From the NCBI GenBank assembly GCA_016935315.1, contig JAFGRD010000165.1:1-45521 (forward strand): a stretch of DNA of 45,521 nt. Reading direction: 5' to 3'. Below, in pieces: positions 1 through 45,521 of this stretch. Position numbers and translations under genes: made by a program. The stretch comes from Pirellulales bacterium. GTDB taxonomy: Bacteria > Planctomycetota > Planctomycetia > Pirellulales > Thermoguttaceae. Below the pieces are notes generated by a model. The model made no database searches. It had not been told where the DNA came from and worked only from the letters and a program-made list of their open reading frames with translations. The stretch's first letter is position 1; each line of letters begins with the position of its first letter.

Positions 1-85
1 CGGTGGATTCCGCGTTTTTCCTCGCTTACGCTTCGGGTTACGATGCCCGAAGCTACCCCAATTCCAAGGTTTGACAGAGCACTAG
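1..85 (-). mobile_element. MITE-like repeat, end fragment cut by window edge
   Basis: These 85 bases are the reverse complement of 26430-26514 with only about two mismatches. They contain the same perfect hairpin (arms 30-37 and 46-53, GCTTCGGG/CCCGAAGC) and finish with the terminal sequence TGACAGAGCACTAG (72-85), which matches the terminal inverted repeat of the complete copy near 26.5 kb. The remainder of this copy lies left of the window. No coding capacity is visible; it is most likely a non-autonomous element. The 118 bases between it and the first gene's stop codon hold nothing recognised. Confidence 0.75.
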
Positions 86-203
86 GGACCTGGTCAGGGC
101 GGCCGGATCGGACTGGCCGTCCCCCTCAACGTTGGCTGGTGCCAGAGAAGGCGCATTTCTGCTCAGGGCCGGACGGGAAACCGTGCGGCCCTCTTTGTTG
201 GTG

Positions 204-2552
204 CTACTGCTGGAGCGAGTAGAGAATCACGTTCAACCCGATCCGGGCGGCGTCTTGGCGCACATAGCCGCGGCACTCGAGCGAATCGTGCTTCTCCAGG
301 GCACAACTGATGTCGAAGGGCGAGAAGACCACTCCCCAGCGGTCGTCGATCCGGATTCCCTCCATCTCCAGCGGCACCTTTCGCAACGTGGCCTTCAAAG
401 GGCCGGCGCCGTCTTGCGCTTGCGGATCACGCCGCGTGACCGTCTGCAGGTCGAAACCGCCGTACGTCGGGGTCCACATCGGATCGCTGCCGGCGATCGG
501 CTCCAGCTTTCGGTCCGGGAAGATCTCGCTGATTTCGCGGCGGAACGATTCGGTGAACGCCTTGCTGGCACAGATCGAATCGGCCAGCAGCATACCGCCC
601 CGCTCGACGAAGGTCTTCAGCCGCAAACGCTCCTGGGGGCTGAAGCTGAAACGATTCCGGCCGTGCATGAACACCAAATGGTGGTCGAACAGGGTCGCGT
701 CGGTCACATGGATCAGATTCTCGCTCGTGTCCACCCGGATCCCCAATTGCTGGCCCGCCGTCTCCAGCAGGTTGACCAGCGCTCGGGGCGCCGCATTGCA
801 TCCACCGGGATGCCGCAGCTTGGCGATCGACAGCCGTCCGCGCATCAGCGGATCGCGGGGCGGCTGGTCGGCCGTCAGATCGAAATACTCTTCGCCGCCC
901 TTGAGATCGCGATTGGTGGCGTAGGCCAGCACGTTGATGCCAAGGGCCAGCCCCGCATCGATTTGAGCCTGCACGTCTTCGGAAAACTCCTGGCCCCGGC
1001 CGCTGCGGGACAGCTCCCAGAGACAGCTCAACGACGGCCGCGGGTTGCCCGGCGGGTCGGCCGGGGCATAGACCACACTGGTTCGGCAGCCGAACTCGAT
1101 TCCCCATAGCGGCCGCAGATGGTCCGGATCGACCGGCATCTCCACGCGCCAGATCGGGTGCCCCGGCTCCAACAGGTGCAACCGGTATTCCGGTTCGGGA
1201 AACACCTGTCGCATCAGTTCGCGAAACCCCTGGTCGAAGGCCCCACCGCCGCAATAGGCTTCGACAAACAGGAATCCGCCGCGGTCGATGTAGCCGCGAA
1301 GCTTCTCGGCCAGCCGCTTCTGCTGATCGGGGGCGGGTGGCAGGGGACTCTGATTGCCGCACAGGTAGACGACCGGCGCCCGCAGCAAATCCTCGATCTT
1401 GGCCGCCTGGACGTCGACGACTTGCCAGGTCAGATCGCGTTTCCAGCGGGATTCGACGAAACGAGTCAGGTTGTCCACGTCGTTCTGGTGGCGGTTCCAG
1501 TCGTCGGCCGGCGTGTGTTTGAGCTTGGCCAACAACGGCGGCCGGCGACCCTTGGAAAGGAAGAGCAACGACAGGCTGGTGGCCACCAGCGGATTGTCCT
1601 CGGCGTGTCCGGTCCCTTTCCAATAGCCCGACAGGTTATCCTGACTGTGGATCAGCCAATCGGCTCCCGCACGATACCAGTCGTGTCCGCCGAGGAACCG
1701 CTGGGCGGTGAGACGTCCCACCCGTTCGACGCCGTAAAGGTAATACAACAACCAGGTGCTGCCGGGCGACCCGGGGTTCCTGCTGACAGAGAAGTTGCGT
1801 CCCAACCACCGCAAGGCCCGCTCGACCCGCTCGTTTTCCCCTTCGCTTTGGCCGCAACACTGGATGCGGTCGCCGGAGGCCTTGGCGTTCGACGCCCGGA
1901 CCTTGCCCCCGGTGATTACCAGCGAGGCGATGCCGGCCGACGTCATGCTTCCGGTGCCGGCGACGCCCTTGTAGTAGCCCCAGGAGCCGTCGGCGTTCTG
2001 GCAGTCTTCCCAATAGGCCTTGGCCAGCCGCCAGGTCTGGCCGCTGACCGCCACGCCAACCCGTTCCGCCTCGTTCAAGGCGAGCAAGGCGAACTGCGAG
2101 TTGGAGTTGTCGCCGTTGGCTTCCGGATATCCCCAGGCCCCGGTGCGCAGTCCGGTGGTGATTTGCTTGCTCTGGAGCCACTTCACGTTGCGGCTGATCA
2201 GCAGGTTGTAGTTCGCCGCCCCGGCCTTGCAGAAGACCATCGTCTGTAGCGATGTCATGTAGGTCTTGTCCGGCTTCAGCTTGCGCAGATAGCCCAAGGC
2301 ACGATCGACGTGCTCGTCGTCGGGCTCGACGCCGCATTCCAGCAGGGCCAACGTACACAGGGCGGTGACGCCGCCGGGATGGCCGAGAAACTCGGGCCAG
2401 GAGCCGTCGGGCCGCTGTTGTTGCTTCAGGTAGGCGACCCCCCGGTCGATGGCCTGGCGAACCTGTTCCGCCGAGATTTCTGCCCGCAGAGTCGATCCAA
2501 ACGACCCAACCAGTACACCCGCCAGCAGGGCCACAGTTATCCGACACTTCAT
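204..2552 (-). CDS. exported terpenoid-toroid repeat protein with two DUF4159 domains
   Basis: The 782-aa product starts with a Sec-type signal peptide (residues 1-24, hydrophobic core then TLRAE). Residues about 30-335 carry repeated QxxDGSW-type motifs (QQRPDGSW, QNADGSW) typical of the prenyltransferase/squalene-oxidase alpha-toroid fold. Two DUF4159 domains follow (about 347-550 and 570-780), each with an 'FxxRGGxLxxx' core (YIDRGGFLFVEAYCGG and FVERGGMLLADSIC). DUF4159 is a GATase-like domain common in planctomycetes next to MoxR/VWA genes; no reaction is established. The toroid lacks obvious cyclase acid motifs, so it is probably a binding or scaffold module in the periplasm. The gene is divergent from the MoxR operon across a 165-bp AT-richer spacer, suggesting shared control. 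Confidence 0.85.
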   Translation of the reverse strand: MKCRITVALLAGVLVGSFGSTLRAEISAEQVRQAIDRGVAYLKQQQRPDGSWPEFLGHPGGVTALCTLALLECGVEPDDEHVDRALGYLRKLKPDKTYMTSLQTMVFCKAGAANYNLLISRNVKWLQSKQITTGLRTGAWGYPEANGDNSNSQFALLALNEAERVGVAVSGQTWRLAKAYWEDCQNADGSWGYYKGVAGTGSMTSAGIASLVITGGKVRASNAKASGDRIQCCGQSEGENERVERALRWLGRNFSVSRNPGSPGSTWLLYYLYGVERVGRLTAQRFLGGHDWYRAGADWLIHSQDNLSGYWKGTGHAEDNPLVATSLSLLFLSKGRRPPLLAKLKHTPADDWNRHQNDVDNLTRFVESRWKRDLTWQVVDVQAAKIEDLLRAPVVYLCGNQSPLPPAPDQQKRLAEKLRGYIDRGGFLFVEAYCGGGAFDQGFRELMRQVFPEPEYRLHLLEPGHPIWRVEMPVDPDHLRPLWGIEFGCRTSVVYAPADPPGNPRPSLSCLWELSRSGRGQEFSEDVQAQIDAGLALGINVLAYATNRDLKGGEEYFDLTADQPPRDPLMRGRLSIAKLRHPGGCNAAPRALVNLLETAGQQLGIRVDTSENLIHVTDATLFDHHLVFMHGRNRFSFSPQERLRLKTFVERGGMLLADSICASKAFTESFRREISEIFPDRKLEPIAGSDPMWTPTYGGFDLQTVTRRDPQAQDGAGPLKATLRKVPLEMEGIRIDDRWGVVFSPFDISCALEKHDSLECRGYVRQDAARIGLNVILYSLQQ

Positions 2553-2595
2553 GATCGGGCTCCCTTAACCAGGCTCAGGCGTGGTTAGCATAAGT

Positions 2596-2624
2596 ATCAT
2601 AGAATTCAGAAGTTAGGTCGGCAA
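2596..2624 (-). promoter_or_regulatory. candidate sigma70-like promoter for the DUF4159 gene
   Basis: On the minus strand TTGCCG (2624-2619), a 17-base spacer and TATGAT (2601-2596) lie just upstream of the start at 2552. They match the -35/-10 consensus at 4/6 and 5/6. The spacer is AT-rich compared with its surroundings. Prediction by eye only. Confidence 0.45.
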
Positions 2625-2717
2625 TACCTATTGTCACGGCCTGGGTGTTCTTGGACTTCGGCTATAGAATACTAGGATAAGTGCAGAAGCCGGCCCGTCA
2701 TCGTTCGCCACGGACGG

Positions 2718-3803
<1,086 letters not shown>

Positions 3804-3860
3804 TCGGAGAAAGGACCGTGCAGGAACCCGGCTTCCTGTCGTCCACGCATCCAGACGCGC

Positions 3861-4757
3861 ATGGCTACCGCCGAACAGTACCTCAAACCCGAAGTCATCA
3901 ACCAGATCAAGCGTCTGGATCTGCGCGCCCAGTTCATCGTCAAGGGCTTTCTGCACGGGCTTCACGCCAGCCCGTTCCACGGCTTCTCGGTCGAGTTCAG
4001 CGAGCACCGCAAGTACACGCCCGGCGACGACCCGAAGGACATCGATTGGCTCGTCTACGCCAAGACGGACAAGTATTACGTGAAGAAGTTCGAGGCCGAG
4101 ACGAACATCACCGGCTACCTGGTCATGGACCTGAGCCGCTCGATGGGCTACACCTATCGCCAGGAGCTGACCAAGCTCGACTATTCGATCTCTCTGGCGG
4201 CCGCATTGTGTTACTTGATGATCCACCAGCAAGACCCGGTGGGTCTGCTCACCTTCGATCAGCAAATCCGCAACAGCCTGGCCCCGAAGGCCCGGCGCAG
4301 CCAGCTCGGCAACGTGCTGTCGCTGCTGGCCAATCTCCAGCCGCAGGGCGAGACCGACATCGCCAACAGCCTGACCCAAGTGGCCGCCATGCTCCGCCAC
4401 GCCAGCCTGGTGATGATCTTCTCCGACCTGCTGGCCGAGCCCGAGCCGGTGCTCGAAGCGCTCTACCGGCTGCGCCACCGCGGGCACGACGTGATTCTGT
4501 TCCACGTGCTCGACGAGGCCGAGGTGCGGTTTCCCTTCGACGGCATGGTCGAGCTGGAAGACCCGGAAAACCAGCAGCGCCTCTGCCTGGACGCCGCCGC
4601 GTTCCGCCGCGATTACCTGGACGAGATCGAGGCCTTCCGCACCACGTATCGCCGCGAGTGTTCGCAGGCCCGGGTGGACTACGTGCCGCTGGACACGAGC
4701 ATGCAGTTCGACCGGGCGCTGACGGAGTATCTGGTCAGTCGGACGGCGAGGGGGTGA
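3861..4757 (+). CDS. DUF58 domain protein (VWA-like partner of MoxR)
   Basis: The 298-aa product shows the DUF58 signature (YTPGDDPKDIDWLVYAKTDK around residues 51-70, followed by KKFEAETN) and then a VWA-like fold with the MIDAS motif DLSRSM (about residue 90). DUF58 proteins are encoded beside moxR and are thought to be clients or adaptors of the ATPase. No transmembrane segment is visible, so this one is probably cytoplasmic or peripheral. It lies 57 bp after moxR and 7 bp before the BatA-like gene, consistent with one transcript. No strong ribosome-binding site precedes the ATG, as is common in planctomycetes. Confidence 0.95.
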   Translation: MATAEQYLKPEVINQIKRLDLRAQFIVKGFLHGLHASPFHGFSVEFSEHRKYTPGDDPKDIDWLVYAKTDKYYVKKFEAETNITGYLVMDLSRSMGYTYRQELTKLDYSISLAAALCYLMIHQQDPVGLLTFDQQIRNSLAPKARRSQLGNVLSLLANLQPQGETDIANSLTQVAAMLRHASLVMIFSDLLAEPEPVLEALYRLRHRGHDVILFHVLDEAEVRFPFDGMVELEDPENQQRLCLDAAAFRRDYLDEIEAFRTTYRRECSQARVDYVPLDTSMQFDRALTEYLVSRTARG

Positions 4758-4764
4758 GGACGCC

Positions 4765-6894
4765 ATGACCTTCGTCAACCTCTCACTTCTGGGCGGAACC
4801 GCGCTGATCGCCTTGCCGATCGTGCTGCATCTGATCATGCGCCAGAAGCCGAAACGGCTGGAGTTCCCGGCGCTGCGGTTTATCCAGAAGCGAAGCGACG
4901 TGAACCGGCGGCGGCTGCTGTTGCGCCACATCCTGCTGCTGTTGCTGCGGGCGGCGGCCATTGCCCTGTTGGCCTGCGCGCTGGCCCGGCCAAGCATCCA
5001 TTTCTCCGGCGCGCTGGGCAGCCAAGAGGCGCCGGTGGCGGCCGCGCTGGTTTTCGACACGGCGCCGCGGATGGAGTATCGGCACGAGAACCTCTCGCGA
5101 CTGCAATCCGCCCGGGAATTGGGCCTCTGGCTCCTGGCCCAACTGCCCAGTCAGAGCCAGATCGCGGTGCTCGACACCCGATTGGGGCCGGGCACGTTTC
5201 AGGTCGATCGCGGAGCGGCCAAGCAGCGAATCGAGCGGCTTCAGACGGTGGCCCATTCCCAACCGCTGCCCCGCGCACTCGACGAGGCCTTGCGCCTGGT
5301 CGGCCAGAGCGAACTGGAGCGCAAGGAGGTCTACGTCTTCAGCGACCTCGCGCGGGGCGCCTGGCCCGCCGACTCGGTCGAAGCCCTGCAGAGTCGCCTC
5401 AAGGAAGTGCCGCACGTGGGGATCTACGTGATCGACGTGGGCGTGAAGCAACCGGTCAACTACTCGCTGGGCGAGCTGCGGCTTTCCGGCCAGGTGCTTT
5501 CCAACCGCAGCTCGCTGCGCGTGGAAACCGAATTGTCGCACACGGGGCCGGCCGGTGATCGCACCGTCGAGCTGTACCTGCTCGACAACAAAGGAAACGA
5601 CCGGAAACGCAGCGAGCAGAGCTACGCGCTCGACGGCGACCAGTCGCAACAGGTCGAATTCCACGTCGGCTCGCTGGGAATCGGAACGCATCAGGGCTTC
5701 GTGCGGATCGTGGGGCAGGACGGCCTGGCCTGCGACGACACGCGCTACTTCAGCGTCGAGGTGAAGCCCGCGTGGAAGGTCTTGGTGGCTGCCCCCGACC
5801 CGCCCGAGCAGACCGCCCTGTTCCTGTTCCAGGCCTTGGCCCCCACCGAATATCAGCGGCGCGGCGAGGCCCGGTTCGATTGCCACTTGATCGGCCTTTC
5901 GGAACTCTCGCGGCGCCCGCTGGACGAGTACGCGGCGGTCTGCCTGCTGGACCCCACCCCGCTGGAGCCCGCCGAATGGAAGAAGCTGGCTGACTTCGCC
6001 GCCGACGGCCACGGGGTCGCCGTGTTCCTGGGACGCAACGCCCGGCCGGCCGAGTCGTTCAACACGCCGGTTGCTCAGGACCTTCTAGCGGGCAAGCTGC
6101 TGCGTCAGGCCCGGGCCCCGGACGGCGACGTGTTTCTGGCCCCGGGCGATTACCAGCACCCGATCCTCTCGGAATTCCGGCGGCTGGCCGGTGCGGTTCC
6201 CTGGCAGGCCTTTCCGGTTTTTCGCTATTGGGAAATCGACGCGCCTCGCTCGGGCGTGGGCGTGGTCGTGCCGTACAGCGACCGCCGCCCCGCCTTGTTG
6301 GAGCGGCCGTTGGGCAAGGGGCGCGCCCTGATGATGACCACGCCCGTCTCCGACCGGCCCGACCGGGACCCGTGGAACCTCTTGCCGGTAGGTCAGGCCT
6401 GGCCGTTCGGCATTCTGGTCCACGGGATGATGCTCTATCTGGTCGGCAGCGGCGATCAGCAACTGAACTACTACGCCGGGCAAACGGCCGTGCTGCAGCT
6501 CGACCCCCAGCAGTCCCGCTCCACGTATCAACTGTTTGCCCCGGGCGAAGACGGCTTTCCGCTCTCGGCCGATCTGACGCGGCATCTGCTGGTCATTTCG
6601 GCCACCGACCAGGCGGGCAACTACCGGGTTCAAGCGGGCGGCACCACGGGTGTGGACCGCGGCTTCAGCGTGAACCTCGCCCCCGAACAAACCGAACTCC
6701 GCCGCGTCGCCGAAGAAGACCTGGACAAAGTCTTCGGACCCTACGACTACCGCGTTGCTCGGACCAGACAGCAAATCGAGCGGGATTTCAGCGAAGGCCG
6801 CGTCGGCCGCGAGCTGTTCTCTCTGCTGATCCTCATGACGGCCTTGATCTTGGCGGCGGAACACTTCGTGGCCAACCGTTTCTATCGACAATGA
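4765..6894 (+). CDS. BatA-type membrane protein with degenerate VWA domain
   Basis: The 709-aa protein begins with the aerotolerance-regulator N-terminal domain: a first TM at about 7-24, the motif RQKPKRLEFPALRFI, a basic stretch and a second TM at about 50-75. The following domain (about 90-225) looks VWA-like, but its MIDAS position reads DTAPRM (D98) instead of DxSxS, so metal binding is doubtful. A beta-rich middle region and a GATase-like segment (about 345-560) follow, and a C-terminal TM (about 688-705) anchors the end. It probably works in the envelope with the neighbouring MoxR and DUF58 proteins. The ATG is 7 bp after the DUF58 stop. A function in oxygen tolerance is only the historical family name. 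Confidence 0.88.
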   Translation: MTFVNLSLLGGTALIALPIVLHLIMRQKPKRLEFPALRFIQKRSDVNRRRLLLRHILLLLLRAAAIALLACALARPSIHFSGALGSQEAPVAAALVFDTAPRMEYRHENLSRLQSARELGLWLLAQLPSQSQIAVLDTRLGPGTFQVDRGAAKQRIERLQTVAHSQPLPRALDEALRLVGQSELERKEVYVFSDLARGAWPADSVEALQSRLKEVPHVGIYVIDVGVKQPVNYSLGELRLSGQVLSNRSSLRVETELSHTGPAGDRTVELYLLDNKGNDRKRSEQSYALDGDQSQQVEFHVGSLGIGTHQGFVRIVGQDGLACDDTRYFSVEVKPAWKVLVAAPDPPEQTALFLFQALAPTEYQRRGEARFDCHLIGLSELSRRPLDEYAAVCLLDPTPLEPAEWKKLADFAADGHGVAVFLGRNARPAESFNTPVAQDLLAGKLLRQARAPDGDVFLAPGDYQHPILSEFRRLAGAVPWQAFPVFRYWEIDAPRSGVGVVVPYSDRRPALLERPLGKGRALMMTTPVSDRPDRDPWNLLPVGQAWPFGILVHGMMLYLVGSGDQQLNYYAGQTAVLQLDPQQSRSTYQLFAPGEDGFPLSADLTRHLLVISATDQAGNYRVQAGGTTGVDRGFSVNLAPEQTELRRVAEEDLDKVFGPYDYRVARTRQQIERDFSEGRVGRELFSLLILMTALILAAEHFVANRFYRQ

Positions 6895-6919
6895 TACATC
6901 CCGCGTAATCCCGACGCCC

Positions 6920-9175
6920 ATGCTCCGACCGTCCTTCTATCCCGTTGCCGACAGCTACCTCCTGGTGGTCGTGGTGGCGCTGCTGCTGGCGGGACTGCTG
7001 CTGCTGGGTCCCGGTCGCGGCCGGGTAGGCGGGTGGCGGCGGGCGACGCTGATTGGCCTGCGGGCGGCCGTGGTCCTGCTGATCGTCCTGGCCATGCTCC
7101 GACCGACCCTGATCTACACGGAAACGAAGAAACAGTCGGCCACGCTCGTGATTCTGGCCGACCGCTCGCGGAGCATGTCGGTGCAAGACACCGTCGGCAA
7201 CAAATCCCGCTACGAGGCGCTACGCCGGACGATCGTCGAGGCGGCGCCGGCGCTGGCCGCCTTGGCCGAGGACTTCGAGCTGAAGGCCTATACGTTCGAC
7301 GCCCAAGCCCGGCCCGCCAAAACCGCCGGTGGCAAGATCACCTTGGGTCCGACGCCCGACGGAGAACAGACGGCCATCGGGGCCGTGCTGGAAGACGTGC
7401 TGCGTCAGGAGGCCGGCAAGCGTCTGCTGGGGGTCGTCTTGCTCAGCGACGGGGCCCAACGCGCCTATGCCCCCCGCGATCTGCCTCCCCAAACCGCCGC
7501 CAGTCGCCTGAAGCACCTGGGCTATCCGTTGTTCACGTTTCCCTTGGGCCAGTCGCGCGGACTCGGCCAAGCGAAAGACGTGGCCGTGAAGGACCTGCTG
7601 GTCAACCCGAGCGTGTTCGAGAAGAACGACCTGGCCGTCGCCGGTCAGATCCGCGCCGACGGCTACGCCGGTGCCCAGATTCCCGTCGAGCTGCTTTTCG
7701 AAAACGCCTCCGGCAAAATGGAGGTGGTGGCCGGCGAGAGGCTCAAGGCCACCGCGGCCGGCCAACTCCTTCCCGTGAAGCTCAGCTACGCGCCGCCGAC
7801 CGCCGGGGAATACAAGCTCACGCTCCGGGTGGCCGAGCAGTCGGGCGAGCTGGTCACCACCAACAACGAGCTGAGCACGTTCGTCAACGTGCTCAAGGGC
7901 GGGCTGAGCGTGCTCTATCTGGAGGGAACGCCGCGGGTGGAGATCAAGTTCCTTCGCCGGGCACTGGAGGCTTCGCCCGACATCAACGTCGACTTCTATC
8001 GAATCGACGCCCGGCGGCCCGAGACTCGACCCGGCAACATGGCCGAATGGTTCCAGCCGGGTAAGTACGACGTCTACATCCTCGGCGACCTCGACGCCAC
8101 GGCGTTTCGCGACAACGAGTTGAAGGACCTGGCCGAGGCGGTCGACCGGGGCGCCGGGTTGATCATGTTGGGCGGGTTCCACAGCTTTGCCCCGGGCGGG
8201 TACGCCACCACGCCCCTGGCCAAGGTGCTGCCGGTGACGATGGATCGCTTCGACCGCCAGGAGTTTGGCGAGAAGATCCGCAGCGACGTCCATCTGCCGG
8301 GGCCGCTGGCCATGCGGCCCACGCCCGTTGGCCTGCTCCATTTCGCCCTGACGCTGGCCGGCAGCCGAGAGGAGAACATGGCCCAGTGGGCGAAGCTGCC
8401 GCCGCTGACCGGGGCCAACCGGTTCCGCGCGTTGGCCCCCTCGGCCCAGACGCTGGCCGTCGCCGGCCGCAACACGCCGCTGCTGGTCTATCACTACTAC
8501 GGTCGGGGCCGCGTGCTGGCTTTTGCCGGCGATTCGACCTGGCGATGGTGGATGCAGGGATTCGAGTCGGCCCACAAACGCTTCTGGCGACAAATCGTCT
8601 TGTGGCTCGCCCGAAAGGACGAAACGACCGAGGGCAACGTCTGGGTGCGCCTGGCCAAGCGGCGGTTTGCCCCGGCCGAGCGGGTGGAGTTTGCCGCCGG
8701 CGCGCAGTCGGCCGGTGGCGAAGTGGTCGGCACCGCCACCTATCGGGCCAGTGTCGTGCTGCCCGACCAGACCCGCCAACCCCTGACGCTGGTCCGGCAG
8801 GGCGATCACATGACCGGCTCGTTCCGCCAGACCCAGGCCGCCGGCGACTACACGATCGAGGTCACCGCCATGCAGGATGGGGCCGAGTTGGGCACGGCCT
8901 GGTCGCGGTTCCTGGTCTTCCAGCAGGACTTGGAGCTGGACAACGCTGCCGCCGATGCGGCCACGCTGGAAAGCCTCGCGGCGATGACCGGCGGCGAGTC
9001 GCTTGCCCCGGAGCAGTTCCCCGAGTTGATCGAGCGCCTGGCCCAACGCACCGAACACCTGGAGGTCGAACAGCAGATCAAGGAAGCCCTCTGGGACACC
9101 TGGCCGTTCTTCCTGCTGCTGGTCGCCCTGCTGGGCACCGAATGGTACTTGCGCAAGCGTTGGGGGCTGGTGTAG
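6920..9175 (+). CDS. membrane VWA protein with GATase-like domain
   Basis: This 751-aa product has two N-terminal TM segments (about 13-31 and 45-62), a VWA domain starting at residue 76 with an intact MIDAS DRSRSM (D81, S83, S85), beta-sandwich repeats (about 215-325), a class-I glutamine-amidotransferase-like domain (about 325-560, motif YDVYILGDLDA then GGFHSFAPGGY) and a C-terminal TM (WPFFLLLVALLGTEW). This is the usual planctomycete 'VWA-GATase' gene that closes MoxR operons. The GATase-like domain shows no evident catalytic Cys-His-Glu set, so it is probably structural. It lies 25 bp downstream of the BatA-like gene. Its function is inferred only from association: envelope-complex assembly or mechanical sensing. 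Confidence 0.88.
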   Translation: MLRPSFYPVADSYLLVVVVALLLAGLLLLGPGRGRVGGWRRATLIGLRAAVVLLIVLAMLRPTLIYTETKKQSATLVILADRSRSMSVQDTVGNKSRYEALRRTIVEAAPALAALAEDFELKAYTFDAQARPAKTAGGKITLGPTPDGEQTAIGAVLEDVLRQEAGKRLLGVVLLSDGAQRAYAPRDLPPQTAASRLKHLGYPLFTFPLGQSRGLGQAKDVAVKDLLVNPSVFEKNDLAVAGQIRADGYAGAQIPVELLFENASGKMEVVAGERLKATAAGQLLPVKLSYAPPTAGEYKLTLRVAEQSGELVTTNNELSTFVNVLKGGLSVLYLEGTPRVEIKFLRRALEASPDINVDFYRIDARRPETRPGNMAEWFQPGKYDVYILGDLDATAFRDNELKDLAEAVDRGAGLIMLGGFHSFAPGGYATTPLAKVLPVTMDRFDRQEFGEKIRSDVHLPGPLAMRPTPVGLLHFALTLAGSREENMAQWAKLPPLTGANRFRALAPSAQTLAVAGRNTPLLVYHYYGRGRVLAFAGDSTWRWWMQGFESAHKRFWRQIVLWLARKDETTEGNVWVRLAKRRFAPAERVEFAAGAQSAGGEVVGTATYRASVVLPDQTRQPLTLVRQGDHMTGSFRQTQAAGDYTIEVTAMQDGAELGTAWSRFLVFQQDLELDNAAADAATLESLAAMTGGESLAPEQFPELIERLAQRTEHLEVEQQIKEALWDTWPFFLLLVALLGTEWYLRKRWGLV

Positions 9176-9263
9176 CGACTTCGAGACGCCTGCGGGGCAG
9201 GTTCTCGCCCGGCCCCGCTTCTCCTGGCCAGCGCCGTTTCCGAATGGACTCGTCATACCGGGC

Positions 9264-9338
9264 GAGCGCTATGGTGGCAAAGGCGTCTGCGCCGCCTTTG
9301 CCGCCATGAGAATGCCCAACTTGTTCTATTGCGAGTCC
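9264..9338 (+). repeat. dispersed repeat family, copy 1
   Basis: This sequence aligns with 13760-13834 over about 75 bases. The shared parts are GCGCCGCCTTT, then GAATGCCCAAC, then TTGCGAG. A related piece is inverted at 39693-39722. The 5' half forms a hairpin with 10-bp arms (9276-9285 and 9293-9302), while the arm sequence differs between copies. It follows the stop of the VWA gene by about 90 bp and might act as a transcription terminator, although no T-run follows. Confidence 0.65.
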
Positions 9339-9405
9339 AAAGAGGGGAACATTCTGGAAGGCGCGAACCACGCGCCCCCTGGCCGGGTCACTCTTGCCAT
9401 GGAAT

Positions 9406-9485
9406 AATGGGCCCACCGTCCAATGGGCCCACCGTCCAATGGGCCCACCGTCCAATGGGCCCACCGTCCAATGGGCCCAGCGTCC
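9406..9485. repeat. 16-bp tandem repeat, five units
   Basis: AATGGGCCCACCGTCC occurs four times without error (9406-9469), plus a fifth copy with one C-to-G change (9470-9485). It contains the palindrome GGGCCC in every unit. It lies immediately upstream of the MATE transporter start. No spacer variation is present, so it is not a CRISPR array. Confidence 0.95.
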
Positions 9486-9524
9486 GTGCTTCCGCCCCAA
9501 TGTCTTCCTCCCGGTGATCCTATC

Positions 9525-10973
9525 GTGAACAGCGACCGTGCAGGCAACTGGTGGGCGCGGCCCTGTGGCGGCCGCGAGGTCCTCGTGCTGGCGTTGCCGC
9601 TGGTAATCTCCACCGCCTCCTGGACGGTGATGAACTTCGTCGACCGCATGTTCCTGCTCTGGTTCTGCGAGGAGGCCATGGCGGCGGCCATGCCGGCCGG
9701 AATGCTCTATTTCACGCTGATCTGCTTCCCGCTCGGCGTAGCGATGTATGTCAACACGTTCGTTGCCCAGTACGAGGGCGCGGGGCGGCCCGGGCGCATC
9801 GGGGCCGTCGTTTGGCAGGGAATCCGGGTGGGCGTGTACGCGATGCCGGTGTTCCTGGCCACGATTCCGCTGGCGCCGTGGATCTTCGCCCTGGCCGGGC
9901 ACGACCCGCAGGTGGCCTGCTTCGAGGTGATCTACTACCAGGTGCTCTGCTTCGGCGCCGTCGGCCAGGTGATCGCGACGTCGATGTCGTCGTTTTTTTC
10001 CGGGCGGGGGCAAACCCGCACGGTGATGGCGGTCGACACGGCGGCCTCGCTGCTGAACGTAGCGCTCGACTACGCGTGGATCTTCGGCCACTGGGGGTTT
10101 CCGTCGCTGGGAATCGAGGGCGCCGCCTGGGCGACGGTGGTTTCGCAATGGTCCCGCGTGGCGATGTACGGCTACGTCATGATGCGGCCGGCCCTGCGTC
10201 AGAAGTACCAACTGATCGCCGCGCGGCGGTTTGACGCCCCGCTGATGCGCCGGCTGCTGCGATACGGCGGCCCGAACGGGCTGCAACTGTTGGTCGAGGT
10301 CTCCGCGTTTTCGCTGTTCATCCTGCTGGTGGGACGGCTGGGAACCAACGCCATGGCAGCCACTACGCTGGCCTTCAACGTCAACAGCGTGGCCTGGGTG
10401 CCCATGCTGGGCATGGGGATCGCGCTGACGACGATGGTCGGCCAGCAGCTCGGCAGGGACCGCCCCGATCTGGCCGCCCGGGCAACCTGGACCTCTTTCT
10501 GCATGGCCCAGGCCTATCTGAGCGTGATGGCCGCGCTCTACGTGACCGTGCCCGATCTGTTCCTGATGGGTCATGCTTCGGGCACCGATCCAGTCGCCTT
10601 TGCCTTATTGCGCGACACGACGGTCGTGCTGCTGCGGTTCGTGGCGGCCTACAGCCTGCTGGACGCGATGAACATCATCTTCGTCCACGCGATCAAGGGC
10701 GCCGGCGACACGCGGTTCATCCTGATCGTCAGCAGCGTGACCGCGCCGCTGCCGGTTACGGCCACCTGGTTGGGCGTTGCGCGTCTCGGCCTGGGGTTGA
10801 TCTGGTGCTGGCTGGTCATCACGGCCTGGATCTGCGCGCTGGGAGTGATTTACCTGGTCCGATTCCTGCAAGGCCGCTGGCGCCAGATGCGGGTGATCGA
10901 GCCGGAGTTGCTTCCGCTGCCCGCCCCCTGTGGTGAGGAGGCCGCCGTGGAAGCGACCGTCTTGCCCGTGTGA
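9525..10973 (+). CDS. MATE-family efflux transporter
   Basis: From the GTG at 9525 the product has 482 aa, the normal MATE length, with about 12 hydrophobic segments arranged as two six-helix halves. Recognisable family features include REVLVLALPLVISTASWTVMNFVDRMFL near the N-terminus, GxxxxxxALDYAWIFGHWGFPSLGIEGAAWATV in the first half, and the matching NIIFVHAIKGAGDTRF in the second half. MATE proteins export cationic drugs or metabolites using sodium or proton gradients in the inner membrane; the substrate cannot be read here. An upstream ATG at 9423 is in frame but would add 34 residues made mostly from the 16-bp tandem repeat, so GTG was preferred. The gene stands alone. Confidence 0.92.
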   Translation: MNSDRAGNWWARPCGGREVLVLALPLVISTASWTVMNFVDRMFLLWFCEEAMAAAMPAGMLYFTLICFPLGVAMYVNTFVAQYEGAGRPGRIGAVVWQGIRVGVYAMPVFLATIPLAPWIFALAGHDPQVACFEVIYYQVLCFGAVGQVIATSMSSFFSGRGQTRTVMAVDTAASLLNVALDYAWIFGHWGFPSLGIEGAAWATVVSQWSRVAMYGYVMMRPALRQKYQLIAARRFDAPLMRRLLRYGGPNGLQLLVEVSAFSLFILLVGRLGTNAMAATTLAFNVNSVAWVPMLGMGIALTTMVGQQLGRDRPDLAARATWTSFCMAQAYLSVMAALYVTVPDLFLMGHASGTDPVAFALLRDTTVVLLRFVAAYSLLDAMNIIFVHAIKGAGDTRFILIVSSVTAPLPVTATWLGVARLGLGLIWCWLVITAWICALGVIYLVRFLQGRWRQMRVIEPELLPLPAPCGEEAAVEATVLPV

Positions 10974-10987
10974 GCGGCAAGCCGGCG

Positions 10988-11017
10988 TTGACATCCCCCG
11001 CTCGCGCGACCTACAAT
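10988..11017 (+). promoter_or_regulatory. sigma70-like promoter upstream of the POT transporter
   Basis: TTGACA (10988-10993, perfect -35), an 18-base spacer and TACAAT (11012-11017, 5/6 -10) form the best housekeeping promoter match noticed in the window. It begins 15 bp after the MATE stop codon and lies 112 bp before the preferred start of the POT gene. Confidence 0.6.
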
Positions 11018-11128
11018 GTGGAATCGGCCACTACAAGCCCGGCTTAGGTGGCTTTTTTTCTAGCAGTGACGGCGTCGTCTACGGCCGTCGAGTCGGGCAT
11101 TCCGCCATTGTCAGGTACTTGGACATCC

Positions 11129-13756
11129 ATGAGCAGCAGCCAAATCCAGACACAGTCGTCGACCCTGCTCGGCCATCCCACCGGTCTGTTTACCCTGTTC
11201 TTCGCCGAGATGTGGGAGCGGTTTTCCTACTACGGGATGCGAGCGCTGCTGGTCTTCTACATGATCAAGGGGTTCCTCGGCTACAGCGACAACGACGCCT
11301 ATGCGGTCTACGGCGCCTATACGGCGCTGGTGTACGCCACGCCTTTCATTGGCGGCATGCTGGCCGACCATTTGTTGGGCGCGCGGCGTGCCGTAGTGCT
11401 GGGCGGCTTGCTGATGGCCGCCGGGCACCTGGCCATGACCGTGGAAAACGAGACTGTCTTCTTCATCGCCCTGGCGCTGCTGATCTGCGGCAACGGCTTC
11501 TTCAAGCCGAACATCTCCACGATCGTCGGCGGCCTCTACCCGAAAGGGAGCGCCAAGAAGGACACCGGTTTCACGATCTTCTACATGGGCATCAACCTGG
11601 GGGCCGCCATGTCGCCGATCCTTTGCGGCTACATCGGCGAGACCTACGGCTGGCACTATGGTTTTGGCCTGGCCACGGTGGGGATGCTTATCGGCGTCGC
11701 CGTGTTTGTCGCTCCCACGCGGCTGACACAGTTGTTGATCCTCGGCGGTGCGCTCAGCACGGCGATCGCGATGCCCATGCTGCAAGATACGCTGTTGCAG
11801 CTTGCCGTGCGCATCTTCATGGCGCTGGCACTGGCGGTTGCAGGGGTGATCGCCTTTGCAGCCCTGGGACGCGGAGGGCTGCCCGAACGAGCGGGGACGG
11901 CGCCGTCCGAGAAACGGCTGACGGACCCGGCGCTGCCGAAGTTGCGGGAGAACATCGTCTCCTACTATCTGGCAATCATCGCGGCCATCTTCATCCTGCA
12001 GCACGTGACCGCACCGTCGTCGCTGGAGGCCTGGATGCTTGCCGGCCTCGGGGGCGTCGCCATCGTGTTGCCTTGGGTCTCGGCCAGAAGCGCGGTCTAC
12101 GTCGGCGTGGCCGGAGCAATTCCCACCATCGTCCTGCTTGTGCGGCGCAGCGAAGTCGCCGGGCTCTTGCTGCTGGGCTTCGGCGCGCTCGCCTTCGGCT
12201 CCCTCTTGCGGGAAGCCCTTCGCGCCAACAAGATCGAACGCGAGCGGATGTACGTGGTGCTGATCCTGATGTTCTTCTCGATGCTCTTCTGGGCCTTCTT
12301 CGAGCAGGCGGGCAGCTCGGTGAACAACTTCACCGATCGCAATATCGACCGCGTCTTCGAGCAGCGCACGATTGCCGAGGAGGAGGTTGGCTCGATGCTT
12401 ACCTTCCGCGTGCCGCCCAGGGTCGATCGCGCAAAGAACCCCCGGCTTGCCGACCTGCCGTTGCTCTCGCAGGAGCAACTCGGTTACCGGTGCGACGACG
12501 AGGTGTTCGATCGCATCGACCGCGCCAAGCAACGACAGGACGCGGAGAAGGGGCAGACAACCGAGAAATCGGACCAAACCGGCCCGGACGAGCAGTGGCT
12601 GCCGCGACTGACCCAGGCCATCGAAACACTGTTGAAAGAAAAGAAGGAGGACCCGCCGGAGCTCGAGTCCGACAAGCAGGTCGTCTCCGTGTCGGTCTCT
12701 CCGCCGAAGATCCTCGAAGACGGCGAGCAGAAGCTGGTCTATACGTTCGGCCGAGCCGGTCCCACCACCGAGCCGCTGACGGTCCGTTTCAAAATCTCGG
12801 GCACCGCGAAGGCCAAGGACAACTACACGCAGGCAGGGGCCGCGTCGTATGGGACGGCCTCGGGGACCGTGAAGTTCTCCGCAGGCGTCGAGTCGGCGAC
12901 GCTGACGATCGATCCGCAGCCCGACAACACCGTCGAAGGGAACGAGACCATCGTGCTGACGGTCGTTCCGGGCGCCGGCTACCGGCCGGGCGACCCCAGC
13001 GAGGCCACCGGCACAATCGAAAACGACGACAAGTTCTTCACCATGACGCATCTGGCCATTCTCCGCGACGAAGCGGCCAAGGAAGACGCCGGCGACGAAG
13101 ACAAGACGATCACCTGGACTATCACCCCCGCACACGTCGGGATGGGCGTCGGCGGCGCCGAGATCCCCGCCTCCGAGTTCCAAGCCGCCAACCCGATCTT
13201 CATTCTCCTGTTCGGTCTGGTATTCAGCGGACTGTGGGCCTTCCTGGGCGCGTTGCGCCTCGAGCCCAGCACAGCGGTCAAATTCGCCCTGGGGCTGATG
13301 CAACTCGGTTTGGCGTTCGGTGCTTTCTGGTACGGGGCCCATCTGGCCGCCGACCAGCGCGGCATGGTCGCCATGTTCTGGCTGCTGTTGGGCTACCTGC
13401 TGCAGACGACCGGCGAACTCTGTCTCTCGCCGGTGGGATTGTCGATGGTCACCAAACTCTCACCCACCCGCATCGTCAGCACCGTGATGGGCGCCTGGTT
13501 CCTGGCCACGGCGTTCTCCAACTACCTGGCCGGAATGATCGCCACCTTCACGGGCGTGGTCCACGAAGGGGAAGGCGAGCAGATGATCCCGGCACCCGTC
13601 GATACGGTCCATCTGTACGGTGACGTTTTTGGAGTGATCGCGCTGACGGCCATCGCGTCGGGCCTGATCTGCCTCGCTCTGGCGCCGCTGCTGACGCGAT
13701 GGACGCATCCCGAGATCGATGCGGACGAGGCGACCGGAGAGATGGCCAAGGCGTGA
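11129..13756 (+). CDS. POT-family peptide/H+ symporter with inserted Calx-beta domain
   Basis: From the ATG at 11129 the product has 875 aa, far longer than the usual 450-600 aa of bacterial POT proteins. It carries the family signatures EMWERFSYYGMRALL (residues 27-41), FFKPNIS and FYMGINLGA (about 124-159), and FFEQAGSS (390-397). These inner-membrane transporters import di- and tripeptides with protons. Residues about 405-685 interrupt the carrier between FEQAGSSVNNFTDRN and IPASEFQAANPIFI, which are adjacent in ordinary members. The insert is charged, then contains a Calx-beta-like domain (about 518-634: VSVSPPKILEDGE, GTVKFSAGVESATLTI, DNTVEGNETIVLTV, GTIENDD). By topology of the family this loop faces outside. 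An upstream in-frame ATG at 11048 lies within the leader; 11129 is preferred. A candidate promoter is at 10988. Confidence 0.92.
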   Translation: MSSSQIQTQSSTLLGHPTGLFTLFFAEMWERFSYYGMRALLVFYMIKGFLGYSDNDAYAVYGAYTALVYATPFIGGMLADHLLGARRAVVLGGLLMAAGHLAMTVENETVFFIALALLICGNGFFKPNISTIVGGLYPKGSAKKDTGFTIFYMGINLGAAMSPILCGYIGETYGWHYGFGLATVGMLIGVAVFVAPTRLTQLLILGGALSTAIAMPMLQDTLLQLAVRIFMALALAVAGVIAFAALGRGGLPERAGTAPSEKRLTDPALPKLRENIVSYYLAIIAAIFILQHVTAPSSLEAWMLAGLGGVAIVLPWVSARSAVYVGVAGAIPTIVLLVRRSEVAGLLLLGFGALAFGSLLREALRANKIERERMYVVLILMFFSMLFWAFFEQAGSSVNNFTDRNIDRVFEQRTIAEEEVGSMLTFRVPPRVDRAKNPRLADLPLLSQEQLGYRCDDEVFDRIDRAKQRQDAEKGQTTEKSDQTGPDEQWLPRLTQAIETLLKEKKEDPPELESDKQVVSVSVSPPKILEDGEQKLVYTFGRAGPTTEPLTVRFKISGTAKAKDNYTQAGAASYGTASGTVKFSAGVESATLTIDPQPDNTVEGNETIVLTVVPGAGYRPGDPSEATGTIENDDKFFTMTHLAILRDEAAKEDAGDEDKTITWTITPAHVGMGVGGAEIPASEFQAANPIFILLFGLVFSGLWAFLGALRLEPSTAVKFALGLMQLGLAFGAFWYGAHLAADQRGMVAMFWLLLGYLLQTTGELCLSPVGLSMVTKLSPTRIVSTVMGAWFLATAFSNYLAGMIATFTGVVHEGEGEQMIPAPVDTVHLYGDVFGVIALTAIASGLICLALAPLLTRWTHPEIDADEATGEMAKA

Positions 13757-13759
13757 TCC

Positions 13760-13834
13760 GAGCGGGGCTGGAACGGGAAAGCGTTTGCGCCGCCTTTCCA
13801 GCCATGCGAATGCCCAACCTATTCTCTTGCGAGC
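13760..13834 (+). repeat. dispersed repeat family, copy 2
   Basis: This is homologous to 9264-9338. The hairpin here uses different arms, GGCTGGA (13766-13772) and TCCAGCC (13797-13803), so base pairing rather than sequence is preserved. The tail GAATGCCCAACCTATTCTC is shared. It starts 4 bp after the POT stop and precedes the convergent CinA/NadD-like gene, a position suited to a bidirectional terminator. Confidence 0.65.
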
Positions 13835-13836
13835 CC

Positions 13837-14952
13837 TTACCAGCGCCCCGACCTGCGGATCGCGGTCGACGACACATCTTCGCGAAATCGGGCGGCCGGG
13901 ACTTCGCGGCAGATGGCTCTTAACGGTTCGGGCAAATCGAGATCGCAAAGGCGGACAAAACCCGTGCCGACGTCGCGGCCGAAGACCAGGAAGCGACAAC
14001 CCCGCTCGGCGATCCGTTGCAGCGCGGCCCGACAGGCGACCGGGTCCTCGGCGTAGTAGCGAGGGTCGGCGATTCGCCGCAGCGTGTCGGCACCGACGAG
14101 AAACACCGCACCGGGAAACAACCGCGATTTCTCCTCGAACGTCGCCGCCCGCGTCAACAGCACCGGCTGGTCCGACGCAAACTGTTTCGTCCGCCGCTCG
14201 ATCTCGAAATAGTCCAGCGGCGGCTTATCGACGTTGACGATCGAAATCTCCGGGGCGATCGGCGTTTCCAGCATTTCCCGGGCGATCTCCATCATGCGGC
14301 GGTGGCCGACGTGCATCGGGTTGAACGCGCCGGGAAAGAGCACACTGGCCGGTTTGCCGCCTTGGACAATGACGTCCTTTCTGCCGAGCAACAGATTCTG
14401 CCAAGGCTTTGGGGCAACCGTTTCGGTCGGCTCGACCTGCTCGTCCCCGCACAGATCCAGCGGCAGCCGTTGCGACAAACCGCACGCCTCGGCCACGGCG
14501 TTGAGCACCAGCCGGGAGACCACGGCCTCCTCCTCGGCCCGGCTGCGGCGCCCCTTCTCCAACTGCAGCGACCAGGTGGCGGTCCGCGAGACTGATTGCA
14601 GCGCCACGTGGGCGCGATGCGGTCCGCGCTTCGGCCGATCGGTAGCCAACCCGGCCGTACAGGCCAGTCCGACGGGCGACGATTCCGGTGCGTACTCGTA
14701 CGCGCGGCCAAAGGCGGCCATGGCCATCGCCCGGGCGGCCCGCGGCGAACAGAACCCGTCGGGGCGCCCGCCGATCAGCGAAATCATGGCCGGCTCCGAG
14801 TAGGGGACCATCGCTTCGAGCACGGTGCGCGATGCCCCGGGCATTTCGAGCAATGCGGCCAGGGCACGGCTTCCTCCGCCGGAGACGGCCAGCACCAGCC
14901 GGACGGGCGAGGCATGGATCTGGCCGACGAGTTGTTCGGTAGAGATATCCAC
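13837..14952 (-). CDS. CinA-like/NadD-like nucleotidyltransferase fusion
   Basis: The N-terminal part (residues 1-165) resembles the CinA C-terminal (PncC, NMN deamidase) fold: LAVSGGGS aligns with AESCTGG, MPGASRTVLEAMVPYS with the helix before YSNEAK, and GLACTAGLATDRPKRG with the glycine-rich loop. The catalytic serine seems kept (S24), but the lysine of YSNEAK is a methionine (M56). The C-terminal part (200-368) is a nicotinate-mononucleotide adenylyltransferase-like domain with GAFNPMHVGH (208-217) and SSTAIR (361-366). PncC and NadD catalyse consecutive NAD-salvage steps, so a fused salvage protein is attractive, but loss of the lysine makes the first activity uncertain. It is convergent with the POT gene, ending 80 bp from its stop. 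Confidence 0.82.
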   Translation of the reverse strand: MDISTEQLVGQIHASPVRLVLAVSGGGSRALAALLEMPGASRTVLEAMVPYSEPAMISLIGGRPDGFCSPRAARAMAMAAFGRAYEYAPESSPVGLACTAGLATDRPKRGPHRAHVALQSVSRTATWSLQLEKGRRSRAEEEAVVSRLVLNAVAEACGLSQRLPLDLCGDEQVEPTETVAPKPWQNLLLGRKDVIVQGGKPASVLFPGAFNPMHVGHRRMMEIAREMLETPIAPEISIVNVDKPPLDYFEIERRTKQFASDQPVLLTRAATFEEKSRLFPGAVFLVGADTLRRIADPRYYAEDPVACRAALQRIAERGCRFLVFGRDVGTGFVRLCDLDLPEPLRAICREVPAARFREDVSSTAIRRSGRW

Positions 14953-15347
14953 TATTTCAGGGGGAATCCATAGGCTTGTCGCAGTGGTGAGGCAGCCGGT
15001 TCGCCACGGTCAGACTTTCCATGACCAGACTGGCTTTCCATGACCAGACTGGCTTTCCATGACCAACTTGGTTTTCCATGACCAACCTGGTCGGCATTCT
15101 AGCGAAAACTGGCCGAAATTCCAGCACCGAAAAAGGCCGCAGTCTCCGGCAGACGCGCCATGTTCCGATGGTCCTCGGCGCGGCAGACGCGCTCTGTTGC
15201 TCCGGGGAGAAGATTTTCCCGGAACTTCTCAAGATCCACACGGCGCCCGCGAAATACCCTACGGAGGCTCATCAGGCCCGAGCCGACTGGGCCATCCAGA
15301 ACATCGAGACAGTTCCCTTTCACACAGGTTTTTTGGAGGACACGGTC
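14953..15347. other. intergenic region with 19-bp tandem array
   Basis: The 395-bp divergent gap between the fusion gene and the kinase cluster contains a 19-bp tandem array (15016-15091). An in-frame extension of the coiled-coil gene back to 15078 is open but shows no conserved-looking protein. The gap must also hold the cluster's promoter; no convincing -35/-10 pair was picked out. Confidence 0.5.
15016..15091. repeat. 19-bp tandem repeat, four units
   Basis: TTTCCATGACCAGACTGGC is repeated exactly twice (15016-15053) and then twice with changes at three or four positions (15054-15091, TTTCCATGACCAACTTGGT type). Each unit contains ATGACCA followed by a CTGG/TTGG half, making an interrupted GACCA/TGG dyad. 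The array sits about 260 bp upstream of the signalling cluster's first gene and could hold a series of binding sites. Confidence 0.9.
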
Positions 15348-16154
15348 ATGATCAAGAAGATGATCATTGTCGCCGGAGTGTTTGTCATGTTGGGAGTCCT
15401 GCTGTTCGGCACCAGTGCCGTCAGCTACGTACGGACGTCCGCCGGATACGTCACCGAATCAGTCGGTGATATGGTACCGATCCAGTTCGAGATCGAACGG
15501 GCAAGGGGGATGATCAAGGACTTGGTTCCCGAGGTTCGTAAGAACATGCATCTGATTGCCAAGGAGGAAGTCCGAGTCAATCGTCTGAAGGAGCAGATCG
15601 ATCAGGCCGAGGCCACGCTCCAGACGGAAGAAGGCCGGATGATGCGGCTGAAGTCGGACCTGGAGACCGCCCAGAGCGTGTACCAGTATGCGGGCCGCAG
15701 CTACTCGTACGACCAGGTCAAGACGGATCTGGCCAACCGGCTGAAGCGTTACAAAACGAGCGACGACACGCTTAGCAGTTGGCAGCAGATGTACGAGGCG
15801 CGGCAACGCAGCCTGGAGGCCGCCCGGCAGAAGCTCGAAGGCATGCTGGCTTCCAAGCGGCAATTGGAGGTCGCGGTGGAGAACCTGGAGGCCCGGCTGC
15901 AAATGGTCGAGGCGGCCAAGGCGACCAGTGAGTACCAGTTCGACGACAGCCGACTGGGCCAGGTCAAGGAGTTGGTCTCCAACTTGCAGAACCGCCTGGA
16001 AGTTGCCAGCAATCTCGTTGCCGCGGAGGCACGATTCCATGACGAGATTCCGCTGGACGAGCCGGCCACGGAAGACATCATCGAGCAGGTCACGCAGTAT
16101 TTCGAGGAGCACCGGCAGCACCAACCCTCTGCGGAAGAGATCGTGTTGGACTAA
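15348..16154 (+). CDS. membrane-anchored coiled-coil protein, first gene of signalling cluster
   Basis: The 268-aa product has one N-terminal membrane segment (about residues 4-28, MIIVAGVFVMLGVLLFGTSA) followed by an almost continuous helical region rich in E, K, Q, R and L with heptad spacing (about 50-240), so a long coiled coil is expected. It recalls PspA-type or other stress coiled-coil proteins, but no family was recognised with confidence. The start is set by GGAGGA at 15335-15340, 7 bp before the ATG; a longer open frame from 15078 is not supported. It is the promoter-proximal gene of the co-directional run with FHA, kinase, membrane and sigma-factor genes. Confidence 0.8.
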   Translation: MIKKMIIVAGVFVMLGVLLFGTSAVSYVRTSAGYVTESVGDMVPIQFEIERARGMIKDLVPEVRKNMHLIAKEEVRVNRLKEQIDQAEATLQTEEGRMMRLKSDLETAQSVYQYAGRSYSYDQVKTDLANRLKRYKTSDDTLSSWQQMYEARQRSLEAARQKLEGMLASKRQLEVAVENLEARLQMVEAAKATSEYQFDDSRLGQVKELVSNLQNRLEVASNLVAAEARFHDEIPLDEPATEDIIEQVTQYFEEHRQHQPSAEEIVLD

Positions 16155-16203
16155 GCGGTGCTTTCCACACCAGCTATGGCCCCTAGCCGACGATCTGGAT
16201 ACG

Positions 16204-16857
16204 ATGTTCAAGCTGGAACCCAGACTGCGGGGATTGACTGCGATGGACTACCGCGGCTCGCAACAGTTTGACAAGTTCATGTTGTGGATCGACGCGGTGG
16301 GCGGGTTCTGGGTCTGTCTGGGCGACAAGGTTACGCTCGGTCAGCCCACGGCCTGCGGCACGGTCGATGTGCCCATCCTCGCCGACATTTCCAGCCGGCA
16401 CGCCCGGATCCGGCGCGACGGCGAAGGTTACCTGATCGAGGCAATTCGCGAGGTGCAGGTGGACGGCCTGGAGGTCGAGAAGATGGCCGCGTTGAGCGAC
16501 GGGAGCAGGATCACGCTGGGCGAGGGCGTGCGGTTGGCATTCCGTCGCCCCCATGCGTTAAGTGCGACGGCGCGGCTCGATTTCGCCAGCCACCACCGCA
16601 CCCAGCCCTCGGCCGACGCGGTCTTGCTGATGGCCGACTCGTGCGTGCTGGGGCCAAAGTCCTCCAGCCACGTGGTTTGCCGCGAATGGGACGAGGAAGT
16701 GATCTTGTACCGTCACGACGAGCAGCTCTACTGCCGCACGAAGGCAGCGCTGACCATCGACGGGGTCCGGTATCAGGGCAGAGGCCGAATTACGGTGAAT
16801 TCCCATATCGAAGGAGAAGGGTTTTCGCTTAGCTTGGAGGGAATTCGACATTCATAG
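16204..16857 (+). CDS. FHA-domain protein
   Basis: The 217-aa protein contains an FHA-like phosphothreonine-binding domain at about 25-105: VTLGQP takes the place of the usual GR pair, ISSRHARI supplies the conserved SxxH, and VQVDG corresponds to the NG turn, followed by a DGSRITLGE strand. The C-terminal part (about 110-217) is a second beta-rich segment repeating a similar layout (CVLGPKSSSHVV, LTIDGVRYQGRGRI), possibly a degenerate second FHA fold. FHA proteins bind partners phosphorylated by Ser/Thr kinases; the next gene encodes such a kinase. ATG 16204 was used; ATG 16243 with a GGGGA upstream is an alternative that would remove 13 residues. Confidence 0.85.
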   Translation: MFKLEPRLRGLTAMDYRGSQQFDKFMLWIDAVGGFWVCLGDKVTLGQPTACGTVDVPILADISSRHARIRRDGEGYLIEAIREVQVDGLEVEKMAALSDGSRITLGEGVRLAFRRPHALSATARLDFASHHRTQPSADAVLLMADSCVLGPKSSSHVVCREWDEEVILYRHDEQLYCRTKAALTIDGVRYQGRGRITVNSHIEGEGFSLSLEGIRHS

Positions 16858-16917
16858 GCCCCCCAGGGAACTCTGGGTACGAGCCAGTCGTCCGTGATAC
16901 AATAGGAGAGCGGACCG

Positions 16918-18996
16918 ATGCAAGAACAGGTGACAGCCGTGGAACCCAACGGTAACAAATCGATGGAGTTTTCCGTGGACGAGCCGGGCGACTCGCCGTC
17001 GCCGGGACGCCCGGCGGCAAAATTCGTCTATCCCGGCGGCTCTCGCCCGCTAAGCGGATATACGATCAAGCGAGGCATCGGTCACGGCGGGTTCGGCGAG
17101 ATCTACTACGCCCTGAGCGACGCCGGCAAGGAAGTCGCGCTGAAACTGATCCGCCGCAACCTCGACGTGGAGTTGCGCGGGATCCGCCACTGCCTGAACC
17201 TCAAGCACCCCAACCTGTTGGATCTGTACGACATCCGCCAGGACGACGAGGGCGACACATGGGTGGTTATGGAGTACATCTCCGAGGGGTGCCTGGCCGA
17301 TGCGCTGGCCGACTACCCGAACGGGATGCCGGCTGACCGGGCCTTGGCCTGGTTCCACGGCATCGCCGCCGGTGTGGCCCATCTGCACGATCGGGGGATC
17401 GTCCACCGCGACCTGAAGCCGGGCAATATCTTTTCGGACGACGGCCTGGTCAAGGTGGGCGACTATGGCCTCTCGAAGTTCGTCTCCTGCAGCCGGCGAA
17501 GCGGACAGACCGAAAGCGTCGGGACCGTCCACTATATGGCGCCCGAGGTGGCCAACGGGCGTTACGGCAAGGAGATCGACATCTATGCCTTGGGCATCGT
17601 ACTCTACGAGATGCTGACCGGGCGGGTGCCGTTCGAGGGAGAAAGCGTCGGCGAGGTCTTGATGAAGCACCTCACCGCCAAGCCGGACGTCTCGGGCCTG
17701 GCCGAACCGTATCGCAGCGTGATCGCCCGGGCCCTGGAAAAAGACCCGGCCCAGCGATTCCGCACGGTTTCCGAAATGCTGGCTGCCTTGCCGCAACCGG
17801 CGCATACGCCGCCGGGGGCCGCGCGGCTGCCCTCGGGAACGCACCGGGCGGCTGGCGGGGCCGGCGCAGCCGGTGCGGCCGGGGGCGCGGGTGCCGTTCC
17901 TCCGCCGTTCCCGGAAGGCATCATCGAGGCCGAGGCGGTCGACGAGGAGCCGATCCTCAAGGCGGTCTGCGAAACCTGGTCGAAGCTCTGCACCGCGTGG
18001 AATGACGCCAATCTCCCCGCCCCCGTGAAGATCCTCCTGCTGGTGGCCGTGATCGTCGTGCTGCTGGTCAACGCCGGGGTCTTGGTGCCGCTGACGGTCG
18101 TGCTGGTGATCATGTACGCGGGCTACCGGTTGGTCCGGGCGATGGTTCTTCCCCAGCACCGCCACAAGTTCTGTTCGCACCGGGCTGATGTTGCGCCCAC
18201 ACCGAGCGCCGAACCACCGCAGGCCGTCCAGCCTCAGGCGGCGCCGCGGCAGTCTCCGTTTCCGCCCCGGTACGATCCGAAGCTGGCCATCACCATGCCC
18301 GGGCGGCGGGGCCGCCGCCACCGCGAACAGGCCACGCCGGCCCTGGTCGTCAAGCCGCCGCGCGAGCGGTTCACCGAGCTGATCAGGTCCCTGTTGGCCG
18401 GGGCGCTGGTGGCGATTGCCATGTGCGTGGTGCTTGTGCTGGTGAACAGCTACTGCTTCTCTTTCCCCGTCAGGCCCGACCAGTACGCGTGGCTGGTGCT
18501 GGTGAGCATTGCGGGAACCTGGGCTGTGCTGATTCCCTCGAAGTTCTGGGAGGGCACCCGGGGAGAAGTTATCTTGCGGCGCTTCATCCAGATGGTGATC
18601 GGGATGGGGCTCGGGGCAGTGGCCTTTGCCACGTCTGCCCTGTTGATGGTCCACCCGCCCGCCGACGGAGGCTACGGCAACGATTTCCATCTGTTGCCTC
18701 GCGCGCCGGCCGGCTTCTACGACGCCTACGGCCACCCGATGTTGTTGGCCTACCTGGCTTGTTTCGGCAGCCTGTACTTCCTGATGCGTTGGTGGCGCCA
18801 GGCCGATCCGCTGCGGGGAACGCGACTCAGCTTGTGGTCGGTCTTTCTGACCGTTGTGGTGGCGGCGATCGTGGGCGGCTTCTGGAGCTTTCCCCAGTCG
18901 TGGCTGATGACCGTGGCCGTGGCCATCTCGGCCTCGGTCCAGATCGCCAGTCCTTGGCTGCCTCCGCGCAAGCGGTTCCGACGCAACAACGTCTGA
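16918..18996 (+). CDS. multi-span membrane Ser/Thr protein kinase
   Basis: The 692-aa product has a Hanks-type kinase domain at about 47-292: glycine loop GIGHGGFGEIY (53-63), lysine K76 in VALKLI, catalytic loop HRDLKPGN (163-170), DYG (182-184) in place of DFG, and APE (208-210). A low-complexity Gly/Ala/Pro linker and a proline-rich segment separate it from several TM helices (about 370-405, 490-512, 522-540, 555-577, 605-623, 638-680). Known bacterial relatives are usually single-span with an extracellular sensor; here the C-terminal half is a polytopic membrane domain of unknown kind. Activation-loop threonines/serines at 196-203 could be autophosphorylated and read by the FHA protein encoded immediately upstream. 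SD-like AGGAGAG lies just before the ATG. Confidence 0.93.
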   Translation: MQEQVTAVEPNGNKSMEFSVDEPGDSPSPGRPAAKFVYPGGSRPLSGYTIKRGIGHGGFGEIYYALSDAGKEVALKLIRRNLDVELRGIRHCLNLKHPNLLDLYDIRQDDEGDTWVVMEYISEGCLADALADYPNGMPADRALAWFHGIAAGVAHLHDRGIVHRDLKPGNIFSDDGLVKVGDYGLSKFVSCSRRSGQTESVGTVHYMAPEVANGRYGKEIDIYALGIVLYEMLTGRVPFEGESVGEVLMKHLTAKPDVSGLAEPYRSVIARALEKDPAQRFRTVSEMLAALPQPAHTPPGAARLPSGTHRAAGGAGAAGAAGGAGAVPPPFPEGIIEAEAVDEEPILKAVCETWSKLCTAWNDANLPAPVKILLLVAVIVVLLVNAGVLVPLTVVLVIMYAGYRLVRAMVLPQHRHKFCSHRADVAPTPSAEPPQAVQPQAAPRQSPFPPRYDPKLAITMPGRRGRRHREQATPALVVKPPRERFTELIRSLLAGALVAIAMCVVLVLVNSYCFSFPVRPDQYAWLVLVSIAGTWAVLIPSKFWEGTRGEVILRRFIQMVIGMGLGAVAFATSALLMVHPPADGGYGNDFHLLPRAPAGFYDAYGHPMLLAYLACFGSLYFLMRWWRQADPLRGTRLSLWSVFLTVVVAAIVGGFWSFPQSWLMTVAVAISASVQIASPWLPPRKRFRRNNV

Positions 18997-19012
18997 TTGA
19001 GAGGGTACGACG

Positions 19013-19474
19013 GTGGATATGAGCGTTTCCTATTTCGGCCTGTTGGTGCTGGTGGGATTGGCGTTGCTGGTCCTCGGCGGGCTGGTTCTGCTGGCGGTGT
19101 TGCTGGCCAACGAGAAGACCCGCACGGTGGGAATCGTGCTGCTGCTGTTGCTGTGCGTGCCGCTGGTCGCCGCGGGAGCCGCCGTCTTGTGGCTGTTTGC
19201 ATCACACCCGCAGACCGTGCACGAATTGCGTCCGCAGGCTTACCCGCCATCGGTGACCACGCAGGATACGATCCCGGGCACGAAGCGGGACATGGAAGCG
19301 GAGGGCCCTTTTGACACGGACGCGACGCCCGGCCCGGCCGAAGGCGGCAGCACCGAGCCGGCGCCTGCCCAGTCGCAGGCGGCCCCCCGCGCGGAACCGG
19401 AGCGTGGACCCGACGACAACGCCGGGGCCGATTCCCGGCGGTTGCGGGAAACGTGCTCTCGGCTGGAGGCTTAG
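19013..19474 (+). CDS. small membrane protein of the kinase cluster
   Basis: The 153-aa product has two closely spaced TM helices (about 8-32 and 38-65) and then a hydrophilic, disordered-looking tail rich in Pro, Ala, Asp and Glu. No family was recognised. GTG 19013 is 8 bp from GAGAGG and was preferred over ATG 19019. It lies 16 bp after the kinase stop and 12 bp before the next gene; its N-terminal hairpin resembles that of the next product, so the two may be related by duplication. Confidence 0.75.
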   Translation: MDMSVSYFGLLVLVGLALLVLGGLVLLAVLLANEKTRTVGIVLLLLLCVPLVAAGAAVLWLFASHPQTVHELRPQAYPPSVTTQDTIPGTKRDMEAEGPFDTDATPGPAEGGSTEPAPAQSQAAPRAEPERGPDDNAGADSRRLRETCSRLEA

Positions 19475-19486
19475 GAGGAACCAACG

Positions 19487-21016
19487 ATGTCTATTCAGCT
19501 TGTGGTCACCATCCTCGGCACGATCGCGCTGGCCGCAATCGGGATCATGATCGGGTCGTTCTTCAACCCGAAGACGCGGGTGGCCGGCGTTATCCTGCTG
19601 ATGGTCGGGCTTCTGGCGCTGTTCGTCCTTGGCACGGCCGGGTTCGCGCTAAGGCGCGACCATGTGGTTCGGCAGGAGGCCGCCAGGCTTCAAGTGATGG
19701 CTGATAGGCTACGGGTGATTGGCGACGAAATGCACGGCCGGGCCGCGTTTCGGCCACACGACTCGCCAAGCATTCCGTTGGAAGCGACCCGCCCAAATCG
19801 TGCTGTGGCGGACGCCGAACACGTCGGACCGGTCACGCCAAACAGGTTGGCCGACCAAGACGCCACCGCGGCGGCAGAAACCACGGCGGTCGTTGCAGAC
19901 CCAAGCGAGACGGCGGCTACCCGGCAGGACCCCGGCAGGCTGTTCCGGGCGATCGGTCGAGCTCTCGGCAAGGGAATCAGCGACAACAGAAAACACGGGA
20001 TGCCGCCCCGGCCGTTGGTGGAAGCGGATGCCGTCGCCGAAGAGACGGCAACTGCAACCAAGGACGCCCCTCCGGCGGATGACACCGATCAGGCGGCAGC
20101 GATCGGCGAACCGGCCGACGACGCCGCGAAACCGGCGAAAGCGACCGAGGATACCCAGGGGGCGATGCGGCCGGCGTGGATCGATGGTAAGCCCCAGCGA
20201 ACCGCCGACGGCTATCAGATAACCGTGACCGTCGGCCCCTACACGACCCTCTCGGAGTGCGAGCGGGCCTTGCCGGCCGCGCTGCAATCGGCCGCGGCCG
20301 AGTACATCGAAATCGTCCTCGGGCCGAGGGCCGCTCGGCGGGTGCAACTCCCGACCGAGTACCTCCGTGACCGCATCATGCGCGACACCTGGGAAGAGAC
20401 CGTGGAGATCGCGTTGGACCCGGACTTGGTCGTGCTCGGCCCGGATGAAACCAATCGGATGATCTGTCTTCACCATCGGTTGCTGTTCGACTCTTCCGCC
20501 AAGAGGGAGGTCGAGCGGCTCTGGGATGAGGAAATGGTTGCCGGCCGGCTCTGGTACACCGGCACGGGCGTGGTCAGCGTGCTGGTGCTGTTATCGGTGT
20601 TGCTGGGCGTGCTGAAGATCGACGAGGCCACCCAGGGCGCCTATCGGGGGCGATTGGGCACCGCGGGGGTCGCCGTGGCGCTGGGCGTGCTGGTGATGGC
20701 CTATTGTGCCGTCGTGCTGATCGACGGATCCACCACGACGCTCAGCAGTGTTTCCTCCGCGCTGGTCCCGCCAACGGGTCCGGAAATCCGTGGCGACACG
20801 ATTCACCACGCCTCGACCCCAGGCCGGACGGTTGTTTCGAAGGCGACGGGTGGATTGGTGGTGGTATTGCCGCTGGTTACGCTGCTGCTGGCCGCCGGCG
20901 TTGCGGTGCCGCTGCTGATCGGCAGGAAGTCGCGGACGGCCGGACTAACGGCAGCGGCGTTCGAGGTGGCAGCCGTGGTTGCGGTTGTCGTCGGGTTGCT
21001 GGTTATGTTAGGATAG
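19487..21016 (+). CDS. membrane protein of the kinase cluster, 509 aa
   Basis: The protein starts with two TM helices (about 5-25 and 30-52), continues with a long acidic/alanine-rich segment (about 60-225), a compact domain (about 225-355) with a YxITVTVGPYTTLSECERALP start, and ends in three or four TM helices (about 357-378, 388-408, 450-472, 480-508). No known domain was identified. The middle domain is the part most likely to be structured outside the membrane. A strong AGGAGG (19473-19478) overlaps the stop of the preceding gene and fixes the ATG. The position between kinase and sigma factor suggests a sensor, substrate or anchor for the pathway. Confidence 0.78.
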   Translation: MSIQLVVTILGTIALAAIGIMIGSFFNPKTRVAGVILLMVGLLALFVLGTAGFALRRDHVVRQEAARLQVMADRLRVIGDEMHGRAAFRPHDSPSIPLEATRPNRAVADAEHVGPVTPNRLADQDATAAAETTAVVADPSETAATRQDPGRLFRAIGRALGKGISDNRKHGMPPRPLVEADAVAEETATATKDAPPADDTDQAAAIGEPADDAAKPAKATEDTQGAMRPAWIDGKPQRTADGYQITVTVGPYTTLSECERALPAALQSAAAEYIEIVLGPRAARRVQLPTEYLRDRIMRDTWEETVEIALDPDLVVLGPDETNRMICLHHRLLFDSSAKREVERLWDEEMVAGRLWYTGTGVVSVLVLLSVLLGVLKIDEATQGAYRGRLGTAGVAVALGVLVMAYCAVVLIDGSTTTLSSVSSALVPPTGPEIRGDTIHHASTPGRTVVSKATGGLVVVLPLVTLLLAAGVAVPLLIGRKSRTAGLTAAAFEVAAVVAVVVGLLVMLG

Positions 21017-21150
21017 ACGGCAAGGGCGAACTCCTTGGAAAAAACGAGGGAGTACGTTATCGGCTGGGGAACGCTTGCCCTGATCAACGCGGCCGGCCCA
21101 GGCCTCGATCGCGTACGCACATTGACCAGAAGCCATTACACAGGGCAAGC

Positions 21151-21795
21151 ATGTCCATCCCCAGCCAGTCCGACAGTCTGTTGATTCGACGGATTCGCAC
21201 CGGGGAATCGGAGGCGTGGGGTGAGCTGATCGGACAGTACGAAGGGCGGCTGTTGGCCTACGTCGAGAGCCGGCTGCGAAACCGTGCGGCCGCCGAAGAT
21301 GTGGTCCAAGAGGCCTTCATCGGCTTCTTGACCAGTTTGCCCAACTACGACCGCAGGCGGCCGTTGGAGAGCTACCTCTTCTCGATCGCCGCCCATAAGC
21401 TGACCGACTTCATGCGCCGCGAAGGCCGCCGTCCCACGCTCCCGCTCGTGCCCGACGGGGCCAGCGGCAACAGTTGGGAGCCGGCCGGCAAGGCACGGGC
21501 GGCCAGCAGCATTGTGCGCAGCGGTGAGCGGCGCGGGCTGGAAGAGTCGGCGCTGACGGCCGCCCTGAGCGAGCAGATCGAGCATTGGCGGCATTGCGGC
21601 CAATGGGAGAAGCTGCGCTGTGCCGAATTGCTGTTCGTCCGCGGCCGGCCCAACAAGCAGGTTGCCAAGCAACTGAAGATCTCCGAGCAGAAAGTCGCCA
21701 ACTACAAATTCGAGTTCCTTGCCAAGCTCCGCACGGCGATTCGCAAACAGGGATTGCCGGAAGACGTGTTTCCCGAGTTGTACGAGGAGAGCTAG
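21151..21795 (+). CDS. ECF-like sigma-70 family factor
   Basis: The 214-aa product has region 2 at about 8-90 (ESEAWGELIGQYEGRLLAYV, AAAEDVVQEAFIGFL, LESYLFSIAAHKLTDFMRR) and an atypical region 4 at about 145-205 (GRPNKQVAKQLKISEQKVANYKFEFLAKLR, a helix-turn-helix). It directs RNA polymerase to a dedicated promoter set. Planctomycetes have ECF groups genetically linked to Ser/Thr kinases, and this one lies in such a cluster. ATG 21151 places conserved region 2 near the N-terminus; the open frame extends much further upstream without a plausible protein. The ORF follows the membrane-protein gene by 134 bp, so it might also have its own promoter. Confidence 0.9.
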   Translation: MSIPSQSDSLLIRRIRTGESEAWGELIGQYEGRLLAYVESRLRNRAAAEDVVQEAFIGFLTSLPNYDRRRPLESYLFSIAAHKLTDFMRREGRRPTLPLVPDGASGNSWEPAGKARAASSIVRSGERRGLEESALTAALSEQIEHWRHCGQWEKLRCAELLFVRGRPNKQVAKQLKISEQKVANYKFEFLAKLRTAIRKQGLPEDVFPELYEES

Positions 21796-21833
21796 GACTC
21801 GCGGAAGAGGAAACCGACCGGCGGAGAGTCATC

Positions 21834-22244
21834 ATGCCCGATCCCATTCTACCCTCCGATCTCGAAGCCTACCTCGACGAGGCCTTGCCGCCGGAGCACA
21901 TGGCCCGGATCGAGCTCGCCCTGCGCAAGGACGCGAACCTGGTCCGGCAGATGACGGCGATCCACGCGCGGCGCAACGCGGGGGTCCATTCCTTGGGTGA
22001 GATCTGGCGCCGCAACCGCTTGAGCTGTCCGTCGCGCGAGCAGTTGGGCAGCTACTTGCTGGGCGCTCTGGGCGAGGAAGCGGCCGACTACATCACGTTT
22101 CACGTGGAAACCATCGGCTGCCGTTATTGCCAGGCCAATCTCGCGGACCTGGAGAGCCAACAGGCCGAGCGTCAGGACGTGGTCCAGACGCGGCGCCGCA
22201 AGTACTTCCAGTCCAGCGTGGGACACCTGCAACCCGAAGGTTGA
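21834..22244 (+). CDS. putative anti-sigma factor, 136 aa
   Basis: The small protein lies 38 bp behind the sigma-factor gene, the usual place for an anti-sigma factor. Its N-terminus (ILPSDLEAYLDEALPPEHMARIELAL) resembles the start of planctomycete zinc-finger-type anti-sigma proteins, and it contains a His/Cys cluster, FHVETIGCRYCQANL (about 90-104), reading H-x5-C-x2-C instead of the classical H-x3-C-x2-C. It has no membrane segment. Whether it binds zinc and sequesters the neighbouring sigma factor is inferred from context. Confidence 0.75.
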   Translation: MPDPILPSDLEAYLDEALPPEHMARIELALRKDANLVRQMTAIHARRNAGVHSLGEIWRRNRLSCPSREQLGSYLLGALGEEAADYITFHVETIGCRYCQANLADLESQQAERQDVVQTRRRKYFQSSVGHLQPEG

Positions 22245-22277
22245 CGGCCGTCGGGCTGTCTTCAGCTTGCCGGCGCC

Positions 22278-22311
22278 GTCACGCTGCCGGCGACGTCACG
22301 CTGCCGGCGAC
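22278..22311. repeat. 17-bp direct repeat at a gene end
   Basis: GTCACGCTGCCGGCGAC is present twice in tandem (22278-22294, 22295-22311) with a partial third half to the left (TTGCCGGCG). The second copy encodes the last residues of the lipoprotein gene, and its stop codon lies in the first copy, so the tail length may vary between strains. Confidence 0.85.
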
Positions 22312-22998
22312 CAGGTGTGCCCGCTCCTTCAGCCCCACGTGGCTCTCGAGATGCTCCGGGACGCGCCAGGCAATCACGATCACGTGGTCGCCCTCGGTGC
22401 GGACGTAGAACTCAAAAATGCCCGGCATCTCCCGGGGTTCCGATTGCCCGTCCGGTTTGACGTAAACGAATTTCTGTGGGGCCGTGACGCGGACCATCTG
22501 CCACTCGATCTCGAGTCCTTGAGGCGTCTGGCACTTGACCTGGGCCGGGGGGCTGGCCTCGCCGGCAAAATCGTTCTTGAGGGATTGCCACAGGTTCTTG
22601 ACCGGCTCCCGACCTCGAAACGACTCAGGATCCAACACGATCAGATAGCAGTAGAAAGGGAGCTTCCCCTGCTCGCTGTCCTCGACAAGCCCCTCGTAGG
22701 TAAGCTTCCGCCCGGTCACGAAACTCGACTGCTCGGATGCCAACGGGTTGAGCCGGTCCGCGGGCGTGTCGTCCGGCAGCGGCGTTGATTCGAGATTGTT
22801 CGGCACCTGGACCTTCAACGAGGTGCCGGGCAACGTAACGGGTGATTGCATTTGGGCGAAGGCCGATCCCTGCCGGGCTTCTCGGATGCGGGCCTCCACC
22901 CGATCTTCATACTCGGCCGTGCCGCAGCCGAGGCAACCGACCAGCCACAGAAGCACGCCGGCTGCCAAACAGAGATCTGTCCACCTGGGTCTGCTCAT
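22279..22998 (-). CDS. predicted lipoprotein, 239 aa
   Basis: A hydrophobic leader (about 10-22) ends in a lipobox-like LVGCLGC, so the mature protein is probably lipid-anchored in the envelope. The rest (about 60-235) is a single alpha/beta domain with no recognised family; the pattern VKNLWQSLKNDFAGEASPPAQVKC... suggests a conserved planctomycete hypothetical. The gene is convergent with the sigma/anti-sigma cluster, ending 34 bp from it, and the last codons fall in a short GTCACGCTGCCGGCGAC tandem repeat. Confidence 0.75.
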   Translation of the reverse strand: MSRPRWTDLCLAAGVLLWLVGCLGCGTAEYEDRVEARIREARQGSAFAQMQSPVTLPGTSLKVQVPNNLESTPLPDDTPADRLNPLASEQSSFVTGRKLTYEGLVEDSEQGKLPFYCYLIVLDPESFRGREPVKNLWQSLKNDFAGEASPPAQVKCQTPQGLEIEWQMVRVTAPQKFVYVKPDGQSEPREMPGIFEFYVRTEGDHVIVIAWRVPEHLESHVGLKERAHLVAGSVTSPAA

Positions 22999-23173
22999 GG
23001 AAATCGCGCTCGCGCTGTTGAAATGGGGCCCCGGCCACTTGGGGGGCCCTGGGTCCGGGCCGCTACGGCAAAATCACCATGGATCGGCCACACCGGTATT
23101 CTCGCATCGCGGCAGCGACCCTGTCAAGCGCACCCGATTCGGCGGCTCCGCCGCTTCGGCAGCCTGTGGGCTG

Positions 23174-26100
23174 CTAGTCGAAGATCAAGTAGCCGAAACC
23201 CTCGGGCCGGACGGCGGTGGTCGCCGGGGTGGTCCACGATTGGAATCCGACGCCGGGAACCGTCCGTTGGATGCCGACCGCCCAAACGGACCGGGCCCCG
23301 GGATACCGGCCGGTGAGCTGGTCGAGCGGGATGGCCGCTTCCACGGTCCAGACGTTCTCGCCGGTGTCGGCGGCCACGAACCAGACCGGGTCCCAGGTGT
23401 GATCGCCCCAGCACGCCTCTCCCGTCCATCCGCGATGATCGACCGTCAGCCGGTAGTAGGTAGCGAAGTCGCGATCGAGATCGAGGAACACGTCGACCCG
23501 ATCGCGTGAGGAAAGGTCCGGATCGCGCGGCCGGGGCCCCTTGGTCAACTCGTACTTTGCACCGAGCGCCTGGCGACAGTTCACGGCCAGGTAAAGGAAC
23601 TCGTCGTCGTAGGCCAGCATCACCGCCGCCGGCCACGGGGCGTCGTCGTGCTGGGCGCTCTGCAGGGCGGCCGGCTTGCAGCGCTGCCAGACCTCGTCGT
23701 CCAGCCGGCCGTCCAGGCGCGGCTTGGCCCGCGCCGCGGCACAGTGCAACACCGACTTCGGCGGCAAGCCCTTCGGCTCGACGAGCCATTGCTCTCCCGA
23801 CGCACACGTCCACCATGCGTCGCGCGCGCCGCCGCGGACCCGCATCAGGTAATACCGCTCGGCCTGCCGCGGATACCCCTGTTTGCGGTGGGCCGCCGCC
23901 AAGGGAAACCGCAAGGCGGCTTCGGCGAACAACTCCGGCCGGGTCCTTTCGATCTGCTTGCCGAGTTCCCCGGCCCGGAGCGGGCCGTTCTCCTGGGGCG
24001 ACGTGTCCCGTGCCAGGGCCGACGCCTGGCGCACGGCGTAGCGTTGCGGCTCTCTGTCGATTTGAACGGACGCGCGCCGCTGTCCGCCCCGGACCCGCCA
24101 GGCGGTTTCTTCGCCGGCGTAGTATTGCACCAGCCAGAGCAATGCCGGCCGGCTGAGCGGATGGCCCGGGTGCTTCTCGGCCAGCAGGGCGAACGTCTCG
24201 GCGGCCAGCGGCCAGCGGCCCGTCTGGTAATAACGTTGGGCCAAATGGTAGAGCACTCGGCCGGCCCTGCCGGAATCGAGCCCGCGGGTCAGCTCGCCGG
24301 CCTGCGCCAGCAGTTGGCTGCCGCCTTGCGGATCCCGTTCCGATTGTTCGAGGATCGCCCGCATGTTGCGCCGCCGCTGGGCCATCCGACGCAGCAGATC
24401 GAGACCCTCGGCCGGCGGCTCGGTCAGCTCGCGGCGGGCCTCGCCGCCGGGCGGAAGTGTCAGGCCGCTGAAGAAGTCTCCCCGGCCTTGCTCCTGCGGC
24501 AGCCGCCGTACCAGCAGCCGGAAGCCGAGCGTCTCGGGCACCGTGTCGTATTGGTCCTGCAAGAGCCCTCGCGGCGTGGCGGCCACATCGGCCAACGAGC
24601 GGCCCAGCCGGGCCGCCAGCTTCGCCGTGGTCACCTCGGTCGAACCGCGCGACCCTGGAGGCATTGAGGCGTAGACCTTTTTCACCTCCCACGGCTCGAG
24701 CCCGGCGCCGGCGATTTGTTCGGGCAGCCAGGTCGGGTCCGCCGCCCTCTCGACCGCCTGCAACACCACCTGGTTGATCAGGTGCTCCAGCGGATCGTCG
24801 CCGCGGGGACTGGCGTCGTGGGTGACGATCACTTCCGGCCGCCAAAGCCGGATCTGGCGGACCACGTGCGCCTCCAGCTCCACCAGTCCCCGGGCGTCGT
24901 TCGCCCGATCCCAGCCTTCGATGATTTGTTGGGCTCCCAGCTCCAGCCCGGTCTGGCGCAAGGGAAAACGCCACGCCGTCCGGGCGTCGCTGGCGCCCAC
25001 GGCGGCCAACGCCTCGTGGAGCCGATCGGCCGGGTGTGTCCGGTTGGGCGATTGCACTTCGACGTCGCGCCGGTTGAGCACCTCGACCACGCCCAGATAC
25101 CCCTCATTGCCGGAAAGCTCGGCGAACAGCTCCAGCGGCACGTCGCCGCCCTCGCTGAAGAGCCCCAGCAAGGCGGCCCGGGCGCCACCGGCCCGCTGAC
25201 GCTGCCAGGTCTGCCCGCCGTCGTTGGTGGCCAGGATTGTGCCCAGCGCGCCGACGGCCCACCCGTGCTGATCGTCGGCAAACGCCAGCCCGTGGATCGG
25301 CAGCGGGCTTCCCGTGGGCGAAACGGTCCAGGTTCTACCGGCGTCGGGCGAGTGGAATACCCGGCTGCCCGGCGTCCCGGCGATCCAGCACCTTGGCCCG
25401 CGAACGGCCATTGCGGCGAAATCGAAGTGTCGGGCCAGACCTTCGGGCAGCGGGCCGGGCGGGTGTTGCCAGCTTGCCCCCAGATCGCCGGTCATCATGA
25501 CCAATCCCCCATCGCCGATCAACCAGCCGTGGACTGGGGCAACGAGGCGCATTTGGGTGAGATTTCGCAGTCCGAAGCCGCCGGACTGGGCCGGCTCGAT
25601 CCCACCCTGCCGCACGGTGGCCACGGCTCCCTGGCGGCCGGCCAGCGCGCCCGTGTTGGGGCCGGTCAGATCGCCGGCCAGCCATGCCGTCGCGGCCGCA
25701 CCACTTAGGGGGCGCCAGCTTCGGCCGCCGCTGTCGGTGGTGAACACGCCGGTGGGAAACAGGGCCGAGGGAGTGCCGATGGCCCAGCCGTACTTCTCGT
25801 CGTGGAAGCGGACGGTGCGCAGGGCGGGCAAGAGCAGTTCGGGAGCAGCGTTCCAGTGCCGCCCGCCGTCGCGGGTCGAAAGCAGCACGCCCGAACTTGT
25901 GTGGGTATAGGGGTGCGAGAATCCGCCGACGGCCCAGCCGATATGGCGATCGACGAAGCAGACCGAGGTCAGCGGACAGGTCAGGCCGGTCCGCTGCAGG
26001 AGCCAATGCCGCCCGCCGTCCTCGGTATGCCAAATGGTCCCGCGATCGCCGACGGCCCAGCCATGCTCTGGGTCCACGAAACAGACGTCCGCCAGCCGCG

Positions 26101-26278
26101 CGTCGCTGCGCATCGCATCCGAGGCCAGGAGATCCTGCTGGGCAAAGGGAACTTGGCCGCTGGCGTCCAGCGCCGCCGGCGCCGCTGCTTCCGGTCTGAC
26201 AAGTGCGATCTGGGGCTCGGCCGCCGGCAGCGGAACCTGGCCCGCCAACAGCACGGCCAGCAGCACGGATCCGTTCAT
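23174..26278 (-). CDS. exported YCF48/BNR - PIG-L-like - CBM9-like protein, 1034 aa
   Basis: A signal peptide (1-20) precedes repeated beta-propeller motifs of the YCF48/photosystem-stability type (about 60-365; DxxHGWAVGDxGTIWHTEDGGxHW repeated four to five times). Residues about 368-595 resemble the PIG-L deacetylase fold (VEVLNRRD, RLWRPEVIVTHD, then EHLINQVV and DPTWLPEQ), but the zinc-binding HPDD is replaced by SEGGD, so it is probably inactive. A TPR-like helical part (about 660-820) leads to a CBM9/DOMON-like C-terminus (845-1034; LDGRLDDEVW, RDRVDVFLDLDRDFATYYRLTVDHRG). The molecule looks like a periplasmic or surface carbohydrate-binding scaffold. No operon partner is evident: the next gene upstream on this strand ends 304 bp away. 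Confidence 0.85.
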   Translation of the reverse strand: MNGSVLLAVLLAGQVPLPAAEPQIALVRPEAAAPAALDASGQVPFAQQDLLASDAMRSDARLADVCFVDPEHGWAVGDRGTIWHTEDGGRHWLLQRTGLTCPLTSVCFVDRHIGWAVGGFSHPYTHTSSGVLLSTRDGGRHWNAAPELLLPALRTVRFHDEKYGWAIGTPSALFPTGVFTTDSGGRSWRPLSGAAATAWLAGDLTGPNTGALAGRQGAVATVRQGGIEPAQSGGFGLRNLTQMRLVAPVHGWLIGDGGLVMMTGDLGASWQHPPGPLPEGLARHFDFAAMAVRGPRCWIAGTPGSRVFHSPDAGRTWTVSPTGSPLPIHGLAFADDQHGWAVGALGTILATNDGGQTWQRQRAGGARAALLGLFSEGGDVPLELFAELSGNEGYLGVVEVLNRRDVEVQSPNRTHPADRLHEALAAVGASDARTAWRFPLRQTGLELGAQQIIEGWDRANDARGLVELEAHVVRQIRLWRPEVIVTHDASPRGDDPLEHLINQVVLQAVERAADPTWLPEQIAGAGLEPWEVKKVYASMPPGSRGSTEVTTAKLAARLGRSLADVAATPRGLLQDQYDTVPETLGFRLLVRRLPQEQGRGDFFSGLTLPPGGEARRELTEPPAEGLDLLRRMAQRRRNMRAILEQSERDPQGGSQLLAQAGELTRGLDSGRAGRVLYHLAQRYYQTGRWPLAAETFALLAEKHPGHPLSRPALLWLVQYYAGEETAWRVRGGQRRASVQIDREPQRYAVRQASALARDTSPQENGPLRAGELGKQIERTRPELFAEAALRFPLAAAHRKQGYPRQAERYYLMRVRGGARDAWWTCASGEQWLVEPKGLPPKSVLHCAAARAKPRLDGRLDDEVWQRCKPAALQSAQHDDAPWPAAVMLAYDDEFLYLAVNCRQALGAKYELTKGPRPRDPDLSSRDRVDVFLDLDRDFATYYRLTVDHRGWTGEACWGDHTWDPVWFVAADTGENVWTVEAAIPLDQLTGRYPGARSVWAVGIQRTVPGVGFQSWTTPATTAVRPEGFGYLIFD

Positions 26279-26379
26279 CGGCGTTGCCTCCGTTCAGGGC
26301 CCGGGTGTGCACGGTGCGCAGAGGTGGCACCGTAAGACTCCAAAGCCCGGCGATTGTAGCGAAAACCGATGATCCGACC

Positions 26380-26432
26380 TAGCCCGAATTACTCACAACG
26401 CAAACATCAATAATCGTGAATCATCCGGGCTA
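26380..26432. repeat. imperfect inverted repeat beside the MITE
   Basis: TAGCCCGAATTACTCAC (26380-26396) and GTGAATCATCCGGGCTA (26416-26432) are inverted copies with 14 of 17 positions paired and a 19-base AT-rich loop. It overlaps the MITE end by three bases. It may terminate the oxidoreductase/deoC transcript coming from the right, or be a separate small repeat. Confidence 0.55.
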
Positions 26433-26586
26433 GTGCTCTGTCAAACCTTGAAATTGGGGTAGCTTCGGGCATCGTAACCCGAAGCGTAAGCGAGGAAGAA
26501 CGCGGAATCCACCGCATCTCTCGCTCACGCTTCGGGTTACTATCCTCGGTGCTCAACCCTATTTCTTAGTCGTGACAGAGCGCTAG
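26430..26586 (+). mobile_element. complete MITE-like element with 14-bp terminal inverted repeats
   Basis: The ends are CTAGTGCTCTGTCA (26430-26443) and TGACAGAGCGCTAG (26573-26586), inverted copies with one mismatch. Inside are a perfect 8-bp hairpin (26462-26469/26478-26485) and a 21-bp stem with one mismatch (26474-26494/26520-26540). There is no reading frame, hence a non-autonomous element of 157 bp. Its right end supplies the TAG stop codon (26585-26583) of the oxidoreductase gene. A second copy, inverted, is at the left edge of the window. Each end begins CTAG, which might be part of the element or the target. Confidence 0.75.
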
Positions 26587-28715
26587 GCGTCCAGGCACAC
26601 GTCGGTCGGCAGCTTCGAGATCATCTTGCGGTTGGCGTTGAGCCTCAGTCCTTCGTCCAGCGTCAGCCCGACGTTGGCGCCTTCCTTGACGGCCCACAGC
26701 AGATTCCGCACCTGCCGGTAGTCGCCGACCTTGGAGACGACCGAGCCGGCCTCCAACAACGAATCGTACAGCTCGTCGAGGCCGTGGTTGGGTTCGACCG
26801 CCGCCAGGACCACGTGGTCCACCCGCAGGGTCGACCTGCCGAAGCGGCCGTCCATCAGCGTCACCTCGCCCGAGTCGGCGATGGCGACGACCGTCGAGTC
26901 GGCAAGGACCGTAACCGGCTGGACAAACGTTTTTCCCTTGAGCCCTTCGCCGTTGCCGCCGGCGAACCGTTTCGTCATCACGTCCTTGTGGCAAGGCTCC
27001 ATCCACGAGGCGAACTCCGGATTCTCGGTCACCACGTAGACCTTCTTGCCCTCGCCGGCCAGTTTTTCGGCGGCGTCAGCAGCGCCGAAATGGTCGCCCC
27101 AGACCAGCACCGTGTCGCCACAGGCCACCGGCTGCGGCTTGTCGCCCGGATAAAACTCGCAGTTCTCCCTCCGGCAGCGCAACACGTCGTGGAAGGTGCA
27201 GACCAGCGGCAGGTCGACTCCCGGCACGTCGGGCCGCGCGACTTGCCCGCCGGCGGCGAGGACCACGGCGTCGAAGGATTTCAGCCGCTCGAAGTCGGGT
27301 CGGCAGCGGTAAAGGACCTCGACGTTCAGCTTCGCCAACTGGCGGCGGAGCCAATCGGCGTGCCAGCGCATCTTCTGCTTGCCCGGCACGGTGCAGCAGC
27401 AGAGCATGGCGCCGCCCAGTTCGCCGGATTGCTCGAAGAGACTCACCTGGTGGCCGCGGAGCGTGGCGATGCGGGCGGTTTCCATGCCGGCGGGCCCGCC
27501 GCCGACGACCGCCACCCGGCAGGCCCGTTTCGCCGGCTTCAAGTGAAGGAACCGTTCGTCACCCACGGCCGGGTTGATCGCACAGCGCATGTGCCGGCGG
27601 ATCATCAGCGACTCCTGCCAGCAGCCGACGAGGCAGGAGATGCATTTGCGGATTTCCTCGGGCCGGCCGGCGTAGGCCTTGTTGGCCCAGTAGGGATCGG
27701 CGACCATCTGCCGCGAAAGCCCCACCATGTCGGCCTTACCCTCGGCGAGGATCTTCTCGCAATAAGACGGGTCGCGCAGCGTGTGGCTGGTGATTACGGG
27801 AATGGTGACGTGCTTCTTGATCTCTTCGGCCGCGTAGGTGTTCCAGCCCTGCGGGTAATACATCGGGTCCATCACCGTGCCCGGGGCCTCGAATATGCCC
27901 GCGCTGATGTCGACAAACGCCACGCCGTGCTCTTCCAGCAGTTGGGCAACGGCGACGCTCTCCTGCAACTCCCGGGCGCCTTCGACCCACTCCTCGCCCG
28001 AGTAGCGAAGGCCGACGGGAAAATCGTCTCCGCACTTGTACTTGATCCGGGCGACGATCTCCAGCACGAACCGCATCCGGTTCAGGAAGCTTCCGCCGAA
28101 GCGGTCGTGGCGGCGGTTGACGAACGGGCTCATGAACTGGGCGATCAGGTATCCGTGGGCCCCGTGCAATTCGACGCAATCGAAGCCGGCCTGCTGCACG
28201 CGCCAGGCTCCCTCGGCAAACTTCTCGACCAGGTCGTAGATCTCCTCGATCGTCATGGCGCGGATCGATTTGCCCTGGGCGATGGCCTCCGCGTAGATCA
28301 CTTCATGGCCGGCCGAGCCGGGCAGCTCGACGACCGAATCGGACGCGGAAGCCAGCCCCTTGCGCGGCCAGGCCGCCTGGCGGCCGGGCGCCTGGATCTG
28401 CACGGCGCAGCGGGCCCCGTGCCGCTGCATCGCCTCGGCCAGTTCGCCCAGGCCGGGAATCAGCGGGTCCTCGTCGACCGCGACACAGGTGACCGTGGGC
28501 CGCCCGGTCGCCTTCTCCGGCGTCGAGGCACCGACGATGATCAACCCGCAGCCGCCCTTGGCGACCTGCTCGTGATAGGTGATCACCCGTTGGTTGACCG
28601 AGCCGTCGGCGTTGGCCGAGCTGATGTCGGTCGGCACGTGGCAGATCCGGTTGGGCACCTCGACGTTGCCGATGCGCAGCGGCGTAAACAAATGGGGATA
28701 GTCTGGATGGCTCAT
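26583..28715 (-). CDS. FMN/FAD/4Fe-4S NADH:flavin oxidoreductase (2,4-dienoyl-CoA reductase-like)
   Basis: The 710-aa protein has the Old Yellow Enzyme-type TIM barrel (about 8-345; VELHGAHGYLIAQFMSPFVNRR, DRFGGS), a four-cysteine Fe-S site C358-x2-C361-x3-C365-x12-C378, and a FAD/NAD(P) two-dinucleotide-binding region (about 398-700; VVGGGPAG at 403-410, second nucleotide-binding stretch near 535-560). This architecture is that of 2,4-dienoyl-CoA reductase, trimethylamine dehydrogenase and related enzymes, reducing enoyl or enone substrates with NAD(P)H. The exact substrate is unknown. The start at 28715 is 25 bp after the deoC gene, so the two are probably co-transcribed with deoC first. 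The stop codon lies in a MITE end. Confidence 0.92.
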   Translation of the reverse strand: MSHPDYPHLFTPLRIGNVEVPNRICHVPTDISSANADGSVNQRVITYHEQVAKGGCGLIIVGASTPEKATGRPTVTCVAVDEDPLIPGLGELAEAMQRHGARCAVQIQAPGRQAAWPRKGLASASDSVVELPGSAGHEVIYAEAIAQGKSIRAMTIEEIYDLVEKFAEGAWRVQQAGFDCVELHGAHGYLIAQFMSPFVNRRHDRFGGSFLNRMRFVLEIVARIKYKCGDDFPVGLRYSGEEWVEGARELQESVAVAQLLEEHGVAFVDISAGIFEAPGTVMDPMYYPQGWNTYAAEEIKKHVTIPVITSHTLRDPSYCEKILAEGKADMVGLSRQMVADPYWANKAYAGRPEEIRKCISCLVGCWQESLMIRRHMRCAINPAVGDERFLHLKPAKRACRVAVVGGGPAGMETARIATLRGHQVSLFEQSGELGGAMLCCCTVPGKQKMRWHADWLRRQLAKLNVEVLYRCRPDFERLKSFDAVVLAAGGQVARPDVPGVDLPLVCTFHDVLRCRRENCEFYPGDKPQPVACGDTVLVWGDHFGAADAAEKLAGEGKKVYVVTENPEFASWMEPCHKDVMTKRFAGGNGEGLKGKTFVQPVTVLADSTVVAIADSGEVTLMDGRFGRSTLRVDHVVLAAVEPNHGLDELYDSLLEAGSVVSKVGDYRQVRNLLWAVKEGANVGLTLDEGLRLNANRKMISKLPTDVCLDA

Positions 28716-28739
28716 GGCTTGTGGCTCCTTGTCGGTGGT

Positions 28740-29426
28740 TTATGGCTGGCCGAGTCGCGTTTTGCACTCGTCGAGAATCTCCACGGTTCGCGTGGCCCCA
28801 ACGCGGGTGGCCCCCAGCGCGCGGACCTCCAGCAGTCGGTCGAGCGTGCGGATGCCGCCGGCCGCCTTGACTTGCACGCTCGGCGGCGAGTGTTCCCGCA
28901 TCAAGGTCAAATCTTCATCGGTGGCGCCGCCCGTGCCGTAGCCGGTCGAAGTTTTCACCCAATCGACGCCCACCTCGCCGCAGATTTCGCAGAGCCGGAT
29001 CTTCTGCGGGTCCTGGAGATAGCAGTTCTCGAAAATCACCTTCACTCGCCCGCCGCCGGCGTGGGCGCATTGGGTGACCGCCCGGACGTCGTCGCGGACG
29101 AAGTCCCAGTCGCCGCTTAAGACCTTGCCGATGTTGGCGACGAAATCCAGCTCGATGCCGCCGTCGCGCAGGGCCTGTTCGGCCTCGGCCACTTTGATCG
29201 AGGTCCTGTTTCCGCCGTGGGGGAACCCGAGCACGGTGCCCGGCGCCACGCGGCTGCCGGCCAGCAGCTCCGCGCATCGCTTCAAGTAATAGGGTTTGAT
29301 GCAAACCGAGGCCACGTCGTAGTCCAGCGCCACCCGGCAGCCGGTCTCCAGCTCCTCGTCGGTCATCACGGGATGCAACAGCGAGTGGTCGATCATTCTG
29401 GCGATCTGCTCGTAGGTATAGTCCAT
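28740..29426 (-). CDS. deoC: deoxyribose-phosphate aldolase
   Basis: The 228-aa product matches DeoC, which splits 2-deoxyribose 5-phosphate into glyceraldehyde 3-phosphate and acetaldehyde in deoxynucleoside catabolism. Visible family motifs are MIDHSLLHP, VLGFPHGGNRTSIK, ELDFVANIG, VKVIFENCYL, DWVKTSTGYGTGGAT (Schiff-base lysine in VKTST) and VKAAGGIRT. The ATG at 29426 is fixed by AAGGAGGA (29444-29437), 10 bases upstream. A longer frame to 29525 lacks homology-like sequence. It heads the presumed two-gene transcript with the flavin oxidoreductase 25 bp downstream, which is not a classical deo operon. Confidence 0.95.
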   Translation of the reverse strand: MDYTYEQIARMIDHSLLHPVMTDEELETGCRVALDYDVASVCIKPYYLKRCAELLAGSRVAPGTVLGFPHGGNRTSIKVAEAEQALRDGGIELDFVANIGKVLSGDWDFVRDDVRAVTQCAHAGGGRVKVIFENCYLQDPQKIRLCEICGEVGVDWVKTSTGYGTGGATDEDLTLMREHSPPSVQVKAAGGIRTLDRLLEVRALGATRVGATRTVEILDECKTRLGQP

Positions 29427-29436
29427 GACGTCGTTA

Positions 29437-29444
29437 TCCTCCTT
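29437..29444 (-). promoter_or_regulatory. ribosome-binding site that fixes the deoC start
   Basis: AAGGAGGA on the minus strand lies 10 bases upstream of ATG 29426. It is one of the few strong Shine-Dalgarno sequences in the window and rules out the upstream in-frame start at 29525. Confidence 0.8.
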
Positions 29445-29646
29445 GGTCTTGATGACGAGTTTGTTGTTTCCGCGGGGATTGCCGCAGCGGCCGATCCGAG
29501 CCGCAGGCGATTCACACCGAGCCAATATACCGGCGATCCACGCGATTCACAATGAGGGGAGACATTGGCGGCCGCGTAGTCGTCAAACGGTTGCTCCGCC
29601 GGGGCAAGCCCGGCGGGCTATCCGGGATGGACGCCATGCCCCGAGG

Positions 29647-30189
29647 CTACCGCCGCTTTTCGCCTTCGACGATCTCGAAAACACGTTCCAGCTCGCGGTC
29701 CTCCAGGTAGACGCCGTGTCCGTTGGGACAGCGGTCTACCAGCAGGTTGCGCGGATTGAGAAACACGTATTCCTCCATCTCTGCCTGGCAAACGGGACAG
29801 CGATAGCGTGAGTGGCGGTGCGCCAGGTGGTTCGAGGGGATCTCCTTGCTCAGGCCGGAGAGCATCTGCAACTCGCCCGGGTCGAACCAGATGCCGCGGC
29901 ACTGTCGGCAGCAGTCGATTCGCAGATTCCGGACCGTCACGACCGACAACGGCTTGCCGCATTGGGGACAGTGCTTGTCGGAGAAGACCGGGTGCGGGTC
30001 GTGGAGCTGCCGGTCGATCAAGTGCAACACGGCCCGTTCCTCCTCGGTAAGGTCTTCGTGCTGCAACAAGGTGAGTCGATGGAACCGCTCCACGCGCTTG
30101 CGTCGCGCCCGTTCCTCCGCTTCCCAGCGTCTGGCCGAGTCCGGTTTCGACGCCGCGGCGATGAACGTCAGCCCGTGAACCATCTCCAT
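29647..30189 (-). CDS. double TFIIB-type zinc-finger protein
   Basis: From ATG 30189 the product has 180 aa: a basic, helical N-terminal half (about 15-65, RRWEAEERARRKRVERF), then two zf-TFIIB ribbons. The first is HCPQCGKPL ... IDCCRQCRGIWFDPGEL (about 74-110), the second RCPVCQAEMEEY ... VDRCPNGHGVYLEDREL (about 128-165). Each has a CxxC pair and a C-x-G/C pair followed by the GxWxDxxEL signature. Such proteins are widespread in bacteria and of unknown function. A longer frame to 30378 is not supported: a G-rich stretch just upstream of 30189 provides an SD-like site. The gene has no obvious partner. Confidence 0.85.
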   Translation of the reverse strand: MEMVHGLTFIAAASKPDSARRWEAEERARRKRVERFHRLTLLQHEDLTEEERAVLHLIDRQLHDPHPVFSDKHCPQCGKPLSVVTVRNLRIDCCRQCRGIWFDPGELQMLSGLSKEIPSNHLAHRHSRYRCPVCQAEMEEYVFLNPRNLLVDRCPNGHGVYLEDRELERVFEIVEGEKRR

Positions 30190-30292
30190 CCCCCCCGTGC
30201 GTTCGAGGCAATTGCCGTCCGGCCTGTGTCCTGCGAATCCGGATGCCCTCGGGCCGGTATGTATCCGCACAGCAACGCGGCAAAGCGCCTGC

Positions 30293-30766
30293 CTACTCAC
30301 GTCTTCTCTCGGATCGGTCGATGCGCCAGCGAATCCAGACGGCGAGACCGCCAACGACCATCGCCAACAGCCAGGCACCTGCGGAGTAGACGCGAAAGGG
30401 TTTGCCGATATCGTCGAAGAAACTCATCCAGTCCACCAACGCGTCCAGATCCGATGCTCCGGGCGCGTCGAACACCGACACAGTCATCACCCATGCCGTG
30501 ACGAAGAGCATCGCGCCGGTGGGAAACAGGGCCGCCGTGCAAAATGCCCGCTGCAGCCGCGTGCCGCAGACCAACACGACGACCAACACGGGCGGAATGC
30601 CCACTGCCAGACACATCAGCACGGGCATCGCGATCACGTCGGGCAAACCGACCAGGATCGATAGGGCCACGGAGATGGCCGCCACCGCCAGCATCAGCGT
30701 TCGCAGGCTAAATTGCCAGCAGCGATTCGGTTCGGAAGTAGTCGGACTGTCGGGTTCGGAGGTCAT
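30293..30766 (-). CDS. small membrane protein with FSLRTL N-terminal motif
   Basis: From ATG 30766 the protein has 157 aa. Residues about 17-30 read WQFSLRTLMLAVAA, the short basic-hydrophobic motif repeatedly seen at the start of small planctomycete membrane proteins. Four hydrophobic segments follow (about 22-42, 44-64, 76-97 and 128-148). Function unknown. The motif also occurs in the 105-aa gene at 45042. Upstream on the minus strand the sequence GATACTTGACA (about 30849-30839) is shared with the region upstream of the small membrane gene at 39483. Confidence 0.8.
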   Translation of the reverse strand: MTSEPDSPTTSEPNRCWQFSLRTLMLAVAAISVALSILVGLPDVIAMPVLMCLAVGIPPVLVVVLVCGTRLQRAFCTAALFPTGAMLFVTAWVMTVSVFDAPGASDLDALVDWMSFFDDIGKPFRVYSAGAWLLAMVVGGLAVWIRWRIDRSERRRE

Positions 30767-30877
30767 GGTGTCGCAGCCTGGGTTCTTTACCCGCCGATTT
30801 CGGCTGGCAGTTTGCACTCTGGCCGGGCTGGCAGTTCTTGTCAAGTATCTGTGCCAACGTCTATATGCCCACCGCTT

Positions 30878-30922
30878 GCCCGCCTGTCGATAGCCCGCCT
30901 GTCGATAGCCCGCCTGTCGATA
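30878..30922. repeat. 15-bp tandem repeat, three units
   Basis: GCCCGCCTGTCGATA occurs three times without error, followed by the start of a fourth copy (GCCCG). It lies upstream of the small membrane gene on the minus strand. Confidence 0.95.
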
Positions 30923-31212
30923 GCCCGGTGATGTTCTGCACAACGGTATAGGCCCATAGCTGGCCACCTCGTCGCCACCTCTGGCCGATCCCCGATCCGC
31001 CCCCCCCCGCACTTACGGCACCTCTCTACCCTATATGCGCATCCTTGTCAATTCCTACTGCCCGGAGAAGATCATGGATGTCTGCATCGTGAATGATCCA
31101 GGCCGACCAACGGGAGGTCGGACAGGTTGGGCTCCCGTTGGTCGTCCTCGCGCATTGAGTGTGCAAGCGTCAATAAGGGCCACAGCCCGCCGGCTGCAAC
31201 ATCTGAACCCTG

Positions 31213-31361
31213 ATGCGGCAGTGTTGGTGCATCGCCGGCCTGATACGCGCCGAGAGCAAGTTCCGTCGCGTCAAAGGTCACGGCATATGCCTCCGCTACT
31301 GAGGGCCTTGGGCCGTCTTGTCCCAGGCAGAGGGCTTGACGACAAACGAAAGGCTGCTTGA
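31213..31361 (+). pseudogene. transposase C-terminal remnant with frameshift
   Basis: Frame from ATG 31213 reads ...CIAGLIRAESKFRRVKGH and then stops; shifting frame near 31280 continues as HMPPLLRALGRL...DDKRKAA to a stop at 31361. Joined, this gives AESKFRRVKGH-MPPLLRAL, a pattern familiar from the C-terminus of insertion-sequence transposases, where it is followed by a short basic tail. The rest of the gene is absent. The IS family cannot be named from this fragment alone. Confidence 0.5.
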
Positions 31362-31426
31362 TAATATGCTGAGGAACCACCTGCCGCCTCTCAACTGTCA
31401 AAGGGACATCCCCCTCGGCCACACCG

Positions 31427-31551
31427 ATCCCAAGAGACCATCCGGCGCGCGGGTCGTGAACATCGACCGGATCGGCTTCGACGAGTCGGGCAGGCTCAAG
31501 ATCATCGGGCCGACCCGCAGTCCCCCGCCGATGCCCTCCGGGTGTCCCTGA
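31427..31551 (+). pseudogene. possible glycoside hydrolase C-terminal fragment
   Basis: The stretch GARVVNIDRIGFDESGRL followed by KIIGPTRSPPPMPSG resembles the end of GH43-type or similar beta-fold glycosidases, where a basic 'xDRxxFDxxGR' strand is followed by GPTxTPQP-like residues. No start codon or upstream domain is present. It may equally be a chance open frame; the call rests on pattern memory only. Confidence 0.3.
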
Positions 31552-31569
31552 TCCAAGGTAAGCACACGA

Positions 31570-32376
31570 ATGAAACGACGAGACTTCCTACACTACACCG
31601 CTCTTGGCCTGCTGGCTGGCCAGGTTGCTCCGAATGTCGAGGCCACAGGGAACGCCGATGACCGTTTGGCGGTTGCTGCATCAAAGGGCCGACGATTCCT
31701 TGCCAGTTTGTTTGATTCGGGCCTTGGTTTGTTGCCTGAATACCAGGGCGCAAGGGTTTTCTGGCTGTTCCACGACAACTATCTCGCCGCCAAGGTCTTG
31801 GAGAACAGCCATGCGGATCTCTCCGATCGCATTCAGACAGCGATCCGGAGCTTCGGCGTCACGGAGTCGGGCAAGATTGAAATCGTCTTCGACGAAGCCA
31901 AGCGCCCTCTGCCGTTTCGGCACCCCGAACTGGTCGAGGTCAAACGTCTTGGCGACAGGATCATCAAGACCGAGGTGCTTACCGACCAGGAACTCAAGGG
32001 TTGGGAAGATTACGCCGACTTGCTGCTGCTGGCGTCGATGTCGCTGTCGAAGACCGATGTTGGGGCGGCGAAACGCCGGTTCAATCAGGCCCTCGCCCTG
32101 TGGGACGGCACGGGCCTGAAGGACAGAGTGACCGTCAAGACCGGCAGGTATGCCGTGTACAAGCTGGCGCTTGCCGTCATCACCGCCTGCCGACTGAAGC
32201 AGCAGCCGACGACATGGACTGCCATCGTCGAACGATTGTTCAAGCAACAAGCAGAGAGCGGAGGCTGGATTACCGACTACGGCAGCGATGGCAGAGCGGT
32301 CGGCCTGGCCAACGTCGAAACCAGTTCATTGGCCGTGCTGGCATTGGACTCTGTGGCACAGCAATCGAAAGCATGA
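31570..32376 (+). CDS. exported protein with Tat-like signal, 268 aa
   Basis: The start MKRRDFLHYTALGLLAG is a typical twin-arginine-like leader of planctomycete secreted proteins (RRDFL), with cleavage expected after about residue 26. The mature part is alpha-helical; the C-terminal QAESGGWITDYGSDGRAVGLANVETSSLAVLALDSV (about 225-262) resembles an alpha-toroid repeat (GGW...TSLAVLAL) seen in terpene-cyclase-like or polysaccharide-related proteins, so it may be a single-domain toroid. No enzyme signature was found. It stands alone, after the scar region and convergent with the sensor kinase gene. Confidence 0.75.
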   Translation: MKRRDFLHYTALGLLAGQVAPNVEATGNADDRLAVAASKGRRFLASLFDSGLGLLPEYQGARVFWLFHDNYLAAKVLENSHADLSDRIQTAIRSFGVTESGKIEIVFDEAKRPLPFRHPELVEVKRLGDRIIKTEVLTDQELKGWEDYADLLLLASMSLSKTDVGAAKRRFNQALALWDGTGLKDRVTVKTGRYAVYKLALAVITACRLKQQPTTWTAIVERLFKQQAESGGWITDYGSDGRAVGLANVETSSLAVLALDSVAQQSKA

Positions 32377-32468
32377 CCTGCTTCACTTTGACGAGTGGCA
32401 TCCATGCCGCCGCGCGGTTCATCGCAGTTTTGCCAGAGCGAGCTGTAGAGTTGGGATCTTGTACCACT

Positions 32469-35372
32469 TCAGCCGTCTGAAGTTGTTCTTGACTCGTCTG
32501 GCTGATTCGGACAAGGGATTGCGGCGTTTGCGTCGGGAAGTTTTTGGCGAGAGGCGTGTTCGGCTACCACGGAAATCAGCTTCTTGTGGTCAATTGGCTT
32601 GACCAAATAATCGTCGCAGCCGGCGTGGAGGCACTTATCCCGGTCTGTGCTCATGGCGTGGGCCGTCAGGGCGATGATGGGACCCGTGTAACCCGCATCG
32701 CGGAGTCTGCTGGTCGCGGTGTAGCCGTCCATGACCGGCATCTGCATGTCCATCAGGATGACGTCGAATGGCGGCCGCTCGCCTCGTGCCTCCAGGGCAA
32801 GGTCGCAGGCAACCTGTCCGTTCTCGGCCACGGTCACCTCGGCCCCTGCGCTCTTCAGCAAGAACGAGATGAGCCGCTGATTGTCGGGGCCGTCTTCAGC
32901 AAGAAGAACTCGGCAATCGAGGTTGGCCTCAGGGGCATTTACCCCCCTGCCAGGGGCCGCTGACGTGTGCGCTTCAGTCGGAGTGTCCAGCATTTTCACG
33001 CCGTTTAACGGCCCGGTTCCGACCGTTACGGTGAATGTGCTGCTTTGGCCGGGAGTGCTCCGGACGATGATGTCACCACCGAGTGCCTCGGCCAGTCGCT
33101 TGCTGATGGCCAATCCCAGTCCCGTTCCGCCAAACTTGCGCGTTGTGGAAGAGTCTGCTTGGCTGAATGGTTTGAATAGCTTGGCAATCTGCTCCTGAGT
33201 CATCCCGATTCCCGTGTCGACCACCTCAAACTGCATCATGGGCTCGTCCGACTCGATATCCGACAGGCGAGCTACCAGCCGGACTATGCCAACTTCGGTG
33301 AACTTGACGGCATTGCCGGTGAGATTGATGAGTATCTGCCGCAATCGCGTCGGGTCGGACTGAATAGTCTCGGGTATCGGGCCGTCGTACTCGATTTCCA
33401 GAGGCAGGTTCTTCGCCTTGGCCCGAACGCGCATCAGCGAGACTACTTCAGCGAGAATCTGGCACGGTGAGCACTGAATATGCTCAACTTCCAGCTTGCC
33501 AGCCTCAATCTTGGACAGGTCCAGAATGTCATTGATGATTCCCGTGAGATACTCGCCGTTGTCTTTGATGGTTGCGGCCGCATCAAGCTGCTCTTGATCC
33601 ATCTCGGTTCCCATCAGGATTTCCGAGAAACCCAAGATGGCCGTCATCGGCGTGCGGATTTCGTGGCTCATGTTGGCCAGGAACTCGCTCTTGGCTTGAG
33701 TGGCCGCGAGCAGTCTCTCCTCCACCAGTTTGCGTTCGGAGATATTGCGCCACGTGGCCAGCATGGCCGAGCGCCCGGCCATTGGGATCGTAGCCAGCGA
33801 CACATCCACCCAGAACTCCGTGCCGTCCAAGCGGCAATGCATCCATTCGAAACGTGCCGAACCGGCCTCAATGGCCTCACTGATTCGTGCGGCGGCCCTT
33901 TCAGCAGACAGGGAGCCGTCTGGCTGACGCTCGGGCGAGAGAATCGCCGGCGACTGACCAATGACTTGGTCCCGGGTAGCGCCCAGCATGGATAGAATCG
34001 CATCATTGCAGTCGGTGAACAGACCGCCGTCCAGTATCAGGTGGCCATCTGGCGACCTTTCAAAAAGCAGTCGATGGCGAGCCTCGCTCTCATAGATGCG
34101 TCGATTCTTTCGGAGTACCAAATAGAGCGAGACGCCGAGCACCAACACTAGTAGCAGCACCGTCGCATAGAACATCTCAACGATGACATCGAGATTTCGC
34201 TCATAGAACGTCGGCAGGGGATTGAGGATGGTAGCTCGACGGGCGATCTCAGGCGGCAGCCGCAACCCGGTGCGTCGCAACTCCGCGGCGTCGAAGATGT
34301 ACTCGTTCGGGCTCGACGCGTTCGGTGGGATGTTGGCGACGCTCGTGCCACTGAGGTAGCGAGTGACCATTCCTGCGGCGGTCTCGCCCTGTTTGGCACC
34401 GCTAGTGACATAGCCACCAAGCACGCCCTGGTAAAGATATACGTCCTCCATGCTGAGGATTGTAAACGGACCGGCTTGCGCGATGGCCAAGACTGTTTCT
34501 TCCAAGCCCAGCGTGCAATCGCCGGCATCCTTCATCGCGCCGAGCGTACTCAGAAACACGAAGCGTTCAGGGCGGCCGCGCAACGATTCCACGAGCAGAT
34601 CGAGCCGGTTGTTGGACAGGAAGTGGGCGCTGATCTTTGGGTGACGGCCCAGTTCCACTTCGATATCAGAGCGTATGGCATCAAATGTCTCGGACTCGTC
34701 GCCCACTACCAAGATGTCGCGAGCCGCCGGTGCGAGGTAGTGCATCAACTCAAGATTTGGACCGATCTCCTTGCGTTCGAACACACCGGTGACGCGGTCG
34801 CGTGCGAGTTGTGCCTTCAGGTGATAGTCGTTGACGCCCGAGAAAAACACCGGCGCATTGGGGAAGATTTGCATGAGATGCGACAGAGCGAACGACATCG
34901 CATTGTCGTCGGTGACATAGATGACGTCGGGCTGAAACCCCTCGTATTTCTGCGCCAGCTGGCCGGCCATGAGGTTCGCGTAGGCGGTCGTATAGGGCAC
35001 CCTTTTGGTGTCAAGGTACTCGACGCTAACCGTGAAATAGTTGCGATCCACGGCAGTGAGTTTGCGAATGAACCCCTCATGTTGCCGTTTCGTCCACGGA
35101 TACTCCTGGCTGTACGAATGCAGAACAAAGATCGACTGGTTCTCGGCCGCGAGCAAGGGAGTGGCGCAGAGGGACAATAGCAGGCAGCACATTGCCTGCC
35201 GCGGGTCCGGCCGTGCCTGTGCGAGGAACCGTCGCCCGCGCGGCGACGTGCACGCAATCCGGCGCCGCCGCCAGGCTTCTGGCAGGAGCGTGGCCAGCAT
35301 CCGCATGACCACGCGTGGCACTGTGGTGCGAACTGCCACGGGCCGCTGCTCGAGTTTCCGGAAGGTGGGCAT
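32469..35372 (-). CDS. hybrid sensor histidine kinase with ABC-type periplasmic sensor
   Basis: The 967-aa protein has a basic leader and hydrophobic segment (61-75, ending LLAAENQ), an ABC-substrate-binding-like sensor region (about 78-375; [35 protein letters not shown]), a TM (about 400-420), a PAS domain (about 430-550), HisKA with the phospho-accepting H570 in MSHEIRTP, HATPase with the N box at N687 and G boxes DTGIGM and GGTGLGLAI, and a receiver domain (about 820-940) with D875 in [12 protein letters not shown]. It senses an external small molecule, probably directly through the ABC-like domain, and passes phosphate to its own receiver. No output regulator is adjacent. The start is uncertain: the signal-peptide core begins only near M61, so a later start is possible. 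Confidence 0.92.
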
Positions 35373-35966
35373 AACAATGTCTGCTTTCGATACGCGAGAG
35401 CCGTTCCATGTGTTTCACATTCACAAATGGTGTCAGACCGGCGTGAGCCGCCGACAGCCAGACGTCCAGCCCTGTCGTTACATGGATTGCTTCGGCTGGA
35501 TCCAGGCAGCGGTATACCCGGTCAGAGCCGGCGAATTGTCGGAATCCAGGGGCCAATTCCCGGGAATCTGTTTCGTGTCTTCCGTAGCCGCGGACCTCCA
35601 GCGGCGATAGATGTCTGCCCCTGGCAACATATCACCAAGCGCTTTTGCCAATGGTAAATGATAGGTTGCTAGCATGGATGGAAGACAGTTTTCGGCACCG
35701 CGTTATTTCGATTGTGCCGGTTATCTGGGGATAAGTACCGGCAACAACCCACCTCTTCAACCCACCTCTTCAACCCACCTCTTCAACCCACCTTTTCAAC
35801 CCACCTTTTCAACCCGCCTGGCAGCAGATCTGGCAGCAAATCTGGCAGTAAGATCGCAGATTCGGGCGGATTATGGCGGCCGACGGGCGGGTATCGATGC
35901 GTCTTTGGGGGGCGTCTCTCGCAACCCGGAATCCCAATGTCGCATCGGATACCCGGGCGTTTTTCG
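35373..35966. other. intergenic region with 13-bp tandem array
   Basis: The 594-bp gap holds the 13-bp array at 35746-35810 and a short run of CTGGCAGCAGATCTGGCAGCAAATCTGG-like triplication directly after it (about 35819-35849, three CTGGCAG units). No coding sequence, RNA gene or clear promoter was recognised. Confidence 0.5.
35746..35810. repeat. 13-bp tandem repeat, five units
   Basis: AACCCACCTCTTC occurs three times (35746-35784), then AACCCACCTTTTC twice (35785-35810), differing at one base. A partial unit follows (AACCCGCC). One strand is very poor in G, so it is strongly strand-asymmetric. Confidence 0.95.
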
Positions 35967-36881
35967 TCAAGGGACGTATTGCGAGAGGTAGTTCCGGCTC
36001 TGGCGCAAGGCCGTTTTGCGGGCCTCCAGGCTGCCTTCGTACGCCCGATCCTCGACCTCGATGCAAACGGGTCCTTGGTAGCCGACGTCGGTCAGCACGG
36101 AGAAGAACTTCCCCCAGGCCACATCGCCCAGCCCGGGCAGCTTCGGCGTGTGCCATCTAAGCGGCGTGGCCAGCACGCCCCACTCGTCGAGCCCGCCGCG
36201 CTCGACCTTCGCGTCCTTGGCGTGGACGTGGAAGATCCGATCGGCGAACTCGCGTAGCGGCCGAAAGTAGTCGATCTGTTGCCAGACCATGTGCGAGGGG
36301 TCGAAGTTCAGGCCGAAGGCCGTGCTGGGGATCTCCTCGAACATCTGCCGCCAGACGGCCGGGCAATGGGCCAGGTTTTTGCCCCCGGGCCATTCGTCGT
36401 TGGTGAAGAACATCGGGCAGTTTTCGATACCGATCCGCACGCCGTGCTCTTCGGCCAACCGGATCAGCGGCGGCCAGACCTCGCGAAAGCGCGGCCAATT
36501 GTCTTCCACCGACCGGGTCCAATCGCGGCCGATGAACGTATTGACCACGTCGACGCCCAGCCGCGGCGCGGCCTGAATCACCTTCTTGATGTGCTCGATG
36601 TAGGTGTTCGCCTCGTCGGCGTCCGGCGTCAGGGGGTTGGGATAATAGCCCAGCCCGCTGATGGCCACGCCCGCCTGCTGCATGATCTGCTTCACGCGGC
36701 CGGCCTCGGCCTCCCCCAAGCCGTCCACGTCGACGTGCGTGATGCCGGCGTAGCGCCGCTCGGCCTTGCCCTTGGGCCAGCACATCAGCTCGACGCAGGC
36801 AAAACCCTCTTCGGCCGCAAAGGCCACAACCTCTTCGAGCGAGAGCTCGGGCAAGATCGCACTGACGAATCCGAGTTTCAC
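35967..36881 (-). CDS. TIM-barrel sugar phosphate isomerase/epimerase
   Basis: The 304-aa protein belongs to the xylose-isomerase-like TIM-barrel (AP endonuclease family 2) superfamily: [33 protein letters not shown] at the N-terminus, [10 protein letters not shown] (metal-ligand Glu, about residue 152), [12 protein letters not shown] (Asp/His, about 193-201), HVHAKDAK (about 217-224) and a final [10 protein letters not shown]. These enzymes isomerise or epimerise sugars and inositol derivatives with a divalent metal. The start is a GTG at 36881 overlapping the stop of the upstream Gfo/Idh/MocA gene (GTGA), showing translational coupling. The pair probably handles one sugar or cyclitol, unidentified. 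Confidence 0.92.
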
Positions 36882-38038
36882 AAGGCACCTCCTTTGATCT
36901 CGACCCAGCCGCCCTGGCGGTTGCTGCGGGCGATGGCCTCGCAGAGCAAGATTTCCTGGTGGCCGTCGGCAAACGTGGGGAACGGGGCCGGGACGCTGAA
37001 ATCGCCCGCTTCAATATAGTCGTAGAACGTCCGGAAACACTGCTTGAACGTGTCGGGGAACCCTTCGTTGTGTCCGCCGGGGTAGCCGATGAAGGGCCGA
37101 GTCGCGTCGCAGACCAGCGCCGGGTCGCGCAACATGAGCTGGTTCGGCTGATCGCGATGGCCGATCCAAACCTCGTTGGGTTTCTCGCTCTCCCAGGCGA
37201 GCGCGCTCTTCGAGCCGGCAATCTCCACCCGCAGACAGTTCTTCCGCCCGGCGGTTACCTGCGAAACCCAGAGCACGCCCCGGGCGCCGCCGGCCATCCG
37301 CAGCATGATGCAGCCGTAGTCTTCGGTGCCGATTTCGACGGGCTCGGTTTCGGCCGGTGGGGCTCCCTTTCCGGTGAAGGTTTCCACTTCGCCCTTCGGC
37401 CGCTGCCGCGTGGGGTAGACCGTGCGGAGGTCGGCGCAGACGGCTTCCACTTCCAGCCCGCTGATCGACCGGACCAGATCGAGCCAATGCGTGCCGATGT
37501 CGGCCACGGCCCGCAACTCGCCGCCCTCGTCGACCAGCACGCGCCAGTTGTAGTCGGTCGGATACAACAGCCAGTCTTGCACGTAGCTGCCGCAGATCGA
37601 GAAAACCTCGCCCAACTGGCCGCCGCGGACCATCTCCCGCATTTCCAGGCACAACGGATAGTAGCGGAGGTTGTAGTTCACGCCCGCGGCCAGACCGGTC
37701 TCCTTGGCCAGGGCCACCAACTCGCCCGACTCCTCGGAGTTCATCGCCAAGGGCTTCTCGCAGATCACGTGCTTGCCCGCGCGGAGCGCCTCGCGGGCCA
37801 TCTCGAAGTGCAGACGGTTGGGCACGGCGATATGTGCGGCATGGACGTTCTTGTCGCCCAATAGCTCCGCAAAGCCCGAGTAGGCCTTGGGGACGTCCAG
37901 GGCCGCGGCGGTCTGCCGGCTTTCTTCGTCCGAAACTCCCAGGACGCCGACGACGTTGACACCCACGCGCCGCAGCGCCTCTACGTGAACGGGTCCGATG
38001 AAACCGGCCCCAATTACGGCCACACCAATGTCGCGCAT
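36878..38038 (-). CDS. Gfo/Idh/MocA-family oxidoreductase
   Basis: The 386-aa product from ATG 38038 begins with a Rossmann motif [19 protein letters not shown] and contains the family's [15 protein letters not shown] (catalytic Lys, about 96-97) and a C-terminal alpha/beta domain with [15 protein letters not shown]. It is an NAD(P)-dependent dehydrogenase for sugars or inositol. AAGGAG just upstream fixes the start; a frame from 38092 is not needed. It overlaps the TIM-barrel gene by 4 bp, and the two form a small operon. This combination is expanded in planctomycetes. Confidence 0.93.
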
Positions 38039-38200
38039 GAATGATCTCCTTGAAGGATGGTGAAAGTCTTCCGCTGTCCGTCTTCCGGTCACTGCCCCAT
38101 GACGGCGCGCCGTCGAGTCTACTTCGACCGCACGGCCGGGGTCAAGCCCCCGGTAATCTAGGCAGGCTGGGTGCTCTTGCAGGGGCCGGCGGCGAGGCGG

Positions 38201-39145
38201 TCAGGGCCGGCGGTCGAGCCCGAATTCGATCTCGATGGGATTGAAACCGATGTGGATCTCTTCGGTCGTCCAACGGTACTTGAAGCGGTTGACGAGGTGT
38301 TCGGCCAGCTTGAAGTACTGCTCCATCTCGCTGAGGTCGAACTCGTCGATCAGGGAGCCGTCGGGGCGTGCGGCGTGGGCGGAGATGACCAGCAGGTGAT
38401 ACTTGCCCTGGTCGGGCACGACTAGTGAGAATGCCCCGGAAGCGTCGGCCCGCGTGTAGACTCCGCCCAGATCGGCGATTGTACGAACCGTCTTCTGATT
38501 CTCCCCCGGCGGCGGATCCTGGGGGCGGATGCCCTGGATCAGCATGGTTTTCTCGGGATACTCTCCGTCGGGCAGGGCAATGATCACGGCGCCCTGGTCG
38601 CCGACGAGCTGTTCCGAACTGGGGCTGTAGGCCACGCGGCCCTCGACCAGGATACGTTCCTTGGCGGCCGCCTCTTCTTCGGCCTGCTGGTGGTAGTTGG
38701 CGTCGCCGCGGCCGATGAGGTAGCCTGCCCCGAAAAACACTGCCGCCAGAACCAGCAGCAAAACGCCCTGGACGTAGAAGCTCCGTCGGGGAAAGAGGAT
38801 CATGCCGCCGGGCACCGGCTCGCCCGGCTCCTGAAGGGCCGTTCTTGCCGGCGGCTTGCTCGGGGGAGTCGGCTCCGATGTCGCGGCCGCGACCTTCTCC
38901 GCCGTCGGCGCTGGCGGGGTCTCGATGGCCGAGGGCTGGTCGTCGTAGACCACCAGGTCGGCCGGCGTCTCGACCGTCTCGTGTGTCTTGGCGAAGTGGT
39001 CCATGGCCATAGCGGCCGCCGCGGCCTCCTCGCTGGGTACGACTTGCGAGATTCCGCACTTGGGACATTCCACCACGCTGCCGGCCTTGCGGGTGGCGAT
39101 CCCCAGAAGTTGGTGGCAGCGTTTGCAGTGGAATCGAATGGGCAT
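38201..39145 (-). CDS. zinc-ribbon membrane protein with regulatory-like C-terminus
   Basis: From ATG 39145 the 314-aa product starts with a zinc ribbon (C7-x2-C10 ... C27-x2-C30; HCKRCHQLLGIATRKAG ... VECPKCG), followed by an Ala/Pro-rich acidic linker, one TM (about 122-145, SFYVQGVLLLVLAAVFFGAGYLIGR) and a C-terminal part (about 165-314) with a carboxypeptidase-regulatory-like beta-sandwich look (VEGRVAYSPSSEQLVGDQGAVIIALPDG, GAFSLVVPDQGKYHLLVIS). The ribbon would be cytoplasmic and the sandwich outside. This zinc-ribbon/TM design is frequent in planctomycetes; function unknown. Confidence 0.8.
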   Translation of the reverse strand: MPIRFHCKRCHQLLGIATRKAGSVVECPKCGISQVVPSEEAAAAAMAMDHFAKTHETVETPADLVVYDDQPSAIETPPAPTAEKVAAATSEPTPPSKPPARTALQEPGEPVPGGMILFPRRSFYVQGVLLLVLAAVFFGAGYLIGRGDANYHQQAEEEAAAKERILVEGRVAYSPSSEQLVGDQGAVIIALPDGEYPEKTMLIQGIRPQDPPPGENQKTVRTIADLGGVYTRADASGAFSLVVPDQGKYHLLVISAHAARPDGSLIDEFDLSEMEQYFKLAEHLVNRFKYRWTTEEIHIGFNPIEIEFGLDRRP

Positions 39146-39225
39146 GGAGAACCGGCCGGGCGAGTCCAGGGCACTCTGCAGAAGTCCTACTCCATTCCAG
39201 ACTAACACGCCGTGGCGGCCAAGGG

Positions 39226-39483
39226 CTAGGACCCCTCGCCTTCGTGCGAATCGGCGTCAACCAGAGAATTGAGGCCTTGGACTACCACCAGGCTGATGAG
39301 GGCGACAACCCAGAGCATCGCGCCGCCGAGGGCGATATACCTCAACGCGCTCCCCCCCGACGTGTCGCCCATGGCCACCAGAAGTACTGAAACGCCCCAA
39401 ATGACACACATGGCGATCGGCAGCACCAGAACGCCGGCGATCAACAGCAGCACGACCCACCGCGGGATCCATTGTCGCTTCAT
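39226..39483 (-). CDS. small two-helix membrane protein, 85 aa
   Basis: From ATG 39483 the product has two TM helices (about 9-38 and 48-70) and an acidic C-terminal tail (DADSHEGEGS). AAGGA lies upstream at a suitable distance. No family recognised. It ends 80 bp before the zinc-ribbon gene starts, so the two may be co-transcribed. The upstream minus-strand sequence contains GATACTTGACA (39539-39529), also present upstream of the membrane gene at 30766. Confidence 0.7.
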   Translation of the reverse strand: MKRQWIPRWVVLLLIAGVLVLPIAMCVIWGVSVLLVAMGDTSGGSALRYIALGGAMLWVVALISLVVVQGLNSLVDADSHEGEGS

Positions 39484-39692
39484 GAGAGTTTCCTTAGTTT
39501 CCCCAATCTTGCGGACCGGCAAGGTTTCTGTCAAGTATCGCGTCCAAAAGCTGCCAGTCACGATCGGGCCCGCCGGGAGGCCCATTCCGCAGTCTGTTGA
39601 TAGGCCCCAGATTCACTTCTCTCCATGGCGCACCCCCTCGATGGGTTCCTCTTCGGTTGACTTCAGGCCGCGGGGTGACAAAATGGAACTAA

Positions 39693-39722
39693 GGGCTCGC
39701 CAGAGAACAAGCTGGGCATTCT
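39693..39722 (-). repeat. dispersed repeat family, partial inverted copy 3
   Basis: On the minus strand this reads AGAATGCCCAGCTTGTTCTC then TGGCGAGCCC, matching the tails of the repeats at 9264 and 13760. A more distant CGCCGCAAGCGTTTCC about 90 bp to the right may be the separated hairpin half. The 266-bp gap around it (39586-39851) shows no gene. Confidence 0.5.
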
Positions 39723-39851
39723 CCTACGAGTCCTAACCGGACTTAGGCACGATGGCGAGTCCCAAGCGTGCGGCAGCGACCGGCGCCGCGCCGCAAGCGT
39801 TTCCGCTGACGAGCCCCTACTAATCCGCTGGGGAACAGGAGGAGGATCGCC

Positions 39852-42248
39852 ATGAGGCAATTCGGGCGAGGCTGTTTCCCGGTGTGGGCGTCGGTCGCAG
39901 CTTGCGCAGTCGCCTGGGGCTTGTTTGCCGGCGCGGTTTCCGCGGCCGAGATCGTGTTGCAGGACGGCCGGACCTTGAAGGGTAAGCCCGTGGAGGTCTC
40001 CGGCCTGGCCGAGCTGCCCCAGGCGCCCGGTCCCGACGGCGTGGGCCCGGTGCGCTCGATCGTTATGCTCGACGACGATTTGCGGCGCACGTTTGTTTCC
40101 CAGCGGCTGGTCCAGGATGTGCGACAGGACGATCCGGGCCAGGTAGTCGAGAAGTTTGACATTTGGCAGCGGGTGCCCCGGGCAGGACGCGCGGTCAAGA
40201 GCGTGGGCCCCGTGTTGCGAATCACGCCGTTCGACGAGTTCGGCCGGCGGATCTTCAGCTTCAACACCGTCGAGGGCCCGGTCGACGTGCGACAGGGAAT
40301 CACGCTGCTGACGCCGCAATGGGCCAAGGTCGAAGGCGAGTCGCACCTGTGGGACATGCGAATCGCCACCAGCTCGATTCCTCCTGAAACCTTGCACAAA
40401 ATCCTGCTGAAGCAGATCAATCCCAACGACGTTGAGCACCGCAAGAAGATCGCCCGGTTCTATCTCCAGGCCGAGCGCTACCGGGACGCCCGCGAGGCCC
40501 TGGAGGGCATTGTCGGGAGTTTCCCCGACAAGCCGGACCTCCAGCAGGAATTGGCGCCGCTGATTCGGGCATTGCGGCAGATGGAAACGCAGCGGTTGCT
40601 GTCGTTGTTGAAGCTCCGCCGCGACGCGGGCCAACACCACACGGTGCTCCGGCTGCTCAAGGCGTTCCCCTCCGAAAACGTCGCCGGCGAGATCCTCCAG
40701 CAGGTCCGCGAGATGGTGCAGGAATATGAAGTCGCACAGGCTCGGGGGCGGCAAGTGCTCCAACAGCTCGACCTTGTCGTGGCCGAGATCAAGGACACGC
40801 CGCTTCGGGCGAGGATCAAGCCGATTCGCGACGAAATCGAGGCCGAGTTGAACATCAACACACTGGGCCGGATGACGTCGTTCCTGCAGCACTGCGACAA
40901 CGCCAATCTTCAGCCCGAGGAAAAGGCGGCGATCGCCGTCAGCGGCTGGCTGCTGGGCTCCGACGCCGCGACGGAGAACCTCCCCGTGGCCTTGTCGGTG
41001 TACCGCGTTCGCGATCTGGCGCGGCGGTATTTGCGCGAGCCGATCAAGCTGAACCGGGCACAGATTTTCGGCCAAATGGTCTCGGAAGAAGGGGCCTCGC
41101 CACAACGCGTGGCCGGGTTGCTGGCCCACATGAAGCCGGCCGTCGAGCCGCCCGAGCCCGTCTCGCCGGAGCGACCGGCCTTCTTCCGGCTCGAGGTCCC
41201 CGGCCTGCCCAAGGAGCCGCCGGTCGAGTACCTGGTGCAGCTCCCGCCCGAGTACGATCCGTATCGACTCTATCCGACGATCCTTACCTTGCACGGAGCG
41301 GGCACGACGCCGGCGCACCAGATCGACTGGTGGGCTGGTGCGTGGACCGAGGGCACGGGGCGTTCAGGCCAGGCCGCCGGCCACGGCTACATCGTGATTG
41401 CTCCCCGCTGGGCTGCCCAGCATCAGAAGCGCTACGGCTACTCCGCCCGGGCGCACGCCGCCGTGCTGAACAGCCTCCGCGACGCCTGCCGGCGGTTCTC
41501 CGTGGATACGGATCGGGTGTTTCTGACGGGCCACTCCATGGGCGGCGACGCGGCGTGGGACCTGGGGCTGGCCCATCCCGACCTTTGGGCCGGCGTGATT
41601 CCGATTGTGGCCGTGGCCGACCGCTATTGCTCGCGCTATTGGGAAAACGCCCAGTACGTGCCCTTCTACGTGATCGCCGGCGAGCTCGACGGCGACAAGC
41701 TCACCCGCAACGCCACCGATCTGGACCGCTACCTAAGACGCGGCTACAACTGCACGGTGGTCGAATTCCAGGGCCGGGGCCACGAGCACTTCTCCGACGA
41801 GATCCTCCGGCTGTTCGACTGGATGGGCCGGCTGCAGCGCGATTTCTTCCCGCGCGAGTTCACCTGCTCGACCATGCGCCTGTGGGACAATTTCTTCTGG
41901 TGGATCGAGCTGGAGGATCTGCCTCCCCGCTCGATGATCGACCCGGCCGTCTGGCCGCCGTCGCGCGGCACCCAGGTCGTGCAGGTCACCGCCAAGGTGC
42001 TCAACAACAACGGGGTGAACGTCCGCACGGGTGCCGCCCGGGCCACCGTGTGGCTGACGCCCCGGATCATCGATTTTCAGCAGCGGGCGATGATCGTGGT
42101 CAACGGCCGGCGGGTCAACGGCCGAGAACCCTTCGTCGAACCCGATCTGCAGACGCTCCTGGACGATGTCTACGCCCGCGGCGACCGCCAGCATCCCTTC
42201 TGGGCCAAGATCGAGATGAACACCGGGCGCGTCAGCGCGAGCAGGTAG
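39852..42248 (+). CDS. exported alpha/beta-hydrolase (esterase/PHB-depolymerase-like), 798 aa
   Basis: A signal peptide (1-31) precedes an N-terminal region (about 32-435) of helical repeats without known domain. Residues about 455-690 are an alpha/beta hydrolase related to esterase D/PHB depolymerase or prolyl-oligopeptidase types: LPPEYDPYRLYPTILTLHGAG, nucleophile elbow GHSMGG (S562), acid near D613 or D615 in GELDGDK, and catalytic-His candidate H644 in GRGHEHF. A short C-terminal beta part follows (about 705-798). It probably cleaves an extracellular ester or polymer. The start is fixed by a strong AGGAGGA upstream. The large unrecognised N-terminal half distinguishes it from ordinary secreted esterases. 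No operon partner. Confidence 0.85.
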   Translation: MRQFGRGCFPVWASVAACAVAWGLFAGAVSAAEIVLQDGRTLKGKPVEVSGLAELPQAPGPDGVGPVRSIVMLDDDLRRTFVSQRLVQDVRQDDPGQVVEKFDIWQRVPRAGRAVKSVGPVLRITPFDEFGRRIFSFNTVEGPVDVRQGITLLTPQWAKVEGESHLWDMRIATSSIPPETLHKILLKQINPNDVEHRKKIARFYLQAERYRDAREALEGIVGSFPDKPDLQQELAPLIRALRQMETQRLLSLLKLRRDAGQHHTVLRLLKAFPSENVAGEILQQVREMVQEYEVAQARGRQVLQQLDLVVAEIKDTPLRARIKPIRDEIEAELNINTLGRMTSFLQHCDNANLQPEEKAAIAVSGWLLGSDAATENLPVALSVYRVRDLARRYLREPIKLNRAQIFGQMVSEEGASPQRVAGLLAHMKPAVEPPEPVSPERPAFFRLEVPGLPKEPPVEYLVQLPPEYDPYRLYPTILTLHGAGTTPAHQIDWWAGAWTEGTGRSGQAAGHGYIVIAPRWAAQHQKRYGYSARAHAAVLNSLRDACRRFSVDTDRVFLTGHSMGGDAAWDLGLAHPDLWAGVIPIVAVADRYCSRYWENAQYVPFYVIAGELDGDKLTRNATDLDRYLRRGYNCTVVEFQGRGHEHFSDEILRLFDWMGRLQRDFFPREFTCSTMRLWDNFFWWIELEDLPPRSMIDPAVWPPSRGTQVVQVTAKVLNNNGVNVRTGAARATVWLTPRIIDFQQRAMIVVNGRRVNGREPFVEPDLQTLLDDVYARGDRQHPFWAKIEMNTGRVSASR

Positions 42249-42313
42249 GCCGGCCCCGTTCTGTCGACATCTCTTCAGCGTCTTTTCAGGGGCCGACCGC
42301 GGCGACTTTTTTT

Positions 42314-42351
42314 GCCCGGGTGGGCGGTGACTCGCACGAACCCCCACCCGG
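42314..42351 (+). terminator. perfect 10-bp inverted repeat after the esterase gene
   Basis: CCCGGGTGGG (42314-42323) and CCCACCCGGG (42342-42351) pair perfectly around an 18-base loop, 66 bp past the esterase stop. A T-run precedes rather than follows the hairpin, so a classical intrinsic terminator is not shown. Confidence 0.35.
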
Positions 42352-42400
42352 GTTGACGCCCGGTGCCTCATTTGTCGCGGCCGTTTCTACGGGGCGTGCC

Positions 42401-42428
42401 TTGACACGCGGCAGGGGAGCGATATGTT
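42401..42428 (+). promoter_or_regulatory. possible promoter ahead of cassette-like gene
   Basis: TTGACA (42401-42406, perfect -35) and TATGTT (42423-42428, 4/6 -10) have a 16-base spacer. It lies about 170 bp upstream of the lipoprotein gene at 42595 and before the GTTAGCC site. Confidence 0.35.
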
Positions 42429-42594
42429 GGCGATTGTTGAGGGAGGGCTCACGTGTCATCGACAATTCCCATCCGGATACCATGTCTTGTATCTGCCCTA
42501 CTGTGTGTTTGCTGGGTCGTCGCGGGCTTGGCTATTCGTGGCACGACATATGCGTGGGAACAAACGATTAACACACTTGGGCGTTAGCCGAAGA

Positions 42595-43371
42595 ATGAAG
42601 ATCGCCGTGAAGTGCCTTCCGATCGCTGTGGCTTTGCTGACCGCCGGTTGCGGCAGTCCACAATCACCGATGTCGCAAACACCAACAACTCCGAACACGA
42701 TGACCGAAGACTCAACTTGGAACGACACAACACGAAGTGACCTCCGCGAGGCTCTTCGGAATCACGTTGTGGGCGAGCTTCGCCTCGCAAACTCTGACCA
42801 CGACGAGATCATCCAGGCGTGCCGTGAAGTCTATATCGAGGACGAATGCCCAGAGGATGAGTGGGAGTCGTTTGTTCGATTCGCAACAGAAGAACTCAGG
42901 AAGGCTGACAGCGCGCATTCGGCAGCGCAGGCCACGTGGCCGCGCGAGACTGATTGCGATCGCCTTGATCACGTTGAAGCGACCTTGCGAGATCGTGGTA
43001 TTCTCCTGTGGCAAGTCTCGCCTTGTTGCGACACTTGTACTTTCGGTGAGCTTCCCGATCGTATTGATGAGATCGATCGGCGATATCCTGGTTTTCGCGG
43101 TAACGTTCGGGGTTACGCCTTCTTCATAGATCAAAACATGGCCGACATGCTCGCAACGGACACTGACATTTCTGTTTATCTCGCCTATGGATGGTTTTCG
43201 CAAGATGATTCAAGCGTTGCTCCAGAGGTCTATAAACAAAACGCCCTCGGCATTGCGCGCGAAGTCTGCGATTGCCTCCGTGAACATGGTTTCAAACCGA
43301 ATTGGGACGGGAGTTTCTCGAACAAGATAGGTGTCTCTCTCAATTGGCAGCGCCGAACGATGCTGCAATAG
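42595..43371 (+). CDS. DUF6891-like lipoprotein in cassette-like setting
   Basis: From ATG 42595 the product has 258 aa, with a lipobox LLTAGC (about 14-19) predicting an envelope lipoprotein. The mature part resembles the DUF6891 family: TWPRETDCDRLDHVEATLRDRGILLWQV, CCDTCTFGELPDRI, and RGYAFFIDQNMADM. No function is known for that family. Base composition is less GC-rich and codon use less biased than in genes to the left. GTTAGCC lies just before the start and GGCTAAC just after the stop (about 43379-43385), the layout of an integron gene cassette. Confidence 0.78.
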   Translation: MKIAVKCLPIAVALLTAGCGSPQSPMSQTPTTPNTMTEDSTWNDTTRSDLREALRNHVVGELRLANSDHDEIIQACREVYIEDECPEDEWESFVRFATEELRKADSAHSAAQATWPRETDCDRLDHVEATLRDRGILLWQVSPCCDTCTFGELPDRIDEIDRRYPGFRGNVRGYAFFIDQNMADMLATDTDISVYLAYGWFSQDDSSVAPEVYKQNALGIAREVCDCLREHGFKPNWDGSFSNKIGVSLNWQRRTMLQ

Positions 43372-43375
43372 CGTG

Positions 43376-43402
43376 GCGGCTAACAAAGTGGTGAACCGGA
43401 GT
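43376..43402 (+). other. attC-like core site after the lipoprotein gene
   Basis: The sequence GGCGGCTAACAAAGTGG, continuing as TGAACCGGAG, starts 5 bp after the stop codon. GGCTAAC is the inverted form of GTTAGCC found at about 42583-42589, and TGAACCGGAG resembles the second box of chromosomal-integron attC sites. The pairing half expected further downstream was not found, so it is a partial or decayed site at best. Confidence 0.4.
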
Positions 43403-43410
43403 TGGTCGAT

Positions 43411-43809
43411 ATGCTAGAGATTCCTGACGAATTGCCGATAGATACGGCTCAGTCCCCGAGTGAGAGTTTGTCGCGAGCGCAGGCTTTCATGGGAGGACTG
43501 CGTCGCGGTGCAAAGCTAGGGGCATACACTGCACTATGCGTGACGGTTCCGCTTGCACTAGTGGGATTCACAATGGCACTTTGTCATCCTACTGAGCGAG
43601 CAGCGGGTAGTCCAGGTTCTTCGAACCTGGGCGGCACAGCCGCAGGAGGTCGTGCGACTGGGGTTTTGCCCCGGCCGATTGCACTGGGCAGGCCGTTCGG
43701 CCACAATGGCGGCATGAAGAACGGTCGGCGGATCGGCGATCTCGCCGAAGGCGAGCGTTGGTGCCACCGGCGACGATCCGGCGGCGTGCGGCTCCCCTGG
43801 GTAGACTGA
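43411..43809 (+). CDS. small membrane protein with repeat-derived C-terminus
   Basis: From ATG 43411 (GGAG 9 bp upstream) the first 65 or so residues look genuine: an acidic N-terminus and one TM (about 35-58, LGAYTALCVTVPLALVGFTMAL). From about residue 66 the frame enters the 265-bp repeat at 43603 (reading AGSPGSSNLGGTAAGG) and the last 65 residues are repeat sequence. The original C-terminus was probably replaced when the element inserted. No family recognised. Confidence 0.45.
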   Translation: MLEIPDELPIDTAQSPSESLSRAQAFMGGLRRGAKLGAYTALCVTVPLALVGFTMALCHPTERAAGSPGSSNLGGTAAGGRATGVLPRPIALGRPFGHNGGMKNGRRIGDLAEGERWCHRRRSGGVRLPWVD

Positions 43810-43867
43810 CTGCGTCGCGACCTCTTGTGGCGAAGCCACAGCGGTTCAAAGAACCGCTGCCACCCGC
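43603..43867 (+). mobile_element. 265-bp element with covarying double-hairpin ends, copy 1
   Basis: The left end contains hairpins CCAGGTTC/GAACCTGG (43612-43619/43623-43630) and GCGGC/GCCGC (43631-43643). The right end is an inverted counterpart with changed arms: GTGGC/GCCAC (43827-43839) and AGCGGTTC/GAACCGCT (43840-43847/43851-43858). Outer ends are GCGGGT... and ...ACCCGC. It encodes nothing plausible, so it is MITE- or REP/BIME-like. It overlaps the 3' end of the preceding reading frame. Confidence 0.75.
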
Positions 43868-43989
43868 CACCCGCGTGAGTCGAGAGGAAACTCCCACCAA
43901 GTGTATCCCGAAAGCCGGACACGCAACATGGTGCCATCCTTGGATAATACTTGGTACCTCTTCAGTCCGAATCAGGAGGACAACTGACC

Positions 43990-44844
43990 ATGGAATCCGA
44001 CAATAGCGGGGCCCCGGAAGCCTGTTCTACTGAACGCCGACACGCCGCTCGGCCGCATGTGGCAACCTTGATATGGGTCTATTCTCTCGGGCTTTTCGGG
44101 GCGTTCGTGCTATTGACGGGCGTGCTGTTCTCCGAGCCGATCGCTGAATTCATGCCGAGGCTGAGTGTGGTGGCGACATGTATCCTGACGCCGGTAGTGA
44201 TGCTGATCGCCGGCTTCCGGCTTTATTGGCTGCTTGTCGGAAGGCCTCGGTTTCGATCAAAGACGGTAGTGTTGGCATTTGTCGTCATTCTGCCCCTGTT
44301 CGGGTGGATCGGCGCGCGGTTTCATCGCGCACTCCAGCAACAGCAAGCCGTGCAGCAATTGCAGGCTATGGGCGCAGGCATTTACTACGCGAACATGCTG
44401 GAACCGCCCGGCCCCGGCGAGTACATGCCCGTTTTCCGCACGCCGCCCGGTCCCGCTGGCTTACGCCGCATCTTCGGCGAAATGTTCTTTGGAGTGGTCA
44501 GTAGTGTTGACTTAAAGAACGTCGAGGATATTGATGCGGCGATGCCGCCGTTATCACTCTTACGATCGGCCCGATTTGTCCGGCTTGACGAGTCAAAGAT
44601 CAGCGATTCCCATCTAGCACAACTGGAAGGACTATCGAGCCTTGAATGCCTGGACCTACGCGATACACAAGTGACGGACGGAGCAATCGTACACCTCAAG
44701 AAGCTGACAACGTTGAAGGAATTGTATCTGGGGTCAACGCAACTCACGCGCGAGGGGGCCGATGAACTCGCGCGTGCTTTGCCTCAGTGTGAGGTCTTCT
44801 GGAGCCCTGCAGTGGTCCATGGAGAATCGATACCGCACGATTGA
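43990..44844 (+). CDS. membrane protein with short leucine-rich repeat region
   Basis: From ATG 43990 (AGGAGG at 43974-43979) the 284-aa product has three TM helices (about 25-48, 58-80 and 92-108). A soluble part follows, with a few leucine-rich repeat-like units at about 170-275: LKNVEDIDAAMPPLSLL, ARFVRLDESKISDSHLAQLEGL, LECLDLRDTQVTDGAIVHLKKL, LKELYLGSTQLT. Such LRR tails bind proteins or surfaces; this combination is a recurring planctomycete layout of unknown role. The next repeat copy begins on the base after its stop codon. Confidence 0.82.
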   Translation: MESDNSGAPEACSTERRHAARPHVATLIWVYSLGLFGAFVLLTGVLFSEPIAEFMPRLSVVATCILTPVVMLIAGFRLYWLLVGRPRFRSKTVVLAFVVILPLFGWIGARFHRALQQQQAVQQLQAMGAGIYYANMLEPPGPGEYMPVFRTPPGPAGLRRIFGEMFFGVVSSVDLKNVEDIDAAMPPLSLLRSARFVRLDESKISDSHLAQLEGLSSLECLDLRDTQVTDGAIVHLKKLTTLKELYLGSTQLTREGADELARALPQCEVFWSPAVVHGESIPHD

Positions 44845-44929
44845 GCGGGGTAGTCCAGGTTCTTCGAACCTGGGCGTCGGGACCTCTGGTGGCGAAGCCA
44901 CAGCGGTTCAAAGAACCGGTGCCAGCCGC
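44845..44929 (+). mobile_element. 85-bp compact form of the double-hairpin element, copy 2
   Basis: The left hairpin CCAGGTTC/GAACCTGG (44855-44862/44866-44873) is followed after only 15 bases by the right-end hairpins GTGGC/GCCAC (44889-44901) and AGCGGTTC/GAACCGGT (44902-44920). It looks like the 265-bp element with its centre deleted. It begins directly after the LRR gene's TGA. Confidence 0.75.
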
Positions 44930-45041
44930 GGATCCTGCAGAGAATCGAGTCGGGCGATCCCACAGCCTCGGAAGAACTGCTTCCGTTGTCTGTGGTTGGC
45001 TGTCTTACGAACACGCATGCGTAGGAAACTGGGTGGGCATT

Positions 45042-45359
45042 ATGGTGAATCAGGGCGAGAGGTCGCGAAGACGTTGGACACAGTTCAGCCTGCGTAGTCT
45101 GCTGATCCTCATGTTGGTCGTGGCGTCCTTCCTTGCGGGCAGAGTGTCAGTCCAACGGGAGCTGAAAAGGGTGAGAGCGGCAGAACGAGAGGCGGTCAAC
45201 CAATGTCTGGTCACGCGCATACGACTAGAGGAGACGATCGGGAAATTGGCTAATGCGACGAAGGAAGTAAAAGCCCTGCATGGGGCACTGGATGGAGCGT
45301 TCACGAAGATACAACGTCTTGAGGAACAACTGGCACGACAGGAATCAACGTCCCGCTGA
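45042..45359 (+). CDS. small membrane/coiled-coil protein with FSLRSL motif
   Basis: From ATG 45042 the 105-aa product begins with a basic stretch and FSLRSLLILMLVVASFLAGR (about 15-34), the planctomycete N-terminal motif plus one TM, followed by a heptad-like helical region (about 37-100; RLEETIGKLANATKEVKALHGALDGAFTKIQRLEEQLA). Function unknown. An upstream in-frame extension to 44841 would translate the repeat element, so it was not used. The gene lies between two repeat copies. Confidence 0.7.
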   Translation: MVNQGERSRRRWTQFSLRSLLILMLVVASFLAGRVSVQRELKRVRAAEREAVNQCLVTRIRLEETIGKLANATKEVKALHGALDGAFTKIQRLEEQLARQESTSR

Positions 45360-45435
45360 TGGTGTCCGAATACATCGATGCCGATGGCGCTCAAGCCCAG
45401 ACGGCAATCACCATGGAAGGGCGATTGGGGTCTCA

Positions 45436-45521
45436 GCGGGTAGTCCAGGTTCTTCGAGCCTGGGCGGCGCAGCCGCAGAAAGTTGTGCCACTGGCGTGTT
45501 GCCCGGCCGATTGCACTGGGC
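45436..45521 (+). mobile_element. double-hairpin element, copy 3, cut by window end
   Basis: The sequence matches the left end of the element at 43603, including the CCAGGTTC hairpin (with one G-U-type change, GAGCCTGG), the GCGGC/GCCGC hairpin and the CGGCCGATTGCACTGGGC segment. The element continues beyond the window. Confidence 0.75.

Follow-up and report, generated by a model that had tools for sequence, protein, structure and literature searches.

A run of seven adjacent genes in a Pirellulales genome joins a membrane coiled-coil protein, an FHA protein, a Ser/Thr kinase, further membrane proteins, a sigma factor, and a putative anti-sigma factor, which raises the question of whether these genes form one route from the membrane to transcription and what that route serves. 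The membrane architecture of planctomycetes is unusual, and many of their kinases and ECF sigma factors have no assigned purpose; work by Jogler in 2012 and Wiegand in 2020 is said to have described ECF-STK groups in these bacteria, in which ECF sigma factors are linked to Ser/Thr kinases. The reading that we favor, at a probability of roughly 0.6, is a Psp-like inner-membrane stress response that signals via a Hanks-type kinase and an ECF sigma factor.

Organization of the gene cluster

All seven open reading frames were verified at positions 15348-22244 of the window (the whole stretch of 45,521 nucleotides that was analyzed). As the first-pass annotation had stated, they run in one direction with mostly short gaps (12-134 nt; in order from g1 to g7, 49, 60, 16, 12, 134, and 38 nt):

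13837-14952, minus strand: neighboring gene before the cluster
15230-15255, plus strand: promoter-like dyad CAAGAT-N13-GCGAAAT, 92 nt upstream of g1
15348-16154, plus strand: g1, N-terminal TM helix and long helical hairpin (coiled coil); putative remote PspA/Vipp1 relative
about 16204-16857, plus strand: g2, FHA-domain protein (Pfam FHA)
16918-18996, plus strand: g3, Hanks-type Ser/Thr kinase with a polytopic C-terminal half (Pkinase)
19013-19474, plus strand: g4, small protein with 2 TM segments; probably a partial copy of the g5 N terminus
19487-21016, plus strand: g5, membrane protein; TM regions on either side of a conserved soluble domain
21151-21795, plus strand: g6, ECF-type sigma factor (Sigma70_r2)
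21834-22244, plus strand: g7, predicted soluble zinc-type anti-sigma protein (zf-HC2)
22279-22998, minus strand: neighboring gene after the cluster

Because both neighbors lie on the opposite strand, g1-g7 constitute one directon, and since this gene order is repeated across the bacterial order, the cluster is more than a chance arrangement. Within 14900-22600, two Sigma70-type promoters were found versus 1.1 expected and four intrinsic terminators versus 5.0 expected. None of g1, g2, g4, g5, and g7 matched an NCBIfam equivalog above its cut-off.

Conservation across genomes

Gene order was compared in named loci that are the best 80 of 243 relatives, a non-random sample; 33 of them have less than 7.5 kb upstream of g7 and were left out of the synteny count. 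The order g1-g2-g3-g5-g6-g7 is kept in 36 of the 47 loci with at least 7.5 kb, so synteny clearly extends beyond the source strain, the point on which the cluster had been proposed to stand or fall. In relatives, g2 is kept beside the kinase gene g3. The genes are also lost together: g1, g5, g6, and g7 are jointly absent from 20 of 80 genomes (source genome included in the count), all present in 46, and mixed in 14, with weak g7 matches (G029, G046) scored as absent. Among the 60 genomes that have any of these four genes, 57 have a strong g7 match. Linkage is not strict: g7 is encoded away from the operon in 6 of the 47 loci and also in f21 genomes, in some of which g6 is likewise separate from the kinase operon. 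Outside the class, 18 of 20 sampled stretches carry a g3-like kinase and 10 of 20 carry g1. The cluster looks like an ancient signaling unit.

The coiled-coil protein g1 and PspA/Vipp1

The first-pass annotation described g1 as a membrane coiled-coil protein; the coiled coil and the TM helix stand, and both profile comparisons and Foldseek place it near PspA/Vipp1. The predicted structure (pLDDT 83; helices H45-106, H121-194, H203-228, and H244-257) shows a long helical hairpin and, after it, shorter helices. With this model, Foldseek ranks 1-8 are all VIPP1, at E values of 0.009-0.046 that never reach 0.001 and with rmsd of 14-39 Å. Profile alignment with hhalign against PspA/Vipp1 (a comparison set of 43 proteins with no g1-like loci among them) gave 89% and 94% (E 2e-6 and 2e-7) versus 3-4% for reversed controls, and 85% versus 0.3% with the operon copies of the order alone; the alignment runs collinearly along most of each protein. 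The PspA profile matched 15 of 97 g1-family proteins at E < 1e-3 and 0 of 97 reversed ones, and in each of G023 and G219 PF04012 and the g1 profile match one same gene.

Plain membership in the PspA family was rejected: the best-scoring g1-family gene seen reaches 29.0 bits against PF04012 (G023; curated cut-off 33.9), and the source genome has no PF04012 match. Searched with the g1 profile, PDB chain sequences gave weak matches to unrelated coiled coils and other proteins (best E 0.006). Profile and predicted structure mark g1 as a remote, membrane-anchored relative of PspA/Vipp1 within the ESCRT-III superfamily.

A promoter-like dyad and its candidate regulon

De novo, a dyad with the consensus CCAA[GT]AT-N13-GGCGAAT (CCAAKAT-N13-GGCGAAT) was recovered from 30 of 43 g1 upstream regions, whereas the best dyad in three shuffled sets reached 6; at the remaining spacings from N10 to N18 it occurs in 0-1 of 43. 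Scored at a threshold of at least 8.5, it is present in 40 of 43 Pirellulales g1 upstream regions versus 8 of 430 shuffles, and the opposite strand has it in 1 of 43 (one upstream region of at most 150 nt was left out of these counts). All 12 f21 loci have it upstream of g1; outside the class, no copy upstream of g1 matching in-class quality was seen. Upstream of other genes of the cluster, the scored dyad is far less frequent (g7, 3/78; g6, 0/60; g3, 7/45; g5, 4/50). Separate promoters for g7 or g6 were rejected on the strict dyad (1/78 and 0/60). In 7 of 8 loci checked, unlinked g7 has no dyad upstream, and thus g7 is not always co-regulated. We infer that the dyad is a target of sigma factor g6, by which the operon would regulate itself.

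Elsewhere, the dyad precedes Band_7/SPFH (flotillin) genes, three directly and three as YqiJ-like plus Band_7 pairs, as well as NfeD, two AIM24, Toastrack, and LemA genes. Among these SPFH sites, one pair is orthologous within a single genus. In total, 91 dyad sites were collected, 14 of which had no 80-aa ORF beginning within 250 nt; removal of three g1 sites from the 77 downstream ORFs left 74, of which the Pfam scan covered 70 (four short ORFs were out). PSP-like families, a label given after the families were seen, lie downstream of 11 of 74 sites versus 0 of 25 controls (25 of the 26 control families; Fisher p 0.061), and membrane proteins downstream of 37 of 74 versus 7 of 25 (p 0.066). 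The enrichment for membrane-protection genes is thus borderline (p about 0.06). Candidate targets can nevertheless now be proposed from these sites for a pathway whose targets were at first called undescribed.

These data bear on the reading in which the kinase-linked ECF system has a purpose unrelated to membrane stress, such as budding, cell division, or attachment to a surface; g1 would then be a plain TM-anchored coiled-coil scaffold, its Vipp1 likeness a matter of the shared hairpin, and the SPFH and NfeD sites chance. On the one hand, the VIA-align Z score of g1 is 12.1 for unrelated coiled coils and 11.4 for Vipp1, so that this score alone does not discriminate; PspA_IM30 is outside the top 25 Pfam families for 44 g1 members; and the regulon enrichment comes with a small control set. 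On the other hand, a merely shared hairpin sits poorly with eight VIPP1 chains leading the Foldseek list, with collinear g1-PspA profiles whose 85-94% falls to 0.3-4% on reversal, and with PspA profile matches in the g1 family that vanish in reversed sequences. We therefore regard a non-stress role as unlikely.

The kinase, the FHA protein, and the membrane proteins

The g3 product matches Pkinase at 162 bits (E 1.8e-47) and has six hydrophobic segments from residue 363 onward. Catalytic residues K76, D165 of the HRD motif, and D182-Y-G are kept in 29 of 29 sequences; judged from these residues, the kinase active site is intact. FHA domains contact phosphothreonine through the residues GR, S, and H, the Arg normally making the phosphothreonine contact. 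In g2 (Pfam FHA, 23.9 bits; cut-off 20.7), the contact positions are kept as G48 in 27 of 28 rows and as S65 and H68 in 25 of 28 each, but position 49, where Arg is usual, is Gln in 23 of 28. By eye, the second half of g2 is possibly FHA-like as well.

Of the two membrane proteins first listed as unrecognized, neither g4 nor g5 has a Pfam match above cut-off, but they appear related to each other: g4 aligns with g5 residues 5-59 (29% over 55 aa, E 3e-4, in a single BLASTP comparison), resembles the g5 N-terminal hairpin, and is probably a partial duplicate. The least conserved member of the cluster is g5, which was detected in 52 of 80 genomes and whose alignment has a mean column identity of 14%; its conserved soluble domain lies at about residues 215-405, flanked by TM regions.

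The sigma factor g6

The assignment of g6 as an ECF-like sigma factor is borne out by matches above cut-off to Sigma70_r2 (56.3 bits, E 2.8e-15) and Sigma70_ECF (24.9 bits). Its C-terminal HTH matches GerE (24.5 bits) and, under the cut-off, Sigma70_r4 (12.4 bits); g6 thus has sigma2 and sigma4 without sigma1.1 or sigma3, as ECF factors do. The linker between sigma2 and sigma4 (RxASS..RSGERR) has S119 in 33 of 33 sequences and Ser or Thr at position 120 in 33 of 33, and the acidic pair E49-D50 in sigma region 2 is equally invariant (33/33; the region 2.2 position was matched by eye).

The nearest parallel is ECF43 (EcfP-PknT of Vibrio parahaemolyticus and EcfK-PknS of Xanthomonas citri), where, according to excerpts of PMC13147305, an ECF sigma factor is likewise encoded with a membrane Hanks kinase and has linker Ser/Thr residues between sigma2 and sigma4; PknS phosphorylates EcfK in this linker. 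By analogy, g3 might activate the sigma factor directly, as in PknT-EcfP and PknS-EcfK, with g7 an accessory. The conserved g6 linker serines do fall between the two domains, where EcfK has its phosphosites too. However, g6 retains its acidic sigma2 residues, whereas in both ECF43 members studied a Thr of this region is phosphorylated (excerpts of PMC13147305), and almost every genome with any of the four genes keeps a strong g7 match; direct activation with an accessory g7 is therefore quite improbable. Membership of g6 in ECF43 was itself rejected, as no Thr replaces an acidic residue. The cluster also differs from ECF43 in its added zinc anti-sigma, FHA, PspA-like, and further membrane proteins.

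The predicted anti-sigma protein g7 and its fusion to sigma factors

The His/Cys-containing g7 had been called a putative anti-sigma factor, and this holds up: g7 matches zf-HC2 (23.5 bits; cut-off 22.2), its Cys/His set C65..H90-x5-C96-x2-C99 is invariant in 78 rows, and its second half is predicted, from the structural model, to be a zinc anti-sigma domain. Residues 61-136 (model pLDDT 78) were compared with 66 aligned chains, and the four best Z scores are RslA 5.6, RsiW 5.5, ChrR 4.1, 3.9. Foldseek gave E values no better than 2.0, and the g7 profile found weak unrelated matches among PDB chain sequences (best E 0.42). The zinc motif of ASD class I is H-x3-C-x2-C, from which the H-x5-C-x2-C spacing of g7 departs. 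No TM segment was found in g7. Its C-terminal tail, RRRKYFQSSVGHL (consensus RRRKYFQSSAGYL), has a conserved Ser-Ser that is recognizable in most sigma-fused forms.

Outside the class, 20 loci were sampled; in 16 of them the sigma C terminus carries the C-terminal half of g7 as a fusion, and 17 ORFs with a g7-related domain fused to sigma were found. What is a separate soluble protein here is thus part of the sigma protein itself in other classes. Both this fusion and the zinc-motif spacing set g7 apart from RslA, RsiW, ChrR, and RshA, as does its lack of a TM or cupin part.

That g6 and g7 are a standard pair sensing zinc or thiols directly (ChrR- or RsrA-like), with the kinase, FHA, and membrane genes merely co-transcribed, would suit the Cys/His set, the fold, the missing TM segment, and the occasional separation of g7 from the kinase genes, but is very unlikely given the joint absence of g1, g5, g6, and g7, the g3-like kinase in other classes, the intact catalytic residues of g3, and the conserved Ser-Ser tail.

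A model for the pathway

At the level of sequence, the synteny (36/47), the joint absence (20/80), the sigma-g7 fusion, and the conserved promoter-like site give good support to a dedicated membrane-to-transcription module; this much of the complete pathway first proposed stands. In the Psp-like stress response that we favor, the soluble zinc protein g7 would keep sigma g6 inactive in the resting cell, a holding role that the sigma factor's own C-terminal domain would play in other classes. Membrane damage, the signal that we infer, would be sensed by a complex of g3, g2, g5 (with its partial duplicate g4), and g1. The kinase g3 would then phosphorylate g7, the conserved C-terminal pair S127/S128 (Ser-Ser) being the best candidate, and/or the Ser-containing g6 linker at S119/S120, which would free the sigma factor. 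A precedent for the former is RshA-SigH-PknB, in which the anti-sigma RshA is phosphorylated by the Hanks kinase PknB (excerpts of PMC13147305); for g7 this is a proposal. Free g6 would bind CCAAKAT-N13-GGCGAAT promoters, the operon's own first, giving positive feedback and more g1, and next those of membrane scaffolds: flotillin/SPFH with a YqiJ-like partner, NfeD, AIM24, Toastrack, and LemA.

This scheme shares with Psp/Lia (PspA-PspF, LiaFSR-LiaH) a PspA-like membrane protein, membrane partners, and a transcription regulator. Its SPFH, YqiJ-like, and Toastrack candidates have counterparts there as well: excerpts of PMC11237479 describe Band-7, YqiJ/YuaF, and Toastrack as partners of PspA. 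It differs in that g1 is TM-anchored and below the PspA family cut-off and in that output would pass through a kinase and an ECF sigma factor. The main text of the Psp surveys PMC11237479 and PMC9239133 contains no word beginning "planctomycet". More broadly, the literature searches, which took in passages of PMC8103513, PMC8567305, PMC11032199, PMC11237479, PMC10936438, PMC9239133, and PMC13147305, turned up no paper recognizable as a description of the cluster; an earlier account in planctomycete ECF work is possible. Nor was the CCAAKAT-N13-GGCGAAT promoter found there, and the dyad upstream of g1 is the new element of this analysis.

Tentatively, and at slightly less than even odds, Planctomycetota may have their own ancient envelope-stress system, composed of an anchored ESCRT-III-like protein, a Hanks kinase, an FHA adaptor, an ECF sigma factor, a dyad promoter, and a scaffold regulon, with the anti-sigma domain a separate gene in Planctomycetia and built into the sigma factor elsewhere. 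The flotillin/SPFH, NfeD, AIM24, and Toastrack scaffolds may have a part in maintaining the unusual folds of planctomycete membranes. The module would thus join the membrane architecture of planctomycetes with their kinases and ECF sigma factors, and it supplies a testable promoter and target list for kinase-linked ECF factors in cultured strains. If true, the favored reading would carry ESCRT-III-like membrane protection over to a sigma system controlled by phosphorylation.

Gene content and order

The seven genes of the cluster, g1 to g7, lie on one strand, as the first-pass annotation had stated, with the mostly short gaps that it described (49, 60, 16, 12, 134, and 38 nt), and both flanking genes are opposed to them in direction.

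Features of the window
9406-9485: near-perfect tandem array, 16-bp unit, 5 copies
11048-13756 (+): peptide/MFS-type transporter; by eye, a Calx-beta-like repeat domain is seemingly inserted mid-protein
13837-14952 (-): flanking gene before the cluster; CinA-like N-terminal part (below cut-off) and cytidylyltransferase (NadD-like) domain
15015-15084: 19-bp unit, 3.7 copies (CTTTCCATGACCAGACTGG), about 150 nt before the putative operon promoter
15230-15255: promoter-like dyad upstream of g1, the window's best match (22.8 vs 15.5 for the next, by a matrix trained on the g1-upstream sites themselves)
15348-22244 (+): cluster g1 to g7
22279-22998: flanking gene after the cluster
35745-35819: near-perfect tandem array, 13-bp unit, 5.8 copies

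Pfam matches (FHA, Pkinase, Sigma70_r2, and zf-HC2) back the identities proposed for the FHA protein g2, kinase g3, ECF sigma factor g6, and putative zinc-type anti-sigma protein g7; g1 (a TM segment with a coiled coil), g4, and g5 have no match above the cut-off. The membrane proteins g4 and g5 had been called unrecognised, which stands insofar as neither matches Pfam above the cut-off, yet g4 is similar to residues 5-59 of g5.

Gene order proved to be conserved among relatives. Many of the 40 stretches fetched around matches have the order g1-g2-g3-g5-g6-g7 behind a nadD-like gene facing away. The 80 named loci, the best of 243, include 47 that extend 7.5 kb or more upstream of g7; the whole order is intact in 36 of the 47. 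In the exceptions, g5 and g6 are each broken into two ORFs (L138), the operon lies next door in opposite orientation (L172), g6 alone stands beside g7 (L134, L146, and L182), g7 occurs without the rest of the module (L113, L129, L163, L169, and L184), or g7 is accompanied by a second g6-g7 pair nearby (L183). The full order occurs in Aeoliella straminimaris (L167), Botrimarina colliarenosi (L173), and Planctomycetales bacterium 10988 (L153). The window's own NadD-like gene (13837-14952) thus has counterparts, likewise divergent from g1, in several relatives.

Phyletic distribution, loss, and fusion

Among 80 genomes, including the window's own, g7 was found in 59 (57 strong matches and two weak), g5 in 52, g1 in 59, and g6 in 54; all four are present in 46 and absent in 20. 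Of the 14 mixed genomes, five are missing just the fast-evolving g5; the other nine are missing one, two, or three genes, and several of them are 68-84% complete. Both g1 and g7 occur in 56 genomes, g1 alone in 3, g7 alone in 1, and neither in 20 (Fisher p 1e-14, uncorrected for shared ancestry). The genomes without the module are 17 that make up part of family f1, one of the two from f3, and both from f8, so the module was probably lost at least three times. The 20 module-less relatives (e.g., G016, G019, G050, G055, and G072) mostly have smaller genomes, with a mean of 4.1 Mb.

In profile searches of 391 genomes of the phylum, the g7 profile matched 133 (61 within the class Planctomycetia and 72 outside, some weakly) and the g1 profile 104. 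We chose 20 loci, mostly better-scoring, from the 72 outside genomes: in 16 the sigma ORF carries the g7 domain (approximately g7 residues 52-134) at its C-terminus, 18 have a g3-like kinase within the stretch, and 10 have g1, three times after sigma. A second module in a genome of the class, L205 (G310:C1:1725000-1741500), joins the sigma factor and the zinc domain in one protein, like the modules of other classes, and G310 also has a separate g7 elsewhere. Most, though not all, of the 17 fused proteins have a recognizable tail motif, [ST][ST]xG[FY]L or a near variant of it. Within the class, the whole order is present at two f22 loci (L203, and L201 without a g5 match), and in the 12 f21 loci g7 stands alone, with g1-g2-g3-g5, with or without g6, elsewhere. 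That the pair is fused in one lineage and split in another suggests that the sigma and g7 proteins work together.

Diverged g1-family genes also occur at L266-L275 (G023, G007, G017, G030, G058, G074, G001, G027, G046, and G015); in most of these genomes this is a second copy besides the cluster one, and in G030 the sole copy. The contig with the diverged gene also bears a weak g7-like match in G007 and G046.

The g1 protein

A PspA-like hairpin had been conjectured for g1 ahead of modeling. In the model, built from 44 sequences (pLDDT 83), a TM helix is followed by helices of 62 and 74 residues with a small beta-hairpin between them and, after these, by two shorter helices. VIPP1 provides the first eight Foldseek matches (E 0.009-0.046, none reaching 0.001; probability 1.00; 13-17% identity), with an rmsd of 14-39 A; therefore, the global shapes differ. 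VIA-align did not discriminate (Vipp1 Z 11.4 vs up to 12.1 for unrelated coiled coils). Comparison of profiles from 97 g1-family and 43 planctomycete PspA proteins, the latter containing no g1-like locus, gave 89% and 94% (E 2e-6 and 2e-7), aligned collinearly across most of each protein, and 3-4% with either side reversed. The 44 order-level operon copies alone gave 85% (0.3% reversed), and smaller alignments 1-62%. The PspA profile detected 15 of 97 g1-family proteins at E <1e-3 vs none of 97 reversed, and the Pfam PspA model and g1 profile coincided on one gene in G023 and on one ORF in G219. On the other side, the 25 most frequent Pfam matches of the 44 g1 proteins do not include PspA_IM30, and several coiled-coil families have weak scores there. 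Overall, g1 is likely a remote homolog of PspA/Vipp1. Assignment of g1 to PF04012 itself was rejected.

Putative anti-sigma protein, sigma factor, and kinase

The AlphaFold model of g7 (78 sequences; pLDDT 78) has seven helices. Foldseek E values are weak (best 2.0), and ranks 1-7 are the zinc anti-sigma proteins RsiW, ChrR, and RslA. VIA-align ranked highest RslA (Z 5.6, rmsd 5.4, 63 residues), RsiW (Z 5.5, rmsd 4.0, 68 residues), and ChrR (Z 4.1, rmsd 9.3, 72 residues), all within residues 61-136. C65, H90, C96, and C99 are invariant, as are R120 and G130 (78/78); S or T stands at 127 in 78 and at 128 in 77 of 78 sequences.

In g6, E49-D50 is kept in 33/33 sequences, S119 is invariant, and position 120 is always S or T, both within the conserved linker RxASS..RSGERR. 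The g3 catalytic residues are kept in 29/29, with DYG replacing the usual DFG. According to PMC13147305, the kinase PknS phosphorylates EcfK at sigma2-sigma4 linker residues and at T51 in sigma2, and PknB phosphorylates both SigH and its anti-sigma RshA.

A promoter-like dyad upstream of g1

We compared 43 g1 upstream regions (42 named loci and the window). An unguided count found the dyad AAGA-N15-CGAA in 30, and the best dyad of three shuffled sets reached 6. CAAKA-N15-CGAA likewise occurs in 30/43, with 0 or 1 at other spacings from N10 to N18 and 0 on the opposite strand. Scored with mismatches (maximum 10.5), the dyad reaches at least 8.0 in 42 and at least 8.5 in 40 regions, vs 26 and 8 of 430 shuffles and 7 and 1 of 43 opposite strands. 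The distance from site to start codon is 68-224 nt. Shared ancestry alone is no explanation, because the spacers are only 33% identical while the boxes are fixed. Upstream of g7, g6, g3, and g5 the strict dyad occurs in 1/78, 0/60, 5/45, and 2/50 regions and the scored dyad in 3/78, 0/60, 7/45, and 4/50. By a slightly different score, good copies (9.5-10.5) are present at 12 of 12 f21 loci and at two from f22, but not at the one f23 locus (8.5) or at ten loci of other classes (6.5-9.0). In L116, L118, and L174 a copy also lies just before g3, which suggests an internal promoter in these few loci.

Candidate target genes

The pattern CAAKAW-N13-GCGAAWNNC has 113 sites in 14 Pirellulales genomes (14 reversed) and 34 in 10 f21 genomes (10 reversed). 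The reversed control is too lenient, because an N14-spaced pattern gave 150 sites vs 57 reversed (14 genomes, 12 shared with the N13 set). Scaling the N14 count for the extra C gives a rough estimate of 48 chance sites, and therefore suggests a two- to threefold excess of N13 dyads. Of the 147 sites, 91 were examined (30 loci as returned by the search and 60 picked for strong boxes); an ORF starts within 250 nt at 77, and after exclusion of three g1 genes, 70 of the 74 remaining ORFs were Pfam-scanned.

PSP-related genes after dyad sites
Band_7/SPFH directly after the dyad: L398, L417, and L421 (L417 and L421 are orthologs from one genus)
YqiJ-like gene (by eye), then Band_7 gene (Pfam match): L362, L397, and L412
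NfeD: L372
AIM24: L339 and L385
Toastrack DUF4097: L336
LemA: L375

Other genes after dyads encode TM2 and DUF2383 (each twice, in one genus), MoxR-like AAA, DUF308, bPH_4, and another ECF sigma factor. Clearly unrelated genes, such as those for ribonucleotide reductase and SpoVR, also follow dyads; these sites are probably background. The window's own genome has four sites, that of g1 and L349, L366, and L367, the latter three without a PSP-like Pfam match. For 25 ORFs after N14 control sites, 25 of 26 Pfam families were displayed, and these include none of the PSP-like ones. Enrichment is borderline, both for PSP-like families (p 0.061) and for membrane proteins (p 0.066). Band-7, YqiJ/YuaF, and Toastrack are described as partners of PspA in PMC11237479, and Band 7 as adjoining pspA in PMC9239133.

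Proposed pathway

Kinase-linked ECF factors, zinc anti-sigma factors, and PspA systems are all known individually. The combined planctomycete module with a TM-anchored PspA-like protein and the dyad was not found in the literature searched, a scope outside which the central planctomycete ECF work lies. Comparison across genomes shows the module, the sigma-g7 fusion, and the promoter-like site, which would be parts of a proposed Psp-like envelope-stress pathway. In such a pathway, the module, which is found in several classes of the phylum, would sense membrane damage, phosphorylation by the kinase would release the sigma factor from g7, and the sigma factor may then act on dyad-bearing target genes.
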